Assembly: GCA_021324015.1 (NCBI GenBank)
Contig: JAJPJX010000050.1
Span: forward strand, 62,001-126,000
Direction of reading: 5' to 3'
DNA length: 64,000 bases
From: Solibacteraceae bacterium
Lineage (GTDB): Bacteria; Acidobacteriota; Terriglobia; Bryobacterales; Bryobacteraceae
Shown here in pieces: positions 1-64,000 of this stretch. Positions within the stretch are counted from its first letter, which is position 1. Each line of letters starts with the position of its first letter. The notes under the pieces were generated by a model. It was not told the DNA's origin and ran no database searches. It saw only the letters and a program-made list of their open reading frames with translations. The translations under genes and the position numbers were made by a program.

Positions 1-81
1 ATTCGACGTTGGCGGGAGTCCGCTGCGCGGGAAAAGACCGCCCGCCTCCGCCCCGACCTGCTCGGCCCGGGACCACGCTAA
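1..81 (+). CDS. trmD: tRNA (guanine-N1)-methyltransferase, C-terminal end (partial)
   Basis: The first 26 codons of the window, ending in TAA at 79-81, encode an Arg-rich tail containing IRRWRE and RPDLL. This resembles the end of TrmD, whose proteins usually close with an IRxWR...RPDLL-type helix. TrmD methylates G37 of tRNA. It commonly lies directly upstream of rplS, as here, with 30 bp separating the two genes. The identification rests on a short tail plus this conserved gene order. The 5' part lies outside the window. Confidence 0.72.
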   Translation: MRRWRESAAREKTARLRPDLLGPGPR

Positions 82-111
82 GATAGAAAGATTGGACTCA
101 GGAATTGAACC

Positions 112-459
112 ATGAACAACGCGTTGTTGACCAAGTTTATTAACAAGAACCGGCGCACCGATACGCCCGAGTTCCGCCCCGGCGATACCATTCGCGTACA
201 CGTCAAGATTAAAGAGGGCGACAAAGAGCGTTTGCAGGCGTTCGAGGGCACGGTCATCGCCCGCAAGAATACGGGCATGGGCGAAAGCATTACCGTGCGC
301 AAAGTCAGCTTCGGGCAGGGCGTGGAGCGCATCTTTCCGCTGAACGCGCGCGTAATCGACCACATCGACTTGGTGCGCACCGGCCGCGTGCGCCGCGCCA
401 AGCTCTATTACCTGCGCGGCCTGAAAGGCAAAGCGGCGCGTCTACGGGAACGCGAATAG
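112..459 (+). CDS. rplS: 50S ribosomal protein L19
   Basis: The 115-residue product has the usual L19 length. It carries the family signatures [30 protein letters not shown] and [17 protein letters not shown]19 sits at the 30S-50S interface of the ribosome. An AGGA Shine-Dalgarno-like sequence lies about 10 bases before the ATG. It follows the trmD tail and precedes rnhB, a gene order seen in many bacteria. A perfect 20-bp palindrome lies 7 bp past its stop codon and may separate its expression from that of rnhB. Confidence 0.98.
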
Positions 460-466
460 CCGGTGG

Positions 467-486
467 CACAGGCGCGCGCGCCTGTG
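467..486. repeat. perfect 20-bp palindrome between rplS and rnhB
   Basis: Bases 467-486 form an exact palindrome with arms CACAGGCGCG and CGCGCCTGTG. As RNA it would fold into an 8-bp stem with a CGCG loop. It begins 7 bp after the rplS stop and ends 8 bp before the rnhB ATG. No T-tract follows, so it is not a classical terminator. It could attenuate read-through, stabilise the rplS 3' end or mask the rnhB start. The symmetry is observed; the role is inferred. Confidence 0.6.
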
Positions 487-494
487 TGTGCGAC

Positions 495-1202
495 ATGCGG
501 GCCGAACAGCCGGCGGGCAAAATTCGATGTGAGGGCACCCTGGAGCGTGAGCTGCGCGCCCGGGGATTTCGTCATGTCGCCGGCGTGGATGAGGTGGGCC
601 GCGGCGCCCTCTTCGGTCCGGTCTTCGCCGGCGCCGTCATTCTCGATCCTGGCCGTCCCGTGCGGGGCCTCAATGACAGCAAACAGATCGAGCCCGAGCG
701 CCGCGCAATCCTGGCCGAACGCATTCGGGAGCGCGCGCTGGCTTGGGCCGTGGCCGCCGTGGACGCTGCCGCCATCGACCATCTGAACATCTATCAGGCC
801 TCCCGGCTGGCCATGCGGCGCGCCGTGGAAGGGCTTTCCCCCGCGGCCGACTTTCTGCTCATCGACGCCGTGCCGTTGGACCTGCCGCTGCCGCAGCGCG
901 CCCTCATCAAAGGGGACGCGCGCTGCCACGCCATTGCGGCCGCCTCCATCCTCGCCAAGGTCCACCGCGACGAATGCATACGCGTCTGGGACGAGGTTTT
1001 CCCGGCCTATGGGTTGGCTGCTCACAAAGGCTATGCCACTCCGGAACACCTGCGCGCGCTCGCCGAATCGGGCCCCACCCCCCTCCACCGGCGTAGCTTC
1101 GAGCCGGTCCGCGCCTGCTCGCTGTTTCCGCTGGACTACGACCCCTGGGCGGAACGGCAGTTCTCCCTGTTCAGTCCCGCGGAGGCGGCGGCATGTCTTT
1201 AG
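495..1202 (+). CDS. rnhB: ribonuclease HII
   Basis: RNase HII cleaves RNA in RNA-DNA hybrids and starts ribonucleotide excision repair. The 235-residue product contains the active-site block GVDEVGRGALFGPVFAGAV (Asp and Glu near residues 32-33), NDSKQI, LLIDAVPLD and the late AKVHRDE Asp, so the family acidic residues appear intact. ATG 495 is chosen; an in-frame GTG lies at 486, but it is the last codon of the palindrome. Neither start has a good Shine-Dalgarno. The 3' end overlaps the next gene by 10 bp. Confidence 0.96.
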   Translation: MRAEQPAGKIRCEGTLERELRARGFRHVAGVDEVGRGALFGPVFAGAVILDPGRPVRGLNDSKQIEPERRAILAERIRERALAWAVAAVDAAAIDHLNIYQASRLAMRRAVEGLSPAADFLLIDAVPLDLPLPQRALIKGDARCHAIAAASILAKVHRDECIRVWDEVFPAYGLAAHKGYATPEHLRALAESGPTPLHRRSFEPVRACSLFPLDYDPWAERQFSLFSPAEAAACL

Positions 1203-1510
1203 AACCGCGCGCCCCGCAAGTGGGCGAGGTCGTCCAGGAAGCCGCCCCGGCCCGCCCCCGCCGCTATCGCTGGTACCACAAGCTCACCGCCCTGCTGTTC
1301 ATCATCTTTTGCCTGGAACTGGGCCTGTTCCTCCTCATCTTCCCCTGGTCGGACTGGTGGAAGAGCAACTTCTTCGCCTCCTATATCCCGGAGTGGCACC
1401 GCTATTGGGACAGCGCCTATCTGCGCGGCGCCGTCAGCGGCCTGGGCGTGGTCAATTTGTATATCTCGCTGGCCGAGATCTTCCGTCTCCGCCGCTTCTC
1501 CCGCAACTGA
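1193..1510 (+). CDS. small two-helix membrane protein, function unknown
   Basis: A 105-residue protein not assigned to a family. After a Pro/Arg-rich N-terminus it has two hydrophobic stretches: about residues 29-48 (LTALLFIIFCLELGLFLLIF) and about 78-97 (GAVSGLGVVNLYISLAEIF). Tryptophans and acidic residues between them suggest a short loop. It overlaps the 3' end of rnhB by 10 bp and is followed 10 bp later by the oxygenase gene, so the three are probably co-transcribed. A short Arg-rich tail (RLRRFSRN) suggests a cytoplasmic C-terminus. Confidence 0.75.
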   Translation: MSLEPRAPQVGEVVQEAAPARPRRYRWYHKLTALLFIIFCLELGLFLLIFPWSDWWKSNFFASYIPEWHRYWDSAYLRGAVSGLGVVNLYISLAEIFRLRRFSRN

Positions 1511-1520
1511 CCGGACCACC

Positions 1521-2471
1521 GTGCTCTCGCTGGTGCAGTCGCACGTCCGCCAGAACGTGAAGACGCTGCGGAGCGAGTTCGCCTCCGCCGAGCCGTTCCG
1601 CCACGTGCTCATCGACGGCTTTCTCGACCCCCCCTTCTGTGCCGCGCTCATCGCCGCCTTCCCCGCCTTTGATCCCCGCCAGGCGCGCAACGAACTTGGC
1701 GAGACCGGCCGCAAGGCCGTGGTCCCGGATCTGGCCGGCCTGGGTCCGGATTTTGCGCGCTTCGACCGCCTGCTGCGCGACGCCGCATTCCTCGACCTGA
1801 TCGGACAGATCACCGGGATCCCCCGCCTGCTTTACGATCCCCGCTACATCGGCGGAGGAACGCACGAGAATCTGGACGGCCAGGAACTCGACCCCCACGT
1901 GGACTTCAACTACCAACCGGGGACGCGCCTGCACCGCCGGCTGAATCTGATTCTGTACCTGAACCCCGAGTGGGATGAAAGCTGGGGCGGGTCGCTGGAA
2001 CTGCATCGCAACCCCTGGCTGGAACCGGACCAGGACTTCGTGCGCATCATCCCTCCGGTGGCCAATCGCTGCGTCCTGTTCGAAACCACCGAGCGCTCCT
2101 GGCACGGATTTCGCCGCATCGCCTTGCCGCCCGGCAAGCAACACCTGTCGCGCCGCTCCGTGGCCGTGTATTACTACACCCGGGAGCGCCCGCCGGCTGA
2201 AACCGCCCCGTCCCACGGCACGGTGTATGTGCCGCGGCCGCTCCCCCCGCACCTGCGCGCCGGGCACACTCTGAGCGAGGCGGATCTCTACGCGCTCCAA
2301 CTGCTGCTGGCCCGGCGCGATCACCAAATTCAGTTCCTCTATGAACGGGAAAAGGAGTATTCGTCGGTGCTGGAGGGCATTCTCCGGTCACCCGCCTTCC
2401 GCCTGGGCCGCTTTCTGAGCTGGCCCCTGAGGCGGCTGCGCCGCCTCATCGCAAGTAAGCCGGCCGGGTGA
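1521..2471 (+). CDS. 2-oxoglutarate/Fe(II)-dependent oxygenase (prolyl-4-hydroxylase-like)
   Basis: The 316-residue product has the double-stranded beta-helix iron site of this superfamily: H126-x-D128 in ELDPHVDFNYQPG, a distal H195 in SWHGFRRIALP, and Arg residues at 211-212 in position to bind 2-oxoglutarate. Family members hydroxylate protein or small-molecule substrates using O2, Fe(II) and 2OG. The substrate is not evident here. The C-terminal 80 residues are predicted helical and Arg-rich (RLGRFLSWPLRRLRRL). The start is GTG. Its last 26 bp overlap the convergent membrane-protein gene. Confidence 0.85.
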   Translation: MLSLVQSHVRQNVKTLRSEFASAEPFRHVLIDGFLDPPFCAALIAAFPAFDPRQARNELGETGRKAVVPDLAGLGPDFARFDRLLRDAAFLDLIGQITGIPRLLYDPRYIGGGTHENLDGQELDPHVDFNYQPGTRLHRRLNLILYLNPEWDESWGGSLELHRNPWLEPDQDFVRIIPPVANRCVLFETTERSWHGFRRIALPPGKQHLSRRSVAVYYYTRERPPAETAPSHGTVYVPRPLPPHLRAGHTLSEADLYALQLLLARRDHQIQFLYEREKEYSSVLEGILRSPAFRLGRFLSWPLRRLRRLIASKPAG

Positions 2472-3501
2472 ACAGAAAGTGGTCGAAGTAGTAGTGCATC
2501 AGCAGAGTGCTGAGAACCACGACGAAGTAGCTCTGGTCCGCCGATAGCGGCGTCACGGAGCGCACCACCAGAGTGAGAACCACCATCACCCCGGTGGCTG
2601 CCAGGAAGCAGAGGTAATACGGCCACATGCTGCGGCGCTCGACCAGCCAGGCCACCAACGGGTTGTCCACCTCGCCGCGCTGGTATCTCAGGCGGTTGAT
2701 CAGCCACAACAGGAATAGGTATTGGAAGGAGTGCCAGGTGTTGTAGCCCTGGAAGAGGACGTCCAGGTTCGAGCCCAGGGGCAGGCAGAACGACACCACC
2801 GTCGTTACCCCGATGAGCAGCGTCTTGGGGACACTCATATGCCCCTCCCGCCACTCCCGGGTGGTCTTCCAGATCCAGGCCGCCAGAAACGAGGCGAACA
2901 GCAGACCGGCCACCTCCGGCAAGTGCAGCGCGCGCAGCCAGTCCGGATACGGAAGCACCACGCCTCCAACCCGGAATTGCCGCAGCGAGAGCTTATACAG
3001 GCCGATGGGATAGAGACCCGTGAGGATCAACCCGTAGTCCACGGCGCGCGAATACCGGCCTTCCAGCCGGGCTTCCTGCGCGCGGTAACAGTCGGTCAGG
3101 TACAGGATCTGGTGCAGCACGTGCAACGAGGCCCAGGAAAAGAAGAAGGTGATCAGCACCCGGTAATGGAAAATTCCCAGGTAAATCACCACCACCGGCA
3201 GCAGCAGCGACAGCCCGGCATACACCCTGTGTCCCTGCCGGAACCGCCGGTCCAGAAAGGTGTAGGTGATGGTGGAAAACAGGTGCGGCCCTCCCACCAG
3301 CGCCGCCACCAGGATGTTGATCAAGTCGATCGCCTGTTGCTCGCTCATCCACCCGGAGCGTTGGGCGGCGAACGCGAACAGCAGCGGCATAGGCACCAGG
3401 ATGGCGCTGCCAATAATAAGGGAAAGGTCCCAGGATTTTTGGTAAATCCAGCCTGCATCGCGCCGTGGTACAGCGGAAGGGAAACCAGCAACCGCGGCCA
3501 T
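2446..3501 (-). CDS. polytopic membrane protein with conserved-looking histidine motifs, function unknown
   Basis: The 351-residue product has about nine hydrophobic segments. His residues recur at membrane edges: GGPHLFSTITYTFLD, ASLHVLHQILYLTDCYR, GYNTWHSFQYLFLLW and the terminal LLMHYYFDHFLF. This layout recalls di-iron or haem-binding integral membrane enzymes such as Brp/Blh-type carotenoid oxygenases or desaturases, but I do not recognise the family. The ATG at 3501 is preferred over upstream in-frame starts because the preceding residues look non-coding. It overlaps the convergent oxygenase gene by 26 bp and is divergent from the small secreted protein. Confidence 0.75.
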   Translation of the reverse strand: MAAVAGFPSAVPRRDAGWIYQKSWDLSLIIGSAILVPMPLLFAFAAQRSGWMSEQQAIDLINILVAALVGGPHLFSTITYTFLDRRFRQGHRVYAGLSLLLPVVVIYLGIFHYRVLITFFFSWASLHVLHQILYLTDCYRAQEARLEGRYSRAVDYGLILTGLYPIGLYKLSLRQFRVGGVVLPYPDWLRALHLPEVAGLLFASFLAAWIWKTTREWREGHMSVPKTLLIGVTTVVSFCLPLGSNLDVLFQGYNTWHSFQYLFLLWLINRLRYQRGEVDNPLVAWLVERRSMWPYYLCFLAATGVMVVLTLVVRSVTPLSADQSYFVVVLSTLLMHYYFDHFLFTRPAYLR

Positions 3502-3617
3502 ATCCGAAAATGATACGCCACCGGAAGGGCGCTGTCCAAGCCGATTCACGCGTCCTCGCAGGCCCTTGAATTCTAAAACGGATGGGCATAGCATGAAACT
3601 AAGAAGGGACATTTCAG

Positions 3618-3959
3618 ATGAAACTGTCTTTAATCGTGTCGCTACTGCTCGCCGCCAGCGTCGCGGTCCGAGCGCAGCAACCGATGCCGCGAATGACGAC
3701 CGTCGATCCTGGGAACGGGAAGATCGGGGATGTCATTACCGTAGCTGGGGAGAACCTGCAGAAAGAGCAGGTGGCTAAGGTGTACCTGACCGACGGAAAG
3801 AACGACGTCATAGTGGACATCACGGAGCAGACTCCGACGGCGATCAAGTTCCGCATCCCAGCCAAAGCCACGCCGGGCCGCTTCGCCCTGATGTTGCTTA
3901 CCACCGGAAAGGACCCAAAGCTGATCGAACAGCCCGTCAAAGTGACCGTGGAGCAGTAG
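3618..3959 (+). CDS. small secreted IPT/TIG-domain protein
   Basis: The 113-residue product begins with a signal peptide (MKLSLIVSLLLAASVAVRAQ). One immunoglobulin-like IPT/TIG fold follows: MTTVDPGNGKIGDVITVAGENL, then VYLTDGKNDVIVDI and a beta-rich end. TIG domains usually mediate binding at the cell surface or between periplasmic proteins. A single domain with no partner suggests an exported adaptor or matrix protein. It has a purine-rich Shine-Dalgarno (AAGAAGGGA) before the ATG. It stands alone and converges on the TPR gene 34 bp downstream. Confidence 0.8.
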   Translation: MKLSLIVSLLLAASVAVRAQQPMPRMTTVDPGNGKIGDVITVAGENLQKEQVAKVYLTDGKNDVIVDITEQTPTAIKFRIPAKATPGRFALMLLTTGKDPKLIEQPVKVTVEQ

Positions 3960-3993
3960 GCGCCTGGGGTTTGCAGAGGGCCCGGGTTGCTGT

Positions 3994-5169
3994 TCAGCCC
4001 TTCTCGCGGCGATACGGCGAGGAGAGATAGCGTTGGGATTCGCGAGCCGCGTCTGCCTGCGGAGCGTAAGCAATGGCTTTTTTGTAAGCCTGGATCGCCA
4101 GATCCCGCCGGTGTGTCAAATCGTAAATCTGCCCCAGGCGCAGCCAGGCGGTGACTCCGGTGTTCAGGTCCAGCCGGTCCGCCGCCGCCGTAACCTTCTT
4201 CATATTTTCGAGCGCTTGATCGAAGTCCCTGTACCAGAACTGCACCGTGCCTAACTGGAAGTAGATCTTCTCCCAGGGAATCTGCTCGTACCCGGGCACG
4301 CCCTCCCGTTTCATTTCCGCCACCCGCTCGATGGCGCCGATGGCGTGCGCCTTGTCCCCAATGGCGCTGTACATCTGCGCCTCCTCGAAACGCAGCAGGT
4401 AGTTGCGCGGGAACCGCCGCAGCAGGTCATCGAGCAGAGGGATGGCCAGCCGGGGCTGCCGCTCCCGGCGGTACAACGCGCAGAGGAAGATCTCCGCGTC
4501 GACTTTATTGATCCGGCCGTGCTGTGCCACGTCCTGCACCGTGCGGATGCCCTTCTCCTTATCCCCGTGAAACCCCACCACAAAACCCAGCATCCGGTAG
4601 AACGCCGGCAGGCTGCCTATCACGTAATCGTGCAGTCCCTGTACCAGGCGCGCATCCACATTTTGCGGCTCCAGTTCGCTCACGCGGTTGTGCAGCTTTC
4701 GGCTGGAGGTGGCATCGCGCAAGGAATCCAGCCAAGCCTTCTTCACCAGAAAGAAATAGTTGGCGCGCAGCCCGTAGGAGATGCCCAGCGCGTACATTGC
4801 CCCCGTATCTTTGGGGTTGCGCTTCAGGCGCTCCTGGGCGAGCGACATGGCCGTGCCGATTTCGTTCAGGAACTTCTTCTCCGTTTCCGGAGTAGTGTTC
4901 AGCTTCGGTCGCCGTAGGAAGGAGTTGCTGCCCGAAACCAGTTCGCTCTCGAGCGCTCCGTTGCGGTACATCTCCCGGAACAGGATGGCTTCCGCCAGGT
5001 GGTTGTGAAGGTCCGGGGGAGCCGGATTTTGCGCGATGGCTTTCTCGAAATCGGTGATCGCTTGCGCGTATTCCAGGTTGTAGAAATGTTCGAAACCGTC
5101 TTCGACCAGAGCGCTTTGCGCGCGCAGACCGGCCGCCAGGAGAAATCCACAGATGAAGATGCGACGCAC
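3994..5169 (-). CDS. exported TPR-repeat protein
   Basis: The 391-residue product has a signal-like start (RRIFICGFLLAAGLRAQ) and helical repeats through most of its length. Recognisable TPR units include FYNLEYAQAITDFEKAIAQNP, the YALGISYGLRANYF region, LAIPLLDDLLRRFPRN and LRLGQIYDLTHRRDLAIQAY. It probably acts in the periplasm as a protein-interaction scaffold; no catalytic motif was seen. The start is GTG with a weak ribosome site. It lies 16 bp downstream of the c-di-GMP enzyme gene on the same strand, so the two probably form an operon. Confidence 0.85.
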   Translation of the reverse strand: MRRIFICGFLLAAGLRAQSALVEDGFEHFYNLEYAQAITDFEKAIAQNPAPPDLHNHLAEAILFREMYRNGALESELVSGSNSFLRRPKLNTTPETEKKFLNEIGTAMSLAQERLKRNPKDTGAMYALGISYGLRANYFFLVKKAWLDSLRDATSSRKLHNRVSELEPQNVDARLVQGLHDYVIGSLPAFYRMLGFVVGFHGDKEKGIRTVQDVAQHGRINKVDAEIFLCALYRRERQPRLAIPLLDDLLRRFPRNYLLRFEEAQMYSAIGDKAHAIGAIERVAEMKREGVPGYEQIPWEKIYFQLGTVQFWYRDFDQALENMKKVTAAADRLDLNTGVTAWLRLGQIYDLTHRRDLAIQAYKKAIAYAPQADAARESQRYLSSPYRREKG

Positions 5170-5185
5170 GCTATCTTCATTATGA

Positions 5186-7624
5186 CTACTGCCCGGGTTC
5201 GGAGAGCTCCGCGGTCCCGGTCAGCTCCGCGGCCGGGTGCTGCCGTTTCTGCCGGTACATGCGCCGGTCGGCCTCCGCCAGGAGTTGTTCGGCGTCCGTG
5301 CCGTCGGCAGGGTAGAGCGCCGCGCCGGCGCTCAGCGAGAGCCCGGGTTCCCCAGTGGCGCTCTGTGCGGCCAGCGCCACGAGCTCGCGCAACTGCCGGA
5401 TCCGCTCCTCAGCCGACTCCTGCACAATATTCGGCAGCACCAGGACAAACTCGTCGCCTCCCATACGGGCCACATAATCGTATTCCCGGCAATTCTGCCG
5501 CAGGACGGTGGCCACTTGGCGCAGCATGTGATTTCCCGCCATGTGGCCGAACCGGTCGTTGAAGCGCTTGAACCCGTCCAGGTCCCCCACCAGCACAGCC
5601 AGGGGCGTCTGCATGCGCCGGGCGCGGGCCAGTTCGCTCTCCAGATGCAGGAACAGCGAGCGTGCATTCGGCAGACCCGTCAGGTAGTCCGTGGTGGCGG
5701 AACTCTCCGCCTGCCGGTACCGAAGCGCGTTCTCGATGGATAGCGCCGCCTTGTAGCTGACCGCCAGCAGCATCCGGAGGTGGTCGTGGCTGAAAGCTGC
5801 CGGCTGTGTGTGGTAGAGAGCCAGCACACCCATCAGGCCGTTATGCCCCTCCAGGGGCACCGCCAGGGCCGAACGTAGGCCGCTCATCGGGGCTCCATCC
5901 CCCAGGTATCCGGTCTCCACCGAGGGATTCCCATTCCGGATGGGCATACGGTTCTCCGCCACCCATCCCGAGACGCCCTCTCCCAGCGGGATCTCGAGTG
6001 ACGCGAACAGGCGAAAGTCCTGCCCATGGACAAATTCCGGCGCGAGCTTCCCCTGGCGCAGCAGATAGATGGCGATGGCGTCGTGCGGCACCATGCGCTT
6101 CAGACGCGTGGCCAGCACCGAAAGAGTTTCCTCCACGCTGAGCGAGTTGCCCAGGTCCTGCGTCAGTTCGAACAGCATCTGCATTTCCTGCCGCGCGGCG
6201 GCGATGGAAGCCAGAAAATCGGAAGGTTCCACCTCATGGAGGTAGCCTTTCTTCCCCCCGGCGGGTGTCGTAGCAGGTGGTGGATGTCTCGGCGCGGCGC
6301 GGAGCCCCGGCGGGCGCCCCGGCTCCCGCGCCACGCCGACCTGCCGCTCCCATTCGAGGTAATGCCGCTGCAAGGTCTTCACCACCTCCGGATCGAACGC
6401 CGTCCCGGCCTGCGCGGCCACTTCCCGCATGGCCTGCCCCAGCGGAAGAGCCCGGCGGTACTGACGCTCCGAGGCCAGCGCGTCCAGGCAGTCCACCGCC
6501 GCCAGTATCCGCGCCCCCCGGGGAATGGCCTCGCCCTTAAGCCCGTCGGGATAGCCTTTCCCGTCCCACCGCTCGTGGTGCGCGCGAACCAGGGGCGCCA
6601 CCGGGTAGGGGAACTGCACCTGCTCCAGGATCTCCGCCCCTACCGCCGGATGGATTTTGACTCTCTCAAATTCCTCCGCGGTCAACACCCCGGGTTTCGA
6701 GAGAATGTGTTCGGAGACCGCCAGCTTGCCGACGTCGTGCAGCAGCGCGGCAGCCCGCAGGGCCTCCAGTTCCGGCTCGCTGAGTCCCAGCTTCCGGCCG
6801 AGCCCCACTGTGAAAACCTCCATGCGCCGTAAGTGCCCGTGCGGGCTGTGGTCTTTGGCTTCAATGGCCAGCGCCAGCGCCTCGATGGTGCGACGCTCGA
6901 GTTGCGCCATGGCGCTCACCTGCCGCTTTTCGCGCTCCAGCCGCGCCAGGTACATGTCATAGCAGCGGTAAATGAGGTACAGGACCGGCAGCACCTCGAG
7001 GGAAACCTGCCATCCGGCCCCGCGCGCCGGCTCGCTCAGCACCCAGGCCAGCGCCGCCCCCGCCAGGCAGCCGGGCGACACCCAGAAGAAGGCGTCGTGC
7101 CACAGCCCGCGCCAGGGGCGCCCCTCCCGCAAAGCTGCCGCCGCCGTCACCGAAAGCGCATGGGTGGAGAAGTACACTGCCGAGGTCAGTACCAGCCGCA
7201 CCAGCCCGCGGCCGTCCAGCCATTCCACCGCCGGCGAGTGAAACACCCCGTAAGCCAGCCAGACCGCCGCCACCTTCGACAGCACGTGGATCAGATCCTG
7301 CCGCCATTCCGTGCGCGACCGGCCATGCCATAGCGTTTGCGCCAGCGCGGCTGCGCAGCCCACCACCGTCATCTCGATCCGTGACAGTTCCGCCATCCCC
7401 ATGAGAATCGTCAGGAAGTTGGCCGACATGGGGCCGTTGCTCCCGGGCAGCGTCACCGTTAGCAAAGAGGCTGCGAGCGTAGCCACCAGGTACCAAAGAA
7501 GACGCAGCGGATCCGCGCATTCCCAGCGCACCGCCGCCCACACCAGTGCCCCGGCTCCCAGCAACTCCACCACCACCAGGTAGACCCGGGCAGCGATATG
7601 ATCCGTCCCTTTGAACAGAATCAT
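5186..7624 (-). CDS. membrane HD-GYP / GAF / GGDEF bifunctional c-di-GMP enzyme
   Basis: The 812-residue product has an N-terminal MASE-like membrane region (about 1-225). A HD-GYP phosphodiesterase follows, with HDVGK near residue 296 and HHERWDGKGYP near 350. Next come a GAF domain (about 475-620) and a C-terminal GGDEF cyclase with MGGDEF near 721. An RxxD motif (REYD) lies five residues before GGDEF, as in product-inhibited cyclases. Both catalytic motifs look intact, so it could make and degrade c-di-GMP, perhaps switched by the GAF domain. ATG 7624 is chosen because GGGGAAG precedes it; an in-frame GTG lies at 7648. Confidence 0.93.
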   Translation of the reverse strand: MILFKGTDHIAARVYLVVVELLGAGALVWAAVRWECADPLRLLWYLVATLAASLLTVTLPGSNGPMSANFLTILMGMAELSRIEMTVVGCAAALAQTLWHGRSRTEWRQDLIHVLSKVAAVWLAYGVFHSPAVEWLDGRGLVRLVLTSAVYFSTHALSVTAAAALREGRPWRGLWHDAFFWVSPGCLAGAALAWVLSEPARGAGWQVSLEVLPVLYLIYRCYDMYLARLEREKRQVSAMAQLERRTIEALALAIEAKDHSPHGHLRRMEVFTVGLGRKLGLSEPELEALRAAALLHDVGKLAVSEHILSKPGVLTAEEFERVKIHPAVGAEILEQVQFPYPVAPLVRAHHERWDGKGYPDGLKGEAIPRGARILAAVDCLDALASERQYRRALPLGQAMREVAAQAGTAFDPEVVKTLQRHYLEWERQVGVAREPGRPPGLRAAPRHPPPATTPAGGKKGYLHEVEPSDFLASIAAARQEMQMLFELTQDLGNSLSVEETLSVLATRLKRMVPHDAIAIYLLRQGKLAPEFVHGQDFRLFASLEIPLGEGVSGWVAENRMPIRNGNPSVETGYLGDGAPMSGLRSALAVPLEGHNGLMGVLALYHTQPAAFSHDHLRMLLAVSYKAALSIENALRYRQAESSATTDYLTGLPNARSLFLHLESELARARRMQTPLAVLVGDLDGFKRFNDRFGHMAGNHMLRQVATVLRQNCREYDYVARMGGDEFVLVLPNIVQESAEERIRQLRELVALAAQSATGEPGLSLSAGAALYPADGTDAEQLLAEADRRMYRQKRQHPAAELTGTAELSEPGQ

Positions 7625-7722
7625 GACTTCCCCGTTCTGGTTCGGCACTTTGCGAGTTTCGCCATACAGGGAAAAAGCCTGAGATCGCCCGCCTAACTCT
7701 TTTCTGTGCTACTGTGCCTGCG

Positions 7723-8601
7723 ATGGCTTCCATCTTTCGCGAAGGCTTACTCGCCGGTAAGGTCGCCTTCGTTACCGGCGGCGGCAGCGGCATCAATCTG
7801 CGTATCGCCGAACGCTTCGCTGCACACGGCGCCAAGGTGGCCCTTTTTGGCCGCACCCCCGAAAATCTGCGTATCGCCGAACGCTTCGCTGCACACGGCG
7901 CCAAGGTGGCCCTTTTTGGCCGCACCCCCGAAAAGCTGGACCGCGCCTGCGAGGGTATCCGCGCGGCTGGAGGCACAGCCCTGGGAATCCCTGGCGACGT
8001 GCGCAACTACGCCGCCCTCGAATCCGCGCTCCAGCAGGTCCGCGATGCCTGGGGAGAAATTGACATCCTGCTCTGCGGCGCCGCGGGCAACTTCCCCGCC
8101 CCCGTGCTGGGCATGTCCGCCAATGGCTTCAAGGCCGTGGTAGATATCGACCTGCTCGGCACCTTCAACACCTGCCGCGCGGCTTACGCCCACCTGCGCA
8201 AGCCCGGCGCTTCCATCGTCAGCATCTCCGCTACCTTCGCCTTCAGCCCCACGCCGCTGCAATCCCACGTGGGCGCGGCCAAGGCGGGCATCGACAGCTT
8301 CTCCAAGACCCTGGCCGCCGAGTGGGGACCGGCCGGCATTCGTGTCAACGTGATCTCGCCGGGCCCCATCGACGATACCGAAGGCATGCGCCGCCTGGCG
8401 CCCACCGAGGAGTTGCGCCGCAAAGCCATGGCGGCCGTGCCGCTCGGCCGCTTCGGCACCCGCGACGAGATCGCCGACCTGGCGCTGTTCCTGTGCTCCG
8501 ATGCTGCCGCCTTCATCACCGGGGCGGTGTATGTGTGCGATGGCGGCCAATCCCTGCTTGGCTCGCGCAGTCTTCTGGCCGCGTTGGACGCCCAGGCATG
8601 A
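7723..8601 (+). CDS. SDR-family reductase, 2,4-dienoyl-CoA reductase type, with internal duplication
   Basis: The 292-residue product starts with the Rossmann cofactor motif TGGGSGI. It resembles the peroxisomal-type 2,4-dienoyl-CoA reductase branch: [57 protein letters not shown] and GTEGxRRL-like [10 protein letters not shown]. The usual SDR Tyr is absent from the YxxxK position while Lys remains, as in dienoyl-CoA reductases. It would act on unsaturated acyl-CoA in beta-oxidation. Residues 25-47 are repeated exactly as 48-70, between the glycine motif and the rest of the fold, which may impair the enzyme. The stop overlaps the next gene (ATGA). Confidence 0.85.
7795..7934 (+). repeat. perfect 69-bp in-frame tandem duplication inside the SDR gene
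   Basis: Bases 7795-7865 are identical to 7864-7934, a period of 69 bp over 140 bp without mismatch. The unit encodes 23 residues starting [15 protein letters not shown], i.e. helix alpha-1 and strand beta-2 of the Rossmann fold. Without one copy, the sequence reads straight through in the normal SDR spacing ([15 protein letters not shown]...PEKLD). Complete identity at synonymous sites means the event is very recent or is an assembly artefact. Confidence 0.97.
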
Positions 8602-9395
8602 TCCTGGCCGACCTGCGGCTGGCCCGGCGCCTGGAAGCCGCTGAGATGCGCAACGGTATGGAATGCACCCAGGCCTTGCTGCGCCTGCGGCCGGATTCCG
8701 GAGCCGCCGCCCTGCCGGTCGCGGGCGGCTACGCCTTCTACGTCGGGCGCCATTCGCCCCTCACCCACGCCATCGGTCTGGGGATGAACGGTGACGTGCG
8801 GGAATCCGAGGTCGAGCGCATGGAAGCCTTCTTCCGCGGCCGTGGCGCGGGCGTCACGGTGGATCTTTGCCCCCTGGCCGACCCGTCGCTGGTGGAAAGC
8901 CTGGCCCTGCGCGGATACCGCCTGGTGGAGTTCAACAACCTGCTGGTCCGGCCCATATTCCCCTCCGACGCCGCCGCGCTTCCCGCTGCGGTGCGCCGCG
9001 CCAGGGCCGGCGAGGCGGACCTGTGGGCCCGCACCGCCTGCCGTGGATTCTTCGAGCGCACGGATTTCTCTCACGAAGAGATGGAAGTGGGCCTCAACAT
9101 CTTCCATATGTCCAGCGCCGAATGTTACCTGGCCTGCGGGGAGCAGGGGCAAGAACTGGCCGGCGCCGCCATGGCGGTCTATGACGGTCTGGCGGCCTTC
9201 TTCGCCGATAGCACGGTTCCCGAAGCCCGCGGCCGCGGACTGCACGCCGCGTTGATTCGCGCGCGTCTGGACACCGCCGCCGCGCGGGGCTGCGACCTGG
9301 CCATGGCGTCCACCCTGCCCGGGAGTTCCTCGCAGCGCAACTACGAACGCTGCGGCTTCCAGGTGGTCTACACCCGCGCGATTCTCGCCGGCTGA
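8598..9395 (+). CDS. GNAT-family N-acetyltransferase
   Basis: The 265-residue product has a C-terminal GNAT fold: [20 protein letters not shown], the acetyl-CoA pyrophosphate loop [13 protein letters not shown], and [18 protein letters not shown]. The N-terminal half looks like a second, degenerate acetyltransferase-like domain. The acceptor is unknown. The ATG overlaps the SDR stop by 4 bp, so the two are probably translationally coupled. An upstream extension in this frame runs over the SDR gene and is rejected. Confidence 0.85.
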
Positions 9396-9476
9396 GGTCC
9401 CCTGCCCGATTTTCCGGGTGCCCTCCTGCCCGATTTCCCGATGCGCTCCGCCCGGCGCCCGCCTCATCCTGAAGAT

Positions 9477-10388
9477 ATGGAAAACCCGTTGATCGCAGTT
9501 TCCCAGCAACTGGCCGACGCCGTGGAACGCGCCGGGAAATCCGTGGTTGCGGTGAGCGCGCGGCCGCGTCTGGCTTCGAGCGGCGTGGTCTGGCGCGACG
9601 GCATCGTGGTCACCGCGGACCACACTATCCGCCGCACCGAGGAGATCACCGTCTCGCTACCGGACGGCCGCACACTCGCCGCCGCGCTCGCCGGCCGGGA
9701 TTCCGCAACCGATCTGGCCGTGCTGAAAGTCGAGGGCGCCGGTCTGCCCGTCCCGGAGTTCGCCACCGGCCCGCTGGCGGTGGGCAGCCTGGTGCTGGCC
9801 GTGGGGCGCTCTCCGGAAACCGGCGCTAATGCCTCCCTGGGGGTGATCAGTTCCCTGGCCGGCCCGTGGCGCACCTGGCGCGGCGGCCGCGTGGACCGCT
9901 TCGTGCGTCTCGATTTGAGCCTTTATCCCGGCTCCTCCGGCAGCGCCATAATAGATGCACAGGGCCGCGCACTCGGCCTGGCCACCACGGGTCTTTCGCG
10001 CTCCGCCCCGCTGGCCATCCCCGCCGCCACCGTCGAGCGGGTGCTGGCGGAATTGCTCACCCGCGGCCATATCGCCCGCGGCTACCTCGGCCTGGGTTTG
10101 CAACCCGTGGTCCTGCCCGAGCATCTCTCGAGCAGGCTGAATCTGCCGGAGCGGGGTGGTGTCATCGTGCTCTCGGTGGAGCCGGCGGGTCCGGCCGAGC
10201 GCGCCGGCGTGGTGCTGGGCGATGTGCTGGTGGCGCTCCGCGGCCAGCCCGTGCGCGACACCGACGACGTGCAGGCCTTCCTCGAAACCGAGTTCGTCGG
10301 CCAGGCTGTTCCGGCGCGCATCCTGCGCGCGGGTGTGCTCACCGAGTTTCCCATCACCATCGGAGAGCGGCCCCGGAGGGAGGAATGA
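9477..10388 (+). CDS. HtrA/DegP-like trypsin protease with PDZ domain (first of a pair)
   Basis: The 303-residue product has a trypsin-like domain with His in VTADHTI, Asp in DSATDLAVL and Ser in YPGSSGSAI, so a full catalytic triad is visible. A PDZ domain follows (RGYLGLGLQPV...GVIVLSVEPAGPAERAGVVLGDVLVAL). No signal peptide is evident, unlike classical DegP/DegS, suggesting cytoplasmic action or a non-standard export route. ATG 9477 is preferred over the in-frame ATG at 9441. It is separated by 1 bp from a second HtrA-like gene, and the pair is coupled to a LuxR-type regulator. Confidence 0.87.
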   Translation: MENPLIAVSQQLADAVERAGKSVVAVSARPRLASSGVVWRDGIVVTADHTIRRTEEITVSLPDGRTLAAALAGRDSATDLAVLKVEGAGLPVPEFATGPLAVGSLVLAVGRSPETGANASLGVISSLAGPWRTWRGGRVDRFVRLDLSLYPGSSGSAIIDAQGRALGLATTGLSRSAPLAIPAATVERVLAELLTRGHIARGYLGLGLQPVVLPEHLSSRLNLPERGGVIVLSVEPAGPAERAGVVLGDVLVALRGQPVRDTDDVQAFLETEFVGQAVPARILRAGVLTEFPITIGERPRREE

Positions 10389-10389
10389 T

Positions 10390-11241
10390 ATGTCTCCGCA
10401 AGAATTCGGCAACGCTTCCGAGCTGCTGCGCCGCGTCACGGTGCAGGTGCGTGGCCCTGGCAGCTCCGCCGGCAGCGGCTCCGGCGTGGTGTGGAGCGCG
10501 GACGGGCTGCTGGTCACCAACGCGCACGTGACCCGGGGCGATCACGCCGCCGTGGAACTCTGGGACGGCCGGCGCCTGGAAGCGGCCGTCACGGCGCGCG
10601 ACCCGCGCCGCGACCTGGCCGCGCTGAGGGTTCCGGCCGGGGATCTGCCTGCCGCCACTCCCCGCGACTCAGACACTTTGCGGCCGGGCGAACTGGTCAT
10701 CGCGGTCGGCAATCCCCTGGGCTTCATCGGCGCCTTGACCACCGGCGTGGTGCATGCCGTCGGTCCGCTTCCCGCCATAGGGCCGCAGAGCTGGGTGCAG
10801 GCCGGCGTGCGCCTGGCGCCCGGCAACTCGGGCGGTCCGCTGGCGGACGCCACCGGCCGGATCGTCGGCATTAACACCATGATTGCCGGCGGCCTGGCCC
10901 TGGCCGTACCCAGCAACGCGGTTTGCCGGTTCCTGCGGCAGGGCGCCTCCGGCCCTTATCTGGGCGTCACGGTCCGTCCCATCCCACTCCGGGTGGATGG
11001 TCGCCGCACCCTGGGCCTGCTGGTGTTGGAAATCACCCCAGGCAGCCCGGCCCAAACCGCCTCACTGTTCGTGGGCGATGTCCTGCTTGCGGCGCAGGAC
11101 CGCACTTTCCGCTCACCCGATGACCTGAGCCGCGCCATCGCGGCCGGAGGCCTGGTGCGCGTACGGTTCCTGCGCGGGAAGAGCACCGTCCTGCGGGAGG
11201 TCGCCGTACGCCTGGGCACCTCCCGGGCGGAGGCGGCGTGA
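10390..11241 (+). CDS. HtrA-like trypsin protease with PDZ domain (second of a pair)
   Basis: The 283-residue product has His in VTNAHVTRG, Asp in DPRRDLAAL and Ser in APGNSGGPL, the canonical HtrA triad. A compact PDZ domain starts at PYLGVTVRPI. A strong GGAGGGAGGA Shine-Dalgarno lies before the ATG. Again no signal peptide is visible. The two neighbours are diverged rather than copied: the first has GSSGSA at the serine loop, this one the more typical GNSGGP. That suggests subunits with different specificities or a hetero-oligomer. Its stop overlaps the GTG of the next gene by 4 bp. Confidence 0.88.
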   Translation: MSPQEFGNASELLRRVTVQVRGPGSSAGSGSGVVWSADGLLVTNAHVTRGDHAAVELWDGRRLEAAVTARDPRRDLAALRVPAGDLPAATPRDSDTLRPGELVIAVGNPLGFIGALTTGVVHAVGPLPAIGPQSWVQAGVRLAPGNSGGPLADATGRIVGINTMIAGGLALAVPSNAVCRFLRQGASGPYLGVTVRPIPLRVDGRRTLGLLVLEITPGSPAQTASLFVGDVLLAAQDRTFRSPDDLSRAIAAGGLVRVRFLRGKSTVLREVAVRLGTSRAEAA

Positions 11242-11882
11242 TTCGCGTCGGTGTGGCTGCCTCCTCGGCCATCCTGCGCGCGGGGCTCGAGACCCTCTTG
11301 AGATCCAGCTCTGCCCTGGAAGTGCTTCCTGGATCAACGGATCTCGCCGCCTTGGCGGCTTGGGCCGAGCAGCACTCGCCGGATGTGGTCGTCGCCGCCC
11401 TGGGGCCTGCCGAAGAAGACCTGCCGCCGCCCCTGCTGGCCCTGGCCTCGCCTGCCCGGTCTCCGGCCGTGATCCTGCTGGCGGACGATCCGGCGCCGCC
11501 CTGGACCGCCGATGCTCTGCGCGCCGGCGTCCGCGCCGTGCTTCCCCGCGAGCCGTCCGCCGCCGAGATCGTGGCCGCCGTGGAAGCTGCCGCGGCCGGC
11601 CTGGTCGTGCTGCATCCTCAGGATCTCGACCAGGTGCTCGCCGCCGTCCCCCAGAACCCCCGTGACCTGCCCGGCGAAGCCCCCCAGGCGCTGACCCCGC
11701 GCGAAATTGAGGTGTTGCGCATGCTGGCGGAAGGTCTCGGCAACAAGACTATCGCCTGGCGTCTGGGCATCTCCGAACATACCGTCAAATTCCACGTAGC
11801 CGCCATCATGAGCAAACTGCACGCCGCCACCCGCACCGAAGCCGTCACCCTGGGCATCCGCAGGGGCCTGATTTTGATTTAA
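11238..11882 (+). CDS. LuxR/NarL-type regulator with a degenerate receiver domain
   Basis: The 214-residue product has a NarL-type output domain (LTPREIEVLRMLAEG, NKTIAWRLGISEHTVKFHV) at about residues 150-210. The N-terminal 120 residues follow the receiver fold, but MIRVGVAASSAILRAGLE lacks the acidic pair normally after beta-1. The phospho-acceptor position reads DVVVAALGP, with Ala where Asp is expected. It should therefore not be phosphorylated on Asp and may respond to a ligand or protein. GTG start, 4-bp overlap with the second HtrA gene. The regulator may report on, or be controlled by, the proteases. Confidence 0.88.
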   Translation: MIRVGVAASSAILRAGLETLLRSSSALEVLPGSTDLAALAAWAEQHSPDVVVAALGPAEEDLPPPLLALASPARSPAVILLADDPAPPWTADALRAGVRAVLPREPSAAEIVAAVEAAAAGLVVLHPQDLDQVLAAVPQNPRDLPGEAPQALTPREIEVLRMLAEGLGNKTIAWRLGISEHTVKFHVAAIMSKLHAATRTEAVTLGIRRGLILI

Positions 11883-11898
11883 GAGATTTTTCTCTTAA
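11879..11898. repeat. 8-bp AT-rich inverted repeat over the luxR-type stop codon
   Basis: TTAAGAGA (11879-11886) and TCTCTTAA (11891-11898) are perfect inverted arms around a TTTT loop, overlapping the TAA at 11880-11882. The element is AT-rich in a very GC-rich neighbourhood. It lacks the GC stem plus T-run of an intrinsic terminator, so it may be an mRNA 3' hairpin or a protein-binding site. No gene is seen between here and 12028. Confidence 0.5.
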
Positions 11899-12027
11899 TG
11901 CTGCCACTAGTTTTCCCTTAGAACCCACGGAATACTCCGCCGCGGCCGGCGCCACGACATGACCGATAGCGCGCCGCGACCGTGAGGGAGCGGTGGTCTT
12001 CCCTGGGCCCGGAGAACGGTTTCGCCT

Positions 12028-13800
12028 GTGTGGCTCGATGGGTGGGTGGCTGCCTGCCTGGTCCCGCTGGCCTGTTGGCTCCTGCTGAGCAGCCTGGACG
12101 ACCTCGCTCTGGCCGTCGCTTTCCTGTATCGCGCGCTCCGGCGGCCGCCGGCGCCGGTTCCGAAGCCTGCTGCGCGCCGCCGGCGCATCGCCGTCTTTGT
12201 CCCCTTGTGGCAGGAGCACGGGGTGATCGAGGAAATGGTCGAACACAACCTGGCGGCCAACCGCTACCAGCCCTGTGACCTTTTCCTGGGCGCGTACCCC
12301 AACGACGCCCGGACGCAGGCGGCCGTAGGCGCGCTCACCCGCCGCTTCCCCAATGTCCACCTGGCCCTCTGCCCGCACGACGGGCCCACCTCCAAGGCGG
12401 ACTGCCTGAACTGGATCTTTCAGCGCATGTTGCTGTTTGAGGAGGAGCACGCCGTGCGCTTCGAGATTGTCGTGACCCACGACGCCGAGGACGTCATCCA
12501 TCCGGACGCGCTCAAGCGCATCAACGCCGCCATGGACTCCTACGACATGGTGCAGATCCCCGTGCTGCCCTTACCCACGTCGTTCCGCGAGTGGACCCAC
12601 GGCGTTTACTGCGACGAGTTTGCCGAGTTTCAGCTCAAAGATATCCCCATGCGCCAGGCGTGGGGCGCCTTCCTGCCCTCGAACGGCGTGGGCACAGGCT
12701 ATTCCCGCGAGGTGCTGGAACGTCTCGCCGCCGCCCATACCAACCGCGTCTTCGATCCCGCCTGCCTCACCGAAGACTACGAGAACGGCTTCCGCATCCA
12801 TGCTTTCGGGCGGCCCCAGATGTTTGTGCCGCTGCGGCGTGGTGTGGACGGTTTCCTGGCCACCCGCGAGTACTTCCCGCGCTCTTTCTCCGCCGCCGTG
12901 CGGCAGCGCGCCCGCTGGGTCACAGGCATCGCCTTGCAGGCCTGGGAGGCGCACGGCTGGCAGGCTCCGCCGCCGGACCTGTACTGGTTCTGGCGCGACC
13001 GCAAGGGGCTAGTGGGCAACCTGGTCGCGCCCCTCACGAACCTTCTGTATCTCTACGGCTGGGCCACTTGGGCCGCGAGCCGGCTCACCGGCCGCGCCTG
13101 GACCCTGGGGGCGGAACTGGGGGTCGTGCAACCCTGGCTGCTAGTGAGCACGGCAGCCCTGGCGGCCGCGCAGGTGGCCATACGCTGCGCCTGCGTGACC
13201 CGCGTCTACGGCGCCCGCTTCGCGCTGGGCGTTCCCCTGCGCATGTTCTGGGGCAACGCCATCAACTTCCTGGCCACGCTGATCGCTCTGCGCCGGTATC
13301 TCTGGGCCAGGCTGCGGGGCCGGCCGCTGGTGTGGGTGAAGACCGAGCACACCTATCCCACGCGCGCCGCGCTCCTGCCTCACCGGCGGCGGCTGGGCGA
13401 AATCCTGGTCGGCTCTGCCTATCTCGAAGCGGCGGACCTGGAATACGCCCTGGCTTCCAAGCCGCCGGACCGCCGCTTGGGAGAACACCTCGTGGCACTC
13501 GGCAAGCTCAGCGAAGCGGACCTCTACGAAGCTCTCAGCCTGCAGCAGAGCATGCCCTTCGGCCGGCCCGCGCCGGAGGCCGTCTCGCCCGCCGTCACCC
13601 GCACCCTTCCCGCGCACATGGCCCGCAAATGGAAGGTGCTTCCCTTCCGGGTCCGCGCCGGCCGCCTCTTCGTCCTGGGACCCGAGTTGCCCACCGACGA
13701 GATGACCCGCGAGTTGAGCCGCTTCTGTTCGCTGGAGATCGACTTCCAGTTGGTCACGCCCTCCGATTACGAGGAACTCGCCCGGGAGTACCTGCCGTAA
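12028..13800 (+). CDS. NfrB-like membrane glycosyltransferase (GT2) with C-terminal MshEN domain
   Basis: The 590-residue product has a short N-terminal membrane helix and a GT2 domain with metal-binding DAEDVIHPDAL, EDYENGFR and QRARWVTG motifs. Further helices follow at about 340-430. From about 454 a MshEN/GspE-N domain contains two RLGExL...L..AL units (RRLGEILVGSAYLEAADLEY and RLGEHLVALGKLSEADLYEA). In the E. coli phage-N4 receptor system, the similarly built NfrB is a c-di-GMP-responsive glycosyltransferase; the MshEN fold binds c-di-GMP in several proteins. Secretion of a surface polysaccharide is therefore inferred. GTG start. Confidence 0.85.
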   Translation: MWLDGWVAACLVPLACWLLLSSLDDLALAVAFLYRALRRPPAPVPKPAARRRRIAVFVPLWQEHGVIEEMVEHNLAANRYQPCDLFLGAYPNDARTQAAVGALTRRFPNVHLALCPHDGPTSKADCLNWIFQRMLLFEEEHAVRFEIVVTHDAEDVIHPDALKRINAAMDSYDMVQIPVLPLPTSFREWTHGVYCDEFAEFQLKDIPMRQAWGAFLPSNGVGTGYSREVLERLAAAHTNRVFDPACLTEDYENGFRIHAFGRPQMFVPLRRGVDGFLATREYFPRSFSAAVRQRARWVTGIALQAWEAHGWQAPPPDLYWFWRDRKGLVGNLVAPLTNLLYLYGWATWAASRLTGRAWTLGAELGVVQPWLLVSTAALAAAQVAIRCACVTRVYGARFALGVPLRMFWGNAINFLATLIALRRYLWARLRGRPLVWVKTEHTYPTRAALLPHRRRLGEILVGSAYLEAADLEYALASKPPDRRLGEHLVALGKLSEADLYEALSLQQSMPFGRPAPEAVSPAVTRTLPAHMARKWKVLPFRVRAGRLFVLGPELPTDEMTRELSRFCSLEIDFQLVTPSDYEELAREYLP

Positions 13801-13884
13801 CAGCCCGCAAACCAGTCGGGTCTAGGGAAAAATCCCCGCCGCATCTGCCGCGCGTTTGAGCGAAAATAGAAAATCAACCCGCCC

Positions 13885-14454
13885 ATGCCGGAGACCAACG
13901 TCACGCAGCTCCTGGTGCAATCCTGCCAGGGGGACCGCGCAGCCATGGATCAGCTTCTCCCGCTGGTCTACGACGAGTTGCGGCGCCTGGCGCGCGCCTA
14001 CCTGCGCCGCGAGCGGCCGGATCACACCCTACAAGGGACCGCACTGGTGCACGAAGTGTATCTCCGCCTCATCGACCAGCACAGCGTCCGCTGGCAGAAC
14101 CGCGCGCATTTTTTCGCCATGGCCGCCCAGATGATCCGCCGCATCCTGGTGGACCACGCGCGCGGGCAGAAGGCCGCCAAGCGCGGCGCCGGCGCGGTGA
14201 AACTGTCGCTCGACGAGGCCGTGGGGCTCCCCGGCCAGCGGGATCTCGACCTGATCGCCCTGGACGATGCGCTCCACGGCCTGGCCACCATCGATCCGGA
14301 CCAAAGCCGCGTGGTGGAGCTGCGTTTCTTCGGCGGCCTCTCCATCGAGGAGACCGCCGAAGTGCTCGGCGTCTCACCCGCCACCGTCAACCGGGAGTGG
14401 AGTTCGGCGCGCGCCTGGCTGTTTCGCGAAATGACGCGGAGGGCCGCGACATGA
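13885..14454 (+). CDS. ECF-type RNA polymerase sigma factor
   Basis: The 189-residue product has sigma region 2 (LLPLVYDELRRLARAYLRRE, HEVYLRLIDQ, HFFAMAAQMIRRILVDHAR) and region 4 (VVELRFFGGLSIEETAEVLG, VSPATVNREWSSARAWL). This is the ECF type often seen with Ser/Thr kinases in Acidobacteria and Planctomycetes. No anti-sigma factor is adjacent. The stop overlaps the ATG of the PknB-like kinase gene by 4 bp, so control by phosphorylation is the likely alternative to anti-sigma release. Confidence 0.93.
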   Translation: MPETNVTQLLVQSCQGDRAAMDQLLPLVYDELRRLARAYLRRERPDHTLQGTALVHEVYLRLIDQHSVRWQNRAHFFAMAAQMIRRILVDHARGQKAAKRGAGAVKLSLDEAVGLPGQRDLDLIALDDALHGLATIDPDQSRVVELRFFGGLSIEETAEVLGVSPATVNREWSSARAWLFREMTRRAAT

Positions 14455-16988
14455 CCGCCGAAGAGTGGCGATGGGTCAAGGCCGCCCTGCACGACTGCCT
14501 GGAGCAATCTCCGGAACGCCGCGCCGCCTGGCTGGCGGAGCGCTACCCGGACCAGCCAGGCCTGCGCGCGGAAGTCGAATCCCTGCTCGCCTCCCACGAG
14601 CAGGCCGGCGCGTTCCTCCAGGCTCCCGCCTTGGAAACCGCGGGGATGCCCGCTGAAAAGCCCGCGCCCGGCGATCGGCTGGGCGTCTATCAGATCGTCC
14701 AGAAAATCGGCGAGGGCGGCATGGGTGTGGTCTTCCAGGCCGTGCGCGACGACGACCAGTTTCGCAAGCTGGTGGCCATCAAGGTGGTCAAGCGCGGCAT
14801 GGACACCGCCTACATCCTGGAGCGCTTCCACAACGAGCGGCAAATCCTGGCGCACTTCGACCATCCCTCGATTGCCAAGGTTCTGGACGGCGGCGCGACC
14901 CCGGACGGCCGGCCTTACGTAGTCATCGAGTTCGTCGCCGGCCAGCCCATTGATGAATATTGCGACAGCCAGGGAGTGGGCGTCCGCCAGCGGCTGGAGC
15001 TGTTTCTCAAAGTCTGCGGAGCCGTTGAATATGCGCATCGTAACCTGGTGGTGCATCGCGACCTCAAACCCAGCAACATCCTGGTCACTCCGGAAGGCGA
15101 GCCCAAGCTGCTGGATTTCGGCATCGCCAAGCTGCTGACCGACGACCGCCAGTTCACCGTCGCCGGCGCGCGGCTGATGACGCCGGAGTACGCCAGCCCC
15201 GAACAAGTTCGCGGCGATCCCATCACCACCGCCAGCGACGTCTATTCGCTGGGCGTCCTGCTCTACGAGCTTCTCACCGGACGGCGGCCTTACTCCCTGA
15301 GCAGCCGCATCCCCGAGGAGGTGGCCCGCACCATCTGCGAAATGCAACCGCCCAAACCCAGCACGGCGGCCCGCGGGGCGCAGCCCGAAAAACAGCGCCG
15401 CCAGCTCGCCGGAGACCTGGACAACATCGTGCTCATGGCCTTGCGCAAGGAGCCGGAACGGCGATACGCCTCGGTAGAGCAGTTCTCGGGCGATATCCGG
15501 CGCTACCTGGAGGGCCTGCCAGTCGAGGCGCGCAAGAGCACTCTGGTCTACCGCGGGCGGAAGTTTGTGCTCCGCCACCGCGCCGGCGTGCTGGCCGCCG
15601 CCCTGGTGTTCGCGAGCCTGGTGGCCGGGATCATCGTCTCGACCCGGCAGGCGCACGTAGCCCGCTTGCAGCGCGAGCGAGCCGAGCGCCGTTTCCAGGA
15701 CGTGCGCCGCCTGGCCCGCTCCATGCTCTTCGAACTGCACGACGCCATCGTGCCCTTGCCCGGCTCCACCAAGGCGCGCGAGTTGCTGGTGCGCAAGGCA
15801 CAGGAATACCTGGACGGCCTGGCCGCCGAATCCGGCGGCGACCCTGCCCTCCAGCGCGAGCGCGCCATGGCGTACCAGAGAATTGGGGATGTGCTGGGCT
15901 GGACTTCGCAGCCTAACCTGGGCCAGACCGCCGCCGCGCTGGCCAACTATCGCAAATCCCTCTCCATCTATGAGGAGCTGCTCGCTGCCGATGCCGGCAA
16001 CACGGACCTGAAGCGCGACCTGGCCACCGCCTACGAACGGGTATGCACTCTGGACGAGTCCGGTGGCCGGTTCCGGCAAGCCCTCGACGATTGCCACAAG
16101 TCTCTGCGGCTGCGCGAGGAGGTGGCGCGCAGCCGCCCGGGCGACCGGACCTCCCGCGCCGAGTTGGGTTATGCCTGCCAGACCCTGGCAGGGCCCTATT
16201 TTGCGCTGGGCGACTGGCCCCGCTCCGAGGAATACCGCGCCCGCGCGCTGGCTGTCTTCGTGGACCTGCACCGCGCCGAGCCCGCCCACGAAGGACATCA
16301 TTTCCAGCTCGCCGTCGCCTACCTGCGTTTGGCCAACCTTCAGGAAATCCGCAAAGAATATCCGCCGGCGCTCGATAACGCCCGCCAGTCCGTCGCTCTG
16401 CTCGAGGAACTGGCCGCCCGCAAGCCTGGCGATATCCGCGCCAAGGTCAACATCACCTATGCCCTGCAACGCGTGGGCAGCGTGCTGAGTGACCTCAATG
16501 ACCTGCCCGGCGCGCTCCAGGCTTTTCGCCAGGCCCTCCCCATCCGGGAGCGGCTGGTGCGCCTGGACCCGGAGGACGCGCGCAGCCGGCTGAGCCTGGC
16601 GCGCAGCTACGAGGCCATCGGTTCCGTGCTCCTGCGTATGGACCGCACTACGGAAGCCCTCCAGAATTTCGGCAAGCAGCTCGCATTGTCCCGAGGCCTG
16701 GTTGAGACCGATTCCCACTCGGTGGACCATCAGATTGCCCTGGCAGCCGCTCACCGCCACCTCGGCCAAACCTTACAACGCGAGGCACAGCTTGCCTACG
16801 ACCCATCCCGCCAGGAGCGGCGCTGGACCGAAGCCCGGCAATACTTCCAGAAAGCGCTCAGCATCTACGGCGATCTGCAATCCCGGGGCGCGCTCTCCGC
16901 AGAGTACGCGCAGGTGCCGCCCAGCCTGCAACAGGAAATCGCCGCTTGCGGCCGGGCCTTGCGCGCCTTATCGACGCCACCCTCATGA
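14451..16988 (+). CDS. membrane Ser/Thr protein kinase with TPR sensor region
   Basis: The 845-residue product has a PknB-type kinase domain at about residues 75-345. It has a glycine loop (GEGGMGVVF), VAIKVVK Lys, HRDLKPSNI catalytic loop, LDFGIAK metal loop and TPEYASPEQVRG activation end, all intact. One transmembrane helix (AGVLAAALVFASLVAGIIV, about 380-400) leads to about 440 residues of extracytoplasmic TPR-like repeats (e.g. ALANYRKSLSIYEELLAA, ALQAFRQALPIRERLV). The ATG overlaps the ECF sigma stop by 4 bp. Outside signals sensed by the TPR region would be relayed to the sigma factor. Confidence 0.95.
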   Translation: MTAEEWRWVKAALHDCLEQSPERRAAWLAERYPDQPGLRAEVESLLASHEQAGAFLQAPALETAGMPAEKPAPGDRLGVYQIVQKIGEGGMGVVFQAVRDDDQFRKLVAIKVVKRGMDTAYILERFHNERQILAHFDHPSIAKVLDGGATPDGRPYVVIEFVAGQPIDEYCDSQGVGVRQRLELFLKVCGAVEYAHRNLVVHRDLKPSNILVTPEGEPKLLDFGIAKLLTDDRQFTVAGARLMTPEYASPEQVRGDPITTASDVYSLGVLLYELLTGRRPYSLSSRIPEEVARTICEMQPPKPSTAARGAQPEKQRRQLAGDLDNIVLMALRKEPERRYASVEQFSGDIRRYLEGLPVEARKSTLVYRGRKFVLRHRAGVLAAALVFASLVAGIIVSTRQAHVARLQRERAERRFQDVRRLARSMLFELHDAIVPLPGSTKARELLVRKAQEYLDGLAAESGGDPALQRERAMAYQRIGDVLGWTSQPNLGQTAAALANYRKSLSIYEELLAADAGNTDLKRDLATAYERVCTLDESGGRFRQALDDCHKSLRLREEVARSRPGDRTSRAELGYACQTLAGPYFALGDWPRSEEYRARALAVFVDLHRAEPAHEGHHFQLAVAYLRLANLQEIRKEYPPALDNARQSVALLEELAARKPGDIRAKVNITYALQRVGSVLSDLNDLPGALQAFRQALPIRERLVRLDPEDARSRLSLARSYEAIGSVLLRMDRTTEALQNFGKQLALSRGLVETDSHSVDHQIALAAAHRHLGQTLQREAQLAYDPSRQERRWTEARQYFQKALSIYGDLQSRGALSAEYAQVPPSLQQEIAACGRALRALSTPPS

Positions 16989-17161
16989 ACCGGACCATGC
17001 CCGCGCCGCAGACCATTCACGACTCCGTTGGAGGGCTTCGACGGCGGCTCCATCTCCATGCTCACCATCCAAATCGGCTGACTGTTCCGTATTTCTTCCT
17101 GTCCGCCTGATCTTTTTCCCTCGCCTCTGCCGCGTTTCCTGGATGGTAAGCGAGGCAATCG

Positions 17162-18178
17162 ATGAAGAGGACTGCTGTCATGAGGAAATTCGTCAAGATT
17201 CTGGGAGCCGCGTGGGCGGCGGTGGCGCTGATCGCGGGTGCGGGAGTGAGCTACCTGTACCTGCACAAGCCCGCCATGGCGCGGGCATCCGATATTCGCA
17301 TCGCACGCACGCCCGAGCGTCTGGCCCGCGGCGCATACCTGTTCAACCTGGCCGACTGCGACGGCTGCCATTCGCAGCGCGACTTCTCGCGCTTCGGCGG
17401 CCCGGTGGCCGAAGGCGGCCGCGGCGCGGGCACGGTGTTCCCGGACGCCATGGGGCTTCCCGGCCTGGTGGCCCCGTCCAACATCACGCCCGACCCGGAG
17501 ACCGGCATCGGCGCCTGGACTGACGGCGAGAAGATCCGCGCCATCCGCGAGGGCGTGGACCGCGACGGCCGCGCCCTGTTCCCCATGATGCCGTACGAGA
17601 ACTTCCGTCACATGAGCGACGAGGACGTCTACAGCCTGGTGGCCTACCTGGATTCTCTCCCTCCGGTGAAGCATAAGGTCCCCAAAACACGACTGAAGTT
17701 TCCGGTTTCGATGCTCATCAAGGGCGCGCCCCAGCCTGCCGGAAGTGTGCCGCCTCCCGACCGCTCCGACCGGCGGCAATACGGCAAGTACCTGGTCACT
17801 CTCGCTGGTTGCATGGAATGCCACACCCGGCAACTTTCCGGCGGCGAGGTCTTCCGCGTCGCGCCCAATATCCTGGTGGTCAGCGCCAACATCAGCCCTG
17901 ACCGCGCTACGGGCATCGGCAAGTGGAACGAACAGGACTTCGTCGATCGTTTCCACCAGTACCGCGACTACGTGAAGAACGGCCCGCCCGCGGTGGGTCC
18001 GGAAAGTTTCACCCTCATGCCCTGGCTCAACTTCTGCCGCCTGCCGGCCGAGGATCTGAAGGCCATCTACGCCTTCCTGCACACGCAGCCGGCAGTTTAC
18101 AAGTCTGTGGATACGCACCCCGCCTGGTCCCTCCAGACGGCCGGCCTGACCTCCGCCGTGAAGACGGCGGCACCGTAG
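17162..18178 (+). CDS. exported dihaem cytochrome c
   Basis: The 338-residue product has an N-terminal membrane anchor or signal (AAWAAVALIAGAGVSYLYL). It has two c-type haem sites, CDGCH near residue 66 and CMECH near 217, each in a cytochrome c fold. Candidate axial Met residues lie in LFPMMPYENF and FTLMPWLNF. It resembles the cytochrome c subunits that accept electrons from membrane or periplasmic dehydrogenases, but no dehydrogenase is adjacent. The ATG at 17162 has GAGG six bases upstream; an in-frame ATG at 17180 is also possible. The 173 bp before it hold no supported gene. Confidence 0.9.
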   Translation: MKRTAVMRKFVKILGAAWAAVALIAGAGVSYLYLHKPAMARASDIRIARTPERLARGAYLFNLADCDGCHSQRDFSRFGGPVAEGGRGAGTVFPDAMGLPGLVAPSNITPDPETGIGAWTDGEKIRAIREGVDRDGRALFPMMPYENFRHMSDEDVYSLVAYLDSLPPVKHKVPKTRLKFPVSMLIKGAPQPAGSVPPPDRSDRRQYGKYLVTLAGCMECHTRQLSGGEVFRVAPNILVVSANISPDRATGIGKWNEQDFVDRFHQYRDYVKNGPPAVGPESFTLMPWLNFCRLPAEDLKAIYAFLHTQPAVYKSVDTHPAWSLQTAGLTSAVKTAAP

Positions 18179-18188
18179 CCGCCGCCGT

Positions 18189-18608
18189 TCATCCGGCCTT
18201 CGGTGGCGCGAAGAATGCCACGGGATCGAGACTTGTGATCTTCCACTTCTTCCCGCGGCGCTCCAGCCGGCACTTCACGCGCTCGCGCCGCCGCGCCACG
18301 GGCGAGCCCCGGGCGGTCAGTTGCAGGAGCCAGTCCAGGTCCACTGCTCGCGCCCGGTCGTCGCCTTGGTTGGAGAGTACGTCGATCGAGCAGACGATAT
18401 CGAACCCCGCAGTGAGCGCGCCGATGTAGTTCACCAGCTTCTGGTAGTCCGGCATGGCGGGGTCCAGGGCCTCCCGGAACGGCGCCGCTTCCGACGCGCC
18501 GAGAGCAGTGGCCAGCGAGGCAAACAACTCGAAGACCTCGCGCGCCGCGTCGGCGGCCCGCAGGAGCCGGGCGGCCGCCGGCGCCAGCAGAAAGAGGCGG
18601 CGGCGCAT
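18189..18608 (-). CDS. small exported protein, NTF2-like fold suspected
   Basis: The 139-residue product has an Arg-rich signal-like start (MRRRLFLLAPAAARLLRAADA). It then has a helical part and a beta-rich C-terminus (RERVKCRLERRGKKWKITSLDPVAFF) that resembles the end of NTF2/SnoaL-like folds. The family is not recognised. It begins 2 bp after the argJ stop and is the last gene of the aroC-def-fmt-argJ run. A GTG directly precedes the ATG chosen. It converges on the cytochrome gene with 10 bp between stops. Confidence 0.7.
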   Translation of the reverse strand: MRRRLFLLAPAAARLLRAADAAREVFELFASLATALGASEAAPFREALDPAMPDYQKLVNYIGALTAGFDIVCSIDVLSNQGDDRARAVDLDWLLQLTARGSPVARRRERVKCRLERRGKKWKITSLDPVAFFAPPKAG

Positions 18609-18610
18609 CA

Positions 18611-19789
18611 CTACGTCCGGTAGCTGGCGTTGATCTGGATGTAGCCTTCGGTGAGATCGCAGGTCCAGAAACGCGCCTGGCCTTTGCCCGATCCGCGGAT
18701 GGTGAGGCGCACCTCGCATTCCGGCAGGTCCAGTTTCTTCTTGAGCTGGCTTTCGGAAAAGCGCGCCGCCAGGCCTCCCCGGCACACCGCTACGCCTTGC
18801 ATGTCGATATCCACCTTGCGCGGGTCGAACGCCACGCCGGCGTTGCCCGCCGCCGAAATCACGCGGCCCCAGTTGGGATCCGAGCCCGCCACCGCTGTTT
18901 TGAACAGCGGCGAGTTGGCGATCGCGCGGGCGATGCGGGCGGCCTCGGCATCGCTGGCCGCGCCCGAGACCAGGATGGTGATCAGCTTCCTGGCGCCTTC
19001 GCCGTCGCGCGCGATTTTCTGCGCCAGCGTCTCCATCACCGCGGCCACCTGCGCTTCCACGGCGGCCAGTTCCCGGGCATCCAGCTTCACTCCGGAAGCG
19101 CCGTTGGCAAGCAGTACCAGCGTGTCGTTGGTGGAGGTGTCGCCATCCACCGAAAGCCGGTTGTAGCTGCGCTCCACGCCGCGGCGCAGCATGCGCTGGA
19201 GGGCGGAAACCGGGATCTGCGCGTCCGTCATCACGAACCCCAGCGTCGTAGCCATCTGCGGGTGGATCATGCCGGATCCTTTGGTCATGCCGGCGATGCG
19301 CACCGTGCCGCGCCGCAGTTTCACTTCGCCGAAGGCCTCCTTGGCCACCAGGTCCGTGGTCATCATGGCGCGCGCCACCTCGCCAAAGCGGTCTTCCGCC
19401 AGGCCCGCCACCAGCCGGGGCAGCACACGCACGATTTTCCGGGAATCCAGTTCGAGGCCGATCACCCCGGTGGAGGCGGGCAGCACCTGGCTCACCGGCA
19501 GTTTCAGGCTGCGCGCGGCCGCCCGGCAGCAGGCCAGAGCCACGGCATCGCCGGTGCGCGTGGCACAGTTGGCGTTGCCTGCGTTCACCAGGATGGCGCC
19601 CACCAGCCCCTTCGACGCCTTCAGGTGCTGCCGGCACAGTTTCACCGGCGCCGCCTGCACGCGGTTCTGTGTGAACACCGCGGCGGCCGCGGCGGGCATG
19701 CCGGAAACAATCAGGCCCAAGTCATCGCGCTCCGCCTGCCGGATTCCGGCGTAGGCGGCGGCATATCGGTACCCCAGCGGCAGATTCAA
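18611..19789 (-). CDS. argJ: glutamate N-acetyltransferase / ornithine acetyltransferase
   Basis: ArgJ transfers acetyl groups between N-acetylornithine and glutamate in cyclic arginine synthesis. It matures by self-cleavage before a conserved Thr. The 392-residue product contains that site as HPQMATTLGF (Thr near residue 181), with the new N-terminal Thr as nucleophile. It also has SGMPAAAAAVFTQN, ILVNAGNANC, GDTSTNDTLVLLANG, SDPNWGRVISAAG and the terminal YIQINASYRT. It overlaps the end of fmt by 4 bp. No other arginine gene is in the window. Length is typical. Confidence 0.96.
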   Translation of the reverse strand: MNLPLGYRYAAAYAGIRQAERDDLGLIVSGMPAAAAAVFTQNRVQAAPVKLCRQHLKASKGLVGAILVNAGNANCATRTGDAVALACCRAAARSLKLPVSQVLPASTGVIGLELDSRKIVRVLPRLVAGLAEDRFGEVARAMMTTDLVAKEAFGEVKLRRGTVRIAGMTKGSGMIHPQMATTLGFVMTDAQIPVSALQRMLRRGVERSYNRLSVDGDTSTNDTLVLLANGASGVKLDARELAAVEAQVAAVMETLAQKIARDGEGARKLITILVSGAASDAEAARIARAIANSPLFKTAVAGSDPNWGRVISAAGNAGVAFDPRKVDIDMQGVAVCRGGLAARFSESQLKKKLDLPECEVRLTIRGSGKGQARFWTCDLTEGYIQINASYRT

Positions 19790-20724
19790 CGTTCCTGTTC
19801 CCCCAACCTGTCATTGTCGGCCAAACGCTGACCGCGGGCGAAATCCCCGGCGGCCACCCGCTTGCGGCCCTCCAACTGCACTTCCAACAACTCCAGCACG
19901 GTGCCTTCCCCGCAGCCCGCGAACAAGCCCCGCGCGTAGCGCAGCCCGCCGGGTTCGAGCGGCGCCTCCCCGGCGGCCACGCGCGCCTTCCAGATGTGCA
20001 GCCCCTGCCCGCGAAACCGGGTGTGCGCTCCCGGCCAGGGCTGCAGGCCCCGCACCCGGTTGTGGATGGCTCCCGCGGGCATGTGCCAGTCGATGCGCCC
20101 GTCCTCCTTCTTCAGAATAGGTGCGTAAGTAGCCTGCGCGGAGTCCTGCTTTTCGGGCACGATCTTGCCGGATGCCAGGCGCGCCAGCGCCTCCACCAGC
20201 AGGTCCGCGCCCATTTCAGCCAGCCGGGCGCCGACTTCCACAGCGGTCTCCTCCGGCGCGATCTGCGTTTCGGCCTTGAGCAGCATGTCGCCCGTGTCCA
20301 GGCCGGCGTCGATCCGCATGATGGTCACACCAGTGCGGGTCTCACCGTTCACGATGGCCCACTGGATGGGCGCCGCCCCGCGGTACTTGGGCAACAGCGA
20401 CGCGTGCACGTTGAGGATGCCCAGCGGCGCCAGGTCAATCACCGCCGGCGGGAGGATCTGCCCGTATCCCACTACCACCATCGCGTCCACGCGCAAGCCC
20501 GCCAGGCGCTCCAGCGCCTCCGGCCGCCGGATGCGCTCCGGCTGGTAGACCGGCAGGCCCAGGCGCAGGGCGGCTTCCTTGACCGGGGAGGCCGCCGGCT
20601 TTTGGCCTCGTCCTTTGGGCCGGTCGGGCTGGGTCACGGCACACGCCACTTCATGGCCCGCCGCGACCGTCCGCTCCAGGGTGGGAACCGCGAATGCCGG
20701 AGTGCCCAGGAAGGCCAGGCGCAT
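19786..20724 (-). CDS. fmt: methionyl-tRNA formyltransferase
   Basis: Fmt formylates initiator Met-tRNA with 10-formyl-THF. The 312-residue product has the expected MRLAFLGTPAFAVPTLE start, QPDRPKGRGQK loop, the catalytic-region block NVHASLLPKYRGAAPIQWAI, and GVTIMRIDAGLDTGDML. A C-terminal tRNA-binding domain follows (about 205-312). It is preceded by def with a 4-bp gap, the usual def-fmt pairing that handles both ends of the formyl cycle. It overlaps argJ by 4 bp downstream. Confidence 0.97.
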   Translation of the reverse strand: MRLAFLGTPAFAVPTLERTVAAGHEVACAVTQPDRPKGRGQKPAASPVKEAALRLGLPVYQPERIRRPEALERLAGLRVDAMVVVGYGQILPPAVIDLAPLGILNVHASLLPKYRGAAPIQWAIVNGETRTGVTIMRIDAGLDTGDMLLKAETQIAPEETAVEVGARLAEMGADLLVEALARLASGKIVPEKQDSAQATYAPILKKEDGRIDWHMPAGAIHNRVRGLQPWPGAHTRFRGQGLHIWKARVAAGEAPLEPGGLRYARGLFAGCGEGTVLELLEVQLEGRKRVAAGDFARGQRLADNDRLGEQER

Positions 20725-20728
20725 GCCT

Positions 20729-21244
20729 TCAGGCCCACTCGCCGGCGCGCGCCAGCTTCTTCACCTTGCGCCGGATGAGATCACGTTTCAAGGCGCTGAT
20801 GTGGGAAATATACAGCCGGCCGTACAGGTGATCGGTCTCATGCTGGAAGGCCCGCGCCAGCAGGTCCTCGCCGGTCATCTCGAAGGGCTCGCCCTTGGCG
20901 TTTTGCGCGCGCACGGTCACGCGCTTGCCGCGCTTGACCTGCTCCCGGAATCCCGGAATGCTGAGACAGCCTTCTTCCCCCACCTGCTTGCCTTCCACCT
21001 TCACCACCTGCGGGTTGATGAGCACCAGCTTTTCGGCGGGGTTTTGGCCGTTGGAGCAGTCGATGACCGCGATCTTGCGGGCGATGCCGATTTGCGGCGC
21101 CGCCAGCCCCACCCCCTTGGCCGCATACATGGACTCGAACATGTCCTCGAGCAGCTTGTGCAGCTCCGGGTCGTCGAAGTCCGTCACCGTCTCCGCTTCG
21201 CGCTCCAGCACCGGATCGCCGTATTTCACGATGGGGTACACCAT
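20729..21244 (-). CDS. def: peptide deformylase
   Basis: The 171-residue product removes the formyl group from nascent N-termini. All three family motifs are present: GVGLAAPQIG, EEGCLSIPG (metal-ligand Cys) and QHETDHLYG (HExxH-type metal site). Length is typical. It starts 4 bp after the aroC stop and ends 4 bp before fmt, so translation of the four genes is probably coupled. The C-terminus is Arg/Lys-rich (RDLIRRKVKKLARAGEWA). Confidence 0.97.
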   Translation of the reverse strand: MVYPIVKYGDPVLEREAETVTDFDDPELHKLLEDMFESMYAAKGVGLAAPQIGIARKIAVIDCSNGQNPAEKLVLINPQVVKVEGKQVGEEGCLSIPGFREQVKRGKRVTVRAQNAKGEPFEMTGEDLLARAFQHETDHLYGRLYISHISALKRDLIRRKVKKLARAGEWA

Positions 21245-21248
21245 AGCG

Positions 21249-22421
21249 TCAAAAGTTTTTCACTTGTTCAAGATAGCCTTCGTAGTTGCGCCGCGTTTCT
21301 CCCAGCGAATCGCCGCCGAATTTTTCCAGACAGGCCTGGGCCACCACCAGTGCCACCATGGCTTCACCGATCACTCCGGCCGCCGGCACCACGCACACGT
21401 CGGAACGCTCGTAGGCCGCGAGCGCCGGTTCCCTGGTGGCGAGGTCCACCGATTCGAGCGGTCGCCGCAGGGTGGAAATGGGCTTCAGGAGGCCACGCAC
21501 CAGCACATCCTGGCCGTTGGTCATGCCACCCTCCAGGCCTCCGGCCCGGTTGGCCCCGCGGGTAAACCGGTGCGCCTCCTTATCGTAATGGATGGTGTCC
21601 TGCACGGCGGAGCCGAAGCTGGCCGCGCCCTCCGCCGCAAACCCGATCTCCACGCCTTTGACCGCCTGCATGGAGACGATGGCCTGCGCCAGGCGCCCGT
21701 CCAGACGCGTGTCCCAGGTGATGTGCGAACCCAGCCCCGGAGGCACGCCGTGCGCCACTACCTCGAAGACGCCCCCCACGGTGTCCCCCGTGCGATACGC
21801 CTGGTCCACGACCTCTTTCATCTTTTGCTCCACGTCCGCATCCACACAGCCCAGCAGCACTTCTGTCCGGCGGCTGAGCGCTTCGATCTCGTCCCAGGCG
21901 GCCGCGCGCCCCAGATGCACCGGGCCCACGGCGATCACGTGGCTGAGCACCCGGATGCCAAACTCCCCAAGGAACGCCTTGGCCACAGCCCCCGCGGCCA
22001 CCCGCGCCGTGGTCTCGCGCGCGCTGGCGCGCTCCAGGATGTAGCGCGCGTCCTCGAAATTGTACTTGATGGCGCCCGCCAGGTCGGCGTGGCCCGGACG
22101 GGGGCGCGTCACTGGCTTCTTCTTTCCTTCGGCCCCTTCGGTGTCTTCCACCGGCAGCGCCTCGGTCCAGTTCTGCCAGTCCTGGTTTCGTATGAGGATC
22201 GCCACGGGCGAGCCGATGGTGCGGGAATGGCGCACTCCCGCCACGATTTCCGCGCGGTCGGTCTCGATCTTCATCCGCCCGCCGCGCCCGTAACCTTGCT
22301 GGCGCCTCCAAAGCTCGTGGTTAACGGCTTCCAGGGAAATCGGAACACCCGCGGGAATTCCCGTGAGCGTTGCCACCAGACACTCGCCGTGTGACTCCCC
22401 GGCGGTTTCAAATCGCAGCAT
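21249..22421 (-). CDS. aroC: chorismate synthase
   Basis: AroC makes chorismate from EPSP using reduced FMN. The 390-residue product has MLRFETAGESHGE at its start, then RPGHADLAGAIKYN, the ERASARETTARVAAGA block and MTNGQDVLVRG near the C-terminus. ATG 22421 is chosen because the family begins right at this sequence; 15 upstream in-frame codons look non-coding. It heads the aroC-def-fmt-argJ run on the minus strand and is divergent from the membrane protein at 22543, with 121 bp between. Confidence 0.97.
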   Translation of the reverse strand: MLRFETAGESHGECLVATLTGIPAGVPISLEAVNHELWRRQQGYGRGGRMKIETDRAEIVAGVRHSRTIGSPVAILIRNQDWQNWTEALPVEDTEGAEGKKKPVTRPRPGHADLAGAIKYNFEDARYILERASARETTARVAAGAVAKAFLGEFGIRVLSHVIAVGPVHLGRAAAWDEIEALSRRTEVLLGCVDADVEQKMKEVVDQAYRTGDTVGGVFEVVAHGVPPGLGSHITWDTRLDGRLAQAIVSMQAVKGVEIGFAAEGAASFGSAVQDTIHYDKEAHRFTRGANRAGGLEGGMTNGQDVLVRGLLKPISTLRRPLESVDLATREPALAAYERSDVCVVPAAGVIGEAMVALVVAQACLEKFGGDSLGETRRNYEGYLEQVKNF

Positions 22422-22542
22422 CCGGTAAGAATTCTCATGGTAGCAAGTCTTTGTTTGCCCTTGCACTGCGCGGCCAGCCGATTCCGGCGGACCGCCCGTG
22501 CTACCCTACTTCCATGGCCCACAGGGGGGAACCGGCCTGAGG

Positions 22543-23724
22543 ATGGCCCCTCGCCGCGAGAGCACACTGGACCTGGCCGCGGCCCAGGCGTCCCCGGCTG
22601 CGGCGCGGGTTCCCTGGTACATCTGGTGCTGCGTGCTGGCGGTCACCTCCGGCTCGGTCGGCGGGGCCTGGGACATTTCCTGGCACAAGAGCATCGGGCG
22701 CGACACCTTCTGGACGCCCGCCCACATGGCCATCTATCTATGCGGCGTGCTGGCCGGTTTTTCCTGCGGCTATCTGATCCTCTCGATGACCTTCCGCAAG
22801 GTCCCGGCGGCTCCCTGCGCTTCCGTCCGTGTCTGGGGTTTCCGCGGTCCGCTGGGCGCTTTCATCTGCGCCTGGGGGGCGCTGGCCATGATCACCTCCG
22901 CCCCTTTCGACAACTGGTGGCACGCCGCCTACGGCCTGGATGTCAAGATCCTCAGTCCGCCGCACGTGCTGCTCATCATCGGCATGATGGCTATCCGCGT
23001 GGGTACCCTGATTCTGGTCCTGGGCGCCATGCACCAGACCTCCGGTAGTCTGCGCGCCCGCCTGCACGGCCTGGTGCTGTATAGCTTTACCTTCCTGGTA
23101 CTGGTGGCGGTGGGCATGTTCGAAGAACTCCTGCTGCGGAACTACATGCACTCGGCGCGGTTTTACCTGTTGCTGGCCGCCGGCGTCCCCCTGCTGGCGG
23201 CCGCCCTGCCGCGCGTCTCCTCGCTGCGCTGGTGCTGCACCGTGATGATGGCCGTGTATACGGCCTTCTACCTTCTGCTGATCCTGATCCTGCCGTTGTT
23301 CCCGGCAGAACCCAAGCTCGGTCCGGTCTTCCAGCACGTCACGCACTTTGTGCCGCCCGAGTTTCCACTGCTGCTGATCGTGCCGGCGTTCTTCCTGGAT
23401 TTGTGGCGCCCCCGCTGGGAGCGCCGCGGAGCGTGGCTTCAGTCCGCCGCCACCGGCGCGCTGTTTCTGGCGGCGTTCGTCGCCGTACAGTGGCCCTTCG
23501 CGGATTTCCTGATGTCGCCCGCCTCCCGCAACCGCTTTTTCGTCACCAACGAATTCCCGTACTTCGTGCCACCCGCTTTCGATTGGGTGCGCAACGTCTT
23601 CACCCCCGTGGAGCACTCCCCCGCGGAGTTCTGGCGCAAGATGTTGCTGGCCCTGCTGAGCGCCGTCTTATCGGCGCGCGCCGGGCTTTCCTGGGGTGAC
23701 TGGCTGCGGCGCATCCGGCGCTGA
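22543..23724 (+). CDS. polytopic membrane protein, function unknown
   Basis: The 393-residue product has about ten hydrophobic segments. It has His and Trp residues at several membrane edges: GGAWDISWHKSIGRDTFWTPAH, PFDNWWHAAYGLDVKI, PPHVLLIIGMM and FQHVTHFVPPEFPLL. I do not recognise the family. The repeated His could bind haem or metal. ATG 22543 is used; an in-frame GTG at 22498 gives a less hydrophilic but unsupported extension. It converges on the PilZ gene and the stop is followed by a heptamer repeat. Confidence 0.75.
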   Translation: MAPRRESTLDLAAAQASPAAARVPWYIWCCVLAVTSGSVGGAWDISWHKSIGRDTFWTPAHMAIYLCGVLAGFSCGYLILSMTFRKVPAAPCASVRVWGFRGPLGAFICAWGALAMITSAPFDNWWHAAYGLDVKILSPPHVLLIIGMMAIRVGTLILVLGAMHQTSGSLRARLHGLVLYSFTFLVLVAVGMFEELLLRNYMHSARFYLLLAAGVPLLAAALPRVSSLRWCCTVMMAVYTAFYLLLILILPLFPAEPKLGPVFQHVTHFVPPEFPLLLIVPAFFLDLWRPRWERRGAWLQSAATGALFLAAFVAVQWPFADFLMSPASRNRFFVTNEFPYFVPPAFDWVRNVFTPVEHSPAEFWRKMLLALLSAVLSARAGLSWGDWLRRIRR

Positions 23725-23730
23725 GCGCCT

Positions 23731-24156
23731 TCAATAGCTGAAAGCTGATTGCTGACCGCTGAGAGCTCCCCCGGGCGGTATCGCGAGCGCGAGTTTCTGA
23801 TCGCTCGCCCGCTGCGTCCGGAACTCGTACCGCCGGATCGCGATGGCCGCCTGGCGTTCCTCCGCGCGCGTCACGGTGCCGAAGATCATGAGCTTCAGCG
23901 GGCAGATACCGTCGAGCAGCGCCGGCCAGCTTACGGTGAGTTCCACCGACTGCCCGGCCGCGAGCGGGGTTTCGGTAGTGAACAGCACGCCGTTGCTGCT
24001 CACATTCACGGTCCGGCCCGAACCGCTCGCGACGCACCGGTGGTCTTCGAGCACGCGATAGCGCACATTGCGCTCCATCACATAGCGGCGCCGCAAACGC
24101 CGGTCCGGGGGGCGGTCGAGCGCGGGGTTCGAGACAAACCGGGGCCTGCCCATCAT
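23731..24156 (-). CDS. PilZ-domain protein
   Basis: The 141-residue product is a single PilZ domain. It has Arg-rich RRRYVMERNVRYRV (RxxxR-type switch) and NVSSNGVLFTT, matching the [D/N]xSxxG motif that contacts c-di-GMP. A beta-barrel follows (QSVELTVSWP, LKLMIFGTVTRAEERQAAIAI). It likely acts as a soluble c-di-GMP receptor. The ATG at 24156 is followed directly by a second ATG; an upstream GTG at 24177 is also in frame. Its last codons coincide with the heptamer repeat, so the C-terminal tail may be poorly conserved. Confidence 0.85.
   Translation of the reverse strand: MMGRPRFVSNPALDRPPDRRLRRRYVMERNVRYRVLEDHRCVASGSGRTVNVSSNGVLFTTETPLAAGQSVELTVSWPALLDGICPLKLMIFGTVTRAEERQAAIAIRRYEFRTQRASDQKLALAIPPGGALSGQQSAFSY
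23737..23767. repeat. degenerate heptamer tandem repeat (GCTGANN)x4
   Basis: Four consecutive units GCTGAAA, GCTGATT, GCTGACC and GCTGAGA run from 23737 to 23764 and are followed by GCT. The first five bases are constant and the last two vary. It lies 12 bp after the stop of the membrane-protein gene and within the last codons of the convergent PilZ reading frame. A second, related heptamer run lies at 44190-44227. The array is observed; any function is unknown. Confidence 0.75.
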
Positions 24157-24300
24157 CGGCAGCGTAGCACGCAGCACCCTGCCGGTTCTATGTTTCCTTT
24201 GGTTATCATTACGCCGCCGCCCCTGAAATGCGCCTTATGGTTAGGACTAGTTGGCCTGAATATATGTTTTGACATAGAATGCGAGCGGAGGGTCTTTTCT

Positions 24301-25485
24301 ATGGCTCAGACCACCGGACGCCGTGTGTTCCTGCAATCGACCGCCGGCGTGGGCGGCCTTCTGCTGCTCAAACCCCAAACCGTTTTCGGTTCGCAGGCCA
24401 ACTCCGCCGTGGAACTCGGCATCATCGGCTGCGGCGGCCGCGGCAACTGGATCGGCGGTCATTTCGTGGAACACACCGGCGCGCGCGTCGTCGCCCTGGC
24501 GGATCCCTTCCGCGACCGCCTGGAGGCCGCCGCGCAAAAATTCCAGGTTCCGCCGGGCCGGCTCCATGCGGGCCTGGATGCCTATCGCGGCCTGCTGGCT
24601 TCCAAGCTGGACGCGGTCGCCATCGAGAGCCCGCCCTACTTCCACCCGGAACAAGCGGCGGCCGCCTTGGAGGCCGGCAAGCACATATACCTGGCGAAGC
24701 CCGTGGCCGTGGACGTGCCCGGCTGCCAGAGCATCATGGACACCGGGGAGAAGGCGGAAGGCAAGATCAGCTTTCTGGTGGACTTCCAGACCCGCGCCCG
24801 CCCGGTCTTTCAGGAAGCCTTCCGGCGCGTGCTGCAGGGCGAAATCGGCGCCCCGGTGATGGGCCACGTCTACTATCACACCGGGCGCCTGCGCCGCCAG
24901 GACAAGCCCGGCATGTCCGCCGGCGAAGCGCGCCTGCGCAACTGGACTTTCGACAAAAGGCTCTCCGGCGACATCATCGTGGAACAGCACATCCATGTGC
25001 TGGACGTGGCCAACTGGTTCCTGCAATCGCATCCCGACAAAGCCTTCGGCACCGGCGGCCGCAAGGCCCGCGTGGACGTGGGCGACGCCTGGGACCACTT
25101 CCTGGTCACCTACTGGTATCCCAACGAGGTGCACGTGGATTTCAGCTCCAACCAGTTTTTGAAGGGCTTCCACGATATGTGCATCCGCTTGTACGGCGCC
25201 GATGGCACCGTGGATGCGCACTACGGCGGTTCGGTACGTATCACCGGCGACACCAAGTGGGACGGCGCGGAAAAGGACGATACCTTCACCGGCGGCGCCG
25301 TCACCAACGTCAAGGATTTCGTCGCGAGCATCCGCTCCGGCAACTACCTCAACAACGCCTCGGTGAGCGCCAAGAGCAACCTGACGGCTATACTGGGACG
25401 CATGGCGGCCTATCGGGAAAGTGTCGTCACCTGGGACGAGATGATGCGCTCGGGCGAACGCTACGAGGCCAACCTGCGGCTCTGA
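24301..25485 (+). CDS. Tat-exported Gfo/Idh/MocA-family oxidoreductase
   Basis: The 394-residue product starts with a twin-arginine signal (GRRVFLQSTAGVGGLLLL). A Rossmann fold follows (LGIIGCGGRGNWIG) and the family motif appears as LAKPVAVD, equivalent to the usual EKP. The C-terminal substrate domain contains IIVEQHIHVLDVANWF. Family members oxidise or isomerise sugars and cyclitols with NAD(P); exported forms usually retain a tightly bound cofactor. GGAGGG lies 8 bases before the ATG. A possible promoter (TTGGCC, 18 bp, TAGAAT at 24275-24280) would place transcription close to the ribosome site. Confidence 0.92.
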   Translation: MAQTTGRRVFLQSTAGVGGLLLLKPQTVFGSQANSAVELGIIGCGGRGNWIGGHFVEHTGARVVALADPFRDRLEAAAQKFQVPPGRLHAGLDAYRGLLASKLDAVAIESPPYFHPEQAAAALEAGKHIYLAKPVAVDVPGCQSIMDTGEKAEGKISFLVDFQTRARPVFQEAFRRVLQGEIGAPVMGHVYYHTGRLRRQDKPGMSAGEARLRNWTFDKRLSGDIIVEQHIHVLDVANWFLQSHPDKAFGTGGRKARVDVGDAWDHFLVTYWYPNEVHVDFSSNQFLKGFHDMCIRLYGADGTVDAHYGGSVRITGDTKWDGAEKDDTFTGGAVTNVKDFVASIRSGNYLNNASVSAKSNLTAILGRMAAYRESVVTWDEMMRSGERYEANLRL

Positions 25486-25492
25486 TATCGGA

Positions 25493-26377
25493 ATGCATCT
25501 GCTGGAAGACCTGCTCGCCGGCGGGCCCGTAGTGGCCGATGGCGCGTGGGGAACCGAATTGCAGGCTCGGGGCCTGGAGCCCGGCGAGTCTCCGGATCTG
25601 TGGAATCTCACGCATCCCGGCGAGGTGCGCGAGGTGGCCCGCGCCTACGTGGCGGCCGGCAGCCGCGTGATCCTCACCAACACCTTCCGCGCCAACGGCA
25701 TCGCCCTGGCCGGGCATGACCTGGCGGACCGCGCCGCGGAGATCAACCGCGCCGGCGTGGAAATCTCGCGCCAGGCCGCCGCCGGCCGTGCGCTCGTGTT
25801 TGCCTCCATGGGGCCCAGCGGCAAGATGCTGGCTGCCGGCGACGTGACGCCCGAGGAACTCGGCGGCGCCTTCACCGCGCAGGCGGCAGCGCTCGTGGCC
25901 GCGGGCGCCGATGCGCTCCTGCTCGAAACCTTTGCGGATCTGGAGGAGGCCCGCATCGCCCTCGCCGCCGCGCGGGAGGCGGCGCCTTGTCCCGTGCTGG
26001 TCTCCCTGGTTTTCGATTTCGGCCGCGCGCACGACCGCACCATGACGGGGGCTACGCCCGAGCAGGCGGCGCGCGAACTTACCGCCGCCGGTGCCTGCGC
26101 CGTGGGCGCCAATTGCGGGCGGGGCCCCGGCGCCTATGTCGAGATCTGCCGCCGCCTCGCCGCCGCCTCGCCGCTGCCCGTCTGGATCAAGCCCAACGCC
26201 GGATTACCCGAACTCGTGGACGGCCGTCCGGTGTACCGCACCACGCCCGAGGAATTCGCTTCATACGGGCCCGCCCTGGTGGCCGCCGGCGCCCGCTTCC
26301 TGGGCGGGTGTTGTGGCACCACCCCGGCCTTCATCCGCGCGCTCCGGGAAAGGATCTCCACATGCGCCTCAAACTGA
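25493..26377 (+). CDS. homocysteine S-methyltransferase family protein
   Basis: The 294-residue product is a single homocysteine/BHMT-type barrel. The three zinc cysteines are present: C208 in GANCGRG and C273-C274 in GGCCGTTP. Other motifs are DGAWGTELQARG, LTNTFRAN and MGPSGKML. The domain equals the N-terminal module of cobalamin-dependent methionine synthase. It could transfer methyl from a corrinoid, or another donor, to homocysteine or a related thiol. It begins 7 bp after the oxidoreductase stop and overlaps the DUF1638 gene by 16 bp, placing it with corrinoid-related genes. Confidence 0.9.
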   Translation: MHLLEDLLAGGPVVADGAWGTELQARGLEPGESPDLWNLTHPGEVREVARAYVAAGSRVILTNTFRANGIALAGHDLADRAAEINRAGVEISRQAAAGRALVFASMGPSGKMLAAGDVTPEELGGAFTAQAAALVAAGADALLLETFADLEEARIALAAAREAAPCPVLVSLVFDFGRAHDRTMTGATPEQAARELTAAGACAVGANCGRGPGAYVEICRRLAAASPLPVWIKPNAGLPELVDGRPVYRTTPEEFASYGPALVAAGARFLGGCCGTTPAFIRALRERISTCASN

Positions 26378-27102
26378 TCAGTTGCGACGTGCTGTACCGC
26401 GAAATGTGCGCCGCCGTGGCCCGCTCGCCCCACCAGGTGGATTTCGAATTCCTGCCCAAGGGCCTACATGATCGCGATTCGGCGGAGATGCTGGCCGAGA
26501 TTCAGGCTATGGTGGACCGCGTGGCCGCCCCTCCATACGATGCGGTGGTGCTGGGTTACGGCCTGTGCGGCACCGGCCTGGCGGGCCTTACCGCGCGGGC
26601 CATCCCCGTGGTCCTGCCGCGCGCCCACGACTGCATCACCCTCTTCCTGGGCAGCAAGGAACGCTACCTTGATTACTTCAACAATCATCCGGGCGTCTAC
26701 TTCAAAACCACCGGTTGGATCGAGCGCGGCGAAGGCTCCGAGATGAGCCAACTCGCCTTGCGCAAGTGGGGCCTGGGGATGAGCCGCGCCGAGCTGGTGG
26801 CCAAGTACGGCGAGGAAAACGCCGACTTTCTGGCGGCGGAGCTGGAGAACTACAAGGTCACCTACAGCCAGTTCACCTTCATCGAGATGGGCGTGGAAGC
26901 CGACGACCGCTTCGAGCGCCGCACGCAAGCCGACGCCCGCGAGCGCGGCTGGAAGTTCGAGAAGATCCGCGGCGATATGTCCCTCATCGAGAGCCTGGTC
27001 AACGGCGAATGGGACGACGGCCGCTTCCTGGTGGTCAACCCCGGCTGGCGCATTGCCGCGCGCTACGACGACGGCATCGTGGGCGTCGAGAAGGCCGTAT
27101 GA
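26362..27102 (+). CDS. DUF1638-type protein
   Basis: The 246-residue product begins MRLKLISCDVLYREMCAAVA. It has the characteristic YDAVVLGYGLCGTGLAGL, PVVLPRAHDCITLFLGSKERY and FLVVNPGWRIA segments of proteins annotated DUF1638. Their biochemical role is not established. They are often found with corrinoid proteins, MtaA-like methyltransferases and RACo-type activators, as here (family knowledge from memory). Cys, His and Asp residues near LPRAHDC could bind metal or cofactor. It overlaps both neighbours (16 bp and 4 bp). Confidence 0.82.
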   Translation: MRLKLISCDVLYREMCAAVARSPHQVDFEFLPKGLHDRDSAEMLAEIQAMVDRVAAPPYDAVVLGYGLCGTGLAGLTARAIPVVLPRAHDCITLFLGSKERYLDYFNNHPGVYFKTTGWIERGEGSEMSQLALRKWGLGMSRAELVAKYGEENADFLAAELENYKVTYSQFTFIEMGVEADDRFERRTQADARERGWKFEKIRGDMSLIESLVNGEWDDGRFLVVNPGWRIAARYDDGIVGVEKAV

Positions 27103-28118
27103 CCGGGCGCGAGCGCATCCTCGCCATGCTCGCCGGCCGCCCGGTGGACCGCCTGCCGCTGATGCCCATCACCATGATGTTCGCCGCCCGCCAGATTGGC
27201 GTGCGCTACCGCGAGTACGTCACCGACTACCGCGCACTGGCCGAAGCCCAGATGCGCACGGCGGAAACGTTCGGCTTCGACTACGTCTCTTGCATCTCCG
27301 ACCCGGCGCGCGAGCCCGCCGACCTGGGCGCCGCCATCGAGTGGTTCGACGATCAGCCGCCCGCCATCGACGACAAGCAGGCCCTTCTCGCCGACAAGCG
27401 TGCGCTGGCATGCCTGAAGCCGCCCGATCCGCTGAGCGGCGGGCGCATGCACGATCGCGTCTGCGCCGCCGCTCTGCTCGCCCGGCGGTCCGCCGGCCAA
27501 CTGCTGGTCGAGGGGTGGGTGGAAGGCCCTTGCGCCGAAGCCGCCGATCTGCGCGGCATCAATACACTCATGCTGGATTTCTTCGACGATCCGCCGTTCG
27601 TGCGCGACCTGTTCGCCTTCGCCGTGGAGATGGAACTGCGCTTCGCCAAAGCGCAGGTGGAGGCCGGTGCGGACTTGATCGGGGTCGGGGATGCGGCCGC
27701 GTCGCTGGTGGGCCCGGCGTTCTACCAGGAATTCGTCTGGCCGTCCGAGAAGCAGTTAGTGGACGGGCTGCACGCGCTGGGCACGCGCGTGCGCCTGCAC
27801 ATCTGCGGCAAAACGCGGCGCCTGGTGGACGGCATGGGCCGTCTGGGCTGCGAGATCGTGGACCTGGATTACCTCACGCCCCTGGCCGAGGCGCGCGCCG
27901 CCATGGGGCCGGACCAGGTGCTGCTGGGCAACGTCGAGCCGGTGGGCGTGCTGCGCAACGGCACTCCCGAAAGCGTTTGGACGGCCGTGGCCGAGTGCCA
28001 CCGCCAGGCTGGTGCGCGCTACATCGTGGGCGCCGGCTGCGAGGTGGTGCGCGACACGCCGGAGGCCAACCTGCGCGCCCTCTGCCGCTACGCCTGCGAG
28101 GCCCCGGCCGCCGCATGA
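27099..28118 (+). CDS. MtaA/CmuA-like corrinoid methyltransferase (uroporphyrinogen-decarboxylase fold)
   Basis: The 339-residue product has the URO-D fold (MTGRERILAMLAGRPVDRLP, LVEGWVEGPCAEAADLRG, GDAAASLVGPAFYQEFVWPS). It also carries the zinc motif of methylcobamide:thiol methyltransferases: H234-x-C236 in RLHICGKT and C314 in GAGCEVV. That motif is absent from true haem-pathway decarboxylases, so methyl transfer from a methyl-corrinoid is more likely than tetrapyrrole decarboxylation. The methyl acceptor is unknown. ATGA overlaps join it to DUF1638 before and the RACo-like gene after. Confidence 0.88.
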   Translation: MTGRERILAMLAGRPVDRLPLMPITMMFAARQIGVRYREYVTDYRALAEAQMRTAETFGFDYVSCISDPAREPADLGAAIEWFDDQPPAIDDKQALLADKRALACLKPPDPLSGGRMHDRVCAAALLARRSAGQLLVEGWVEGPCAEAADLRGINTLMLDFFDDPPFVRDLFAFAVEMELRFAKAQVEAGADLIGVGDAAASLVGPAFYQEFVWPSEKQLVDGLHALGTRVRLHICGKTRRLVDGMGRLGCEIVDLDYLTPLAEARAAMGPDQVLLGNVEPVGVLRNGTPESVWTAVAECHRQAGARYIVGAGCEVVRDTPEANLRALCRYACEAPAAA

Positions 28119-29608
28119 TCCGCATCCGCCTGGAACCGCTGGGAAAGACCCTGGCTGTCGAGCCGGGCACGCCGCTGCGAGACGTCCTGTTCCCCTACGG
28201 CGTAGAGTTCCCCTGCGGCGGGCGGGCGCGCTGCCGGCGCTGCAAGGTGCGCGTGCTGGATGGCGAACTGGCGGCCACCCCCGAGCAGGAGCGCCTCCTC
28301 GCGCCTTCCGAGATCGCCGCCGGCTGGCGCCTGGCCTGCCACTCGACCGCCGCCGCCGACGTCACTCTGGAAATCGCGCAATGGCAGACCGCCATCCTGG
28401 CCGACGATTCCGCTTTCCCGTTCACCCCGCGCCCGGGTTTGGGCATCGCCGTGGATCTGGGCACCACCACGCTGGTGGCGCAACTGCTCGACCTCTCGAC
28501 CGGCCGCGTCCTGGGCGTGCGCACCGCGCTCAACCCCCAGGCGGCCTATGGCAGCGACGTCATGAGCCGGGTGGAATTCGCCGTGGCCGGCGGCCTGGAG
28601 AGGCTGTGCGGTCTGATCCGTACGGAGATCGGCGCCATGGCCTCCGCGCTGGCCGGCGAAACGACGATCGCGGATGTGGCGCTGGTGGGCAACACGGTCA
28701 TGCACCACCTGTTCTGCTCCATCGACCTGGAGCCGCTGGCGCACTGCCCCTTCGAGCCCGAGTGTGACGGCTTGCAGGTCTTCCCGGCGGCGGATCTCGG
28801 CTGGAGCCTGGCGGGCAATCCGGCGGTGCGCTTCCTGCCCTGCCTGGGCGGCTTCGTGGGTAGTGACATCCTGGCCGGCATCCTGGCCACCCGCATGGCC
28901 GAAAGCGAGGAGCTTCTCGGCCTGGTGGATCTGGGCACCAATGGAGAGATCGTTATCGGCAACCGGGAGCGTATCCTGTGCGCCTCCACCGCCGCCGGGC
29001 CGGCCTTCGAGGGCGGCCGCATCTCCATGGGTATGCGGGCGGCTGCCGGCGCCATCGCCGAAGTCGAAGCGGTTGAGGGCAACCTGGTGTGCCGCGTTCT
29101 GGGGCACACAGTCCCCAGGGGCATCTGCGGCAGCGGCCTGGTGGATGCGGTAGCGGCCGGCCTCGACCTGGGTTTGATTCAGCCGGGCGGCCGGTTGGCC
29201 TCTGGCAACGGCGGCAACGGCGGCCTCCCTCTGGCGCCGCCCGTGCAGCTTACCCAGCGCGACATCCGCGAGCTGCAACTGGCCAAAGCCGCCACGGCCG
29301 CGGGCCTGGCCATCGTGCTGGAGCGCTTCGGCGCCCGCCCGGAGGATCTGCGCACGCTCTACCTCGCGGGCGCCTTCGGCAACTACCTGAACCGCGCCAG
29401 CGCCCGCCGCATCGGCCTGCTGGAAGTTCCGCTGGAAAAAGTGGAACCGGCCGGCAACACCGCCCTGCTGGGCGCCAAGCTGGCCTTGTTTTACGCCTCC
29501 GACTACGTGGACCTGCGCGCTCGCATCCGGCACATCCCCCTGGGTTCGGACCCCGAATTTCAGGACCGCTACGTAGCGGCCATGCCGTTCCCGCCTACTT
29601 CACCCTGA
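28115..29608 (+). CDS. RACo-like ferredoxin/ASKHA corrinoid-activation protein
   Basis: The 497-residue product has an N-terminal [2Fe-2S] ferredoxin domain with C34-x5-C40-x2-C43 and C75. An ASKHA-type ATPase region follows: IAVDLGTTTLVAQLLD, ALVGNTVMHHLF, GLVDLGTNGEIVIGN, GICGSGLVDAVAAGLDLG and YLAGAFGNYLNRASA. Family members (RACo, RamA, DUF4445) reduce inactive Co(II) corrinoid to Co(I) at the expense of ATP. This is the strongest sign that the cluster works on corrinoid. The ATG overlaps the methyltransferase stop by 4 bp. The stop overlaps the convergent chagasin-like gene by 14 bp. No corrinoid-binding protein is encoded nearby. Confidence 0.93.
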   Translation: MIRIRLEPLGKTLAVEPGTPLRDVLFPYGVEFPCGGRARCRRCKVRVLDGELAATPEQERLLAPSEIAAGWRLACHSTAAADVTLEIAQWQTAILADDSAFPFTPRPGLGIAVDLGTTTLVAQLLDLSTGRVLGVRTALNPQAAYGSDVMSRVEFAVAGGLERLCGLIRTEIGAMASALAGETTIADVALVGNTVMHHLFCSIDLEPLAHCPFEPECDGLQVFPAADLGWSLAGNPAVRFLPCLGGFVGSDILAGILATRMAESEELLGLVDLGTNGEIVIGNRERILCASTAAGPAFEGGRISMGMRAAAGAIAEVEAVEGNLVCRVLGHTVPRGICGSGLVDAVAAGLDLGLIQPGGRLASGNGGNGGLPLAPPVQLTQRDIRELQLAKAATAAGLAIVLERFGARPEDLRTLYLAGAFGNYLNRASARRIGLLEVPLEKVEPAGNTALLGAKLALFYASDYVDLRARIRHIPLGSDPEFQDRYVAAMPFPPTSP

Positions 29609-30530
29609 CGGCCAGCGCCAGTTCCTTGCCGGGCCGCGCCGGCTTTTCCCACGGGCGCGCGTAGAGCATGCGCCATTTCGCGCTGCCCGGCCCCACCGCC
29701 TGGAAGGTCCACCTCTCTTCGCCGCCCGCGCCCGCCGCCGCCCGGCCCGGCGCCTTGTATTCTTCGCGCACCAGCCGGACCACGTCCCTCGCCGGTTCGC
29801 CGGCCATGATCCAGCGATAGCCCGTGGTGCGGTTGGAAGGCAGAGACACGGTGAACTGCTCGCCGGCTTTCACTGCCAGCGGCGCGGCGGGCACCGTCAA
29901 CTCGTTGCCCGGGGTGAATCCCAGGTATTCCGGGCCCTCGAAGTCCCCGCGCCGGTGGAACCGGAAGCCATAGAAGGCGTAGCCCAGAACCGCGCAGGCG
30001 TGGCACAAGTTGCGCACGCGGTACTCCACCACGAATTGCTGGCCGCCGTCCCCGAACGCCACTACCACGGGACCTCCGGTGCCGCTCCGGTCACCCGGCC
30101 ACAAGCTGGCATCCGGAAATTTCTGCGCCACCGCGGCATACGCCGGGTCGGCTTTCAAGGCGTCCTGAGGAAGCTGCTGCAGGTCGTCTACATCCACCAT
30201 GGGTGGGCTGCCGTTCACCAGAAGCCACACCTGGTTCTCGTTGGCCCGGAACGGATAGACCGCGTACGCCACGCTCACCCGCCCGGCGGCGCGAAAATCC
30301 CGCAGAAAGCCCTGGTTCCCGGTCATCTTGGCGAAGGCCACCGCTTCGGGCGGTGCGCCGGTCAGGGTCATGTGCGCCACAAAACAATCCCCAAACGTCG
30401 GGTAGCTGCTCCCCCGGTCGCAGCGGGCGTGCACCTCCTGCATGAATTGCATGCCAGGCTGCCACAGCGCGCGCGGCCCGATCTGCGCCCCGGAAAGCGT
30501 TCCCGCCAAAAGAAACACCACTGCGCGCAT
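29595..30530 (-). CDS. exported protein with C-terminal chagasin-like (I42) protease-inhibitor domain
   Basis: The 311-residue product has a signal peptide (MRAVVFLLAGTLSGAQ). An N-terminal domain of about 190 residues of unknown function contains several Cys (RCDRGSSY, GDCFVAHM, NLCHACAVLGY). The C-terminal 100 residues match the chagasin fold: VSLPSNRTTGYRWIM (NxTTGY-like loop), AGAGGEERWTFQA (GxGG-like loop) and YARPWEK (RPW loop). Such domains inhibit papain-family cysteine proteases. The combination with this N-terminal domain is not one I recognise. It is divergent from the methyltransferase gene and converges on the RACo-like gene. Confidence 0.8.
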   Translation of the reverse strand: MRAVVFLLAGTLSGAQIGPRALWQPGMQFMQEVHARCDRGSSYPTFGDCFVAHMTLTGAPPEAVAFAKMTGNQGFLRDFRAAGRVSVAYAVYPFRANENQVWLLVNGSPPMVDVDDLQQLPQDALKADPAYAAVAQKFPDASLWPGDRSGTGGPVVVAFGDGGQQFVVEYRVRNLCHACAVLGYAFYGFRFHRRGDFEGPEYLGFTPGNELTVPAAPLAVKAGEQFTVSLPSNRTTGYRWIMAGEPARDVVRLVREEYKAPGRAAAGAGGEERWTFQAVGPGSAKWRMLYARPWEKPARPGKELALAVRVK

Positions 30531-30558
30531 GTTCCCAGTGTCACGCGCCGCCCCTGCG

Positions 30559-30587
30559 TTGACAAGCGGCGGGCAGTCAGGTATAGA
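30559..30587 (+). promoter_or_regulatory. sigma-70-type promoter for the methyltransferase gene
   Basis: A perfect -35 box TTGACA (30559-30564) is separated by 17 bp from TATAGA (30582-30587, four of six consensus bases). Transcription would begin near 30594. A GGAGGG ribosome site at 30606-30611 lies 7 bases before the ATG at 30619. This is one of the clearest promoters in the window. Confidence 0.55.
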
Positions 30588-30618
30588 AAGCAGAGCACTC
30601 GTCTCGGAGGGATTGGAA

Positions 30619-31644
30619 ATGGCAACCGCACATCCGGGGGGAGCGCCGTCGCCGGCGCTCGTTTTTGACACCCTGCTGGCGTTCCAGCGCTCGGCCGCAC
30701 TGCGCGCCGCGATCGAACTCGACCTGTTCGCCGCGATCGGCGCTGGCCCCGGCGACGTCGCTTCCCTGGCCCGCCGCTGTTCCGCCTCCGAACGCGGCAT
30801 CCGCATTCTTTGCGATTATCTGACCGTGATCGGGCTGCTGGTGAAGGAAGACGGGCGGTACCACCATTCCCCCACCAGCGCCGCCTTTCTGGACCCGCGC
30901 TCTCCCTCGTGCATTGCGCCGGTCTCCCGGTTTCTGGGCAACTCCACCATGGCCGACCCCTGCCAGCACCTGGCGGAGATCGTCCGCAGCGGGCGCACCA
31001 CCCTCCCGGGCAGCGGCTCCGTGGAGCCCGACAACCCCATCTGGGTCGATTTTGCGCACAGCATGGCGCCCATGATGGCCCCCATGACGGCTCCCCTCGG
31101 AAACGTCGTACTGGACGGCCTCGCCGGTCCCGTGCGCGTGCTCGACATCGCCGCGGGTCATGGACTGTTCGGTATCGAGGTGGCCAGGCAGAACCCGCAC
31201 GCCCACATCGTGGCGCTTGATTGGGCGCCCGTGCTGGAGGTCGCCCGCGGCAACGCGCAAAAGGCCGGCGTGGCGGATCGCTTCGAAACCCTACCTGGCA
31301 GCGCCTTCGACGTGGACTATGGCGGGCCGTACGACATTGTTCTGCTCACCAATTTCCTGCACCACTTCGACACTGCCACCTGCGTTCGGCTGCTCCGGAA
31401 AGTTCACGCCGCGCTGAAGCCGGGCGGTCGGGCCGCCACGCTGGAATTCGTGCCCAACGAGGACCGTGTCTCGCCGCCCATGCCGGCCAGCTTCAGCCTG
31501 ACGATGCTGACAACCACGGAATCCGGCGACGCATACACGTTTCGCGAACTCGAAGCCATGTACCGCGAAGCCGGCTTTGATCGCATCGCCGCAGTCCCCA
31601 TCCCCGGGAGTCCGCATACCGTGGTGATGGGCTCCGCGCGATAG
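30619..31644 (+). CDS. SAM-dependent O-methyltransferase (dimerisation domain plus Methyltransf_2 type)
   Basis: The 341-residue product has an N-terminal winged-helix dimerisation domain (ALRAAIELDLFAAIGAG, LCDYLTVIGLLVKEDGRYHHSP). A class I SAM domain follows with motif I VLDIAAGHGLFGIEVA, ALDWAPVLEVAR and FLHHFDTATCVRLLRKVHAALKPGG. This is the architecture of plant and bacterial hydroxy-compound O-methyltransferases. Its substrate is unknown. It has its own promoter at 30559-30587, and no partner gene is coupled to it. A weak long-range inverted repeat follows at 31707-31778. Confidence 0.9.
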   Translation: MATAHPGGAPSPALVFDTLLAFQRSAALRAAIELDLFAAIGAGPGDVASLARRCSASERGIRILCDYLTVIGLLVKEDGRYHHSPTSAAFLDPRSPSCIAPVSRFLGNSTMADPCQHLAEIVRSGRTTLPGSGSVEPDNPIWVDFAHSMAPMMAPMTAPLGNVVLDGLAGPVRVLDIAAGHGLFGIEVARQNPHAHIVALDWAPVLEVARGNAQKAGVADRFETLPGSAFDVDYGGPYDIVLLTNFLHHFDTATCVRLLRKVHAALKPGGRAATLEFVPNEDRVSPPMPASFSLTMLTTTESGDAYTFRELEAMYREAGFDRIAAVPIPGSPHTVVMGSAR

Positions 31645-31706
31645 GCGGCGAGCTGATCGCGGCTCAGAAGGTCACCGAGAAGAAACTCCAGGCGTTCCTC
31701 GACTCC

Positions 31707-31778
31707 CGCAAAAGCCGTAACGGACACTAGCGGGATGCCGTGAAACCAACCCGTTGCGCGATTTAACGGCTTTTTGCG
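31707..31778. repeat. long-loop inverted repeat with T-rich right arm after the methyltransferase gene
   Basis: CGCAAAAGCCGT (31707-31718) pairs with ACGGCTTTTTGCG (31766-31778) with one bulged base and a 47-nt loop. A T-rich stretch continues into 31784. It may act as a transcription terminator for the 30619-31644 gene, although the loop is longer than usual. The surrounding 31645-31878 is the longest gene-free stretch on this side; a short open frame ending TAG at 31730 looks like a relic and has no start or ribosome site. Confidence 0.35.
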
Positions 31779-31878
31779 TGTTTTGGCCACTTCCGCCGCC
31801 GCCATCTCTCTGATTCCAAGAAGTTTAAATCTGGCGGTCAAATTGCTTTTGGAAATTCGGAAGGGAGTGCATAGTAAG

Positions 31879-32784
31879 ATGCCGGAAATCCGCCGCATCC
31901 TGTTTCCGGTCGATTTCTCCCGGCAGTGCGTGCTCGCGGCGCCGTTCATCCGGGATCTGGCCGCACGGCTGGGAGCCGAACTGACCGTACTGCACGTGGC
32001 CGATCCGGTGAGCTTCCGCTTCAGCTCCTTCGAACTCAACGTCCGGCCCCTCCAGGAGATCCTCGACGATCTAACCGCGCAGCGCCGGAAGTGCTTCTTC
32101 TCCCACGTTTTGCGCCTGTTCCCTGAGTCCCCACCGCGGCACGTCATGCTGCGCGGCGATCCGCTGGAGCAGATTGTGGCCTACACCTCCGCCGGAAAAT
32201 TCGATCTGGTCGCCATTCCGGAGCACCCCCACGGCTCCCTACGTACGCTGGTATCAGAGTCCTTGGCGGCCAAGGTGATGGAGCGCGTCTCCGCGGCGGT
32301 GTGGAGCACGGAGCACGCCGTGGGCCCTGCCGTGCCCGTGGACCCGCACATTGTCTGCGCGCTGGCCTTCCATCGGGGCCGCTCGTTCGAGTCCGCCAAC
32401 CTGGAAATCCTGGCCGCCGCGCAATCGCTCGCAGGCGCCTTAGGCGGCCGCCTGAGCATCGTGCACGTGATGGCCGCCGGCGAGATGGAGCAGGCCGCCG
32501 GACTGCCCTGCCTGCGCGTGGATCCGGACATCGACGGCCAGTTGCGCCGCATCCGCCAGACCGCTGGGGAGGCAGCCGAGTACCACCTCGAATCCGGGGA
32601 CATCATCGCAAGCCTGGTGGACTTCGTGAGCCGGCATCAGGCCGACCTGCTGGTCATCGGCAGGAGCTACTGGCGCGCAGCCGCCGAAGACCACCGGCCG
32701 CACGCCGCCGAAATCGTCCACCGCGCCCCCTGCCCGGTCCTCAGCGTGTACGCCCCCCCCGTGCGCCAGGCCGCCGCGGCGTAG
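31879..32784 (+). CDS. tandem universal stress protein (UspA family)
   Basis: The 301-residue product contains two Usp domains. The first starts IRRILFPVDFSRQCVLAAPFI and runs to about residue 140 (DLVAIPEHPHGS). The second starts HIVCALAFHRGRSFESANLEIL and ends DLLVIGRSYWR...HRAPCPVLSVYAPP. The nucleotide-binding glycine loop (GxxGxxxxxxxxxG) is not clear in either half, so ATP binding is uncertain. Usp proteins modulate survival under stress by unknown targets. GGAAGGGAG lies upstream of the ATG. Confidence 0.9.
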   Translation: MPEIRRILFPVDFSRQCVLAAPFIRDLAARLGAELTVLHVADPVSFRFSSFELNVRPLQEILDDLTAQRRKCFFSHVLRLFPESPPRHVMLRGDPLEQIVAYTSAGKFDLVAIPEHPHGSLRTLVSESLAAKVMERVSAAVWSTEHAVGPAVPVDPHIVCALAFHRGRSFESANLEILAAAQSLAGALGGRLSIVHVMAAGEMEQAAGLPCLRVDPDIDGQLRRIRQTAGEAAEYHLESGDIIASLVDFVSRHQADLLVIGRSYWRAAAEDHRPHAAEIVHRAPCPVLSVYAPPVRQAAAA

Positions 32785-32811
32785 GTTTCGCTCCGCAACC
32801 CGGTATCTTCC

Positions 32812-33375
32812 TCATTGGAACCGCACGCTGATCTCCCCCGAAATCTGAACCCATCGGTCCCGGGCATACGCGGGGTTTGCCAGAAACCAACGCGGGGAGG
32901 CGCCCACCCAAAAGTGCCGCGCACGATCCAGTGCCAGGGCGGCCGATCCCACGAAGTACCCGCCCCAGCCGCCGCGCGGTGATGGTCCCCCTCCCGGCGG
33001 CGGGCTACTGACCGTGTATTTTTCATACAGCCCGCCTCCGCCGGCGGAGAATTCGATTCGGCCGAGATACAGCGGCGCGATGAAGCGAACGCCGAACGGA
33101 ATCCAGAAGAAGCGGTCGCCGATATCCACGCATCCGAAGCGCCCGCATACGTCGCCGGTCGGGTCCAGCGCCGTGAACATTCCCGCCTCGGCTTCGACAT
33201 ACCGGTGGAACCGGCGGCCGTAGGACAACCCCAGCCCTGCGGCCGTCTGTTTCTCCTCGAAAGCGTAGCCGCCGATCTGGCGCGTCCACCCACCGCTGAG
33301 AGTCAGCCGGTGAGCGGGAGTTTCTTGCGCGCCCCCAAACGAAATCGCCAGGAGGATGAAAAAAAGAATGCGCAC
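32812..33375 (-). CDS. exported protein, predicted outer-membrane beta-barrel
   Basis: The 187-residue product has a signal peptide (VRILFFILLAISFGGAQ). Alternating amphipathic strands rich in Gly and aromatic residues follow (HRLTLSGGWTRQIGGYAF, GLGLSYGRRFHRYVEAEAG, FVGSAALALDRARHFWVGASP), ending in VQISGEISVRFQ with terminal aromatic-Gln. This pattern suits a small eight-strand outer-membrane barrel of the OmpA/OmpW type. The GTG start is chosen because it begins the signal peptide; an upstream in-frame extension lacks one. No partner is evident. Confidence 0.7.
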   Translation of the reverse strand: MRILFFILLAISFGGAQETPAHRLTLSGGWTRQIGGYAFEEKQTAAGLGLSYGRRFHRYVEAEAGMFTALDPTGDVCGRFGCVDIGDRFFWIPFGVRFIAPLYLGRIEFSAGGGGLYEKYTVSSPPPGGGPSPRGGWGGYFVGSAALALDRARHFWVGASPRWFLANPAYARDRWVQISGEISVRFQ

Positions 33376-33448
33376 ACAGGTTAAGACCACTCCGGCGGGA
33401 GCCTCAACTACAAGCCCGGCTTCAGGTCCTGTTAATTTTCCGCCCGTC

Positions 33449-34411
33449 TTACCGCGGCGGAAACAGCCCCTTCGCAAATCCACCGAATCCGAACGGCAAA
33501 GGCCGGTACTCCCCCACCAGGCGCACATCCAGCCTGGGAGTGATGCGGCGCTCCATCCCCAGGGCCCAATAACAGGCGTTCACCAGCATGCGGCGCACGC
33601 CTTCGTTCGAAAGATCCTGCGCCGCGCCCATGGTCGTGGTGAACACGCGTCCCCGTTCCCCGTGCGCCCCGGCATAGGTCTTCACCCAGGCCACCGGCAT
33701 CATGGGGTCGTTCTGCGGCCCCTGAACGGGCAGGTCTTCGGGCCGCATGCCGCTCAGCACCTGCCCCAGCACCAGCGCCTGGCTGTCGCCGGGCAGGGGC
33801 AGCCGGACTTCGTACACATCGGTCGGGCCCCAGATCTCGCCGTCCCGGATGCCGCGCAGAATCGGGGGCTCCTCCGCTCCCTTGACCAAAATGCCGCGGG
33901 TGCTCTGCTTGCCGTGCTGCCCGTGATGCCGGATCCACGTCTCCCCCAGGATCTGCCGCCCGAATCCACCGTCCCATTCCTTGCTGTTCCAGCTATACCG
34001 TGCGTACGTGGGGCTGCTCTTGAGCGCGAAAGCGTGTGTGGCCGTGCGCATGGCGACGATCGGCTTCCCCGCCTCCACGTACCCCACGATGTGCTTCATC
34101 TGCTGGTCCGGCAGGTCCCGAAAGCGCGTGAAGATCACCATCAGGTCCGCCTGATCCAGCGCCTCCAGTCCCGGGATATTGTCGTTCTGATTGGGGTTGA
34201 TCGTGCCGTCTTTGCGGTCGATGGCATAGAGCACGGTGCAGCGAAAGCCGTGCCGCGCCGAAAGAATCTGCGCCAGTTGCGGCAGCGCCTGCTCGGAGCG
34301 ATACTCCTCGTCGCCGCTCACCAGCACGATGCGCGGCGGATTCGCAGCCCGCGCCGCCAGCGGCACCAAGAGGGCCAGGCCCCAGACGTTCCAGCGTCGT
34401 TTCCACGGCAT
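33449..34411 (-). CDS. exported ThuA-like domain protein
   Basis: The 320-residue product has a signal peptide (MPWKRRWNVWGLALLVPLAARAA). A ThuA/glutamine-amidotransferase-like fold follows (PPRIVLVSGDEEYRSEQALPQ, LMVIFTRFRDLP, GKPIVAMRTATHAFAL, RVFTTTMGAAQDLSNEGVRR). ThuA was first described from trehalose utilisation; exported homologues are frequent in Acidobacteria and Planctomycetes next to sugar oxidoreductases, usually of unproven activity. GGAAG lies 4 bases before the ATG at 34411. It is divergent from greA. Confidence 0.85.
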   Translation of the reverse strand: MPWKRRWNVWGLALLVPLAARAANPPRIVLVSGDEEYRSEQALPQLAQILSARHGFRCTVLYAIDRKDGTINPNQNDNIPGLEALDQADLMVIFTRFRDLPDQQMKHIVGYVEAGKPIVAMRTATHAFALKSSPTYARYSWNSKEWDGGFGRQILGETWIRHHGQHGKQSTRGILVKGAEEPPILRGIRDGEIWGPTDVYEVRLPLPGDSQALVLGQVLSGMRPEDLPVQGPQNDPMMPVAWVKTYAGAHGERGRVFTTTMGAAQDLSNEGVRRMLVNACYWALGMERRITPRLDVRLVGEYRPLPFGFGGFAKGLFPPR

Positions 34412-34494
34412 GACTTCCTTCGGATTGTAGCCGAATGCCTGTGCCGCTACCACGCAGCCGGTGCGGCAGGGGCTAGGGTTCCACGGATTGGCCT

Positions 34495-34500
34495 ATAATG
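34495..34500 (+). promoter_or_regulatory. -10 element for greA
   Basis: A perfect TATAAT lies at 34495-34500, 29 bp before the greA ATG. No good -35 box is found 16-18 bp upstream, so it may depend on an activator or an upstream element. GGGGGAG at 34508-34514 follows in the leader and may serve as a distant ribosome site. Confidence 0.45.
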
Positions 34501-34528
34501 AGTCCGTGGGGGAGCTGTCGCCGCATAG

Positions 34529-34999
34529 ATGAACGATATTCGGAAGAAACTGCTGGACGAAGTCGCCGCGCTGGAATACGAACTCCGCAATGAACTGCCC
34601 AAGGAGATCCTCAAAGCGCGCGCGCATGGCGACCTGAGCGAAAACGCGGAATATCACGCCGCCAAGGAACGCCAGGGCTTTGTAAACGCCCGCCTCAACC
34701 AGCTCAAGAAGCGCCTCGCGGACATGGCCATGGTCGATTTCTCCAAGATCCCCCATGACCGCGTGGGTCTGGGCTCTACCGTGACCGTGCTCGACACCAA
34801 GAAAGACGAGGAATTGGTATTCCTCCTGGTTACCAGCGAAGAAGCGGATGCGGCCACCGGCAAAATCTCGACCAGTTCCCCGATCGGCCGGGCATTGCTG
34901 GGGAAAGAGGTCGGAGACGTGGTGCGCGTGCAAATTCCCGGCGGCTTGCGGGAACTGGAAATCCTGCGCCTCATCACGATCCATGAAGCGGCCGACTGA
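34529..34999 (+). CDS. greA: transcription elongation factor GreA
   Basis: GreA rescues backtracked RNA polymerase by stimulating transcript cleavage. The 156-residue product has the N-terminal coiled coil with the acidic tip (ALEYELRNELPKEILKA, GDLSENAEYHAAKERQG) and the C-terminal FKBP-like domain (SPIGRALLGKEVGDVVRVQIP). Length is typical. It is followed after 3 bp by the phosphatidyltransferase gene. A perfect TATAAT box lies upstream. Confidence 0.97.
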   Translation: MNDIRKKLLDEVAALEYELRNELPKEILKARAHGDLSENAEYHAAKERQGFVNARLNQLKKRLADMAMVDFSKIPHDRVGLGSTVTVLDTKKDEELVFLLVTSEEADAATGKISTSSPIGRALLGKEVGDVVRVQIPGGLRELEILRLITIHEAAD

Positions 35000-35002
35000 A
35001 CT

Positions 35003-35659
35003 ATGACTTACACCCGCGCGATCGGGATCGCCTGCGGAGCCATCATCGATCGCATTGTGCGCGCGCTGGCGCTCTCCCGAATCCATCCCAACGTCCTGAC
35101 GTTTCTCGGCCTGGTGATCAATATCGTCGCCGCCTTCCTGTTCGCCGCCGGCAGTTTCCGCGCCGCCGGCCTGGTGGTCATCGGCGCCGGCCTGTTCGAT
35201 ATGGTGGATGGCCGCGTGGCCCGCGAGACCAATCGCGTCACGCGCTTCGGCGGTTTCTTCGACTCCGTGCTGGACCGCTACTCGGACCTGGCCCTGTTCA
35301 TGGGCCTCCTGGTGTATTACGCCTCCATCAACCGTTTTTTCTACATCGTGCTGACGGCCATTGTGATGACCGGCTCGGTGATGGTCAGCTACACCCGCGC
35401 GCGCGCCGAGTGCACCATCCCCAAGTGTAAGGTGGGCTTCCTGGAGCGTCCCGAGCGCGTCGTGCTCATCATCCTGGGCGCGCTGGCGGATCGCATGGCA
35501 CCGGTGCTGTGGGTCATCGCCATCCTCTCCAACCTCACCGTCATCCACCGCATGATTTACACCTGGCAGGAGACCAGGCGCCTGGAAGAGGCCCAGCTCC
35601 GCGCTGTGCCTACCCCTCCAGAATCACATGCGCCATCCCCAGCTCCGCCGTATGCGTGA
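35003..35659 (+). CDS. CDP-alcohol phosphatidyltransferase
   Basis: The 218-residue membrane protein carries the complete family signature D-x2-D-G-x2-A-R-x8-G-x3-D-x3-D at DMVDGRVARETN...GGFFDSVLDRYSD. About six hydrophobic helices surround it. These enzymes make phospholipid head groups from CDP-diacylglycerol and an alcohol. The VGFLERPERV segment recalls inositol-phosphate-type synthases, but the acceptor is not certain. It probably shares the greA transcript. Its last 50 bp are read on the other strand as the end of acpS. Confidence 0.9.
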   Translation: MTYTRAIGIACGAIIDRIVRALALSRIHPNVLTFLGLVINIVAAFLFAAGSFRAAGLVVIGAGLFDMVDGRVARETNRVTRFGGFFDSVLDRYSDLALFMGLLVYYASINRFFYIVLTAIVMTGSVMVSYTRARAECTIPKCKVGFLERPERVVLIILGALADRMAPVLWVIAILSNLTVIHRMIYTWQETRRLEEAQLRAVPTPPESHAPSPAPPYA

Positions 35660-35987
35660 GCGATAGGGAAACCGCCTTCACGCCCATGCGGTTGGCCACC
35701 TCCGCCGCACGTCCATGCAGCAGCAGCGTGGGCTTGCCGCTCGGCAGGTTGGCCACCTCGAAGTCCTGCCAGCGCACGCCGTGCTTCCATCCCGTGCCGA
35801 TGGCCTTCATGCCGGCTTCTTTAGCCGCGAACCGGCCCGCGTAGCGCTCGTACCGATTCGCCTTGCGCTCCACGTAGTCGATCTCGCGGGATGTGAACAC
35901 CCGCTCCAGAAACCGCCGGCCAAACCTCTCCGCCGCTGCCCGTATGCGCGGTACTTCCGCCAGGTCCACGCCCGTCCCCAGAATCAT
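35610..35987 (-). CDS. acpS: holo-[acyl-carrier-protein] synthase
   Basis: AcpS attaches 4'-phosphopantetheine to apo-ACP. The 125-residue product has the magnesium-binding residues in [14 protein letters not shown] (Asp8) and [19 protein letters not shown] (Glu), plus [18 protein letters not shown] at the end. Length is standard. It overlaps nikR by 4 bp upstream, so nikR and acpS are probably one transcript. Its 3' end overlaps the convergent phosphatidyltransferase gene by 50 bp, all of it coding on both strands. Confidence 0.96.
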
Positions 35988-36403
35988 GTCAGGTCTGCCC
36001 CCGAAGTGGTGATTGTCAGGCGCCCGTGCTTGACCCCCTTGGTGCTGATCAGCGCGTCGGCGATCTTCTGTACGTCCCCGGCCTTACCGCGCACCACCAG
36101 CACCTCCAGGCAGTTGTCGTGGTCCAGGTGCACGTGCAGCGTGGAAAGGATGGAGCGGTGATGCTCGTGCTGCATATCGGTGAGCTTTTCGTTGAGCATG
36201 CGTACGTGATGGTCGTACACCAGCGTGACCGTGCCCACCACGTTGCTGCCCGGTGATTCCCAGGTCTTTTCCACCAGTTCGTCCCGGATCAGGTCCCGGA
36301 ATGCTTCCGAACGGTTCGTGTACCCGCGCCGCGCAATCAGGCGGTCGAACTGGTCCAGTAAATCGGAATCGATGGCTACGCCAATCCGGTTGAGCTCGCC
36401 CAT
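35984..36403 (-). CDS. nikR: nickel-responsive regulator NikR
   Basis: The 139-residue product has an N-terminal ribbon-helix-helix ([24 protein letters not shown]) and an ACT-like C-terminal domain. The square-planar nickel ligands of E. coli NikR (His76, His87, His89, Cys95) correspond here to His79, His90, His92 and Cys98 in [13 protein letters not shown]. It would repress the divergent nickel transporter when nickel is sufficient. It is upstream of acpS with a 4-bp overlap. The 105-bp gap to cbiM holds a candidate operator. Confidence 0.95.
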
Positions 36404-36472
36404 GCGTATTCATTGTAGACGCGAATCGTGCGGCGGGCGATTCCGGCGCCCGGGACCCGTCCGCGCCGGTGC

Positions 36473-36491
36473 CACGATCCGCGAAATCGTG
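36473..36491. promoter_or_regulatory. candidate NikR operator (inverted repeat)
   Basis: CACGAT (36473-36478) and ATCGTG (36486-36491) are perfect inverted arms with a 7-bp spacer, 17 bp before the cbiM GTG. A further ATCGTG lies at 36425-36430 near the nikR start. The E. coli NikR site has wider spacing (GTATGA-N16-TCATAC), so this would be a variant. Position between nikR and a nickel transporter is the main support. Confidence 0.4.
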
Positions 36492-36508
36492 CTACTGTGA
36501 GATCGAAC

Positions 36509-37417
36509 GTGCACATTCCGGATGGATTTCTGGCCGCGCCCGTGTGGGCTTCTCTCGATGTCGCCGCCGTGCCCGCGGTGGGTTACCTGGTGCGCCGCGC
36601 TCAGCGGGGCTTCGAAGAGTCTCGGGCGCCGCTGCTGGGTGTGATGGGCGCCTTCGTCTTCGCCGCCCAGATGATCAACTTTCCGGTAGGCATCGGCACC
36701 AGCGGACACCTGGTGGGCGGCGCTCTGCTGGCCCTCACGCTGGGTCCCGCCTCGGCCGGTGTCGTTATGACCGCGATCCTGGCGATCCAGGCCCTGGTTT
36801 TCCAGGATGGGGGCGTGCTGGCCCTGGGCGCCAACGTCACCAACATGGCCCTGTGCGGCGTGCTGGCCGGCTACCTGCCCTTTCACTTCTGGGGCAACGG
36901 GCCGTGGCGCAGGTTTTCGTTCTTTCTCGGTGGCGTGCTTTCGGTGCTGGCCAGCGCGGTGCTCGCGCTGGCCCAGTTGCTGCTTTCGGGAATCCGCATG
37001 CCAGGTTCGGTCCTGGGTCTCTCCCTGGGCTTGTTTGCCGTTTCGGCGGTCCTCGAAGGTCTCATCACGCTCACGGTGGTGGGGGCCCTTGAAACGCTGA
37101 ATCCGGGCTTCATCCGGCAGGCCACTGCCGGGCATTCCAGGGCCCTGGGATTGCTGGGGACCGTAGCCGTCGCCCTAGCCGTTTTCGGCGTGCTCATCGC
37201 CTCGCGCGACCCCGATGGTATCTGGAAACTGGCGGGCAGCCTGGGCATTGCCGGGCGCGCCCAGGCTCTGTTGCCCACTCCTCTGGCGGATTACCAGGTC
37301 GGCTTTCTCCAGTCTCCCTGGCTGCGCAGAGCCGCCGGTGGTCTGGCAGGTTTAGGGCTGATCTTCGGCGCCTGCGTGTTGTTCGGCCGCCTGGTCTCGA
37401 AGAGCAGGAGCGCCTAG
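36509..37417 (+). CDS. cbiM: ECF-type nickel/cobalt transporter substrate-binding subunit, CbiM with fused CbiN-like part
   Basis: The 302-residue product starts at GTG giving the invariant N-terminus (M)HIPDGFL; in this family the N-terminal Met-His binds the metal, which fixes the start. About residues 1-205 are the CbiM/NikM membrane S-component (VGIGTSGHLVGGALLALTLGP, NVTNMALCGVLAGYLPF). A C-terminal part with DPDGIWKLAGSLG resembles the PDGLE/CbiN module fused on. With NikR next to it, nickel is more likely than cobalt. The next gene starts 1 bp after its stop. Confidence 0.92.
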   Translation: MHIPDGFLAAPVWASLDVAAVPAVGYLVRRAQRGFEESRAPLLGVMGAFVFAAQMINFPVGIGTSGHLVGGALLALTLGPASAGVVMTAILAIQALVFQDGGVLALGANVTNMALCGVLAGYLPFHFWGNGPWRRFSFFLGGVLSVLASAVLALAQLLLSGIRMPGSVLGLSLGLFAVSAVLEGLITLTVVGALETLNPGFIRQATAGHSRALGLLGTVAVALAVFGVLIASRDPDGIWKLAGSLGIAGRAQALLPTPLADYQVGFLQSPWLRRAAGGLAGLGLIFGACVLFGRLVSKSRSA

Positions 37418-37418
37418 T

Positions 37419-38153
37419 TTGCACCACGTCGTCCTGGAGCGCTGGAGCCGCGGCCGAAGTGTGCTGCACCGCCGCGATGCGCGGGCCAAGACCCTGGCGC
37501 TGCTGGTGTTTCTGGTCGTGCTGGCCACCAGCTACGGCCCCCTGGCCGCCCTTTCCGGCGTGTACTTTGCCTTGCTGCTGTCAGCCTTGCTCCTGGCCCG
37601 CCTGCCCGTGGCCGGCGCCCTGGCGCGTTCCGCCCTGGTGCTGCCCTTCAGCGTAGCCTTCGCCGCCGTCAGTCTCCTGGCCGGAGACGCCCCGCGCGCC
37701 GCCGCCCTGCTCTCCAAAAGCTACCTCTCGGCGCTGGCCGTGCTGATCCTGATTTCCACTACACCCCTGCCCCAGTTGCTCCGCGGACTCGAACAGATCG
37801 GCGTCCCGCACTTCCTCCTCATGGTGGCGCAATTCCTGTACCGCTACCTCTTCGTCATCTCCGAAGAAGCCCAGCACATGCGCGTGGCCGCCCTCTCGCG
37901 CGGCGCCTCGGTGCGCGGTATGGCAGCGCGGCGCGCCCGCTTTCGCGCAGCCGCCGGAGCCCTCGCGGTCCTGTTCGCGCGCTCCTATGCTCGCGCCGGC
38001 GGTATCCACCGCGCCATGCTTTCGCGCGGGTTCCAAGGACGTTTTCATCTCCTGGCAGCGCCCCGTTTCGGATGGGCCGATGCCGCCTTCCTGCTCCTGG
38101 CAGCGCTCCTGCCCGCCGCCGCGCGCGGCTTCCTGGGAGGCTGGCGGCCGTGA
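37419..38153 (+). CDS. cbiQ: ECF transporter transmembrane subunit CbiQ/EcfT
   Basis: The 244-residue membrane protein has four to five helices and the coupling helices with Ala-Arg-Gly motifs (MRVAALSRGASVRG and IHRAMLSRGFQGRF) that contact the ATPase. The start is TTG, 1 bp after the cbiM stop; the HHVVLERWSRGRSVLHRRDARAK opening is usual for EcfT. It joins CbiM and the CbiO ATPase into an uptake complex. The stop overlaps the cbiO GTG by 4 bp. Confidence 0.92.
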   Translation: MHHVVLERWSRGRSVLHRRDARAKTLALLVFLVVLATSYGPLAALSGVYFALLLSALLLARLPVAGALARSALVLPFSVAFAAVSLLAGDAPRAAALLSKSYLSALAVLILISTTPLPQLLRGLEQIGVPHFLLMVAQFLYRYLFVISEEAQHMRVAALSRGASVRGMAARRARFRAAAGALAVLFARSYARAGGIHRAMLSRGFQGRFHLLAAPRFGWADAAFLLLAALLPAAARGFLGGWRP

Positions 38154-38857
38154 CGCCCCTCATTACCGTCCGCGATCTGCACTTCCGCTACGACGACGGC
38201 ACCGCCGCGCTCAACGGCGTGAATTTCGACTTGTTCCCGGGAGAGACCGTGGCGTTGCTGGGCGCCAACGGATCGGGCAAGACGACCTTCGTGCTGCACC
38301 TGAACGGCCTGCTGGCCGGAAGCGGCTCCATCGAGGTCTGCGGCATGCCGCTTACGAAGGCCACGCTGCCGCGGGTGCGCCAGAAAATCGGCCTGGTCTT
38401 TCAGGATTCCGAGACGCAGCTTTTTATGCCTACGGTGCTGGAGGACGTCGCCTTCGGGCCGCTCAACTTGGGCCTGGATCCTCACGCGGCGGTAGATCGC
38501 GCCATGCATGCCCTGGAGCTTACCGGCATGTCCGGCGAGGCCCACAAAGCGCCTTATCACTTGAGTGCCGGAGAAAAGAAGAGAGTCGCCATTGCCGGCA
38601 TCCTGGCCATGCAGCCGGAGATTTTGATTCTGGATGAGCCCACCACGTTCCTGGATCCTCCCGCGCAGCGCAGTCTGATCGAGTTACTGCACTCGCTGCC
38701 GCAAGCCAAGATCGTGGTGACACACGACACCTCTTTCGCCGCGGCGCTTTCGAGCCGCGCGGTGTTTTTTCAAAAAGGCGTCGTCGCTGCCGAGGGGGAC
38801 GTGACCGGCTTAGTGCGCCGCTTCGCTTGGAATTCTCCCGTTACGACCTCGCGATGA
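38150..38857 (+). CDS. cbiO: ECF transporter ATPase CbiO
   Basis: The 235-residue ABC ATPase has Walker A (LGANGSGKTT), Q-loop (LVFQDSETQLF), signature (LSAGEKKRVAIA), Walker B (ILILDEPTTFLD) and H-loop (VVTHDT). The FQDSETQLF form is typical of ECF ATPases. Only one ATPase gene is present, so it probably works as a homodimer. GTG start, 4-bp overlap with cbiQ. It is the last gene of the cbiM-Q-O run. Confidence 0.95.
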   Translation: MTPLITVRDLHFRYDDGTAALNGVNFDLFPGETVALLGANGSGKTTFVLHLNGLLAGSGSIEVCGMPLTKATLPRVRQKIGLVFQDSETQLFMPTVLEDVAFGPLNLGLDPHAAVDRAMHALELTGMSGEAHKAPYHLSAGEKKRVAIAGILAMQPEILILDEPTTFLDPPAQRSLIELLHSLPQAKIVVTHDTSFAAALSSRAVFFQKGVVAAEGDVTGLVRRFAWNSPVTTSR

Positions 38858-38882
38858 ACGCACCCCTCAGTCCCCGGAGGCT

Positions 38883-39170
38883 TTACTTCCCCTGGGCCTT
38901 CCGCGCCAGGGCGGCTTTCCTGCGGTGCTCCGCCCAGCGTTTCTTTTGCGCCATCGCAATCCGCCTGCGGGCTGCCGCGCTCAGGACCCTCTTGCGCGCC
39001 GGGGCTCCGTCCAGAGACGGGGCGCCGCCGCCCACGCTTCCTCGCTTCATACCCAAACGTGCTTGGATGTCTCGAATCTTCTGCTCGATCTTTTGTTTTT
39101 CTAACTCGTACCCCACAAGCGCCATCCTCAGCGTGGCCTGGTCTTGTGTGGGTGCTTGTCGTCTTGCCAT
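38883..39170 (-). CDS. small highly basic protein, function unknown
   Basis: The 95-residue product is very rich in Arg, Lys and Ala. A short coiled coil (ALVGYELEKQKIEQKIRDIQA) is followed by a Gly linker and a basic end (RKRVLSAAARRRIAMAQKKRWAEHRRKAALARKA). The SAAARRRIAMAQKKRW segment resembles NUMOD3-like or histone-tail-like DNA-binding motifs. A TATAGT box (39187-39192) and GGGAG ribosome site precede it. The region upstream (39171-39355) is AT-rich compared with the rest and holds no other gene. Confidence 0.65.
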   Translation of the reverse strand: MARRQAPTQDQATLRMALVGYELEKQKIEQKIRDIQARLGMKRGSVGGGAPSLDGAPARKRVLSAAARRRIAMAQKKRWAEHRRKAALARKAQGK

Positions 39171-39355
39171 GGCTTCTCCCTTGCACACTATAACATACGC
39201 TAAACCTAAGTGTTTGACTGGCCGGAGCTTTATTTGGTTTCATAGTTCTATTACCTGGACGCAAGTTGGTATGCGCCATAACCAAAGTCAACCACCACGC
39301 GCAGCATCTATCTTGGGCTGGGAAACCCTACTTCTCCGGAAATAACCTCTCACCT

Positions 39356-39811
39356 ATGCGAGTACTGATTCAGCGCGTGAAAGAAGCTCGCGTCGAGGTG
39401 GACGGCATGGTTACTGGAGCGATCGGCCCCGGGCTGCTCGTATTTCTGGGGATCGCGCGCGGCGACGCGACCGCCGATGCCGAATATCTCGTCGATAAAA
39501 TCGCCGGCTTACGGATTTTCCCCGATGCCGCAGGCAAGATGAATCTCAGTATCCGGGAAACCGGCGGCAGTTTACTGATTGTCTCCCAGTTTACGCTCTA
39601 CGGGGATTGCCGGAAGGGACGCCGCCCTGCCTTCGACCGCGCGGCGCCTCCCGAGCAGGCCGTTGTCTTGTACCATCACTTTGTCGAAGCCGCGCGGGCC
39701 ACCCGCCTCCCCGTCGAGACCGGCGTTTTTCAGGCCGCCATGCAAGTCTCGCTGGTCAACGACGGGCCGGTAACTTTAATCTGTGAATCTAATAACAATT
39801 CCAGGCCATGA
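39356..39811 (+). CDS. dtd: D-aminoacyl-tRNA deacylase
   Basis: Dtd removes D-amino acids, and Gly from tRNA-Ala, mischarged onto tRNA. The 151-residue product has the N-terminal [17 protein letters not shown], the active-site [17 protein letters not shown] segment and the Gly-cis-Pro motif in [10 protein letters not shown]. Length is standard. It overlaps the GHMP kinase gene by 4 bp. The ATG is used because upstream in-frame sequence is AT-rich intergenic DNA. Confidence 0.96.
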
Positions 39812-40809
39812 TTGAAACCTACGGCTATGCCCGTGCTGGATTCCTCGGCAATCCCAGCGACGGCTATTTTGGCAAGACGATCTCGTTTACCATGTCCAAT
39901 TTCCGTGCGCGGGTGCTGTTGTATCCCAGCGCGCGGCTCGAAATTCGGCCATCCAAAGCCGACTTACCCGTATTCGAAAACCTGGCCGATCTCTATCGGA
40001 CCACCCGTTGGCGTGGCTATTACGGAGGAATTCGGATCATTCAGGCCCTGATCGTCCGTTTCATGGATTATTGCGCCGCGCAGAACATCGAGCTGGAAGA
40101 TCGCAACTTCACCATTGAGTATGAGTCCACCATTCCGCAGCGCCTGGGCCTGGGTGGATCGAGCGCCATCATCACCGCTGCCCTCCGCGCCCTGTGCCGG
40201 TACTATGCCGTCGAAATCCCGCTGCCCATTCAAGCAAACCTGGCGCTCGAAACGGAGACCCGCGAACTCGGTGTGCCCGCCGGCTTGCAGGACCGCGTCG
40301 TACAGGCTTACGAAGGTCTAGTGTACATGGACTTCGCCCGCGATCTCATGGAGCGGCAGGGCTTCGGCCACTACGAAAAACTCGATCCCGCACTTCTGCG
40401 CAATGTGTATGTGGCTTACCGCACGAGCCTCAGCGAAGGCACGGAAGTCTTTCACAGTAACATCCGGGAACGCTGGCGGCAGGGCGATCCCCAGATCGTC
40501 GAGGCTATGCGTACCTGGGCCGGTTACGCGGAGCAAGGCCGGGATCGCCTGCTCCGCGGGGACCAGGAAGGCCTGGAGCGCCTGATCAACGCGAATTTTG
40601 ACTTACGCGCCAAAATCTATCGTATCAGCGCCGGCAATCTCGAGATGATACAAACGGCGCGCCGTGCGGCGGCCACTTCAAAATTCGCGGGTTCGGGCGG
40701 CGCCATCGTAGGCACGTATCGCGATGAGGCCATGTTTGATCGCTTGTGCGCCGACATGCGCGCCATCGGTGTGGAAGTCATCCGGCCGCGGCTCCTGCCG
40801 CGGCCCTGA
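39808..40809 (+). CDS. GHMP-family kinase, glucuronokinase-like
   Basis: The 333-residue product has the GHMP ATP loop [20 protein letters not shown]. Its N-terminus [20 protein letters not shown] closely matches plant glucuronokinase-type kinases. The third motif is [12 protein letters not shown]. It may phosphorylate a uronic acid or other sugar at C1, feeding a nucleotide-sugar salvage route. The C1-kinase assignment is inferred from this motif and is not shown. The ATG overlaps the dtd stop by 4 bp. No pyrophosphorylase is next to it. Confidence 0.85.
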
Positions 40810-40845
40810 GATTCCGCCCAGCCTGTTTCCCGCGTCCTGAGCCGC

Positions 40846-40883
40846 TATAGTAGGAGTGTGCGGGGACGTTGGATCAATCCCCG
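40846..40883 (+). promoter_or_regulatory. purM leader: -10 box and hairpin
   Basis: TATAGT (40846-40851) is a likely -10 box with no strong -35. An AGGAG follows at 40852-40856. Perfect arms CGGGGA (40861-40866) and TCCCCG (40878-40883) surround an 11-nt loop ending 9 bases before the ATG at 40893. No ribosome site lies next to that ATG, so the hairpin may bring AGGAG near the start or regulate it. The alternative is a TTG start at 40869 inside the loop. Confidence 0.4.
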
Positions 40884-40892
40884 TGCCATCTC

Positions 40893-41936
40893 ATGGCTAC
40901 TCGAAAGCAGATTCTTTATCAGGATGCCGGCGTCAACATCGACGAAGCGGATCGAGCTGTATCCTTTATCCGTAAGCTGGCGCGCGGCACCTTCACCCCG
41001 AATGTGCTTACCGATATCGGCGCCTTTGGCGCGTCGTACCGCCTCCAGGGGTGGAAGGATCCCGTTCTCATCAGTTCCGCCGATGGCGTGGGCACCAAGC
41101 TGAAGGTCGCCTTTCTCACCGGCCGCCACGATACCGTGGGCGAGGACCTGGTCAATCACTGCGTCAACGACATCGCCGTGCAGGGCGCGGTGCCGCTGTT
41201 CTTCCTGGATTACTTTGCCGTGGGAAAGCTGGATGCCCGCGTCGCCGCCGAAGTGGTGGCGGGGCTGGCGCGCGGCTGCCGCAACAACGCCTGTGCGTTG
41301 ATCGGCGGCGAAACCGCCGAGATGCCGGGCCTGTATCTCCCCGGCGAATACGATCTGGCCGGCTTCATCGTGGGCGCCGCCGAACGCGCCTCCCTGCTCG
41401 ATGGACGGAAGGTCCGCGCGGGTGATATCCTGCTGGGCCTGCCCTCTTCCGGTCTGCACACCAACGGGTATTCGCTGGCGCGCAAGCTGCTGTTTGAAGT
41501 CGCCGGCTACGGGCCGGACACCGTGCTGCCCGAACTCGGCTCCTCCATCGCCGAAGAGCTGTTCAAGGTGCATCGCAGCTATCTCCGGCCCATCCGCGAA
41601 CTGCTCTTGGCCGGCCTCCTGCATGGCGCGGCACACATCACCGGGGGCGGTATCACGGACAATACGCCGCGCATGCTTCCCAAGGGCCTGGCCGTCACCG
41701 TCAACTCTTCCTCCTGGCCCGTTCCGCCCGTCTTCGACCTGCTGCGCCGCATCGGGCGCATCCCCGAAGACGACTACCGCCGCACCTTCAACCTGGGCAT
41801 CGGAATGATTCTGGCGGTGGCCGAAAGACAGGCGCCGCGAGCCGGCCGCATCCTCAAGGAGCTCGGCGAACCCTACTATGAGATCGGCCGCGTGGTGCCG
41901 CAACGCCGCGGCCGGTCCCGCGTGGAGTACGAGTGA
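40893..41936 (+). CDS. purM: phosphoribosylformylglycinamidine cyclo-ligase
   Basis: PurM forms the imidazole ring in purine synthesis. The 347-residue product has the expected YQDAGVNIDEADRAV start, ISSADGVGTKLKVAF, VNHCVNDIAVQGA, GGETAEMPGLY, SSGLHTNGYSLAR and HITGGGITDNTPRMLP. An in-frame TTG at 40869 would add eight codons. Its stop overlaps the purN GTG by 4 bp, as in many purMN operons. Confidence 0.97.
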   Translation: MATRKQILYQDAGVNIDEADRAVSFIRKLARGTFTPNVLTDIGAFGASYRLQGWKDPVLISSADGVGTKLKVAFLTGRHDTVGEDLVNHCVNDIAVQGAVPLFFLDYFAVGKLDARVAAEVVAGLARGCRNNACALIGGETAEMPGLYLPGEYDLAGFIVGAAERASLLDGRKVRAGDILLGLPSSGLHTNGYSLARKLLFEVAGYGPDTVLPELGSSIAEELFKVHRSYLRPIRELLLAGLLHGAAHITGGGITDNTPRMLPKGLAVTVNSSSWPVPPVFDLLRRIGRIPEDDYRRTFNLGIGMILAVAERQAPRAGRILKELGEPYYEIGRVVPQRRGRSRVEYE

Positions 41937-42541
41937 AGCGCCTCGGCATCCTGCTCTCGGGGCGCGGCTCGAATTTCGAAGCGATCGCGGACAGCGTGGC
42001 GGCCGGGCGCATCGACGCGCGGATCGGCATCGTCATCAGCAACCGGCCGGAGGCGCGCGGCCTGGAAGTCGCCCGCCAGCGCGGCCTGCCGGCCGTCGCC
42101 ATCCCTTCGCGCGGCCTCGACCGCGAGATTTACGACCGTCTCCTCATCGAGGAATTGCACCGGCACTCCGTGGATCTGGTCTGCCTGGCAGTTTTCATGC
42201 GCCTGCTCAGCGCCGCCTTCGTGCGCGAGTTTCCCCAGCGCATCCTGAACATCCATCCCTCGCTGCTGCCGGCCTTCCCCGGCCTGGATGCCCAGCACCA
42301 GGCGCTGGAGCACGGCGTCAAAATCTCCGGCTGCACCGTGCATTTCGTGGATGAGTTCCTGGATGCCGGCCCCATCGTGCTCCAGGCCGCCGTGCCGGTC
42401 CGCGATGACGATACCGTCGAGTCGCTCTCCGCCCGCATCCTCGAGCAGGAGCACCGCATCTACAGCGAAGCCATCGCCATCGTGCTCTCCGGCCGCTACC
42501 GCATTGAGGGCCGCCGCGTGCTCGCCGAGCCGCCCGGGTGA
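41933..42541 (+). CDS. purN: phosphoribosylglycinamide formyltransferase
   Basis: The 202-residue product transfers formyl from 10-formyl-THF to GAR. It has GILLSGRGSNFEAI, LAVFMRLLSAAFV, the catalytic NIHPSLLPAFPGLDAQHQAL and HFVDEFLDAGPIVLQAAV. Length is typical. GTG start, 4-bp overlap with purM. The purine genes purM and purN are adjacent, and the fucosidase gene follows 14 bp later without an obvious functional link. Confidence 0.97.
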   Translation: MKRLGILLSGRGSNFEAIADSVAAGRIDARIGIVISNRPEARGLEVARQRGLPAVAIPSRGLDREIYDRLLIEELHRHSVDLVCLAVFMRLLSAAFVREFPQRILNIHPSLLPAFPGLDAQHQALEHGVKISGCTVHFVDEFLDAGPIVLQAAVPVRDDDTVESLSARILEQEHRIYSEAIAIVLSGRYRIEGRRVLAEPPG

Positions 42542-42555
42542 GATACTCACTGGGT

Positions 42556-44154
42556 ATGCGCTTCCCTGCCCTGCTCGCCCTGCTGGGCGCCTCCCTGATT
42601 TCCGCCCCCGCCGCCAACCGCGACGAGCGCGTCGAGTGGTTCCGGGATGCCGGCTTCGGCCTCTTCATCCACTGGAGCCTGGACAGCCAGATCGGCTCCA
42701 CCATCAGCCATACCCTGGTAGGCGCCTCCGAAGATTACATCCAGCGCTTTCTCCAGTTGCCCCGCAGCTTCAACCCGCATAAGTTCGAGCCGCGCGATTG
42801 GGCCGTGCTGGCGCGCCTGGCAGGCTTCCGCTATGTCGTGTTCACGGCCAAGCATCACTCCGGCTTCTGCATGTTCGATTCCGCCACCACGGATTTCACG
42901 GTCATGCACACGCCCTACGGCCGCGACATCACTGCCCAGGTGCTCCAGGCCTTCCGCGAACAGGGCATCGCCCCCGGACTCTATTTCTCCCCGGACGATT
43001 TTCACTATCTGCATGAGCATGGCATTACGATCAACCGCTACACCACCGAGGCCTCGCCCGATAGCAACCCCGGGCTGCTGCGCTACGATCAGGCCCAGAT
43101 CCGCGAGCTGCTGACCCGCTATGGGAACATCGGCCTGCTGTTTCTCGACGGCCCGGCGCGGAACCTGCGTGACACCGCCTGGCAGCTCGATCCCAACGTG
43201 ATTGTCACCCGTGGCGCCATGGAAACCCCCGAGCAGCACATCCCCGGCGTGCCCATCGAGGGTCCCTGGGAATCCTGCATCACTATGGGCGAAGCCTGGC
43301 AGTATCAGCCCACCAACGATCATTACAAGTCCGGCGCCGAGCTGATCTCCGACCTGATCGAAACCCGCGCCAAGGGCGGCAACCTGCTCCTCAACGTCGG
43401 TCCCCGGCCCGACGGAGAGCTGCCCATCGAGCAGGAATCGCGCCTCCGCGAGATAGCCCTGTGGATGTTCGTCAACGGCGAAGCCATCTACGGCGTGCGC
43501 CCCTGGATCGTCACCAATGAAAACGAGATCTGGTTCACCCGCCGCCGCGGCGAAGACACGCTGTACGCGTTCGTTACCGGCGAGCGCTGGAAGCTGGGGG
43601 AGTGGAAAGAGATCACCCTGCACTCCGTGAAAACCTCCGCCGGCGCTCAGGTCAGCGTCCTGGGGCAGAACGACAAAGTGCTCGAATACCAGCCGCGCGT
43701 GGTTCCCGAAACCACCTGGCGGCAGCAGCCCGACGGTCTGCACATCCGCGCCATGCGCGCCCAGAGGCTCTATGACGACCGCCGCTGGCCCAACCCCGTG
43801 GTGCTGAAGATCACCCACGCCCAACCCGGCATCGTCCCGCCGCGGGTGCTCACCACCGGCGCGGGCTGGGACCCGCAAACCGGCTCCGCCACGCTAGAGG
43901 GCGCGCTCCGCTCTCTGGGCAATGCTCCCGCCGTCGAGGTCGGCTTCCAGTACCGCCCGCGCAAGGGCATGACCGATCTGTACGAAAAGACCGCCCCCTG
44001 GAGTGACACTGCGTACCTGCGGCGCTCGGCGCCCGGCGAGTTCAGCCTGAAACTCTCCGGCCTGGAGAAAGGCCGGGAATACGATTATCGGGCCGTAGTG
44101 AAGCACCCCCTGCTCACGCTCTATGGAGAGGAAAAGGTGTTCACCGCCCGCTAG
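42556..44154 (+). CDS. exported GH29 alpha-L-fucosidase-like glycosidase
   Basis: The 532-residue product has a signal peptide (MRFPALLALLGASLISAPAA). The GH29 catalytic barrel has FGLFIHWSLDS, YVVFTAKHHSGFCMFDS and the nucleophile region NIGLLFLDGPA, where the usual WFDG is FLDG. It also has NLLLNVGPRPDGELP, and a C-terminal beta-sandwich ends it. Fucose release from plant or microbial glycans is inferred; other substrates are possible because the nucleophile motif is slightly altered. A GTG at 42538 overlapping the purN stop is an alternative start. Confidence 0.9.
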   Translation: MRFPALLALLGASLISAPAANRDERVEWFRDAGFGLFIHWSLDSQIGSTISHTLVGASEDYIQRFLQLPRSFNPHKFEPRDWAVLARLAGFRYVVFTAKHHSGFCMFDSATTDFTVMHTPYGRDITAQVLQAFREQGIAPGLYFSPDDFHYLHEHGITINRYTTEASPDSNPGLLRYDQAQIRELLTRYGNIGLLFLDGPARNLRDTAWQLDPNVIVTRGAMETPEQHIPGVPIEGPWESCITMGEAWQYQPTNDHYKSGAELISDLIETRAKGGNLLLNVGPRPDGELPIEQESRLREIALWMFVNGEAIYGVRPWIVTNENEIWFTRRRGEDTLYAFVTGERWKLGEWKEITLHSVKTSAGAQVSVLGQNDKVLEYQPRVVPETTWRQQPDGLHIRAMRAQRLYDDRRWPNPVVLKITHAQPGIVPPRVLTTGAGWDPQTGSATLEGALRSLGNAPAVEVGFQYRPRKGMTDLYEKTAPWSDTAYLRRSAPGEFSLKLSGLEKGREYDYRAVVKHPLLTLYGEEKVFTAR

Positions 44155-44189
44155 TCCGGTGCGCGTGCGCCGTCTGCCTACGCGGTTCT

Positions 44190-44227
44190 TGACTCCTGGC
44201 TCCTACTGGCTTCTGACGCCTGACTTC
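44190..44227. repeat. degenerate heptamer repeat, consensus TGRCNCC
   Basis: TGACTCC (44190-44196), TGGCTCC (44197-44203), TGACGCC (44214-44220) and TGACTTC (44221-44227) are heptamers in two adjacent pairs, separated by TACTGGCTTC. They lie in the 88-bp gap between the convergent fucosidase and TetR genes. The layout parallels the GCTGANN array at 23737-23767. Both sit at convergent gene ends. Confidence 0.6.
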
Positions 44228-44242
44228 TTGGGCCCCTGCCCG

Positions 44243-44839
44243 TCACGGCGCCGCGGGCGCCAGGCCTCGGATCACCAGCTCGGCCAACGCCTGGGCATAC
44301 TTTTGCGAAGGGGGTTCATTCTTGACCAGGAATCGGTAATAGAGCGGCCCGTACAGGGAATCCAGCACCAGGTCCAGATCGGCGTCCTTCCGCAACTGTC
44401 CGCTGGCCTGCTTGTGGAGCAGCATTTTCTTGGCTTCCCGCCGCCGTGGGTCGCTCCAGATGGTACGGAAGGCCGCGGCGACGTCCGCATCGCTCCTCGC
44501 CGCCACCACGAAGGAGCGGAGCATTCGCCCGCCCGGGCCCGAGAGAACGCGCGCGAAGTTCTGCACCTGCGTGGTCAGATCCTCGCGCAGAGAGCCGGTG
44601 TCTCGCAGCGGGAGTTCCGGCGTAACGGCTTCGCGAAACGCCTCGATCACCACCGCCGCCTTATTGGGCCACCAGCGGTATACGGTCGCCTTGCTCGTGC
44701 CGGCCCGCTCGGCGATGGCCTCGGCTGTCACCTGCGCGAACGCGGTTTCTTCCATCAGGTCGAGAGCCGCCTTCAGAATCCGGCGCCGCGCAGCCTCGTC
44801 CCGCGGCCGGCCTCTCCCGCGCTCGTGCTTTTGTGGCAT
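44243..44839 (-). CDS. TetR/AcrR-family repressor
   Basis: The 198-residue product has an N-terminal HTH (RRRILKAALDLMEETAFAQVT, IAERAGTSKATVYRWWPNK) and a TetR C-terminal domain (about 85-198) that probably binds a drug-like ligand. It is divergent from the RND pump operon and most likely represses it. ATG 44839 is used; an in-frame TTG at 44857 is possible. The 95-bp intergenic region contains a small palindrome and a repeated GTGCGA-AATTC motif that could be the operator. Confidence 0.92.
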   Translation of the reverse strand: MPQKHERGRGRPRDEAARRRILKAALDLMEETAFAQVTAEAIAERAGTSKATVYRWWPNKAAVVIEAFREAVTPELPLRDTGSLREDLTTQVQNFARVLSGPGGRMLRSFVVAARSDADVAAAFRTIWSDPRRREAKKMLLHKQASGQLRKDADLDLVLDSLYGPLYYRFLVKNEPPSQKYAQALAELVIRGLAPAAP

Positions 44840-44848
44840 GCCTGTTTC

Positions 44849-44915
44849 GTGCGACAATTCTGAATATACGAATTTCGAAACGCCTGTGTCTACTATTGCG
44901 GCGCGTGCGAAATTC
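44849..44915. promoter_or_regulatory. candidate TetR operator region in the RND-pump promoter
   Basis: Three features lie in this intergenic stretch: CGAA-T-TTCG, a small palindrome at 44869-44877; GTGCGA followed by AATTC at 44849-44860 and again at 44905-44915; and TACTAT (44891-44896), a possible -10 box for the pump. The positions suit repression of the operon and autoregulation of the TetR gene. The motifs are short and the assignment is tentative. Confidence 0.25.
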
Positions 44916-44934
44916 TCGAGTGGAGTGACCAGGG

Positions 44935-47900
44935 ATGTGGATTGTCCGAGTTGCGCTGGCCCGGCCCTACACGTTTGTCGTGTTGGCCCTGCTCATTTTG
45001 ATTCTGGCGCCGGTCGTCATTCTGCGCACCCCCACCGATATCTTCCCCAATATCGACATCCCCGTGATCGGCGCGGCCTTCAACTACAGCGGGCTGAACG
45101 CCGAGGAGATAGAGGAGCGCATCACGTCGATTTACGAGCGCGTCCTCACCACCACGGTCAACGACATCGAACATATCGAATCGCAGTCCATCAACGGGCG
45201 CGCCATCGTCAAAGTCTTCTTCCAGCCGGGCGTCGATGTCAACGCCGCGCTGGCGCAGGTCAGCGCCGTCTCGCAGCCCATCCTCCGGCAATTGCCGCCG
45301 GGCGCCACGCCGCCGTTTCTCCTCACGTACAACGCCTCCAGCGTGCCCGTCATCCAACTGGGCCTCTCCGGGCGAGGGCTGAGCGAGCAGGCACTGTTCG
45401 ATTACGGAGTCAACTTCATTCGCACGCGCCTGGTGACCATTCCCGGCTGCGCCATCCCGTATCCTTACGGCGGGAAGCAGCGCCAGGTCATGGTGGATAT
45501 CAACCCCGCGGCCATGCAGTCCAGGGGGCTCTCCCCCGCGGATGTCACCAACGCCATCGCCAATCAGAACCTTATCATCCCGGCCGGCACCTCCAAAATC
45601 GGCCAGTTCGAATACGATGTGGACCTGAACTCCAGCCCCACCACGGTGCAGGCGTTCAACGACTTTCCCATCAAGGTGGTGAACGGTTCGCCGGTCTACA
45701 TCCGCGATATCGGCCACGTGCGTGACGGTTTCTCGCCGCAGACCAATATCGTCCGGCAGGACGGCAGCCGTGCGGCGCTGCTCACCGTGATGAAGGCCGG
45801 AAATGCTTCCACGTTGTCGGTGGTTGACGGTATCCGCAAGCTGCTGCCTTCGGTCTTGGCCACCCTGCCGCCGGAGTTGAAGATCCAGCCGATCGCCGAT
45901 CAATCTATCTTCGTGCGCGCCGCGATTGCCGGCGTCATCCGGGAAGCCGTTATCGCGGCCTGCCTCACAGGCTTGATGATCCTGTTGTTCTTGGGAAGCT
46001 GGCGCAGCACCCTGATCATCGCCATCTCCATCCCACTTTCCGTCCTGACGTCCATCATCGTGCTCAGCTTCCTGCACCAGAGCATCAACCTCATGACCCT
46101 GGGTGGTCTGGCCCTGGCCGTGGGAATCCTGGTCGATGACGCCACCGTGGAAATCGAGAATGTCAACCGCAATCTCGATCAGGGCAAGGAAATCGAGCGC
46201 GCTATCCTGGACGGCGCCTCGCAGATCGCCGTTCCCGCGCTGGTCTCCACGCTGTGCATCTGCATCGTTTTCCTGCCCATGTTCTTTCTCACCGGTGTGG
46301 CCAGATACCTGTTCGTGCCGCTGGCCGAAGCCGTGGTGTTCGCCATGCTGGCTTCCTACGGCCTATCGCGGACCCTGGTGCCCACCCTGGCGAAATACCT
46401 GTTGAAGCACCAGCACCACGGTCCTTCCCAAAACCCGCTGGTGCTGCTCCAGAGGGCGTTTGAACGCGGCTTCGACCGGTTGCGTGACGGCTACCAGGCC
46501 ATCCTCGCCGTGCTGGTTCACCGCCGGGTGATCTTCGTGCCGCTTTTCCTGCTGGCCTGCCTGTCCGCCTTTCTGCTGTACCCCTGGATCGGCCAGGATT
46601 TCTTCCCGGCATCCGACACCGGCCAGTTCAAGCTGCACCTGCGCGCCAAGACCGGAACCCGCATCGAAGAAACCGCCCGCCTCTGCGACCTCGTCGAGCA
46701 GTCCATCCGCCGCCGGATTCCGCACGACCAGTTGCTCAACATCCTGGATGAGATCGGTCTGCCCTATAGCAGCATCAACACCATCTACAGCAATTCCGCG
46801 CCGGTGGGTTCCGCCGATGCCGATATCATGGTCTCGCTCGCCCCGGGACACCGCCGCACCGAGGAATTCGTGCGACTATTGCGTGCCAGCCTGCCGCGCG
46901 AGTTTCCGGGCGCGGAGTTCTTTTTCCTGCCTGACGACATCGTCAGCCAGATCCTCAACTTCGGCCTGCCCGCCCAGATCGACGTGCAGATCATCGGCAA
47001 GAACGTGGAGGCCAACCGCGACCTCGCCGACCGCATCCTCCGCCAGATGCGCCGCGTCCCGGGCATCGCCGACCTGCGCATCCAGCAGACCTTCGACCAG
47101 CCCAAGATCCACGTCTTCACCGACCGCATCAAAGCCGCCGAAAGCGGCTACACGCAAGCCGACGTCGCCCAAAGCCTGCTGATCTCGTTGAGCGGCAGTT
47201 TCCAGACCCAGCCTACCTTCTGGCTGAATCCCCAAAACGGAGTCAGTTACAACGTGGTCACCCAGGCCCCGCAGTACGACGTGCAATCCCTGCAGGCGCT
47301 CCGCAACCTGCCGCTGACGGTGGGTCCCGCCGGGACGCCCGAAATCCTCAACGACATTACGTCGATCAGCCGCGGCCAGGGAATGGCCGTGGTGAACCAC
47401 TACGATATCCAGCGCACCATCGATATCTTCGGCGCCGCGGATGGCCGCGATCTGGCGAGTGTGGGCCGGGAAGTGGATCGCATCGTCGCGGCTAATCGCT
47501 CGCGCCTGGTCCGCGGGTCGGATATGCTGGTGCGCGGCCAGGTGGACACCATGCGGAAATCCTTCGCCGGCCTGATTGCCGGCCTGATCTTTGCTATCGT
47601 CCTGGTGTACCTCCTGATCGTCGTCAACTTTCAGTCCTGGCTGGACCCGTTCATCATCATTACAGCCTTGCCCGCGGCGCTGGCCGGCATCGTCCTGATG
47701 CTCTTCGTCACGCATACCACGCTCAGCGTGCCCGCCATGATGGGCGCCATCATGTGCATGGGAGTCGCCACCGCCAACAGCATCCTGGTTATCAGCTTCG
47801 CCAAGGAAACGCTCCTGGAATGCCGCAACCCGGTGGAAGCCGCGCTGGCCGCCGGCTTCACGCGTTTCCGCCCGGTGATCATGACGGCGCTCGCCATGAT

Positions 47901-48087
47901 CATCGGCATGGTGCCCATGGCGCTGGGAATGGGCGAGGGCGGCGAACAGAACGCGCCGCTGGGCCGCGCGGTGATCGGCGGCCTGCTGCTCGCCACGGTC
48001 GCGACCCTGATCTTTGTTCCCGCTGTGTTTGCCCTGCTGCATGGCCGCCGCCGGCCCGGGGCGTCGGAGCTTTCCGCGCATGCGTAA
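44935..48087 (+). CDS. RND efflux pump inner-membrane subunit (AcrB/HAE1 family)
   Basis: The 1050-residue product has the usual twelve helices and two large periplasmic loops. It has the proton-relay Asp pair in VGILVDDATVEIENV (fourth helix), LFLGSWRSTLIIAISIPLS and the C-terminal half with AMMGAIMCMGVATANSILVISFA. It drives proton-coupled export of drugs, solvents or lipids. It is the first gene of a pump-adaptor-channel operon and divergent from TetR. It overlaps the adaptor by 8 bp. Confidence 0.95.
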   Translation: MWIVRVALARPYTFVVLALLILILAPVVILRTPTDIFPNIDIPVIGAAFNYSGLNAEEIEERITSIYERVLTTTVNDIEHIESQSINGRAIVKVFFQPGVDVNAALAQVSAVSQPILRQLPPGATPPFLLTYNASSVPVIQLGLSGRGLSEQALFDYGVNFIRTRLVTIPGCAIPYPYGGKQRQVMVDINPAAMQSRGLSPADVTNAIANQNLIIPAGTSKIGQFEYDVDLNSSPTTVQAFNDFPIKVVNGSPVYIRDIGHVRDGFSPQTNIVRQDGSRAALLTVMKAGNASTLSVVDGIRKLLPSVLATLPPELKIQPIADQSIFVRAAIAGVIREAVIAACLTGLMILLFLGSWRSTLIIAISIPLSVLTSIIVLSFLHQSINLMTLGGLALAVGILVDDATVEIENVNRNLDQGKEIERAILDGASQIAVPALVSTLCICIVFLPMFFLTGVARYLFVPLAEAVVFAMLASYGLSRTLVPTLAKYLLKHQHHGPSQNPLVLLQRAFERGFDRLRDGYQAILAVLVHRRVIFVPLFLLACLSAFLLYPWIGQDFFPASDTGQFKLHLRAKTGTRIEETARLCDLVEQSIRRRIPHDQLLNILDEIGLPYSSINTIYSNSAPVGSADADIMVSLAPGHRRTEEFVRLLRASLPREFPGAEFFFLPDDIVSQILNFGLPAQIDVQIIGKNVEANRDLADRILRQMRRVPGIADLRIQQTFDQPKIHVFTDRIKAAESGYTQADVAQSLLISLSGSFQTQPTFWLNPQNGVSYNVVTQAPQYDVQSLQALRNLPLTVGPAGTPEILNDITSISRGQGMAVVNHYDIQRTIDIFGAADGRDLASVGREVDRIVAANRSRLVRGSDMLVRGQVDTMRKSFAGLIAGLIFAIVLVYLLIVVNFQSWLDPFIIITALPAALAGIVLMLFVTHTTLSVPAMMGAIMCMGVATANSILVISFAKETLLECRNPVEAALAAGFTRFRPVIMTALAMIIGMVPMALGMGEGGEQNAPLGRAVIGGLLLATVATLIFVPAVFALLHGRRRPGASELSAHA

Positions 48088-49270
48088 ACCGCCAGCCGCC
48101 GTCCCCGGCGCGCCATCCCCGCCGCGCCTATCCGTCGTATCCTGGATTGGCATCGCGGTCGTGCTCTGCGGCCTGGCGGCCGCCATCGCGTACCAGATCG
48201 TCACCGGAATCTCCTCGCGGGTCCACGCCTCCAGCCGTCTGAGGCAGCAGACCCTGGAGATGGCAGTGCCCACGGTGGCCGTAATCCATCCCCGGCGCGG
48301 AGCGCCCATCGAAGAGGTGGTGCTTCCCGGCAACGCCCAGGCCTACGTCGCCACGCCGATTTACGCCCGCATCAACGGCTACCTGAAGGTCTGGTATTTC
48401 GATATCGGCGCGCATGTGAAGGCCGGCCAGCTTCTGGCCGAGATCGAGACTCCCGAAGTGGATCGTCAGTTGGACCAGGCCCGTGCCGACCTGGCCACCG
48501 CCCGGGCCAACTACGACCTGGCGCGAATCACGGCCGAGCGCTATCAGAACCTGTTCAAGAGCGACTCGGTGGCGAAGCAGGACGTAGACGACAAAGTCGG
48601 CGACCTGCAAGCCAAGAAAGCCATGCTGGATTCCGCTACGTTCAACGTGCGGCGCTTGGAAGAGACCCAGCGCTTCCAGAAAGTCTACGCCCCGTTCGAT
48701 GGCGTGATCACTACGCGCAACATCGATATCGGCGCGTTAATCGACGCCGGCGCGAATGCTCCAGGCCGGGAGTTGTTCGACATCGCCGCCACCGGGAAAC
48801 TGCGTGTCTACGTCAACGTGCCCCAGGCGTACTCGCGCGACGTGAAGCCCGGCGGGCCGGCGGAATTGACGCTGGCGGAATTTCCGGGCCGCCGCTTTTT
48901 GGGCAGGATCGTGCGCAGCGCCGACTCGATCGATCCGGCGTCGCGCACGCTGCTTACGGAAGTAGATGTGGATAATCGGTCGGGCGAGTTGCTGCCTGGC
49001 GCGTTCGTTTCCGTGCGCCTCAAGCTCAGTGCCCGGGAGGGCGCCGTCATCGTCCCGGTGAATTCGCTGATCTTCCGCTCCGAGGGCATGCGCGTCGCCG
49101 TGGTTCGAGACCACCGCGCGATGCTGGTCCCGGTTACCCTGGGGCGCGACTATGGCACGGAAGTGGAAGTGGTCTCCGGTGTCACCGCGCAGGATGAAGT
49201 CATCGAGAATCCCGCGGACTCGCTGACCTCCGGAACGGAAGTGCGGCCGGTGAAGGCGGCGGAGAAATAA
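48080..49270 (+). CDS. RND periplasmic adaptor (membrane-fusion protein)
   Basis: The 396-residue product has an N-terminal anchor (VVSWIGIAVVLCGLAAAIAYQIV). Lipoyl halves follow (IYARINGYLKVWYFDIGAHVKAGQLLAEIE and VYAPFDGVITTRNIDIG), with a helical hairpin between (VDRQLDQARADLATARANYD) and a beta-barrel domain. It links the RND pump to the outer-membrane channel. It overlaps the pump by 8 bp and the channel gene by 1 bp. The pump-first order is the reverse of the common adaptor-pump order. Confidence 0.93.
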   Translation: MRKPPAAVPGAPSPPRLSVVSWIGIAVVLCGLAAAIAYQIVTGISSRVHASSRLRQQTLEMAVPTVAVIHPRRGAPIEEVVLPGNAQAYVATPIYARINGYLKVWYFDIGAHVKAGQLLAEIETPEVDRQLDQARADLATARANYDLARITAERYQNLFKSDSVAKQDVDDKVGDLQAKKAMLDSATFNVRRLEETQRFQKVYAPFDGVITTRNIDIGALIDAGANAPGRELFDIAATGKLRVYVNVPQAYSRDVKPGGPAELTLAEFPGRRFLGRIVRSADSIDPASRTLLTEVDVDNRSGELLPGAFVSVRLKLSAREGAVIVPVNSLIFRSEGMRVAVVRDHRAMLVPVTLGRDYGTEVEVVSGVTAQDEVIENPADSLTSGTEVRPVKAAEK

Positions 49271-50706
49271 TGCGCGCGCCGGCTTTCCTAGCGTTCGTTG
49301 CTGTGCTGCTGGCCGGTTGCTCGGTCGGCCCTAAATATACCCGGCCCGCGGCGCCGGCGGCGCCCGCCTACCGCGAGCAACCCCCTCGATCGTTCCGCGC
49401 GTCGCAGGGGTGGAAACAGGCTCAGCCGGCCGACGCTACCCTGCGCGCAGACTGGTGGAAGCTCTTCGGGAACTCCGAGCTCGACGCTCTCGAAGAGCAA
49501 GTCGACGTCTCCAACCAGACCCTCAGAGCCGCGGAAGCCCGCTTTCGAGAAGCCCGCGCGCTGATTCAGCTCAACCGCTCCGGCCTCTACCCCACCATCT
49601 CCACGGTGCCATCCATAGCCGCCAACCGGCTGTCGCGGAACTCGCCGTTCGGCGCTCCCCCGGGCGATTTCGGCCAGTACACCCTTCCGATTGACACCAA
49701 CTACGAATTGGATGCCTGGGGCCGCGTTCGCCGCTCGATCGCCGCGGCCCGCGAAGAGACGCAGGCCAGCGCGGGCGATCTGGAGACCATTCGCCTCAGC
49801 CTCCATGCCGAGCTGGCCATCGATTACTTTGAACTGCGCAGCCTGGATGCCCAGAAGCAGCTCCTGGACGAAACGCTGGTGGCCTACCAGAAAGCCCTGG
49901 ACCTGACCAGGAATCGCTTCGATGGCGGCCTCAGTTCAGCAGCCGAAGTGGCGCAGGCCAGGACGCAACTGGAGACTACCCGCGCGCAGGATGTCGGCGT
50001 TGGCGTGGCGCGAGCTACCTTCGAACATGCCATCGCGATCCTGGCCGGCCGTACGCCCGAAAGTCTGGCGCTGCCCGTGATCCCTCTGAACACCAGGCCG
50101 CCGGTCATTCCCGTGGGCGTTCCGTCGCAACTGCTGGAGCGCCGCCCGGATATCGCTGCGGCCGAGCGCCGCATGGCCGAAGCCAACGAACAGATCGGCA
50201 TCGCGCAGGCCGCCTTCTTCCCGGCCCTGCTGCTCACGGCGAGCGGCGGCTTTGAAGGCAACCGGCTGGTGAACTGGCTGAGCTGGCCGAGCCGCTTGTG
50301 GGCGGTGGGCCCGTCGCTGGCGGAGACCGTCTTCGATGCCGGACGGCGCCGCGCCGCCTCCGAATCTGCTGCCGCTTCCTACGACGAAGCCCTCGCCAAC
50401 TATCGCCAGGCGGCTCTCATTGCCTTCCAGCAGGTGGAAGACAATCTCGCCACGTTGCGCGTTCTCGAACAACAGGCGCAGGCCCAGCGGGTTGCCGTCG
50501 AGGCCTCGCGCCAGTCGCTGAGCCTCTCGCTCAACCGCTACAAGGGAGGCCTGGTGACCTACCTCGAAGTGATCGCCGCGCAAAGTATCAACCTGCAAAA
50601 CGAGTCCACCGAGGTGGACATCCTGCGCCGCCGTATGGACGCCAGTGTCCTGCTGATCAAAGCCCTGGGCGGCGGCTGGGATATCTCCAGGCTGCCGGTG
50701 ACGTAG
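49270..50706 (+). CDS. RND outer-membrane channel lipoprotein (NodT/OprM type)
   Basis: The 478-residue product has a lipoprotein signal (FVAVLLAGC, Cys16 as lipid site) followed by SVGPKYTRPAAP, typical of this family. Two TolC-like repeat halves follow (about 50-260 and 265-470), with VDVSNQTLRAAEARFREARALI, ERRPDIAAAERRMAEANEQIG and SLNRYKGGLVTYLEVIAAQS. It forms the exit duct of the tripartite pump. It starts within the stop codon of the adaptor (TAATG). Confidence 0.94.
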   Translation: MRAPAFLAFVAVLLAGCSVGPKYTRPAAPAAPAYREQPPRSFRASQGWKQAQPADATLRADWWKLFGNSELDALEEQVDVSNQTLRAAEARFREARALIQLNRSGLYPTISTVPSIAANRLSRNSPFGAPPGDFGQYTLPIDTNYELDAWGRVRRSIAAAREETQASAGDLETIRLSLHAELAIDYFELRSLDAQKQLLDETLVAYQKALDLTRNRFDGGLSSAAEVAQARTQLETTRAQDVGVGVARATFEHAIAILAGRTPESLALPVIPLNTRPPVIPVGVPSQLLERRPDIAAAERRMAEANEQIGIAQAAFFPALLLTASGGFEGNRLVNWLSWPSRLWAVGPSLAETVFDAGRRRAASESAAASYDEALANYRQAALIAFQQVEDNLATLRVLEQQAQAQRVAVEASRQSLSLSLNRYKGGLVTYLEVIAAQSINLQNESTEVDILRRRMDASVLLIKALGGGWDISRLPVT

Positions 50707-50730
50707 CGCCAGGCCGGCGCTCGCCGCGTG

Positions 50731-52248
50731 CTACCCGAACCACCGGAAGTGCCTCCAAAACAGGTCCCAGGGCTGGCGGGGGCGGCGGCACACGAAAATG
50801 TCTGTGCGGTCCCCGATGGCGCTGTTCCTGATCCCGAAGGGCATCTGGATCGACCCGGCCAGCTCGCAAGACTGGAAAATCGCTTCCAGATCACGGCGGC
50901 GAAAACCGGCCGCGATCACCGTCTGCGGCGGCGGATCGCCATAACCCCGCAGCCAGTGTGAGTTCGACCCGCTGATCGCCTCCGGCAGACCCCAGGCGCG
51001 GCCGTAGAGGTTGATCGCGCCGGCCTCGCCGGCGTCCCCCGCCAGAATGCCCAATGCGGCGCTCTCCCCGGCCAGTGAATCCCGAACGCGCGCCACCGCC
51101 TGCGCCATTTCGGGCCAGCCGATCTCTTCGTTGAAGTTGTCGTTGAGCGCGTTTGTCGCCCTCCACCAACCGGAATTTAATGGCGCCACCGGCAGAACCA
51201 CTACTGCCACCAACATGCCGCTGGTAGCCAGCATTCCCCAAACGATTCCGCGCGCGCGGCGGGCCTTCGCGGCCGGGAGCCTGCCGACCTGCCGTTCGCC
51301 CCAAACGGCTCCCGCGGCAAGCAGCATCGGGTAAGCTGGCGCAAGATAATAGTCGCGGCCTTTCGCCACCAGAAACAGCGCCAGCGGGATCACAAACATC
51401 CAGCCGATCATGCGATAGCGCTTTGCCTCGCGTGCGCCGAACAGCCAGTACAATCCCGCGAGCCACAGCGGCAGGGTGACGACGTTCGCACATTTCCAAA
51501 GCTGGGCCAATAAGAAGCCATCGGTTCGGCCCAGGCGCACATCGCGGGCATGGATGCTCCTCAGGAAATCCAGCGAGATGAAATGGTGCTGCACTTGCCA
51601 GATGACGTTGGGTAAGAAGATCAGGACGGCGACAGCGGCTCCGCACCACAGCCATTTACTTGCCAGATCCCTGCGTGCGTCCGTCAAGAGTACTCCGCCG
51701 GCCATGCCCGCCAGGAAAAACGCCACCGTGTACTTGGTGATCAGCCCGAGTCCGGCCACAACCCCAATGGCTAACCACCAGCGCGGATCCTCCGACTTGA
51801 GCAGGCGGATCGTGAAATAGGCGGCCAACACCCACCACAGATGGTCGAAGGAGACGTATTGGAACATCGCCCCCGAGGCAAATGCAACCGGCGCCGTGGC
51901 GGCCGCCCATGCGGCCACCAGTTGGGCCGGCCTTCCGCCGCCGAGTTCGCGAGCCATCAAACCGGCCAGCACTATGGCGATCCCCTGCGCCGCTGCCGCG
52001 AAAAAGCGAAGACCGGTCAGCGATGCTCCGAACAGCGTCAGCGACAATCGCGCGATGAAGGGAGTGAGGGGCGGATAGGCTACGTAACCCCAACTGAGAT
52101 AACGGGCGTCGTCGATCGTCGCGAGCTCATCACGGTGGAATCCGTACTGGCCGTTCGTCAACGTGTGCAGAAGCACCAGGAAGAGGGCGGACAAAACCAG
52201 GATGCCAAGATCCGTCGAGGCAATCTTCCAGACGCGCGCCAGCCGCAT
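50731..52248 (-). CDS. membrane glycosyltransferase, GT39/ArnT-like
   Basis: The 505-residue product has about eleven helices. The N-terminal periplasmic loop GFHRDELATIDDARYLSWGYVAYPPLTPFIARL has the acidic pair typical of GT39-type lipid-linked sugar transferases. DHLWWVLAAYFTIRLLKS and AKGRDYYLAPAYPMLLAAG are further family features. It would transfer a sugar from an undecaprenyl-phosphate donor onto protein or lipid. The C-terminal 160 residues form a soluble domain. It is convergent with the RND operon (24 bp). Confidence 0.87.
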   Translation of the reverse strand: MRLARVWKIASTDLGILVLSALFLVLLHTLTNGQYGFHRDELATIDDARYLSWGYVAYPPLTPFIARLSLTLFGASLTGLRFFAAAAQGIAIVLAGLMARELGGGRPAQLVAAWAAATAPVAFASGAMFQYVSFDHLWWVLAAYFTIRLLKSEDPRWWLAIGVVAGLGLITKYTVAFFLAGMAGGVLLTDARRDLASKWLWCGAAVAVLIFLPNVIWQVQHHFISLDFLRSIHARDVRLGRTDGFLLAQLWKCANVVTLPLWLAGLYWLFGAREAKRYRMIGWMFVIPLALFLVAKGRDYYLAPAYPMLLAAGAVWGERQVGRLPAAKARRARGIVWGMLATSGMLVAVVVLPVAPLNSGWWRATNALNDNFNEEIGWPEMAQAVARVRDSLAGESAALGILAGDAGEAGAINLYGRAWGLPEAISGSNSHWLRGYGDPPPQTVIAAGFRRRDLEAIFQSCELAGSIQMPFGIRNSAIGDRTDIFVCRRPRQPWDLFWRHFRWFG

Positions 52249-52330
52249 TGGCTTGCTTCCGCTTCGGAGTCGGAGGACATTTTAGCAAATGGCATTTCCG
52301 GCCGCCGCGTGCTGGTATACTCTCTGAGCG

Positions 52331-54130
52331 ATGACGAGCACTGCCTGGCGCCTCTCCGCCTGCTGCGCCCTGGCCGTTTGGCCGGCTGCCGCACAGGTTA
52401 CCTTCCCCGCCCCGCGGCCTCCGAGCAACGATATCCGGATCGAGAACCACGTGCCGGTGCGCATGCGCGACGGCGTGGTGCTCTACGCGGACGTGTACCG
52501 CCCGGTCAAGCAGGGCCGGTACCCGGTGCTGGTGTCGCGTACACCTTACAGCACCGAACGTTTCCCGGATGCCTATGCCGCGGCGGTGTTTTTCGCCAGG
52601 CGGGGGTACGTGTTCGTATTCCAGGATGTGCGCGGCCGCCACGAATCCGATGGCAAATGGGATCCGTTCCGCAATGAACAGGAGGACGGGTACGACACCG
52701 TCGAGTGGGCCGCCGCGCAGCCCTGGTCCAACGGCAAGGTGGGCATGGAAGGCGCCTCCTATCTGGGGTTTGTGCAGTGGCAGGCCGCCGTGAAGGCCCC
52801 GCCCCATCTGGTAGCTATTTTCCCGAACCTGGCTTCCACCAGCATCTACCACGATACGATCACCTTCAACGGCGGATTCCGGCTGTCGCTGGCATTCGGC
52901 TGGGGGCCGGTGCGGCAGGAGTCCCGCATCATGCAGAACCCCGGCGTGCATACCATGGGAGACGGCATCGAGGAGTTGAGCTTTGACAAGATCCTCTGGC
53001 ACCTGCCCCTGAACGACATGCAGCGGCTGGCGGGCCGAAACGCGCAGTTTTACCGGGACTGGCTGGCCCACCCAGATTACGACGACTACTGGAAGCCGCT
53101 CAGCGTGGAAGACCGCTTCGAGTCGATCGCAATTCCCGTGCACACCTTCGGCGGCTGGTACGACATCCTGGCGCAAGGCACTCTGCACGGCTTCGAGGGG
53201 ATGAGCCACAAAGGAAAAACCACCCTGGCGCGGGAGCAGAGCAAGATGGTGATCGGTCCCTGGGGCCACGGCGCGACGCGCAAGTACGGGGATATCGATT
53301 TCGGCGAGCAGGCCATGGTGGACGCCCACGCGCTGGAACTGCACTGGTACGATTACTGGCTCAAAGGCATCGACAACGGCGTTCCGCAGGATCCGCCGGT
53401 GCGGCTTTTCGTGATGGGAAGGAACCAGTGGCGCGCCGAGAAGGAATTTCCGCTCTCGCGCGCCGAGTACCGCAAGCTATATCTCCATAGCGGTGGGAAC
53501 GCCAACAGCGAGCGCGGCGACGGGCAACTCTCCTGGAACGAGCCGGCCGCCGGCGCGCACCCCGATCATTACCGCTACGATCCGGACTTGCCGGTCCCTA
53601 GCGTGGGAGGCAGCAACTGCTGCGGCACCCCCACGCCCGCCGGCCCGGTGGACCAGCGCGTGGTGGAGCGCCGCCACGACGTCCTGGTCTACACCTCCGA
53701 CTATCTGGCCGAGGAGCTGGAAGTGACCGGTCCGCTGAAGCTGGTGCTGTATGCCTCCTCCGACGCGCCGGACACCGATTTCATCGCCAAGCTCGTGGAT
53801 GTCTATCCGGATGGGCGGGCCATCAACCTGGCCGAAGGCATCGTCCGCGCCCGCTATCGCGAAAGCCTCAGCCGGCCTCGGCCGCTGGAACCCGGCAAAG
53901 TCTATGCCTTCGAGATCGACATGCTGGCCACCAGCAACGTGTTCCTCAAGGGGCATCGCATCCGCGTGGACGTCACCAGCAGCCACTTCCCGCAGTTCGA
54001 TCGCAATCCCAATACCGGCGAACCGTTCGGCGCCAGCGCCCGGGTGCGGGTGGCCGCGCAGACCGTGGAGCATTCCCGCGTCTACCCGTCACACATCCTG
54101 CTGCCTGTGATTCCGGTGACCCGGCCTTAG
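52331..54130 (+). CDS. exported CocE/NonD-family hydrolase (X-Pro dipeptidyl-peptidase-like)
   Basis: The 599-residue product has a signal-like start (SACCALAVWPAAAQVTFPA). The alpha/beta-hydrolase nucleophile lies in VGMEGASYLGFVQW (GxSxxG). Other features are DVRGRHESDGKWDP and VIGPWGHGATRKYGDIDFG, and a C-terminal jelly-roll (about 440-599) ends RVYPSHILLPVIP. Members hydrolyse esters, amides or X-Pro peptides. A TATACT box at 52316-52321 lies only 10 bp before the ATG and no Shine-Dalgarno is seen, so the mRNA may be leaderless. Confidence 0.9.
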   Translation: MTSTAWRLSACCALAVWPAAAQVTFPAPRPPSNDIRIENHVPVRMRDGVVLYADVYRPVKQGRYPVLVSRTPYSTERFPDAYAAAVFFARRGYVFVFQDVRGRHESDGKWDPFRNEQEDGYDTVEWAAAQPWSNGKVGMEGASYLGFVQWQAAVKAPPHLVAIFPNLASTSIYHDTITFNGGFRLSLAFGWGPVRQESRIMQNPGVHTMGDGIEELSFDKILWHLPLNDMQRLAGRNAQFYRDWLAHPDYDDYWKPLSVEDRFESIAIPVHTFGGWYDILAQGTLHGFEGMSHKGKTTLAREQSKMVIGPWGHGATRKYGDIDFGEQAMVDAHALELHWYDYWLKGIDNGVPQDPPVRLFVMGRNQWRAEKEFPLSRAEYRKLYLHSGGNANSERGDGQLSWNEPAAGAHPDHYRYDPDLPVPSVGGSNCCGTPTPAGPVDQRVVERRHDVLVYTSDYLAEELEVTGPLKLVLYASSDAPDTDFIAKLVDVYPDGRAINLAEGIVRARYRESLSRPRPLEPGKVYAFEIDMLATSNVFLKGHRIRVDVTSSHFPQFDRNPNTGEPFGASARVRVAAQTVEHSRVYPSHILLPVIPVTRP

Positions 54131-54164
54131 CCCGAGGCTTCCGTTCAGGTAATCTACGGGTTGA

Positions 54165-55280
54165 ATGCGTATCATCCGGATCGAAACCTTTGCGGTCATC
54201 GTGCCGATGCAGCCCGGTACGGTGCACAGCCCCGCCTACGAGGACAGTTGCCACCAGTTTGACTGGAAGGGCAAGTTCTTCGCCGATGTTCCCAAGTACA
54301 TCTACAAAGTCTGGGCCGATGACGGGAGCTTCGGCCTCGGCGAATCCTACCGCGAAGTCTCCGAAGAACTCATCCAGCGCAACATCCGGCTGCTGCTCGG
54401 CCAGGACCCCATGAAGATGAACCTCCGCCAGCTTCCCATCCCGCCGGGCCGGGAGTACGACGGCTTCGAGGTGGCGATCTACGACCTGGTGGCCGGCAAA
54501 CTCGGGGTCCCTGTCTATACCTTGCTCGGCGGCGCGTGCCGCGATCGAGTTCGCGTGGACTACTGGACCGGCCGCCGCACACCCTCGGAAGCCGCGGCAA
54601 TTGCCGGCATGGCGAAGGAGAGGGGATTCCGGGGTCTGAAGATGAAGTGCGCCCTGGAAGACCCGAACGTCGAGCGCGTCGAAGAGATTGCAGCGCGCTG
54701 CGGCCCCGATTTCGAGATCGTGCTCGACCCCAACCAGCGCTTCGAGCACCCCGCCCACGCTCTACGAATCGCCCGCCGCGTGGAGAAATACAAAGTCACG
54801 TTCGAGGACCCGGTACCGCGCTGGAACCTCGACTGGTATCGGCTGCTGCGCGAGAAGACCTCGGTGCCCATCGCTCTCCACGTACACCTGCCCTACGCCG
54901 CTCACGGCCAGAGCATCCGGGAAATGATCGCCGCCATCAAGCTCGAGGCGGTCGATATCTTCAACCTGGGCGGTGGTCTGGCCAGCTTCGTCAAGATGGC
55001 CGATATCGCCGATGCAGCCGGCATTCCGGTCTGGCACGGCACGGAGGTGGACCTCGGCATCCTGGATGCTTCGTATCTGCACGCCTGCGCGGCCGCGCCC
55101 GCCTGCACGCTGCCCAGCGACATTATCGGCAACTTCCTCCGCGAGGACGACCTGATCGCCGAGCCGCTCCGCTACGACCAGGGGTTTGCCCTGGTGCCGC
55201 AAACGCCTGGCTTGGGGGTCACGCTGGACGAAGACGCTCTGGCCCGCTACACCCTGGAACGGCGGGTCTACCCGCAGTAG
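54165..55280 (+). CDS. mandelate racemase / muconate-lactonizing enzyme family protein
   Basis: The 371-residue product has the enolase-superfamily capping domain (about 1-125) and a TIM barrel. The catalytic region has a KxK motif in RGLKMKCAL. Metal ligands occur in EIVLDPNQRFE and KVTFEDPVP, and a late GIPVWHGTEVDLGI segment follows. It should abstract a proton alpha to a carboxylate, as sugar-acid dehydratases or muconate cycloisomerases do. The exact substrate cannot be read from sequence. It follows the hydrolase gene by 34 bp on the same strand. Confidence 0.9.
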   Translation: MRIIRIETFAVIVPMQPGTVHSPAYEDSCHQFDWKGKFFADVPKYIYKVWADDGSFGLGESYREVSEELIQRNIRLLLGQDPMKMNLRQLPIPPGREYDGFEVAIYDLVAGKLGVPVYTLLGGACRDRVRVDYWTGRRTPSEAAAIAGMAKERGFRGLKMKCALEDPNVERVEEIAARCGPDFEIVLDPNQRFEHPAHALRIARRVEKYKVTFEDPVPRWNLDWYRLLREKTSVPIALHVHLPYAAHGQSIREMIAAIKLEAVDIFNLGGGLASFVKMADIADAAGIPVWHGTEVDLGILDASYLHACAAAPACTLPSDIIGNFLREDDLIAEPLRYDQGFALVPQTPGLGVTLDEDALARYTLERRVYPQ

Positions 55281-55282
55281 GG

Positions 55283-57721
55283 TCACTCATACCGCAGGGC
55301 CACCATCGGATCGACCTTCGTGGCCCGGTAAGCCGGGATGTAACAGGCCAGCAGGGCAACGCAGCCCAAAATCCCGCCTACCATAGCGATGGTCACCGGG
55401 TCGCGCGCGCCGACGCCGAACAGCAGCGACGCCATCCACCGCGTCAACCCGAGCGCTCCCCCGAGCCCCAGGACCAGCCCGGCGCCGGTCGTGAGCATCC
55501 CGCCGCGCAAGACCAGCCCCAGCAGATTGGCCGTGCCTGCTCCCAGCGCCGCGCGGATACCGAGTTCGTGCGTCCGCTGGGCCACCGAATACGAAATCAC
55601 GCCGTAGATGCCCACCGCCGCAAGCAGCATAGCAATTCCCGCGAACACGCCCAGCAGGATGGACTCCAGCCGGTCGGGCGCCATCGACTCGGACTTCATT
55701 TGATCCAGTGTCTTCACGTCCGTGAGAGGCTGATCCTTATCGATGCTCCACACCGCGTGGCGAATTGCCCGCTCCAACCTGGTCGGGTCCATGGCCGCGC
55801 GCACCACCAGAGCCTGGTAAAAGACGGGGCTTTGTTCGTTGGATACATACATGCCCGGGTTGTCGCTTTTGTCGCTCAGGCTGTTGACCCTTTCATCCCC
55901 CACCACGCCGACCACTTCCCAGGGAATCTCCGGGCCCAATTGCGTTTTTCCGGGCACGATTTCCTGAACCAGAATCCGCTGGCCCAGCGGCTCCTGGTCG
56001 GCAAAGTACTTTCTGGCCATGGTCTCGTTGATTACCGTAGCCGGCGGCGCTCCCTTCCCGTCGCTGCGGCCCAGCAGGCGGCCCTTCTTCAGGCGCATGC
56101 CCAGCGCCCGGAAGTAGTTCGGACTCACCATCTTGAAAAAACAGGCCTGGCGGTTGGCGCGATCCACCAGGGGGCGGCTCGCGATCTGAAAAGGCATGCC
56201 ATAGCCCCACCCATCCAGCGGCAAGGCTGAGGTCAAGGCCACGTCGCGCACTCCCGGTACGGATTCCACACTGCTCGCGATCTGCCGCAGGTAGGTAGTG
56301 AGTTGCGTGGGATTGGAAAAGCGTTTGTCCGGGATCGGCAGGCCCGCCGTGAGGACATTGGTGGAATCGAATCCGGGATCCACGTGCAGGATCGCGAAAA
56401 AGCTGCGCATGAGCAGTCCGGCGCCGGCAAGCAGTACGAATGCCAGGGCGACCTCCGCCACCACCAGGGCGCCTCGGATCCGCTGGCCGAAGGCGCCCGC
56501 GCTGCTGCCCCGTCCGCCCTCCTTCAGCGAACCAGCCAGGTTGGCGCGTGTGGCGTGAAGAGCCGGCGCCAATCCAAATAGCAGGCCCGTGAGCACCGAC
56601 AACGCCAGGGCGAACACCAGCACTCGGCCGTCCATGGTGACGTTGGCCTCCGGCGGCAAGGTGTAGCGCGGCACCGCCGCGCGCAGTCCGGCCATCGTGG
56701 CATACCCCAGCCCCACCCCGAACACGCCGCCGCAAACCGATAACAGCACGCTTTCGGTCAAAAACTGGCGCACCAGCCGCCATCGCCCCGCCCCCAGCGA
56801 AGAGCGAATGGCCACCTCGCGTTCCCGCACCGTCCCGCGCGCCAGCGTGAGGTTGGCGAGATTTGCGCAGCCGATCAACAGCACCATGCCCACGGCCGCC
56901 AGCAGCACTTGCAGATACGTCCGCACCTGCCGGCCGACCAGGACTTCAGAGAAGCGGTCTATGCTGACGCCCCATCCTTTGTTCGAGTCGGGGTAATCGT
57001 GCGCAATGCGGGCGCCGATGGCATCCATCTGCGCGCGCGCCTGTTCCAGGGTGACGCCCCGCTTCAGCTTCGCAAACGCCCCGAACCAGTGAAAATTGCG
57101 CGTCATGTTCTGCGGCTCGAAGGCCAGCGGACGCCAGATCTGGGAGTACCACCGGTCAAACACGCCGCCGCCCGGCAGAACGCCGATTACCGTGTGGGGC
57201 ACGCCGTCGAGAAGGATCGTGCGCCCGATCACCTTGGGATCCGCGCCAAACTGCGACTTCCACAGCGCGTTACTGAGAATGGCGACGTCCTCCTTGCCCG
57301 GCTGGTCCTCGCCATCCGCAAACGTCCTGCCCATCGCCGCCTTGACGCCAAAGATGTCAAAGTAGTGCGCTGACACCCGGGAGCCACGCAACTGGATCGG
57401 CTCGTTGACGCCGGTGAGGGTCACCGAACCGCCGGTTTTGGCTGCCATATATTCGAAGACCGTGTTCTCTTTTCGCCAGTCCAGGTAGTTCAGGGTCGAA
57501 ATGCCGTTCCGGCCTCCCCCCGGCGGCTTTTCCAGGACCTGCACGATGCGGTCGGCGTCGGCGTAGGGAAGCGGCTTCAGCAAGGCGCCGTCCACAAAAC
57601 TGAAAATCGCGGTTGTCCCGCCGATGCCGATCGCCATCGTGGCCACGGCCACAATGGTGAAACCCGGGCTTTTCAGAAGCGTCCGGAATCCGTAGCGCAC
57701 ATCTTGAAACAATTCGTTCAA
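55283..57721 (-). CDS. ADOP-type duplicated FtsX/MacB-like permease
   Basis: The 812-residue product holds two MacB_PCD-FtsX units. The first has a membrane-proximal periplasmic domain (SPGFTIVAVATMAIGIGGTTAIFSFVDGALLKPLPY) and helices near 280-400. The second has NIVQEIVPG-like periplasmic sequence and the end HELGIRAALGAG...AYRATKVDPMVALRYE. No ATPase gene is adjacent, as is usual for this acidobacterial family. The start is TTG: AGGAGG at 57728-57733 lies six bases upstream of LNELFQDVRYGFRTLLKSPG, and no ATG fits. Function is not established; roles in peptide or lipid handling are guesses. Confidence 0.93.
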   Translation of the reverse strand: MNELFQDVRYGFRTLLKSPGFTIVAVATMAIGIGGTTAIFSFVDGALLKPLPYADADRIVQVLEKPPGGGRNGISTLNYLDWRKENTVFEYMAAKTGGSVTLTGVNEPIQLRGSRVSAHYFDIFGVKAAMGRTFADGEDQPGKEDVAILSNALWKSQFGADPKVIGRTILLDGVPHTVIGVLPGGGVFDRWYSQIWRPLAFEPQNMTRNFHWFGAFAKLKRGVTLEQARAQMDAIGARIAHDYPDSNKGWGVSIDRFSEVLVGRQVRTYLQVLLAAVGMVLLIGCANLANLTLARGTVREREVAIRSSLGAGRWRLVRQFLTESVLLSVCGGVFGVGLGYATMAGLRAAVPRYTLPPEANVTMDGRVLVFALALSVLTGLLFGLAPALHATRANLAGSLKEGGRGSSAGAFGQRIRGALVVAEVALAFVLLAGAGLLMRSFFAILHVDPGFDSTNVLTAGLPIPDKRFSNPTQLTTYLRQIASSVESVPGVRDVALTSALPLDGWGYGMPFQIASRPLVDRANRQACFFKMVSPNYFRALGMRLKKGRLLGRSDGKGAPPATVINETMARKYFADQEPLGQRILVQEIVPGKTQLGPEIPWEVVGVVGDERVNSLSDKSDNPGMYVSNEQSPVFYQALVVRAAMDPTRLERAIRHAVWSIDKDQPLTDVKTLDQMKSESMAPDRLESILLGVFAGIAMLLAAVGIYGVISYSVAQRTHELGIRAALGAGTANLLGLVLRGGMLTTGAGLVLGLGGALGLTRWMASLLFGVGARDPVTIAMVGGILGCVALLACYIPAYRATKVDPMVALRYE

Positions 57722-57865
57722 GTCCAGCCTCCTGCGTGGGACGTCGTAAGGTATATACGAAGGAAAGCCGGAAACGTTCCGAAACCGCCCGGAGAAATCC
57801 GGCCCATGGCGAATCCAAGCCCAAAACAGCGGTGCCAGAACCGCCGCAGGCCTGAGGATTCGCCA

Positions 57866-57912
57866 GCCCGAAAGGGCGTCAGAACATAGCCCACCGCGCA
57901 GACCGCGCGGTG
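57866..57912. repeat. structured intergenic element with two adjacent hairpins
   Basis: GCCC-GAAA-GGGC (57866-57877) is a GNRA-tetraloop hairpin. CACCGCGC-AGACC-GCGCGGTG (57892-57912) is a perfect 8-bp stem with a 5-nt loop. Both read on the plus strand in the 250-bp gap between the ADOP start and the GH106 stop. The AGCCCGAAAGGGCG...ATAGCCCACC layout recalls a dispersed element I have seen in Acidobacteria and Planctomycetes, from memory and unverified here. It would be in the ADOP 5' leader on the other strand. Confidence 0.5.
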
Positions 57913-57971
57913 CCGGCAGCAAAGAGGAGGGAGCTCTGGCAAGGGCGGAAGAGCCATTCCTCAGATCGGCC

Positions 57972-60806
57972 CTAACGCCTGCGCTCGCCTCCTTTGGCAG
58001 GTTGCTGTTCGAGTTCCACGGGGCCAAGCAAGCCGGAGGGCAGTGGCTCATTCTTCACGAACTCCTTCTCCCGCGGTTTCGGGATCTTTGTCCCGTAGGT
58101 GGCTTCAATCTCGCTGTAGTCTTTGGTAGGCTGCCTCAGCACCGCATTGATCAGAAGGTTCGTCACGTCGATGCGCACGGCGTTGCTGCCCAGGTGCAGC
58201 GACCGGGTAATGTCCACCACGTACGGGCGTTTCCAGGCAACCCCGTCGTTCTGTCCGTTCACCCAGACTTCCGCCGTGTTCTTCACGTCGCCCATATTCA
58301 GAAGCACTCGCGTGCCCGGCGCAAGATAGGCAGCCGGAACGTCGATGGCGGTCTCGTAGGTTCCCCGGCCCGAGAAGTAGCGGGCGTCCGGAAACTCGGT
58401 CCACGACTTCAGTCGCCGCATTTCCACCGGCTGAGCGCCGCTGCTTTCCCAGCGCAGTTTCCAGGAGTTCGTAAAGGGTATCGGAGCTTCGAGCGGCTTC
58501 GCCGCAGGAGGCGCCGCCGTCGGGGGTGCCCGATGCTCGCGGCCGAATACCACAAAGGCCGAATCATAGGACTCGAGAGCGAGATCCACGGCCGTCCGGC
58601 CGCCCTCATAATGAAAACCGCCAGCCACCGAAATGCGCCCGCTCATGGGGTCCCAGATTTCCGGTGTCCGAGCGCCCGCCCGGAAACTGACGCGCAGTTC
58701 GCGTTTGGCGGTCGTGAAGTTGGCGAGGAAATAGATGTCGTGGTCTGCGCCTCGGCGATGCACGAAGCCCATCTCCGGCAAGCCCCCGGCGGCGGAAATA
58801 TCCGGGGGCTCGGCCTGTTCCAGCGCTTTTTTCAAGCTCTCTCTCTCGTCCTTCGCGAACAGCGAACGCCCCCTGCCCACACGGCGCACCTCGAGCGGCT
58901 TCGATTCGTCCATTCCGCCGTACAACTCGGCGCGCAGCGCGTTGAAGCGCGCGGCGTTCCGGTCGCGGTCGCGATAGGCGTAAGCGAGCTTCGGGATTTC
59001 GAGCGTCGTGATTACGGTCCCTCCGCTCCGGCAGAATTCGGCAATGCGCTCCAGGTCGGACAGGGGCAGACCCCTCACCCCGGGAAGAATCACGATCGGG
59101 TAGCTTGCCTCGCCGATCCGGAACCTGCCGTGTTCGGCCGTGCCCGTCGCCGCCAGCACCGAATGATCGATGCCGTCCAGGGAATAGCCGCTCGTGATGA
59201 CCGTGTTTACCAGCTCGGAGGTGTAATCGTAGACTCCGTTGGGAATTCCCATGTCTGCCATGCGCCGCTGGTGGCGGTCCAGCTTTCTTTCCACCCACCA
59301 CGCCAGCGGTAGGGCGCCCGGCGCGTGCTCGGCGTAAACATCGCCCTCCGGCAGATAAACCAGCACGTCCGCCACCGGCGACCCCTGCGCAAGCAGGTAG
59401 CTCGCGCGGTGGACATAACTGGTCAGGTAGTGAAAGTACGGCCACCAGGTCTGGTGCTCGGTGAACATCGTCCCCGCGTAGTATCCCCAGCCGGGAACGC
59501 CCGCCGCGGGCGGCGAGTAGGCATACCCGTGCGCCACGATCCGGTTGGCGCCCGAAACAAAAATGGCGTCGGTCGTGCGTTTCAGGTCCTCCAGGGTCTC
59601 GTCGTAGCGCGAGGGCTGCGTCAGCCACGTGTAGGCTTCGTCGCTGATGATCGGATGGTTGAAAAAGTGCGCCGCCGAGCTGGTCCAGCGCACCATATTG
59701 AACTCCTTCCAGTCATACTCTTCCCCCATGGGGAAGTCCGTGAACGAGTAACTGGCCTGCGTAACCGGAGGCTCGCCGTAGGATTCGGACTGGAATCGGA
59801 AACCGTGCGCGTGACACCAGTCGCTGATGGTCTTGAGATAATTCTGGTTGGCCAGTTCGGAGACCGTCTCCCAATAGTCGTAACGGATGTGCGGCGTATC
59901 GGGCTGCTGGCGGAACAGCGCAGCCAGGTGCGGGCGCAGGTCGTAGCCGCGCCGCCTCCGGAACTCGTCCGGAAAGCTGGACGTCCAGCAGGTGCCGTAC
60001 ACTTCGAAACTGGGCGAATACATAGCCCGAATGCGGCCTTTGCCGGCCTCGGCCAGCTTTTCGCAGACGGTCTTCAGATACAGCTCGACCGCGCGCTTGT
60101 CGAGATGATCGATGACGTTCCCGCCGGCGCCCGCCGCGGCGTAGGCCACCTTGTGGCGCGCCAGCGTGGGCCCTTCGAGGAACGTCATCATTTGCCACTC
60201 CCCGGCCGGCGCCACGAATGTCACGGAATCGGCGGCCCCCTGCCCCGTCAACTCGACAGGAGCGGCGGCCGAAGCGGGATCCCGCGGCACAAGCTGCACG
60301 GAGACAACCCGCGCGTCGGCCGGGCGGCGGAGCGGCAGCGTAATCTTTTCGCCCGGGGCGCCGCGGACCTCGGTGGTTTCGGCATAGATGCGTTCCGGCG
60401 AGAGTTCGGGCGGGATCTGCGGCCCGCCGTACGGCCAGCCGGTCCCCATCACCAAATCGGCCGACAGGCCCATCTCGTTCGCCGTGGTGAGAGCGTAGCC
60501 GAGCGTGTCCAGGAACTCGGGGGAAAGGTAGTTCTGGTTGTGAATCCCCTTCGCGGGATTTTCCACTTCGTAGGGGTACAACGGATAGATGAGGACGCCG
60601 CCGATGCCGGCGCTCTTGAGTACGCCGAGTTCCCGGCGGATCTCGGGTCTTGTCCACGCCGGACCGAAGATCCACCAGTAGGTGGCCATCCTTCGATCAT
60701 TCGGCGGATGGGCAAAGCCGGCCGCCAGGGGGTCCACGGCGAAGGCCGGAGAAGCCCACAAGAACGCGAGGTAAACGAGGGGAGACAGCCCGGTGCGTAG
60801 CGTCAT
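57972..60806 (-). CDS. exported GH106-like alpha-L-rhamnosidase
   Basis: The 944-residue product has a signal peptide (SPLVYLAFLWASPAFA). It has the long GH106-type catalytic region (YWWIFGPAWTRPEIRRELG, GIGGVLIYPLYPYE, LVMGTGWPYGGPQIPPELS, FRFQSESYGEPPVTQASY). C-terminal beta-sandwich domains follow, including YLAPGTRVLLNMGDVKNTAEVWVNG. Rhamnose release from plant or bacterial glycans is the likely role. It follows the hybrid regulator by 75 bp on the same strand and has its own candidate promoter and operator. Confidence 0.88.
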   Translation of the reverse strand: MTLRTGLSPLVYLAFLWASPAFAVDPLAAGFAHPPNDRRMATYWWIFGPAWTRPEIRRELGVLKSAGIGGVLIYPLYPYEVENPAKGIHNQNYLSPEFLDTLGYALTTANEMGLSADLVMGTGWPYGGPQIPPELSPERIYAETTEVRGAPGEKITLPLRRPADARVVSVQLVPRDPASAAAPVELTGQGAADSVTFVAPAGEWQMMTFLEGPTLARHKVAYAAAGAGGNVIDHLDKRAVELYLKTVCEKLAEAGKGRIRAMYSPSFEVYGTCWTSSFPDEFRRRRGYDLRPHLAALFRQQPDTPHIRYDYWETVSELANQNYLKTISDWCHAHGFRFQSESYGEPPVTQASYSFTDFPMGEEYDWKEFNMVRWTSSAAHFFNHPIISDEAYTWLTQPSRYDETLEDLKRTTDAIFVSGANRIVAHGYAYSPPAAGVPGWGYYAGTMFTEHQTWWPYFHYLTSYVHRASYLLAQGSPVADVLVYLPEGDVYAEHAPGALPLAWWVERKLDRHQRRMADMGIPNGVYDYTSELVNTVITSGYSLDGIDHSVLAATGTAEHGRFRIGEASYPIVILPGVRGLPLSDLERIAEFCRSGGTVITTLEIPKLAYAYRDRDRNAARFNALRAELYGGMDESKPLEVRRVGRGRSLFAKDERESLKKALEQAEPPDISAAGGLPEMGFVHRRGADHDIYFLANFTTAKRELRVSFRAGARTPEIWDPMSGRISVAGGFHYEGGRTAVDLALESYDSAFVVFGREHRAPPTAAPPAAKPLEAPIPFTNSWKLRWESSGAQPVEMRRLKSWTEFPDARYFSGRGTYETAIDVPAAYLAPGTRVLLNMGDVKNTAEVWVNGQNDGVAWKRPYVVDITRSLHLGSNAVRIDVTNLLINAVLRQPTKDYSEIEATYGTKIPKPREKEFVKNEPLPSGLLGPVELEQQPAKGGERRR

Positions 60807-60815
60807 GGCAGTTTG

Positions 60816-60832
60816 TGTTCACATACCAAACA
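60816..60832. promoter_or_regulatory. candidate operator upstream of GH106 (TGTT-N9-AACA)
   Basis: TGTTCACATACCAAACA has arms TGTT and AACA with a 9-bp spacer and lies 10 bp upstream of the GH106 ATG. It overlaps the expected transcription start region. The same arms and spacing occur in the receptor promoter at 62085-62101. The adjacent hybrid regulator is the natural candidate to bind both. Confidence 0.35.
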
Positions 60833-60858
60833 CTCCGGCTCGGCATGGCACTGGTACA

Positions 60859-60885
60859 ACTACACCCGAAGCGCGTGCCTGTCAA
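60859..60885 (-). promoter_or_regulatory. candidate promoter for GH106
   Basis: On the minus strand TTGACA (60885-60880) is a perfect -35 box and overlaps the stop codon of the regulator. TGTAGT (60864-60859) is a -10 with 15-bp spacing, short but usable. Transcripts would begin near 60852, about 45 bases before the GH106 ATG. Confidence 0.3.
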
Positions 60886-61997
60886 GACTCCGCCCGCACC
60901 AGAACGTCCGGATAATAACGCCCGATATTATTACAGTCGAGCAAAACGTGTTCCGTGTAGACCGCCAGCGGCGTGGGTTCCCGGTTGAGGACGGCCAGCG
61001 CCAGCCGGACGAGCTTTTCCCCGTATCGCTCGGGAAAGTAAGCTACCGATCCGATCAGAGGCGTCCCGGGCCGGCACATTTCGACGCGGCTTTCCGTGGT
61101 GGCGTTCTGTCCCACAATCGCGGCCGTCTCCGCCCGCCGTGCCGCCAGCACCGCCTCTACCGCGCCGATGGCGCTGGGGTCGTTAAACGCCGAAAACAGC
61201 AGGCGGCTGTCGCGGGGAAGCGATTGCAGCAGTTGCCCGATGGCGGCGCAGGTCGCTTCGCGGTGCGCCAGGCCATCCAGGTGGATCACGCAGGACGCCG
61301 GAAAATCAGGAAGGATCTGCCGCACTCCCTCCACGGTGCCCGTCAGCCGCGCCCGTGTTGCCGGCGAAGTCAGTGAAGACTCGACGAGGATCAGGCGATC
61401 GAACGAGCCCCTCCAGTGCTCGCGGGCGAAAGCCCCCAGGGCGTTACCGGCGATCAGACCCGCACGGTAATTGTTGCCGCCGAAGAACACGGCGCCGGGA
61501 ATCGGGTTCTCCACCGCGATCACGGGCAGACCGGCCCCGATGAAACGGTCGCCCAGCACGTGGGCAACCACGTCGATCGGCTGGAACATGATCACGACAT
61601 CGACCTTGGCCTCGATGAATACCTGAGCGTTCGCCAGATCGTCGTCCGGGTTCCCGTCGCTGCTGTTTAGCATGATTAATTCGAGGCCGGAGCCGGTGGC
61701 GGCCTTCTGGATGCCCAGGGTCACATCGCGCCGAAACGGGGTGCCCGCGAGCGGGGCGGAGTAGCCGATTCGCGTGCGGCGCCGGCGGTAACTCGCCCGG
61801 TAGCTCTTGTTTTCCAGCCGCTCCACATAGCCCCGGCTCTCGAGCGTGTGCAGAATCCGGAACACCCCTCCCCGTTCCAGCCCGGTGGCGGCCACGATCT
61901 CCGGAATGCGCAGCGCGCGGCCCGCGCGTTCCAGAAGCTCCAGAACCACCAGGCCCTTTTCGAGCGTCCCCAGTCTGTACGGATCCGTCCCTTCCAT
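60882..61997 (-). CDS. hybrid transcription regulator: IclR-type winged helix fused to a sugar-type periplasmic-binding domain
   Basis: The 371-residue product begins with an IclR-like wHTH (LEKGLVVLELLERAGRALRIPEIVAATGLERGGVFRILHTLESRGYV, about residues 11-60). From about 75 a type-1 periplasmic-binding fold follows (RIGYSAPLAGTPFRRDVTLGIQKAA, VDVVIMFQPID, GLPVIAVENP, RLLFSAFNDPSAIGAVEAVL), as in LacI/GalR or RbsB proteins. No signal peptide is present, so it is cytoplasmic. The normal IclR effector domain is replaced by a LacI-like sensor. It lies between GH106 and the divergent receptor gene and probably controls both. Confidence 0.88.
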   Translation of the reverse strand: MEGTDPYRLGTLEKGLVVLELLERAGRALRIPEIVAATGLERGGVFRILHTLESRGYVERLENKSYRASYRRRRTRIGYSAPLAGTPFRRDVTLGIQKAATGSGLELIMLNSSDGNPDDDLANAQVFIEAKVDVVIMFQPIDVVAHVLGDRFIGAGLPVIAVENPIPGAVFFGGNNYRAGLIAGNALGAFAREHWRGSFDRLILVESSLTSPATRARLTGTVEGVRQILPDFPASCVIHLDGLAHREATCAAIGQLLQSLPRDSRLLFSAFNDPSAIGAVEAVLAARRAETAAIVGQNATTESRVEMCRPGTPLIGSVAYFPERYGEKLVRLALAVLNREPTPLAVYTEHVLLDCNNIGRYYPDVLVRAES

Positions 61998-62030
61998 GTG
62001 CGTCTACTTACCGGCGGCGGTAAATTGCTC

Positions 62031-62060
62031 TTGACATCGCCGCGTCCGCTGACATACAGT
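62031..62060 (+). promoter_or_regulatory. promoter for the receptor gene
   Basis: A perfect TTGACA (62031-62036) lies 18 bp from TACAGT (62055-62060, four of six consensus bases). Transcription would begin near 62067, giving a leader of about 52 bases. The candidate operator 62085-62101 falls downstream of the start, where a bound repressor would block elongation. Confidence 0.45.
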
Positions 62061-62084
62061 CCCTGCACAATATTCGAACTCAGT

Positions 62085-62101
62085 TGTTTAACATATTAAC
62101 A
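62085..62101. promoter_or_regulatory. candidate operator in the receptor leader (TGTT-N9-AACA)
   Basis: TGTTTAACATATTAACA has arms TGTT and AACA with a 9-bp spacer, the same arms and spacing as at 60816-60832 before GH106. It ends 17 bp before the receptor ATG and lies in the gap shared with the divergent regulator. The AT-rich core stands out from the GC-rich flanks. Confidence 0.4.
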
Positions 62102-62118
62102 CTGGAAGGATTAGCGCC

Positions 62119-64000
62119 ATGTGGAATTCGCCGTTCTTCCGTTCTCTGGTGGCGATCGCCCTCCTTTGCGCGGTCCGGGCATTCGGACAGGGAACTTTGG
62201 GGAGCATTTCCGGACGTCTCACCGATACCTCGGGCAGCGTCCTGCTGAACGTTTCGCTGACGCTGACCAACACCGGCACCGGCCAGCAGAAAAAATCCAG
62301 GAGCGGGCCGGACGGCTACTACGCCTTCCCGGACCTCATGCCGGGCACGTATGCGCTACGGGCGGAGCTGCCCGGATTTCGCGTCGCCGTCACTCCCGAG
62401 CTGATTGTACAGGTGGACCAGGCCGTAAAGCACGATATCCAGATGCAGGTCGGCGAGCTGACCAGCACCGTGCAGGTGGACGCGGCTGCCCCGCTGTTGC
62501 AAGCTGAAACCTCCAGCACCGGCCAGGTCGTCACGGGCGATCAGATTCTGGAGATGCCGCTGAACGGCCGCAACTTCCTCTCGCTGGCGCTGCTGGTGCC
62601 GGGCGCCTCCGAGAATCCCGGAGCGCAAAGCCAGTTCAGCATCAACGGGCAGCGCGGCAATGAGACCTCTATGCTCTTTGACGGCTTGGATGCCAGGCTG
62701 TTCATGAACGGCCGGCCGGCGCTGACTCCGTCGGTCGATGCCGTGCAGGAGTTCAAAATCCAGCAGAACTCGTTCTCCGCCGCGTACGGCGACGGCACGG
62801 CCGTGGTAAACGCCCAATTACGAAGCGGCAGCAACGAGTTTCACGGCGACGTGTGGGAGTTCCTGCGCAACAACGCCGTGGACTCGAGAGGATTTTTCGA
62901 CCGCGCCGTTCCGCCCCTAAAGCGCAACCAGTTCGGGTTCACCTTTGGCGGCCCCATCCGCAGGAACAAGACGTTCTTTTTTACCAACTACGAGGGCCTG
63001 CGAACGCGGCGGTCCACCACCGGCTATGCCGAGATTCCGACGCCGGCGCAACTAAACGGCGACTTCGGCGGAAGCGCTCCCATTTACGACCCGCTGAACG
63101 TGGATCCCGGAACGGGTCAACGGCTTCCCTTTGCGAACAACGTCATCCCTGCAAACCGTGTTTCGATCTATGCAAAGACCGCCGCGCAGTGGTATCCGAA
63201 GCCAAACATCACCGGCGTGCAGGGATACAACTTTGCCAAAACGCTGACCAACCCGGAGAACGCCGATCAGGTGAATTTCCGCGTGGACCATCAATTAAAC
63301 GATCACGATTCGCTGTTCGCCCGGTTCAGCCGCTCCACGGACCACAGCGTCAGCGACAACCCGCTCCCCCTGAGCGGCGAGATCGACGACATCAACGGGC
63401 TCCAGGCGCTGGTGCACGAAACGCACATCTTCACCCCCGCCCTCCTGAACGAGTTTTCCTTGGGCTACAGTTACGGGCTGTTCCGCCTGGGCAACCCCCT
63501 TGCGCCCGCACCCCTGGCCGTCCAGGCGTTCGGGCTGCAAAATCTGAACATTCCCGCGGTGAATCAAGGCATGCCGCTGCTCAACGTGACGGGTTATTCC
63601 ACCATGGGTTCGGCGCAGTTCCGGCCGTTTGGCGGCCTGGAGAATCACTATCAGCTCAGTGACGACCTGTCGTGGACGCACGGCCGGCACCAGATCAAGA
63701 TCGGCGGCGAGGTGCGGCAGTATCGGCCGGCCCTCTACGACCAGTCCAGCCCGAACGGAAGCCTCTCCTTCAACGGACAATTCTCGGGCCTTGCGGGCAA
63801 GGCCGGCAACCCGGTGGCCGACCTGGTGCTCGGCTATCCGTATACCGCCACCGCCACGGAGCTGATCGGTTCCAATGGGCAGGTCACGCTCCGGTGGTGG
63901 CACTACGCGCTGTATTTCCAGGACGATTTCAAGCTCACCCCTAAGCTCACGCTGAACATGGGCCTGCGCTATGAATACGATCAGCCGTTCCACGAGATCT
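62119..64000 (+). CDS. Oar-like TonB-dependent receptor (partial, runs off window)
   Basis: At least 627 codons are open to the window end. A signal peptide (SLVAIALLCAVRAFGQ) is followed by a carboxypeptidase-regulatory-like domain (GSISGRLTDTSGSVLLNVSLTLTNTGTG, DGYYAFPDLMPGTYALRAELPGF). A plug follows (VVTGDQILEMPLNGRNFLSL, FKIQQNSFSAAYGDG), then barrel strands (NQFGFTFGGPIRRNKTFFFTNYEGLR, FQDDFKLTPKLTLNMGLRYEY). This is the Oar/SusC-like type abundant in Acidobacteria, for uptake of large ligands. GGAAGGA lies before the ATG. It is divergent from the hybrid regulator. Confidence 0.9.
   Translation, partial: MWNSPFFRSLVAIALLCAVRAFGQGTLGSISGRLTDTSGSVLLNVSLTLTNTGTGQQKKSRSGPDGYYAFPDLMPGTYALRAELPGFRVAVTPELIVQVDQAVKHDIQMQVGELTSTVQVDAAAPLLQAETSSTGQVVTGDQILEMPLNGRNFLSLALLVPGASENPGAQSQFSINGQRGNETSMLFDGLDARLFMNGRPALTPSVDAVQEFKIQQNSFSAAYGDGTAVVNAQLRSGSNEFHGDVWEFLRNNAVDSRGFFDRAVPPLKRNQFGFTFGGPIRRNKTFFFTNYEGLRTRRSTTGYAEIPTPAQLNGDFGGSAPIYDPLNVDPGTGQRLPFANNVIPANRVSIYAKTAAQWYPKPNITGVQGYNFAKTLTNPENADQVNFRVDHQLNDHDSLFARFSRSTDHSVSDNPLPLSGEIDDINGLQALVHETHIFTPALLNEFSLGYSYGLFRLGNPLAPAPLAVQAFGLQNLNIPAVNQGMPLLNVTGYSTMGSAQFRPFGGLENHYQLSDDLSWTHGRHQIKIGGEVRQYRPALYDQSSPNGSLSFNGQFSGLAGKAGNPVADLVLGYPYTATATELIGSNGQVTLRWWHYALYFQDDFKLTPKLTLNMGLRYEYDQPFHEI

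Follow-up and report, generated by a model that had tools for sequence, protein, structure and literature searches.

Genes apparently devoted to corrinoid methyl transfer occupy positions 25493-29608 of the window, the whole 64,000-nucleotide stretch of Solibacteraceae DNA analysed here, and no corrinoid protein is encoded among them. The locus raises two questions: which corrinoid protein these genes serve, and what a DUF1638 protein does in their midst.

The four-gene cluster

The cluster consists of four genes (MT, DUF1638, URO-D and RACo) with overlaps of 16, 4 and 4 bp, and an oxidoreductase gene ends 7 bp before it.

24325..25485, plus strand: Gfo/Idh/MocA-type oxidoreductase with a twin-arginine-like start (PF01408, GFO_IDH_MocA_C3)
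25493..26377, plus strand: MT, zinc-type homocysteine S-methyltransferase, 294 aa (S-methyl_trans PF02574, 232 bits)
26362..27102, plus strand: DUF1638 protein, 246 aa (PF07796, 118.8 bits, over the Pfam gathering score of 27 bits)
27099..28118, plus strand: MtaA/CmuA-like URO-D family methyltransferase with an HxC...C zinc motif, 339 aa (PF01208, 192 bits)
28115..29608, plus strand: RACo-type ATP-dependent corrinoid reductive activase, 497 aa ([2Fe-2S], middle and ASKHA domains)

Domain profile scores and the overlaps bear out the gene set named in a preliminary description of the locus (homocysteine methyltransferase, DUF1638, MtaA/CmuA-like protein and RACo-like protein). Residues 7-286 of MT have T. 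maritima MetH as their best solved relative (1q7m, E 2.2e-42), and the zinc-type cysteines C208, C273 and C274 are kept in 27/27 family sequences. MT is proposed to be the methyl acceptor module, which passes methyl from methyl-corrinoid to homocysteine. The MtaA/CmuA-type NCBIfam models score best against the window URO-D protein, yet all stay under their cut-offs (TIGR01463, mtaA_cmuA: 158.5 bits against a curated cut-off of 235.4). The HxC...C motif ascribed to this protein was located at H234, C236 and C314, which align with methylcobalamin:CoM methyltransferase 4ay7 and are all retained in 28/28 family sequences. RACo exceeds the Pfam cut-offs for RACo_C_ter (212 bits), Raco_middle (147) and Fer2 (34), matches the solved RACo 3zyy at E 3.3e-66, and misses the cut-off of 800 of the NCBIfam AcsV model with 283.9 bits. 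The four Fer2 cysteines (34, 40, 43 and 75) are all present in 28/28 family sequences. The oxidoreductase is a doubtful member of the transcription unit; homologues at 58-60% were observed only in three of the 120 fetched DUF1638 stretches (L084, L095 and L103).

The corrinoid protein and the split operon

The absence of a corrinoid protein asserted in the preliminary description is true of the window cluster itself and untrue of the genome. The genome search that it recommended found a stand-alone corrinoid protein (CORR, 231 aa) encoded on contig C196, adjoining a second URO-D gene, which rules out a cluster that has no corrinoid partner at all. This protein carries cap and B12 domains (PF02607, PF02310) and aligns with the corrinoid protein 1y80 from end to end. 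The tetranucleotide composition of C196 correlates with that of the window at r 0.951, compared with 0.904-0.940 for ten other stretches of the same genome and 0.47-0.86 for six foreign loci. Composition and synteny argue against C196 being foreign DNA, as indications rather than proof.

In relatives, the CORR and second URO-D genes precede the same four genes; in the window genome the operon is split, with the probable acceptor and reactivation half in the window and the probable donor and carrier half on C196. The neighbourhood analysis of DUF1638 that had also been advised revealed a recurring order, UROD-CORR-MT-DUF1638-UROD-RACo. With operon genes called by codon scoring and neighbour counts sensitive to contig ends, all six genes stand in this order in 8 of 39 called family operons, and CORR-MT-DUF1638 in 21. 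MT immediately precedes DUF1638 in 24/39, and DUF1638 immediately precedes URO-D in 27/39; these recurring adjacencies and the kept metal-ligand residues show that the genes do not stand together by accident. Nine of the operons combine both URO-D types with CORR and RACo. MT is present in 25 and absent from 14, which suggests that homocysteine may not be the sole acceptor. In 8 of 40 family stretches no CORR gene lies nearby, and all eight genomes have an orthologue of at least 64% elsewhere (among the matches listed). Across 121 same-family genomes, counted as independent with relatedness ignored, a CORR orthologue is found in 50/53 genomes with DUF1638 and 6/68 without (among the matches listed), and RACo in 51/53 and 16/68, respectively. 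The window genome has a single RACo and a single DUF1638. The original suggestion, that methyl groups move over a corrinoid whose Co(I) state is restored by reduction, is supported.

The gene set occurs in Acidobacteriota, Planctomycetota, Verrucomicrobiota and others. Fourteen of the 120 fetched DUF1638 loci were removed as duplicates, and L117 has no called DUF1638 gene. Among 66 loci beyond the first set, 19, many of them short contigs, show none of five partner families at ≥40% in the fetched stretch.

The MetH search, likewise proposed beforehand, yielded a full-length protein of 1184 aa on contig C200 with its own reactivation domain (PF02965, 179 bits). A complete MetH with PF02965 is also present in 52/53 DUF1638-bearing genomes of the family. 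The set is thus not required as the sole methionine synthase, and the cluster as the main methionine synthase of this genome is ruled out. The MTTB family (PF06253) gave no matches in the genome, with a Methanosarcina control matched, and the pterin-binding domain PF00809 was detected there only in MetH and in a 283-aa DHPS-like frame (258.8 bits), with no stand-alone module. The preliminary reading depended on a corrinoid protein and a cobalamin supply; in addition to the C196 protein, the genome encodes CobS, CobU and a CobT-type phosphoribosyltransferase adjoining a TonB receptor and a FecCD-type ABC transporter.

DUF1638 and the RACo lineages

Four residues of DUF1638, C8, H36, C69 and C91, are invariant in 66/66 aligned sequences. 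All four also occur in 15/15 sequences of a divergent set that includes Sinorhizobium meliloti and Paracoccus, for which seven were chosen from 23 phylum matches and weak ones such as L044, L045, L047 and L048 were excluded. The AlphaFold2 model has a pLDDT of 87.4 and a pTM of 0.81. No relative was found among PDB sequences (best E 0.023), and the fold searches gave a best TM of about 0.3 or less with Foldseek and a best Z of 7.6 with VIA-align, which is within the range of common arrangements. A supposed resemblance to 2-hydroxyacyl-CoA dehydratase subunits found no support; these are absent among the matches listed, an absence that excludes nothing. A plasmid tblastn search with the window DUF1638 returned no match, though S. 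meliloti pSymB carries a DUF1638, because the two sequences are too divergent for tblastn. DUF1638 has been genetically tied to cobalamin-dependent methionine synthesis, and its function is left without a proposal in the portion of that report available here (PMC5764234). We propose that it may assist corrinoid reactivation as a partner that carries a metal site.

For a tree of RACo, family proteins of >440 aa were kept, along with others of 430-750 aa that score >250 bits, 61 in total. Those encoded at DUF1638 loci, 44 of them, group with just 2 of the 17 from genomes lacking DUF1638 (support 0.999). When S. meliloti and P. aminovorans, which both have DUF1638, were added, their RACo fell outside this group, which rules out a tie between DUF1638 and one RACo lineage as a general rule. 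The Pfam RACo_linker domain was unmatched in 10/10 RACo scanned from both lineage groups, and the gap between the Fer2 and middle domains measures 29-32 residues in five and 37-61 in five. Replacement of the linker by DUF1638 in a lineage lacking it was rejected, since the linker is unmatched in both groups and the gap difference is too small.

The proposed methyl route and its alternatives

On balance, the window set and the C196 set appear to form one modular corrinoid methyltransferase that works from a donor to homocysteine. The C196 URO-D protein, perhaps with the window MtaA-like protein, would take methyl from a small methylated donor and load it onto the 231-aa corrinoid protein in its Co(I) state. 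MT would hand this methyl to homocysteine, so that methionine forms independently of folate. RACo, drawing on ATP and its [2Fe-2S] cluster, would re-reduce corrinoid that has strayed to Co(II), and DUF1638 would be a metal-containing partner within this repair module. We infer this direction of methyl flow, homocysteine as the physiological acceptor, and the place of DUF1638 in reactivation. A full MetH, no MTTB, and no pterin module beyond MetH and the DHPS-like protein make it probable that the set is an accessory, folate-independent methionine route. Of the split methionine synthase with an essential DUF1638 envisaged earlier, the split-synthase-like logic is retained, but an essential role does not hold here, since MetH with PF02965 is present. 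The other reading envisaged earlier, a new demethylase, may also apply.

A sugar-type transporter is present in five family loci, and this context hints at an O-methyl sugar or sugar-like methyl ether as the donor, a guess that we hold tentatively and consider rather doubtful. The literature library searched listed no paper on corrinoid demethylation of sugar ethers. The wider picture is a widespread pathway of aerobic soil bacteria: URO-D proteins would demethylate O-methyl sugars or sugar acids, a corrinoid would carry the methyl to homocysteine, and DUF1638, as a Cys3His metal protein, would keep the corrinoid active. As a whole, this picture is unlikely.

A methyl-sulfur or methyl-selenium salvage as in type 1 mlp clusters would have the MtaA-like zinc protein demethylate a thioether or methyl-selenide, or methylate a thiol, while the corrinoid protein carries the methyl group. 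The HxC...C zinc site is customary for thiol chemistry, and the two URO-D proteins, corrinoid protein and activase of the family operon are reminiscent of mlp clusters (PMC10418091). In addition, a rhodanese/pyridine-disulfide oxidoreductase gene follows CORR on C196, and a solute-binding protein and three more genes follow RACo in L078. This salvage is nonetheless improbable. The text searched in PMC10418091 places type 1 mlp clusters in obligate anaerobes only and has no mention of DUF1638 for them, and the family operon has a dedicated homocysteine methyltransferase besides the sugar-type transporter of five loci.

Demethylation of methanol or methoxylated aromatics for one-carbon metabolism, with methionine incidental, is less probable still. 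MtaB (PF12176) is found in related loci L093, L138 and L187 and in a seven-locus blast cluster that also holds L096, L135, L150 and L177, some related loci carry MTHFR, FTHFS or pterin modules, and the URO-D proteins include the O-demethylases MtvB, OdmB and VdmB and the chloromethane enzyme CdmB (described in the part of PMC13222342 seen). However, with MetH and one DHPS-like protein as the only pterin-binding proteins, methyl-tetrahydrofolate would have to form without a dedicated enzyme, and a PDB sequence search with the C196 URO-D protein gave no match at E <= 0.01, CdmB included. Very unlikely is a lack of any connection, with C196 serving another methyltransferase or being a binning error and RACo reactivating another corrinoid enzyme: the assembly, which comprises 214 contigs and has 4.2% contamination, places the two sets on different contigs, and six further B12-domain matches occur in frames of 485-585 aa, but the orthologues adjoin in relatives, the composition of C196 matches the window, RACo and DUF1638 are single, MetH has its own reactivation domain, and the other small B12 protein of the genome adjoins methylmalonyl-CoA mutase.

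The favoured donor-to-homocysteine system resembles split methionine synthesis in Phaeobacter inhibens, which, as far as the portion of Price et al. 2018 (PMC5764234) available here goes, needs DUF1638 and a RamA-like gene and has a separate homocysteine methyltransferase, a separate corrinoid protein and a RamA/RACo-like activase in common. In contrast, two URO-D proteins stand here in place of a stand-alone pterin module, and a MetH with a reactivation domain is also present. Replacement of MetH (a genome without PF02965) is true for Phaeobacter and not for S. meliloti, whose RACo is of another lineage than that of the window, or for the window genome. MtgBCDE of aerobic marine bacteria, which couples glycine-betaine demethylation to methionine synthesis and is accompanied by RamA and DUF1638 (excerpts of PMC12478193), likewise uses one corrinoid carrier for donor and homocysteine modules, and makes the earlier view of such sets as chiefly anaerobic dated. 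Unlike it, the window genome has URO-D donor modules and no MTTB-family donor (MtgB) or MtgD-type pterin protein. Type 1 mlp clusters, so far as the seen sections of Kountz and Balskus (PMC10418091) describe them, share URO-D methyltransferases, a corrinoid protein, a Ram/RACE activase and the lack of a folate methylase alongside; here a homocysteine methyltransferase and DUF1638 are added, and the window cluster has one URO-D and no corrinoid gene, which is on another contig. CdmBCA and the MtvB/OdmB/VdmB systems share the URO-D donor methyltransferase, corrinoid protein and activating enzyme but pass methyl to tetrahydrofolate through a pterin methyltransferase, and DUF1638 is not mentioned in the part of PMC13222342 seen.

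The link of DUF1638 and a RamA-like protein to split methionine synthesis is already published; the URO-D donor modules, the broad spread outside Proteobacteria, the C8/H36/C69/C91 signature and the sugar-transport context are new. DUF1638 is now placed in a compact operon outside Proteobacteria, with four invariant residues as mutation targets, and the genome offers one RACo and one stand-alone corrinoid protein for purification alongside it. MetH makes the set dispensable, so mutants without the set should survive. A sugar ether, were it the donor, would be a new methyl source for soil one-carbon metabolism, and such a route with DUF1638 would explain both the role of this protein and the way in which soil bacteria reclaim the methyl groups of methylated sugars.

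The window cluster and its probable corrinoid protein

Four overlapping genes form the cluster, exactly as the preliminary description reported:

25493-26377, homocysteine S-methyltransferase (MT)
26362-27102, DUF1638 protein, 16 bp overlap with MT
27099-28118, MtaA-like URO-D methyltransferase, 4 bp overlap with DUF1638
28115-29608, corrinoid activase (RACo), 4 bp overlap with URO-D

The window MT aligns along its full length with T. maritima MetH (1q7m), at the homocysteine domain of the latter, and the alignment takes in the three zinc-type cysteines. The CoM methyltransferase 4ay7 aligns with the window URO-D protein, and the HxC...C motif matches the 4ay7 positions at both the HxC and the later Cys. 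Beyond this alignment, the zinc or thiol chemistry of MtaA is general background. The window RACo contains Fer2, middle and ASKHA domains.

The reported lack of a corrinoid protein holds for the cluster and not for the genome. B12-binding (PF02310) matches occur at nine places in the genome, one of which is a stand-alone 231-aa protein on contig C196 that carries cap and B12 domains and matches the corrinoid protein 1y80 end to end. Two others are MetH (C200) and a small B12 protein adjoining methylmalonyl-CoA mutase (C212); the remaining six lie in frames of 485-585 aa. A 418-aa URO-D protein adjoins the C196 corrinoid gene, and C196 has the same composition as the window. The gene directly after this corrinoid gene (L009:11423-13084) encodes a pyridine-disulfide oxidoreductase that includes a rhodanese domain, a possible sulfur link.

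The preliminary description named a genome devoid of corrinoid protein and of cobalamin import or synthesis as one case against it. This genome holds the C196 protein, and CobS, CobU, a CobT-type enzyme, a TonB receptor and FecCD are present; with these genes, it can take up or salvage cobalamin.

Operon order and co-occurrence in the family

Forty stretches that surround DUF1638 in members of the same bacterial family were compared, and operons were called in 39. All six genes occur in the order UROD-CORR-MT-DUF1638-UROD-RACo (CORR, corrinoid protein) in 8/39, and CORR-MT-DUF1638 in 21/39. DUF1638 is directly preceded by MT in 24 operons and directly followed by URO-D in 27. Eight of the 40 stretches are without CORR, and all eight genomes have an orthologue (at least 64%) elsewhere, as in the window genome. 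Among 121 family genomes, DUF1638 is present in 53, RACo in 67 and the CORR orthologue (at least 64%) in 56. Counted without regard to kinship, RACo occurs in 51/53 genomes with DUF1638 versus 16/68 without, and CORR in 50/53 versus 6/68. Because of the operon order, the CORR orthologues outside CORR-less loci, this co-occurrence and the shared composition, C196 probably belongs with the window cluster.

In two genomes (G306 and G313; loci L216 and L217), the RACo belongs to the DUF1638-associated group and the CORR orthologue is present as well; DUF1638 was not found, and L217 reaches the contig end. Loci L215-L231 represent a second corrinoid system in the family, whose RACo falls in a different group (31-36% to that of the window) and which mostly has its own corrinoid protein (43-52%) plus URO-D, MT or pterin modules; its genomes have no DUF1638.

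DUF1638 and its changing partners

C8, H36, C69 and C91 are invariant in 66/66 close relatives and in all 15 of a divergent set including S. meliloti and P. aminovorans. In the predicted model (pLDDT 87.4, pTM 0.81), C8, C69 and C91 are placed where strands 2-8, 61-65 and 83-86 end or just past that point, so that they may form one metal site. Sequence and structure comparisons gave no clear fold relative.

Besides DUF1638, the S. meliloti and P. aminovorans loci contain MTTB, a B12-binding protein, MTHFR, a methyltetrahydrofolate-cobalamin methyltransferase and an ASKHA protein. In a tree of 61 RACo, proteins from DUF1638 loci group together, and 2/17 from genomes that lack DUF1638 join them. 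The RACo of S. meliloti and of Paracoccus are placed elsewhere in the tree; therefore DUF1638 is not bound to one RACo lineage, and that idea was rejected.

DUF1638 occurs in 20/297 phylum genomes, and a scan of species genomes yielded at least 563 relatives. The 80 that were fetched come, by record title, from Acidobacteria, Verrucomicrobia, Planctomycetes, Armatimonadetes/Chthonomonadales, Ignavibacteriales, Omnitrophota, Chloroflexi, Spirochaetaceae and Sumerlaeia. Across their 66 non-duplicate loci, operon partners are CORR (19), MT (24), URO-D (16) and RACo (11); in 19 loci, no partner family turned up at 40% or above within the stretch. MtaB (by Pfam) occurs in L093, L138 and L187, a pterin module in eight loci (as a BLAST cluster with its representative confirmed), MTHFR in L122 and FTHFS in L133. 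Therefore, DUF1638 stays while donor and acceptor modules change among relatives. In L133:172-9251 (Armatimonadetes record), DUF1638 and MT are joined with FTHFS, a pterin-type module and a Fer4_20/pyridine oxidoreductase, a gene set that hints at methyl oxidation through folate.

Methionine synthesis and the methyl donor

A split methionine synthase with DUF1638 as an essential part had been raised as a possibility. The suggested search for MetH found a complete enzyme of 1184 aa on C200 with its own reactivation domain, and 52/53 DUF1638-bearing family genomes likewise have such a MetH; therefore the six-gene set does not replace MetH. Pterin_bind matches in the window genome are limited to MetH and one DHPS-like protein, and a genome search found no MTTB. 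According to Price et al. (PMC5764234), methionine synthesis in P. inhibens needs DUF1638 and a RamA-like protein; the authors give no specific proposal for DUF1638.

The window genome has 12 URO-D (PF01208) matches, an unusual number; excluding HemE and the window and C196 proteins leaves nine further paralogues, of which those on C157 and C3 are nearest the C196 protein. HxCG is present in four; the five that are missing the HxC motif may not be zinc methyltransferases. A sugar ether is a possible donor for the six-gene set, at rather low confidence. In its favor, same-strand sugar genes lie beside 3/9 paralogues (an FGGY kinase, L201; RhaT and AP_endonuc_2, L205; an alpha-L-fucosidase, L202), the L100 URO-D gene has a GntP permease in front of it, and a GH36 protein lies within the L163 operon. 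However, the genome is rich in sugar genes, the adjacency counts carry no background rate, and other neighbors have no sugar connection (sulfatase, PhyH, Fe-ADH, pirin, sigma-54 activator). The window alpha-L-fucosidase and GH106 protein also have no link to the cluster.

These two genes (alpha-L-fucosidase, 42556-44154; GH106 alpha-L-rhamnosidase, 57972-60689), point to a glycan-degrading lifestyle. In five loci the family operon includes a sugar-type transporter. C125 carries a 67% orthologue, apparently of this transporter (next best 40%), adjoining GH2 and an N-acylglucosamine-2-epimerase-like protein; its surroundings showed no URO-D gene. In L078:1907-5647, RACo is followed by a gene for a solute-binding protein, which the scan covered, and by three more; judged by eye, they resemble a sulfate-type ABC transporter.

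The window set is probably a variant of the modular corrinoid methyltransferase / split methionine synthase, in two pieces in this genome.
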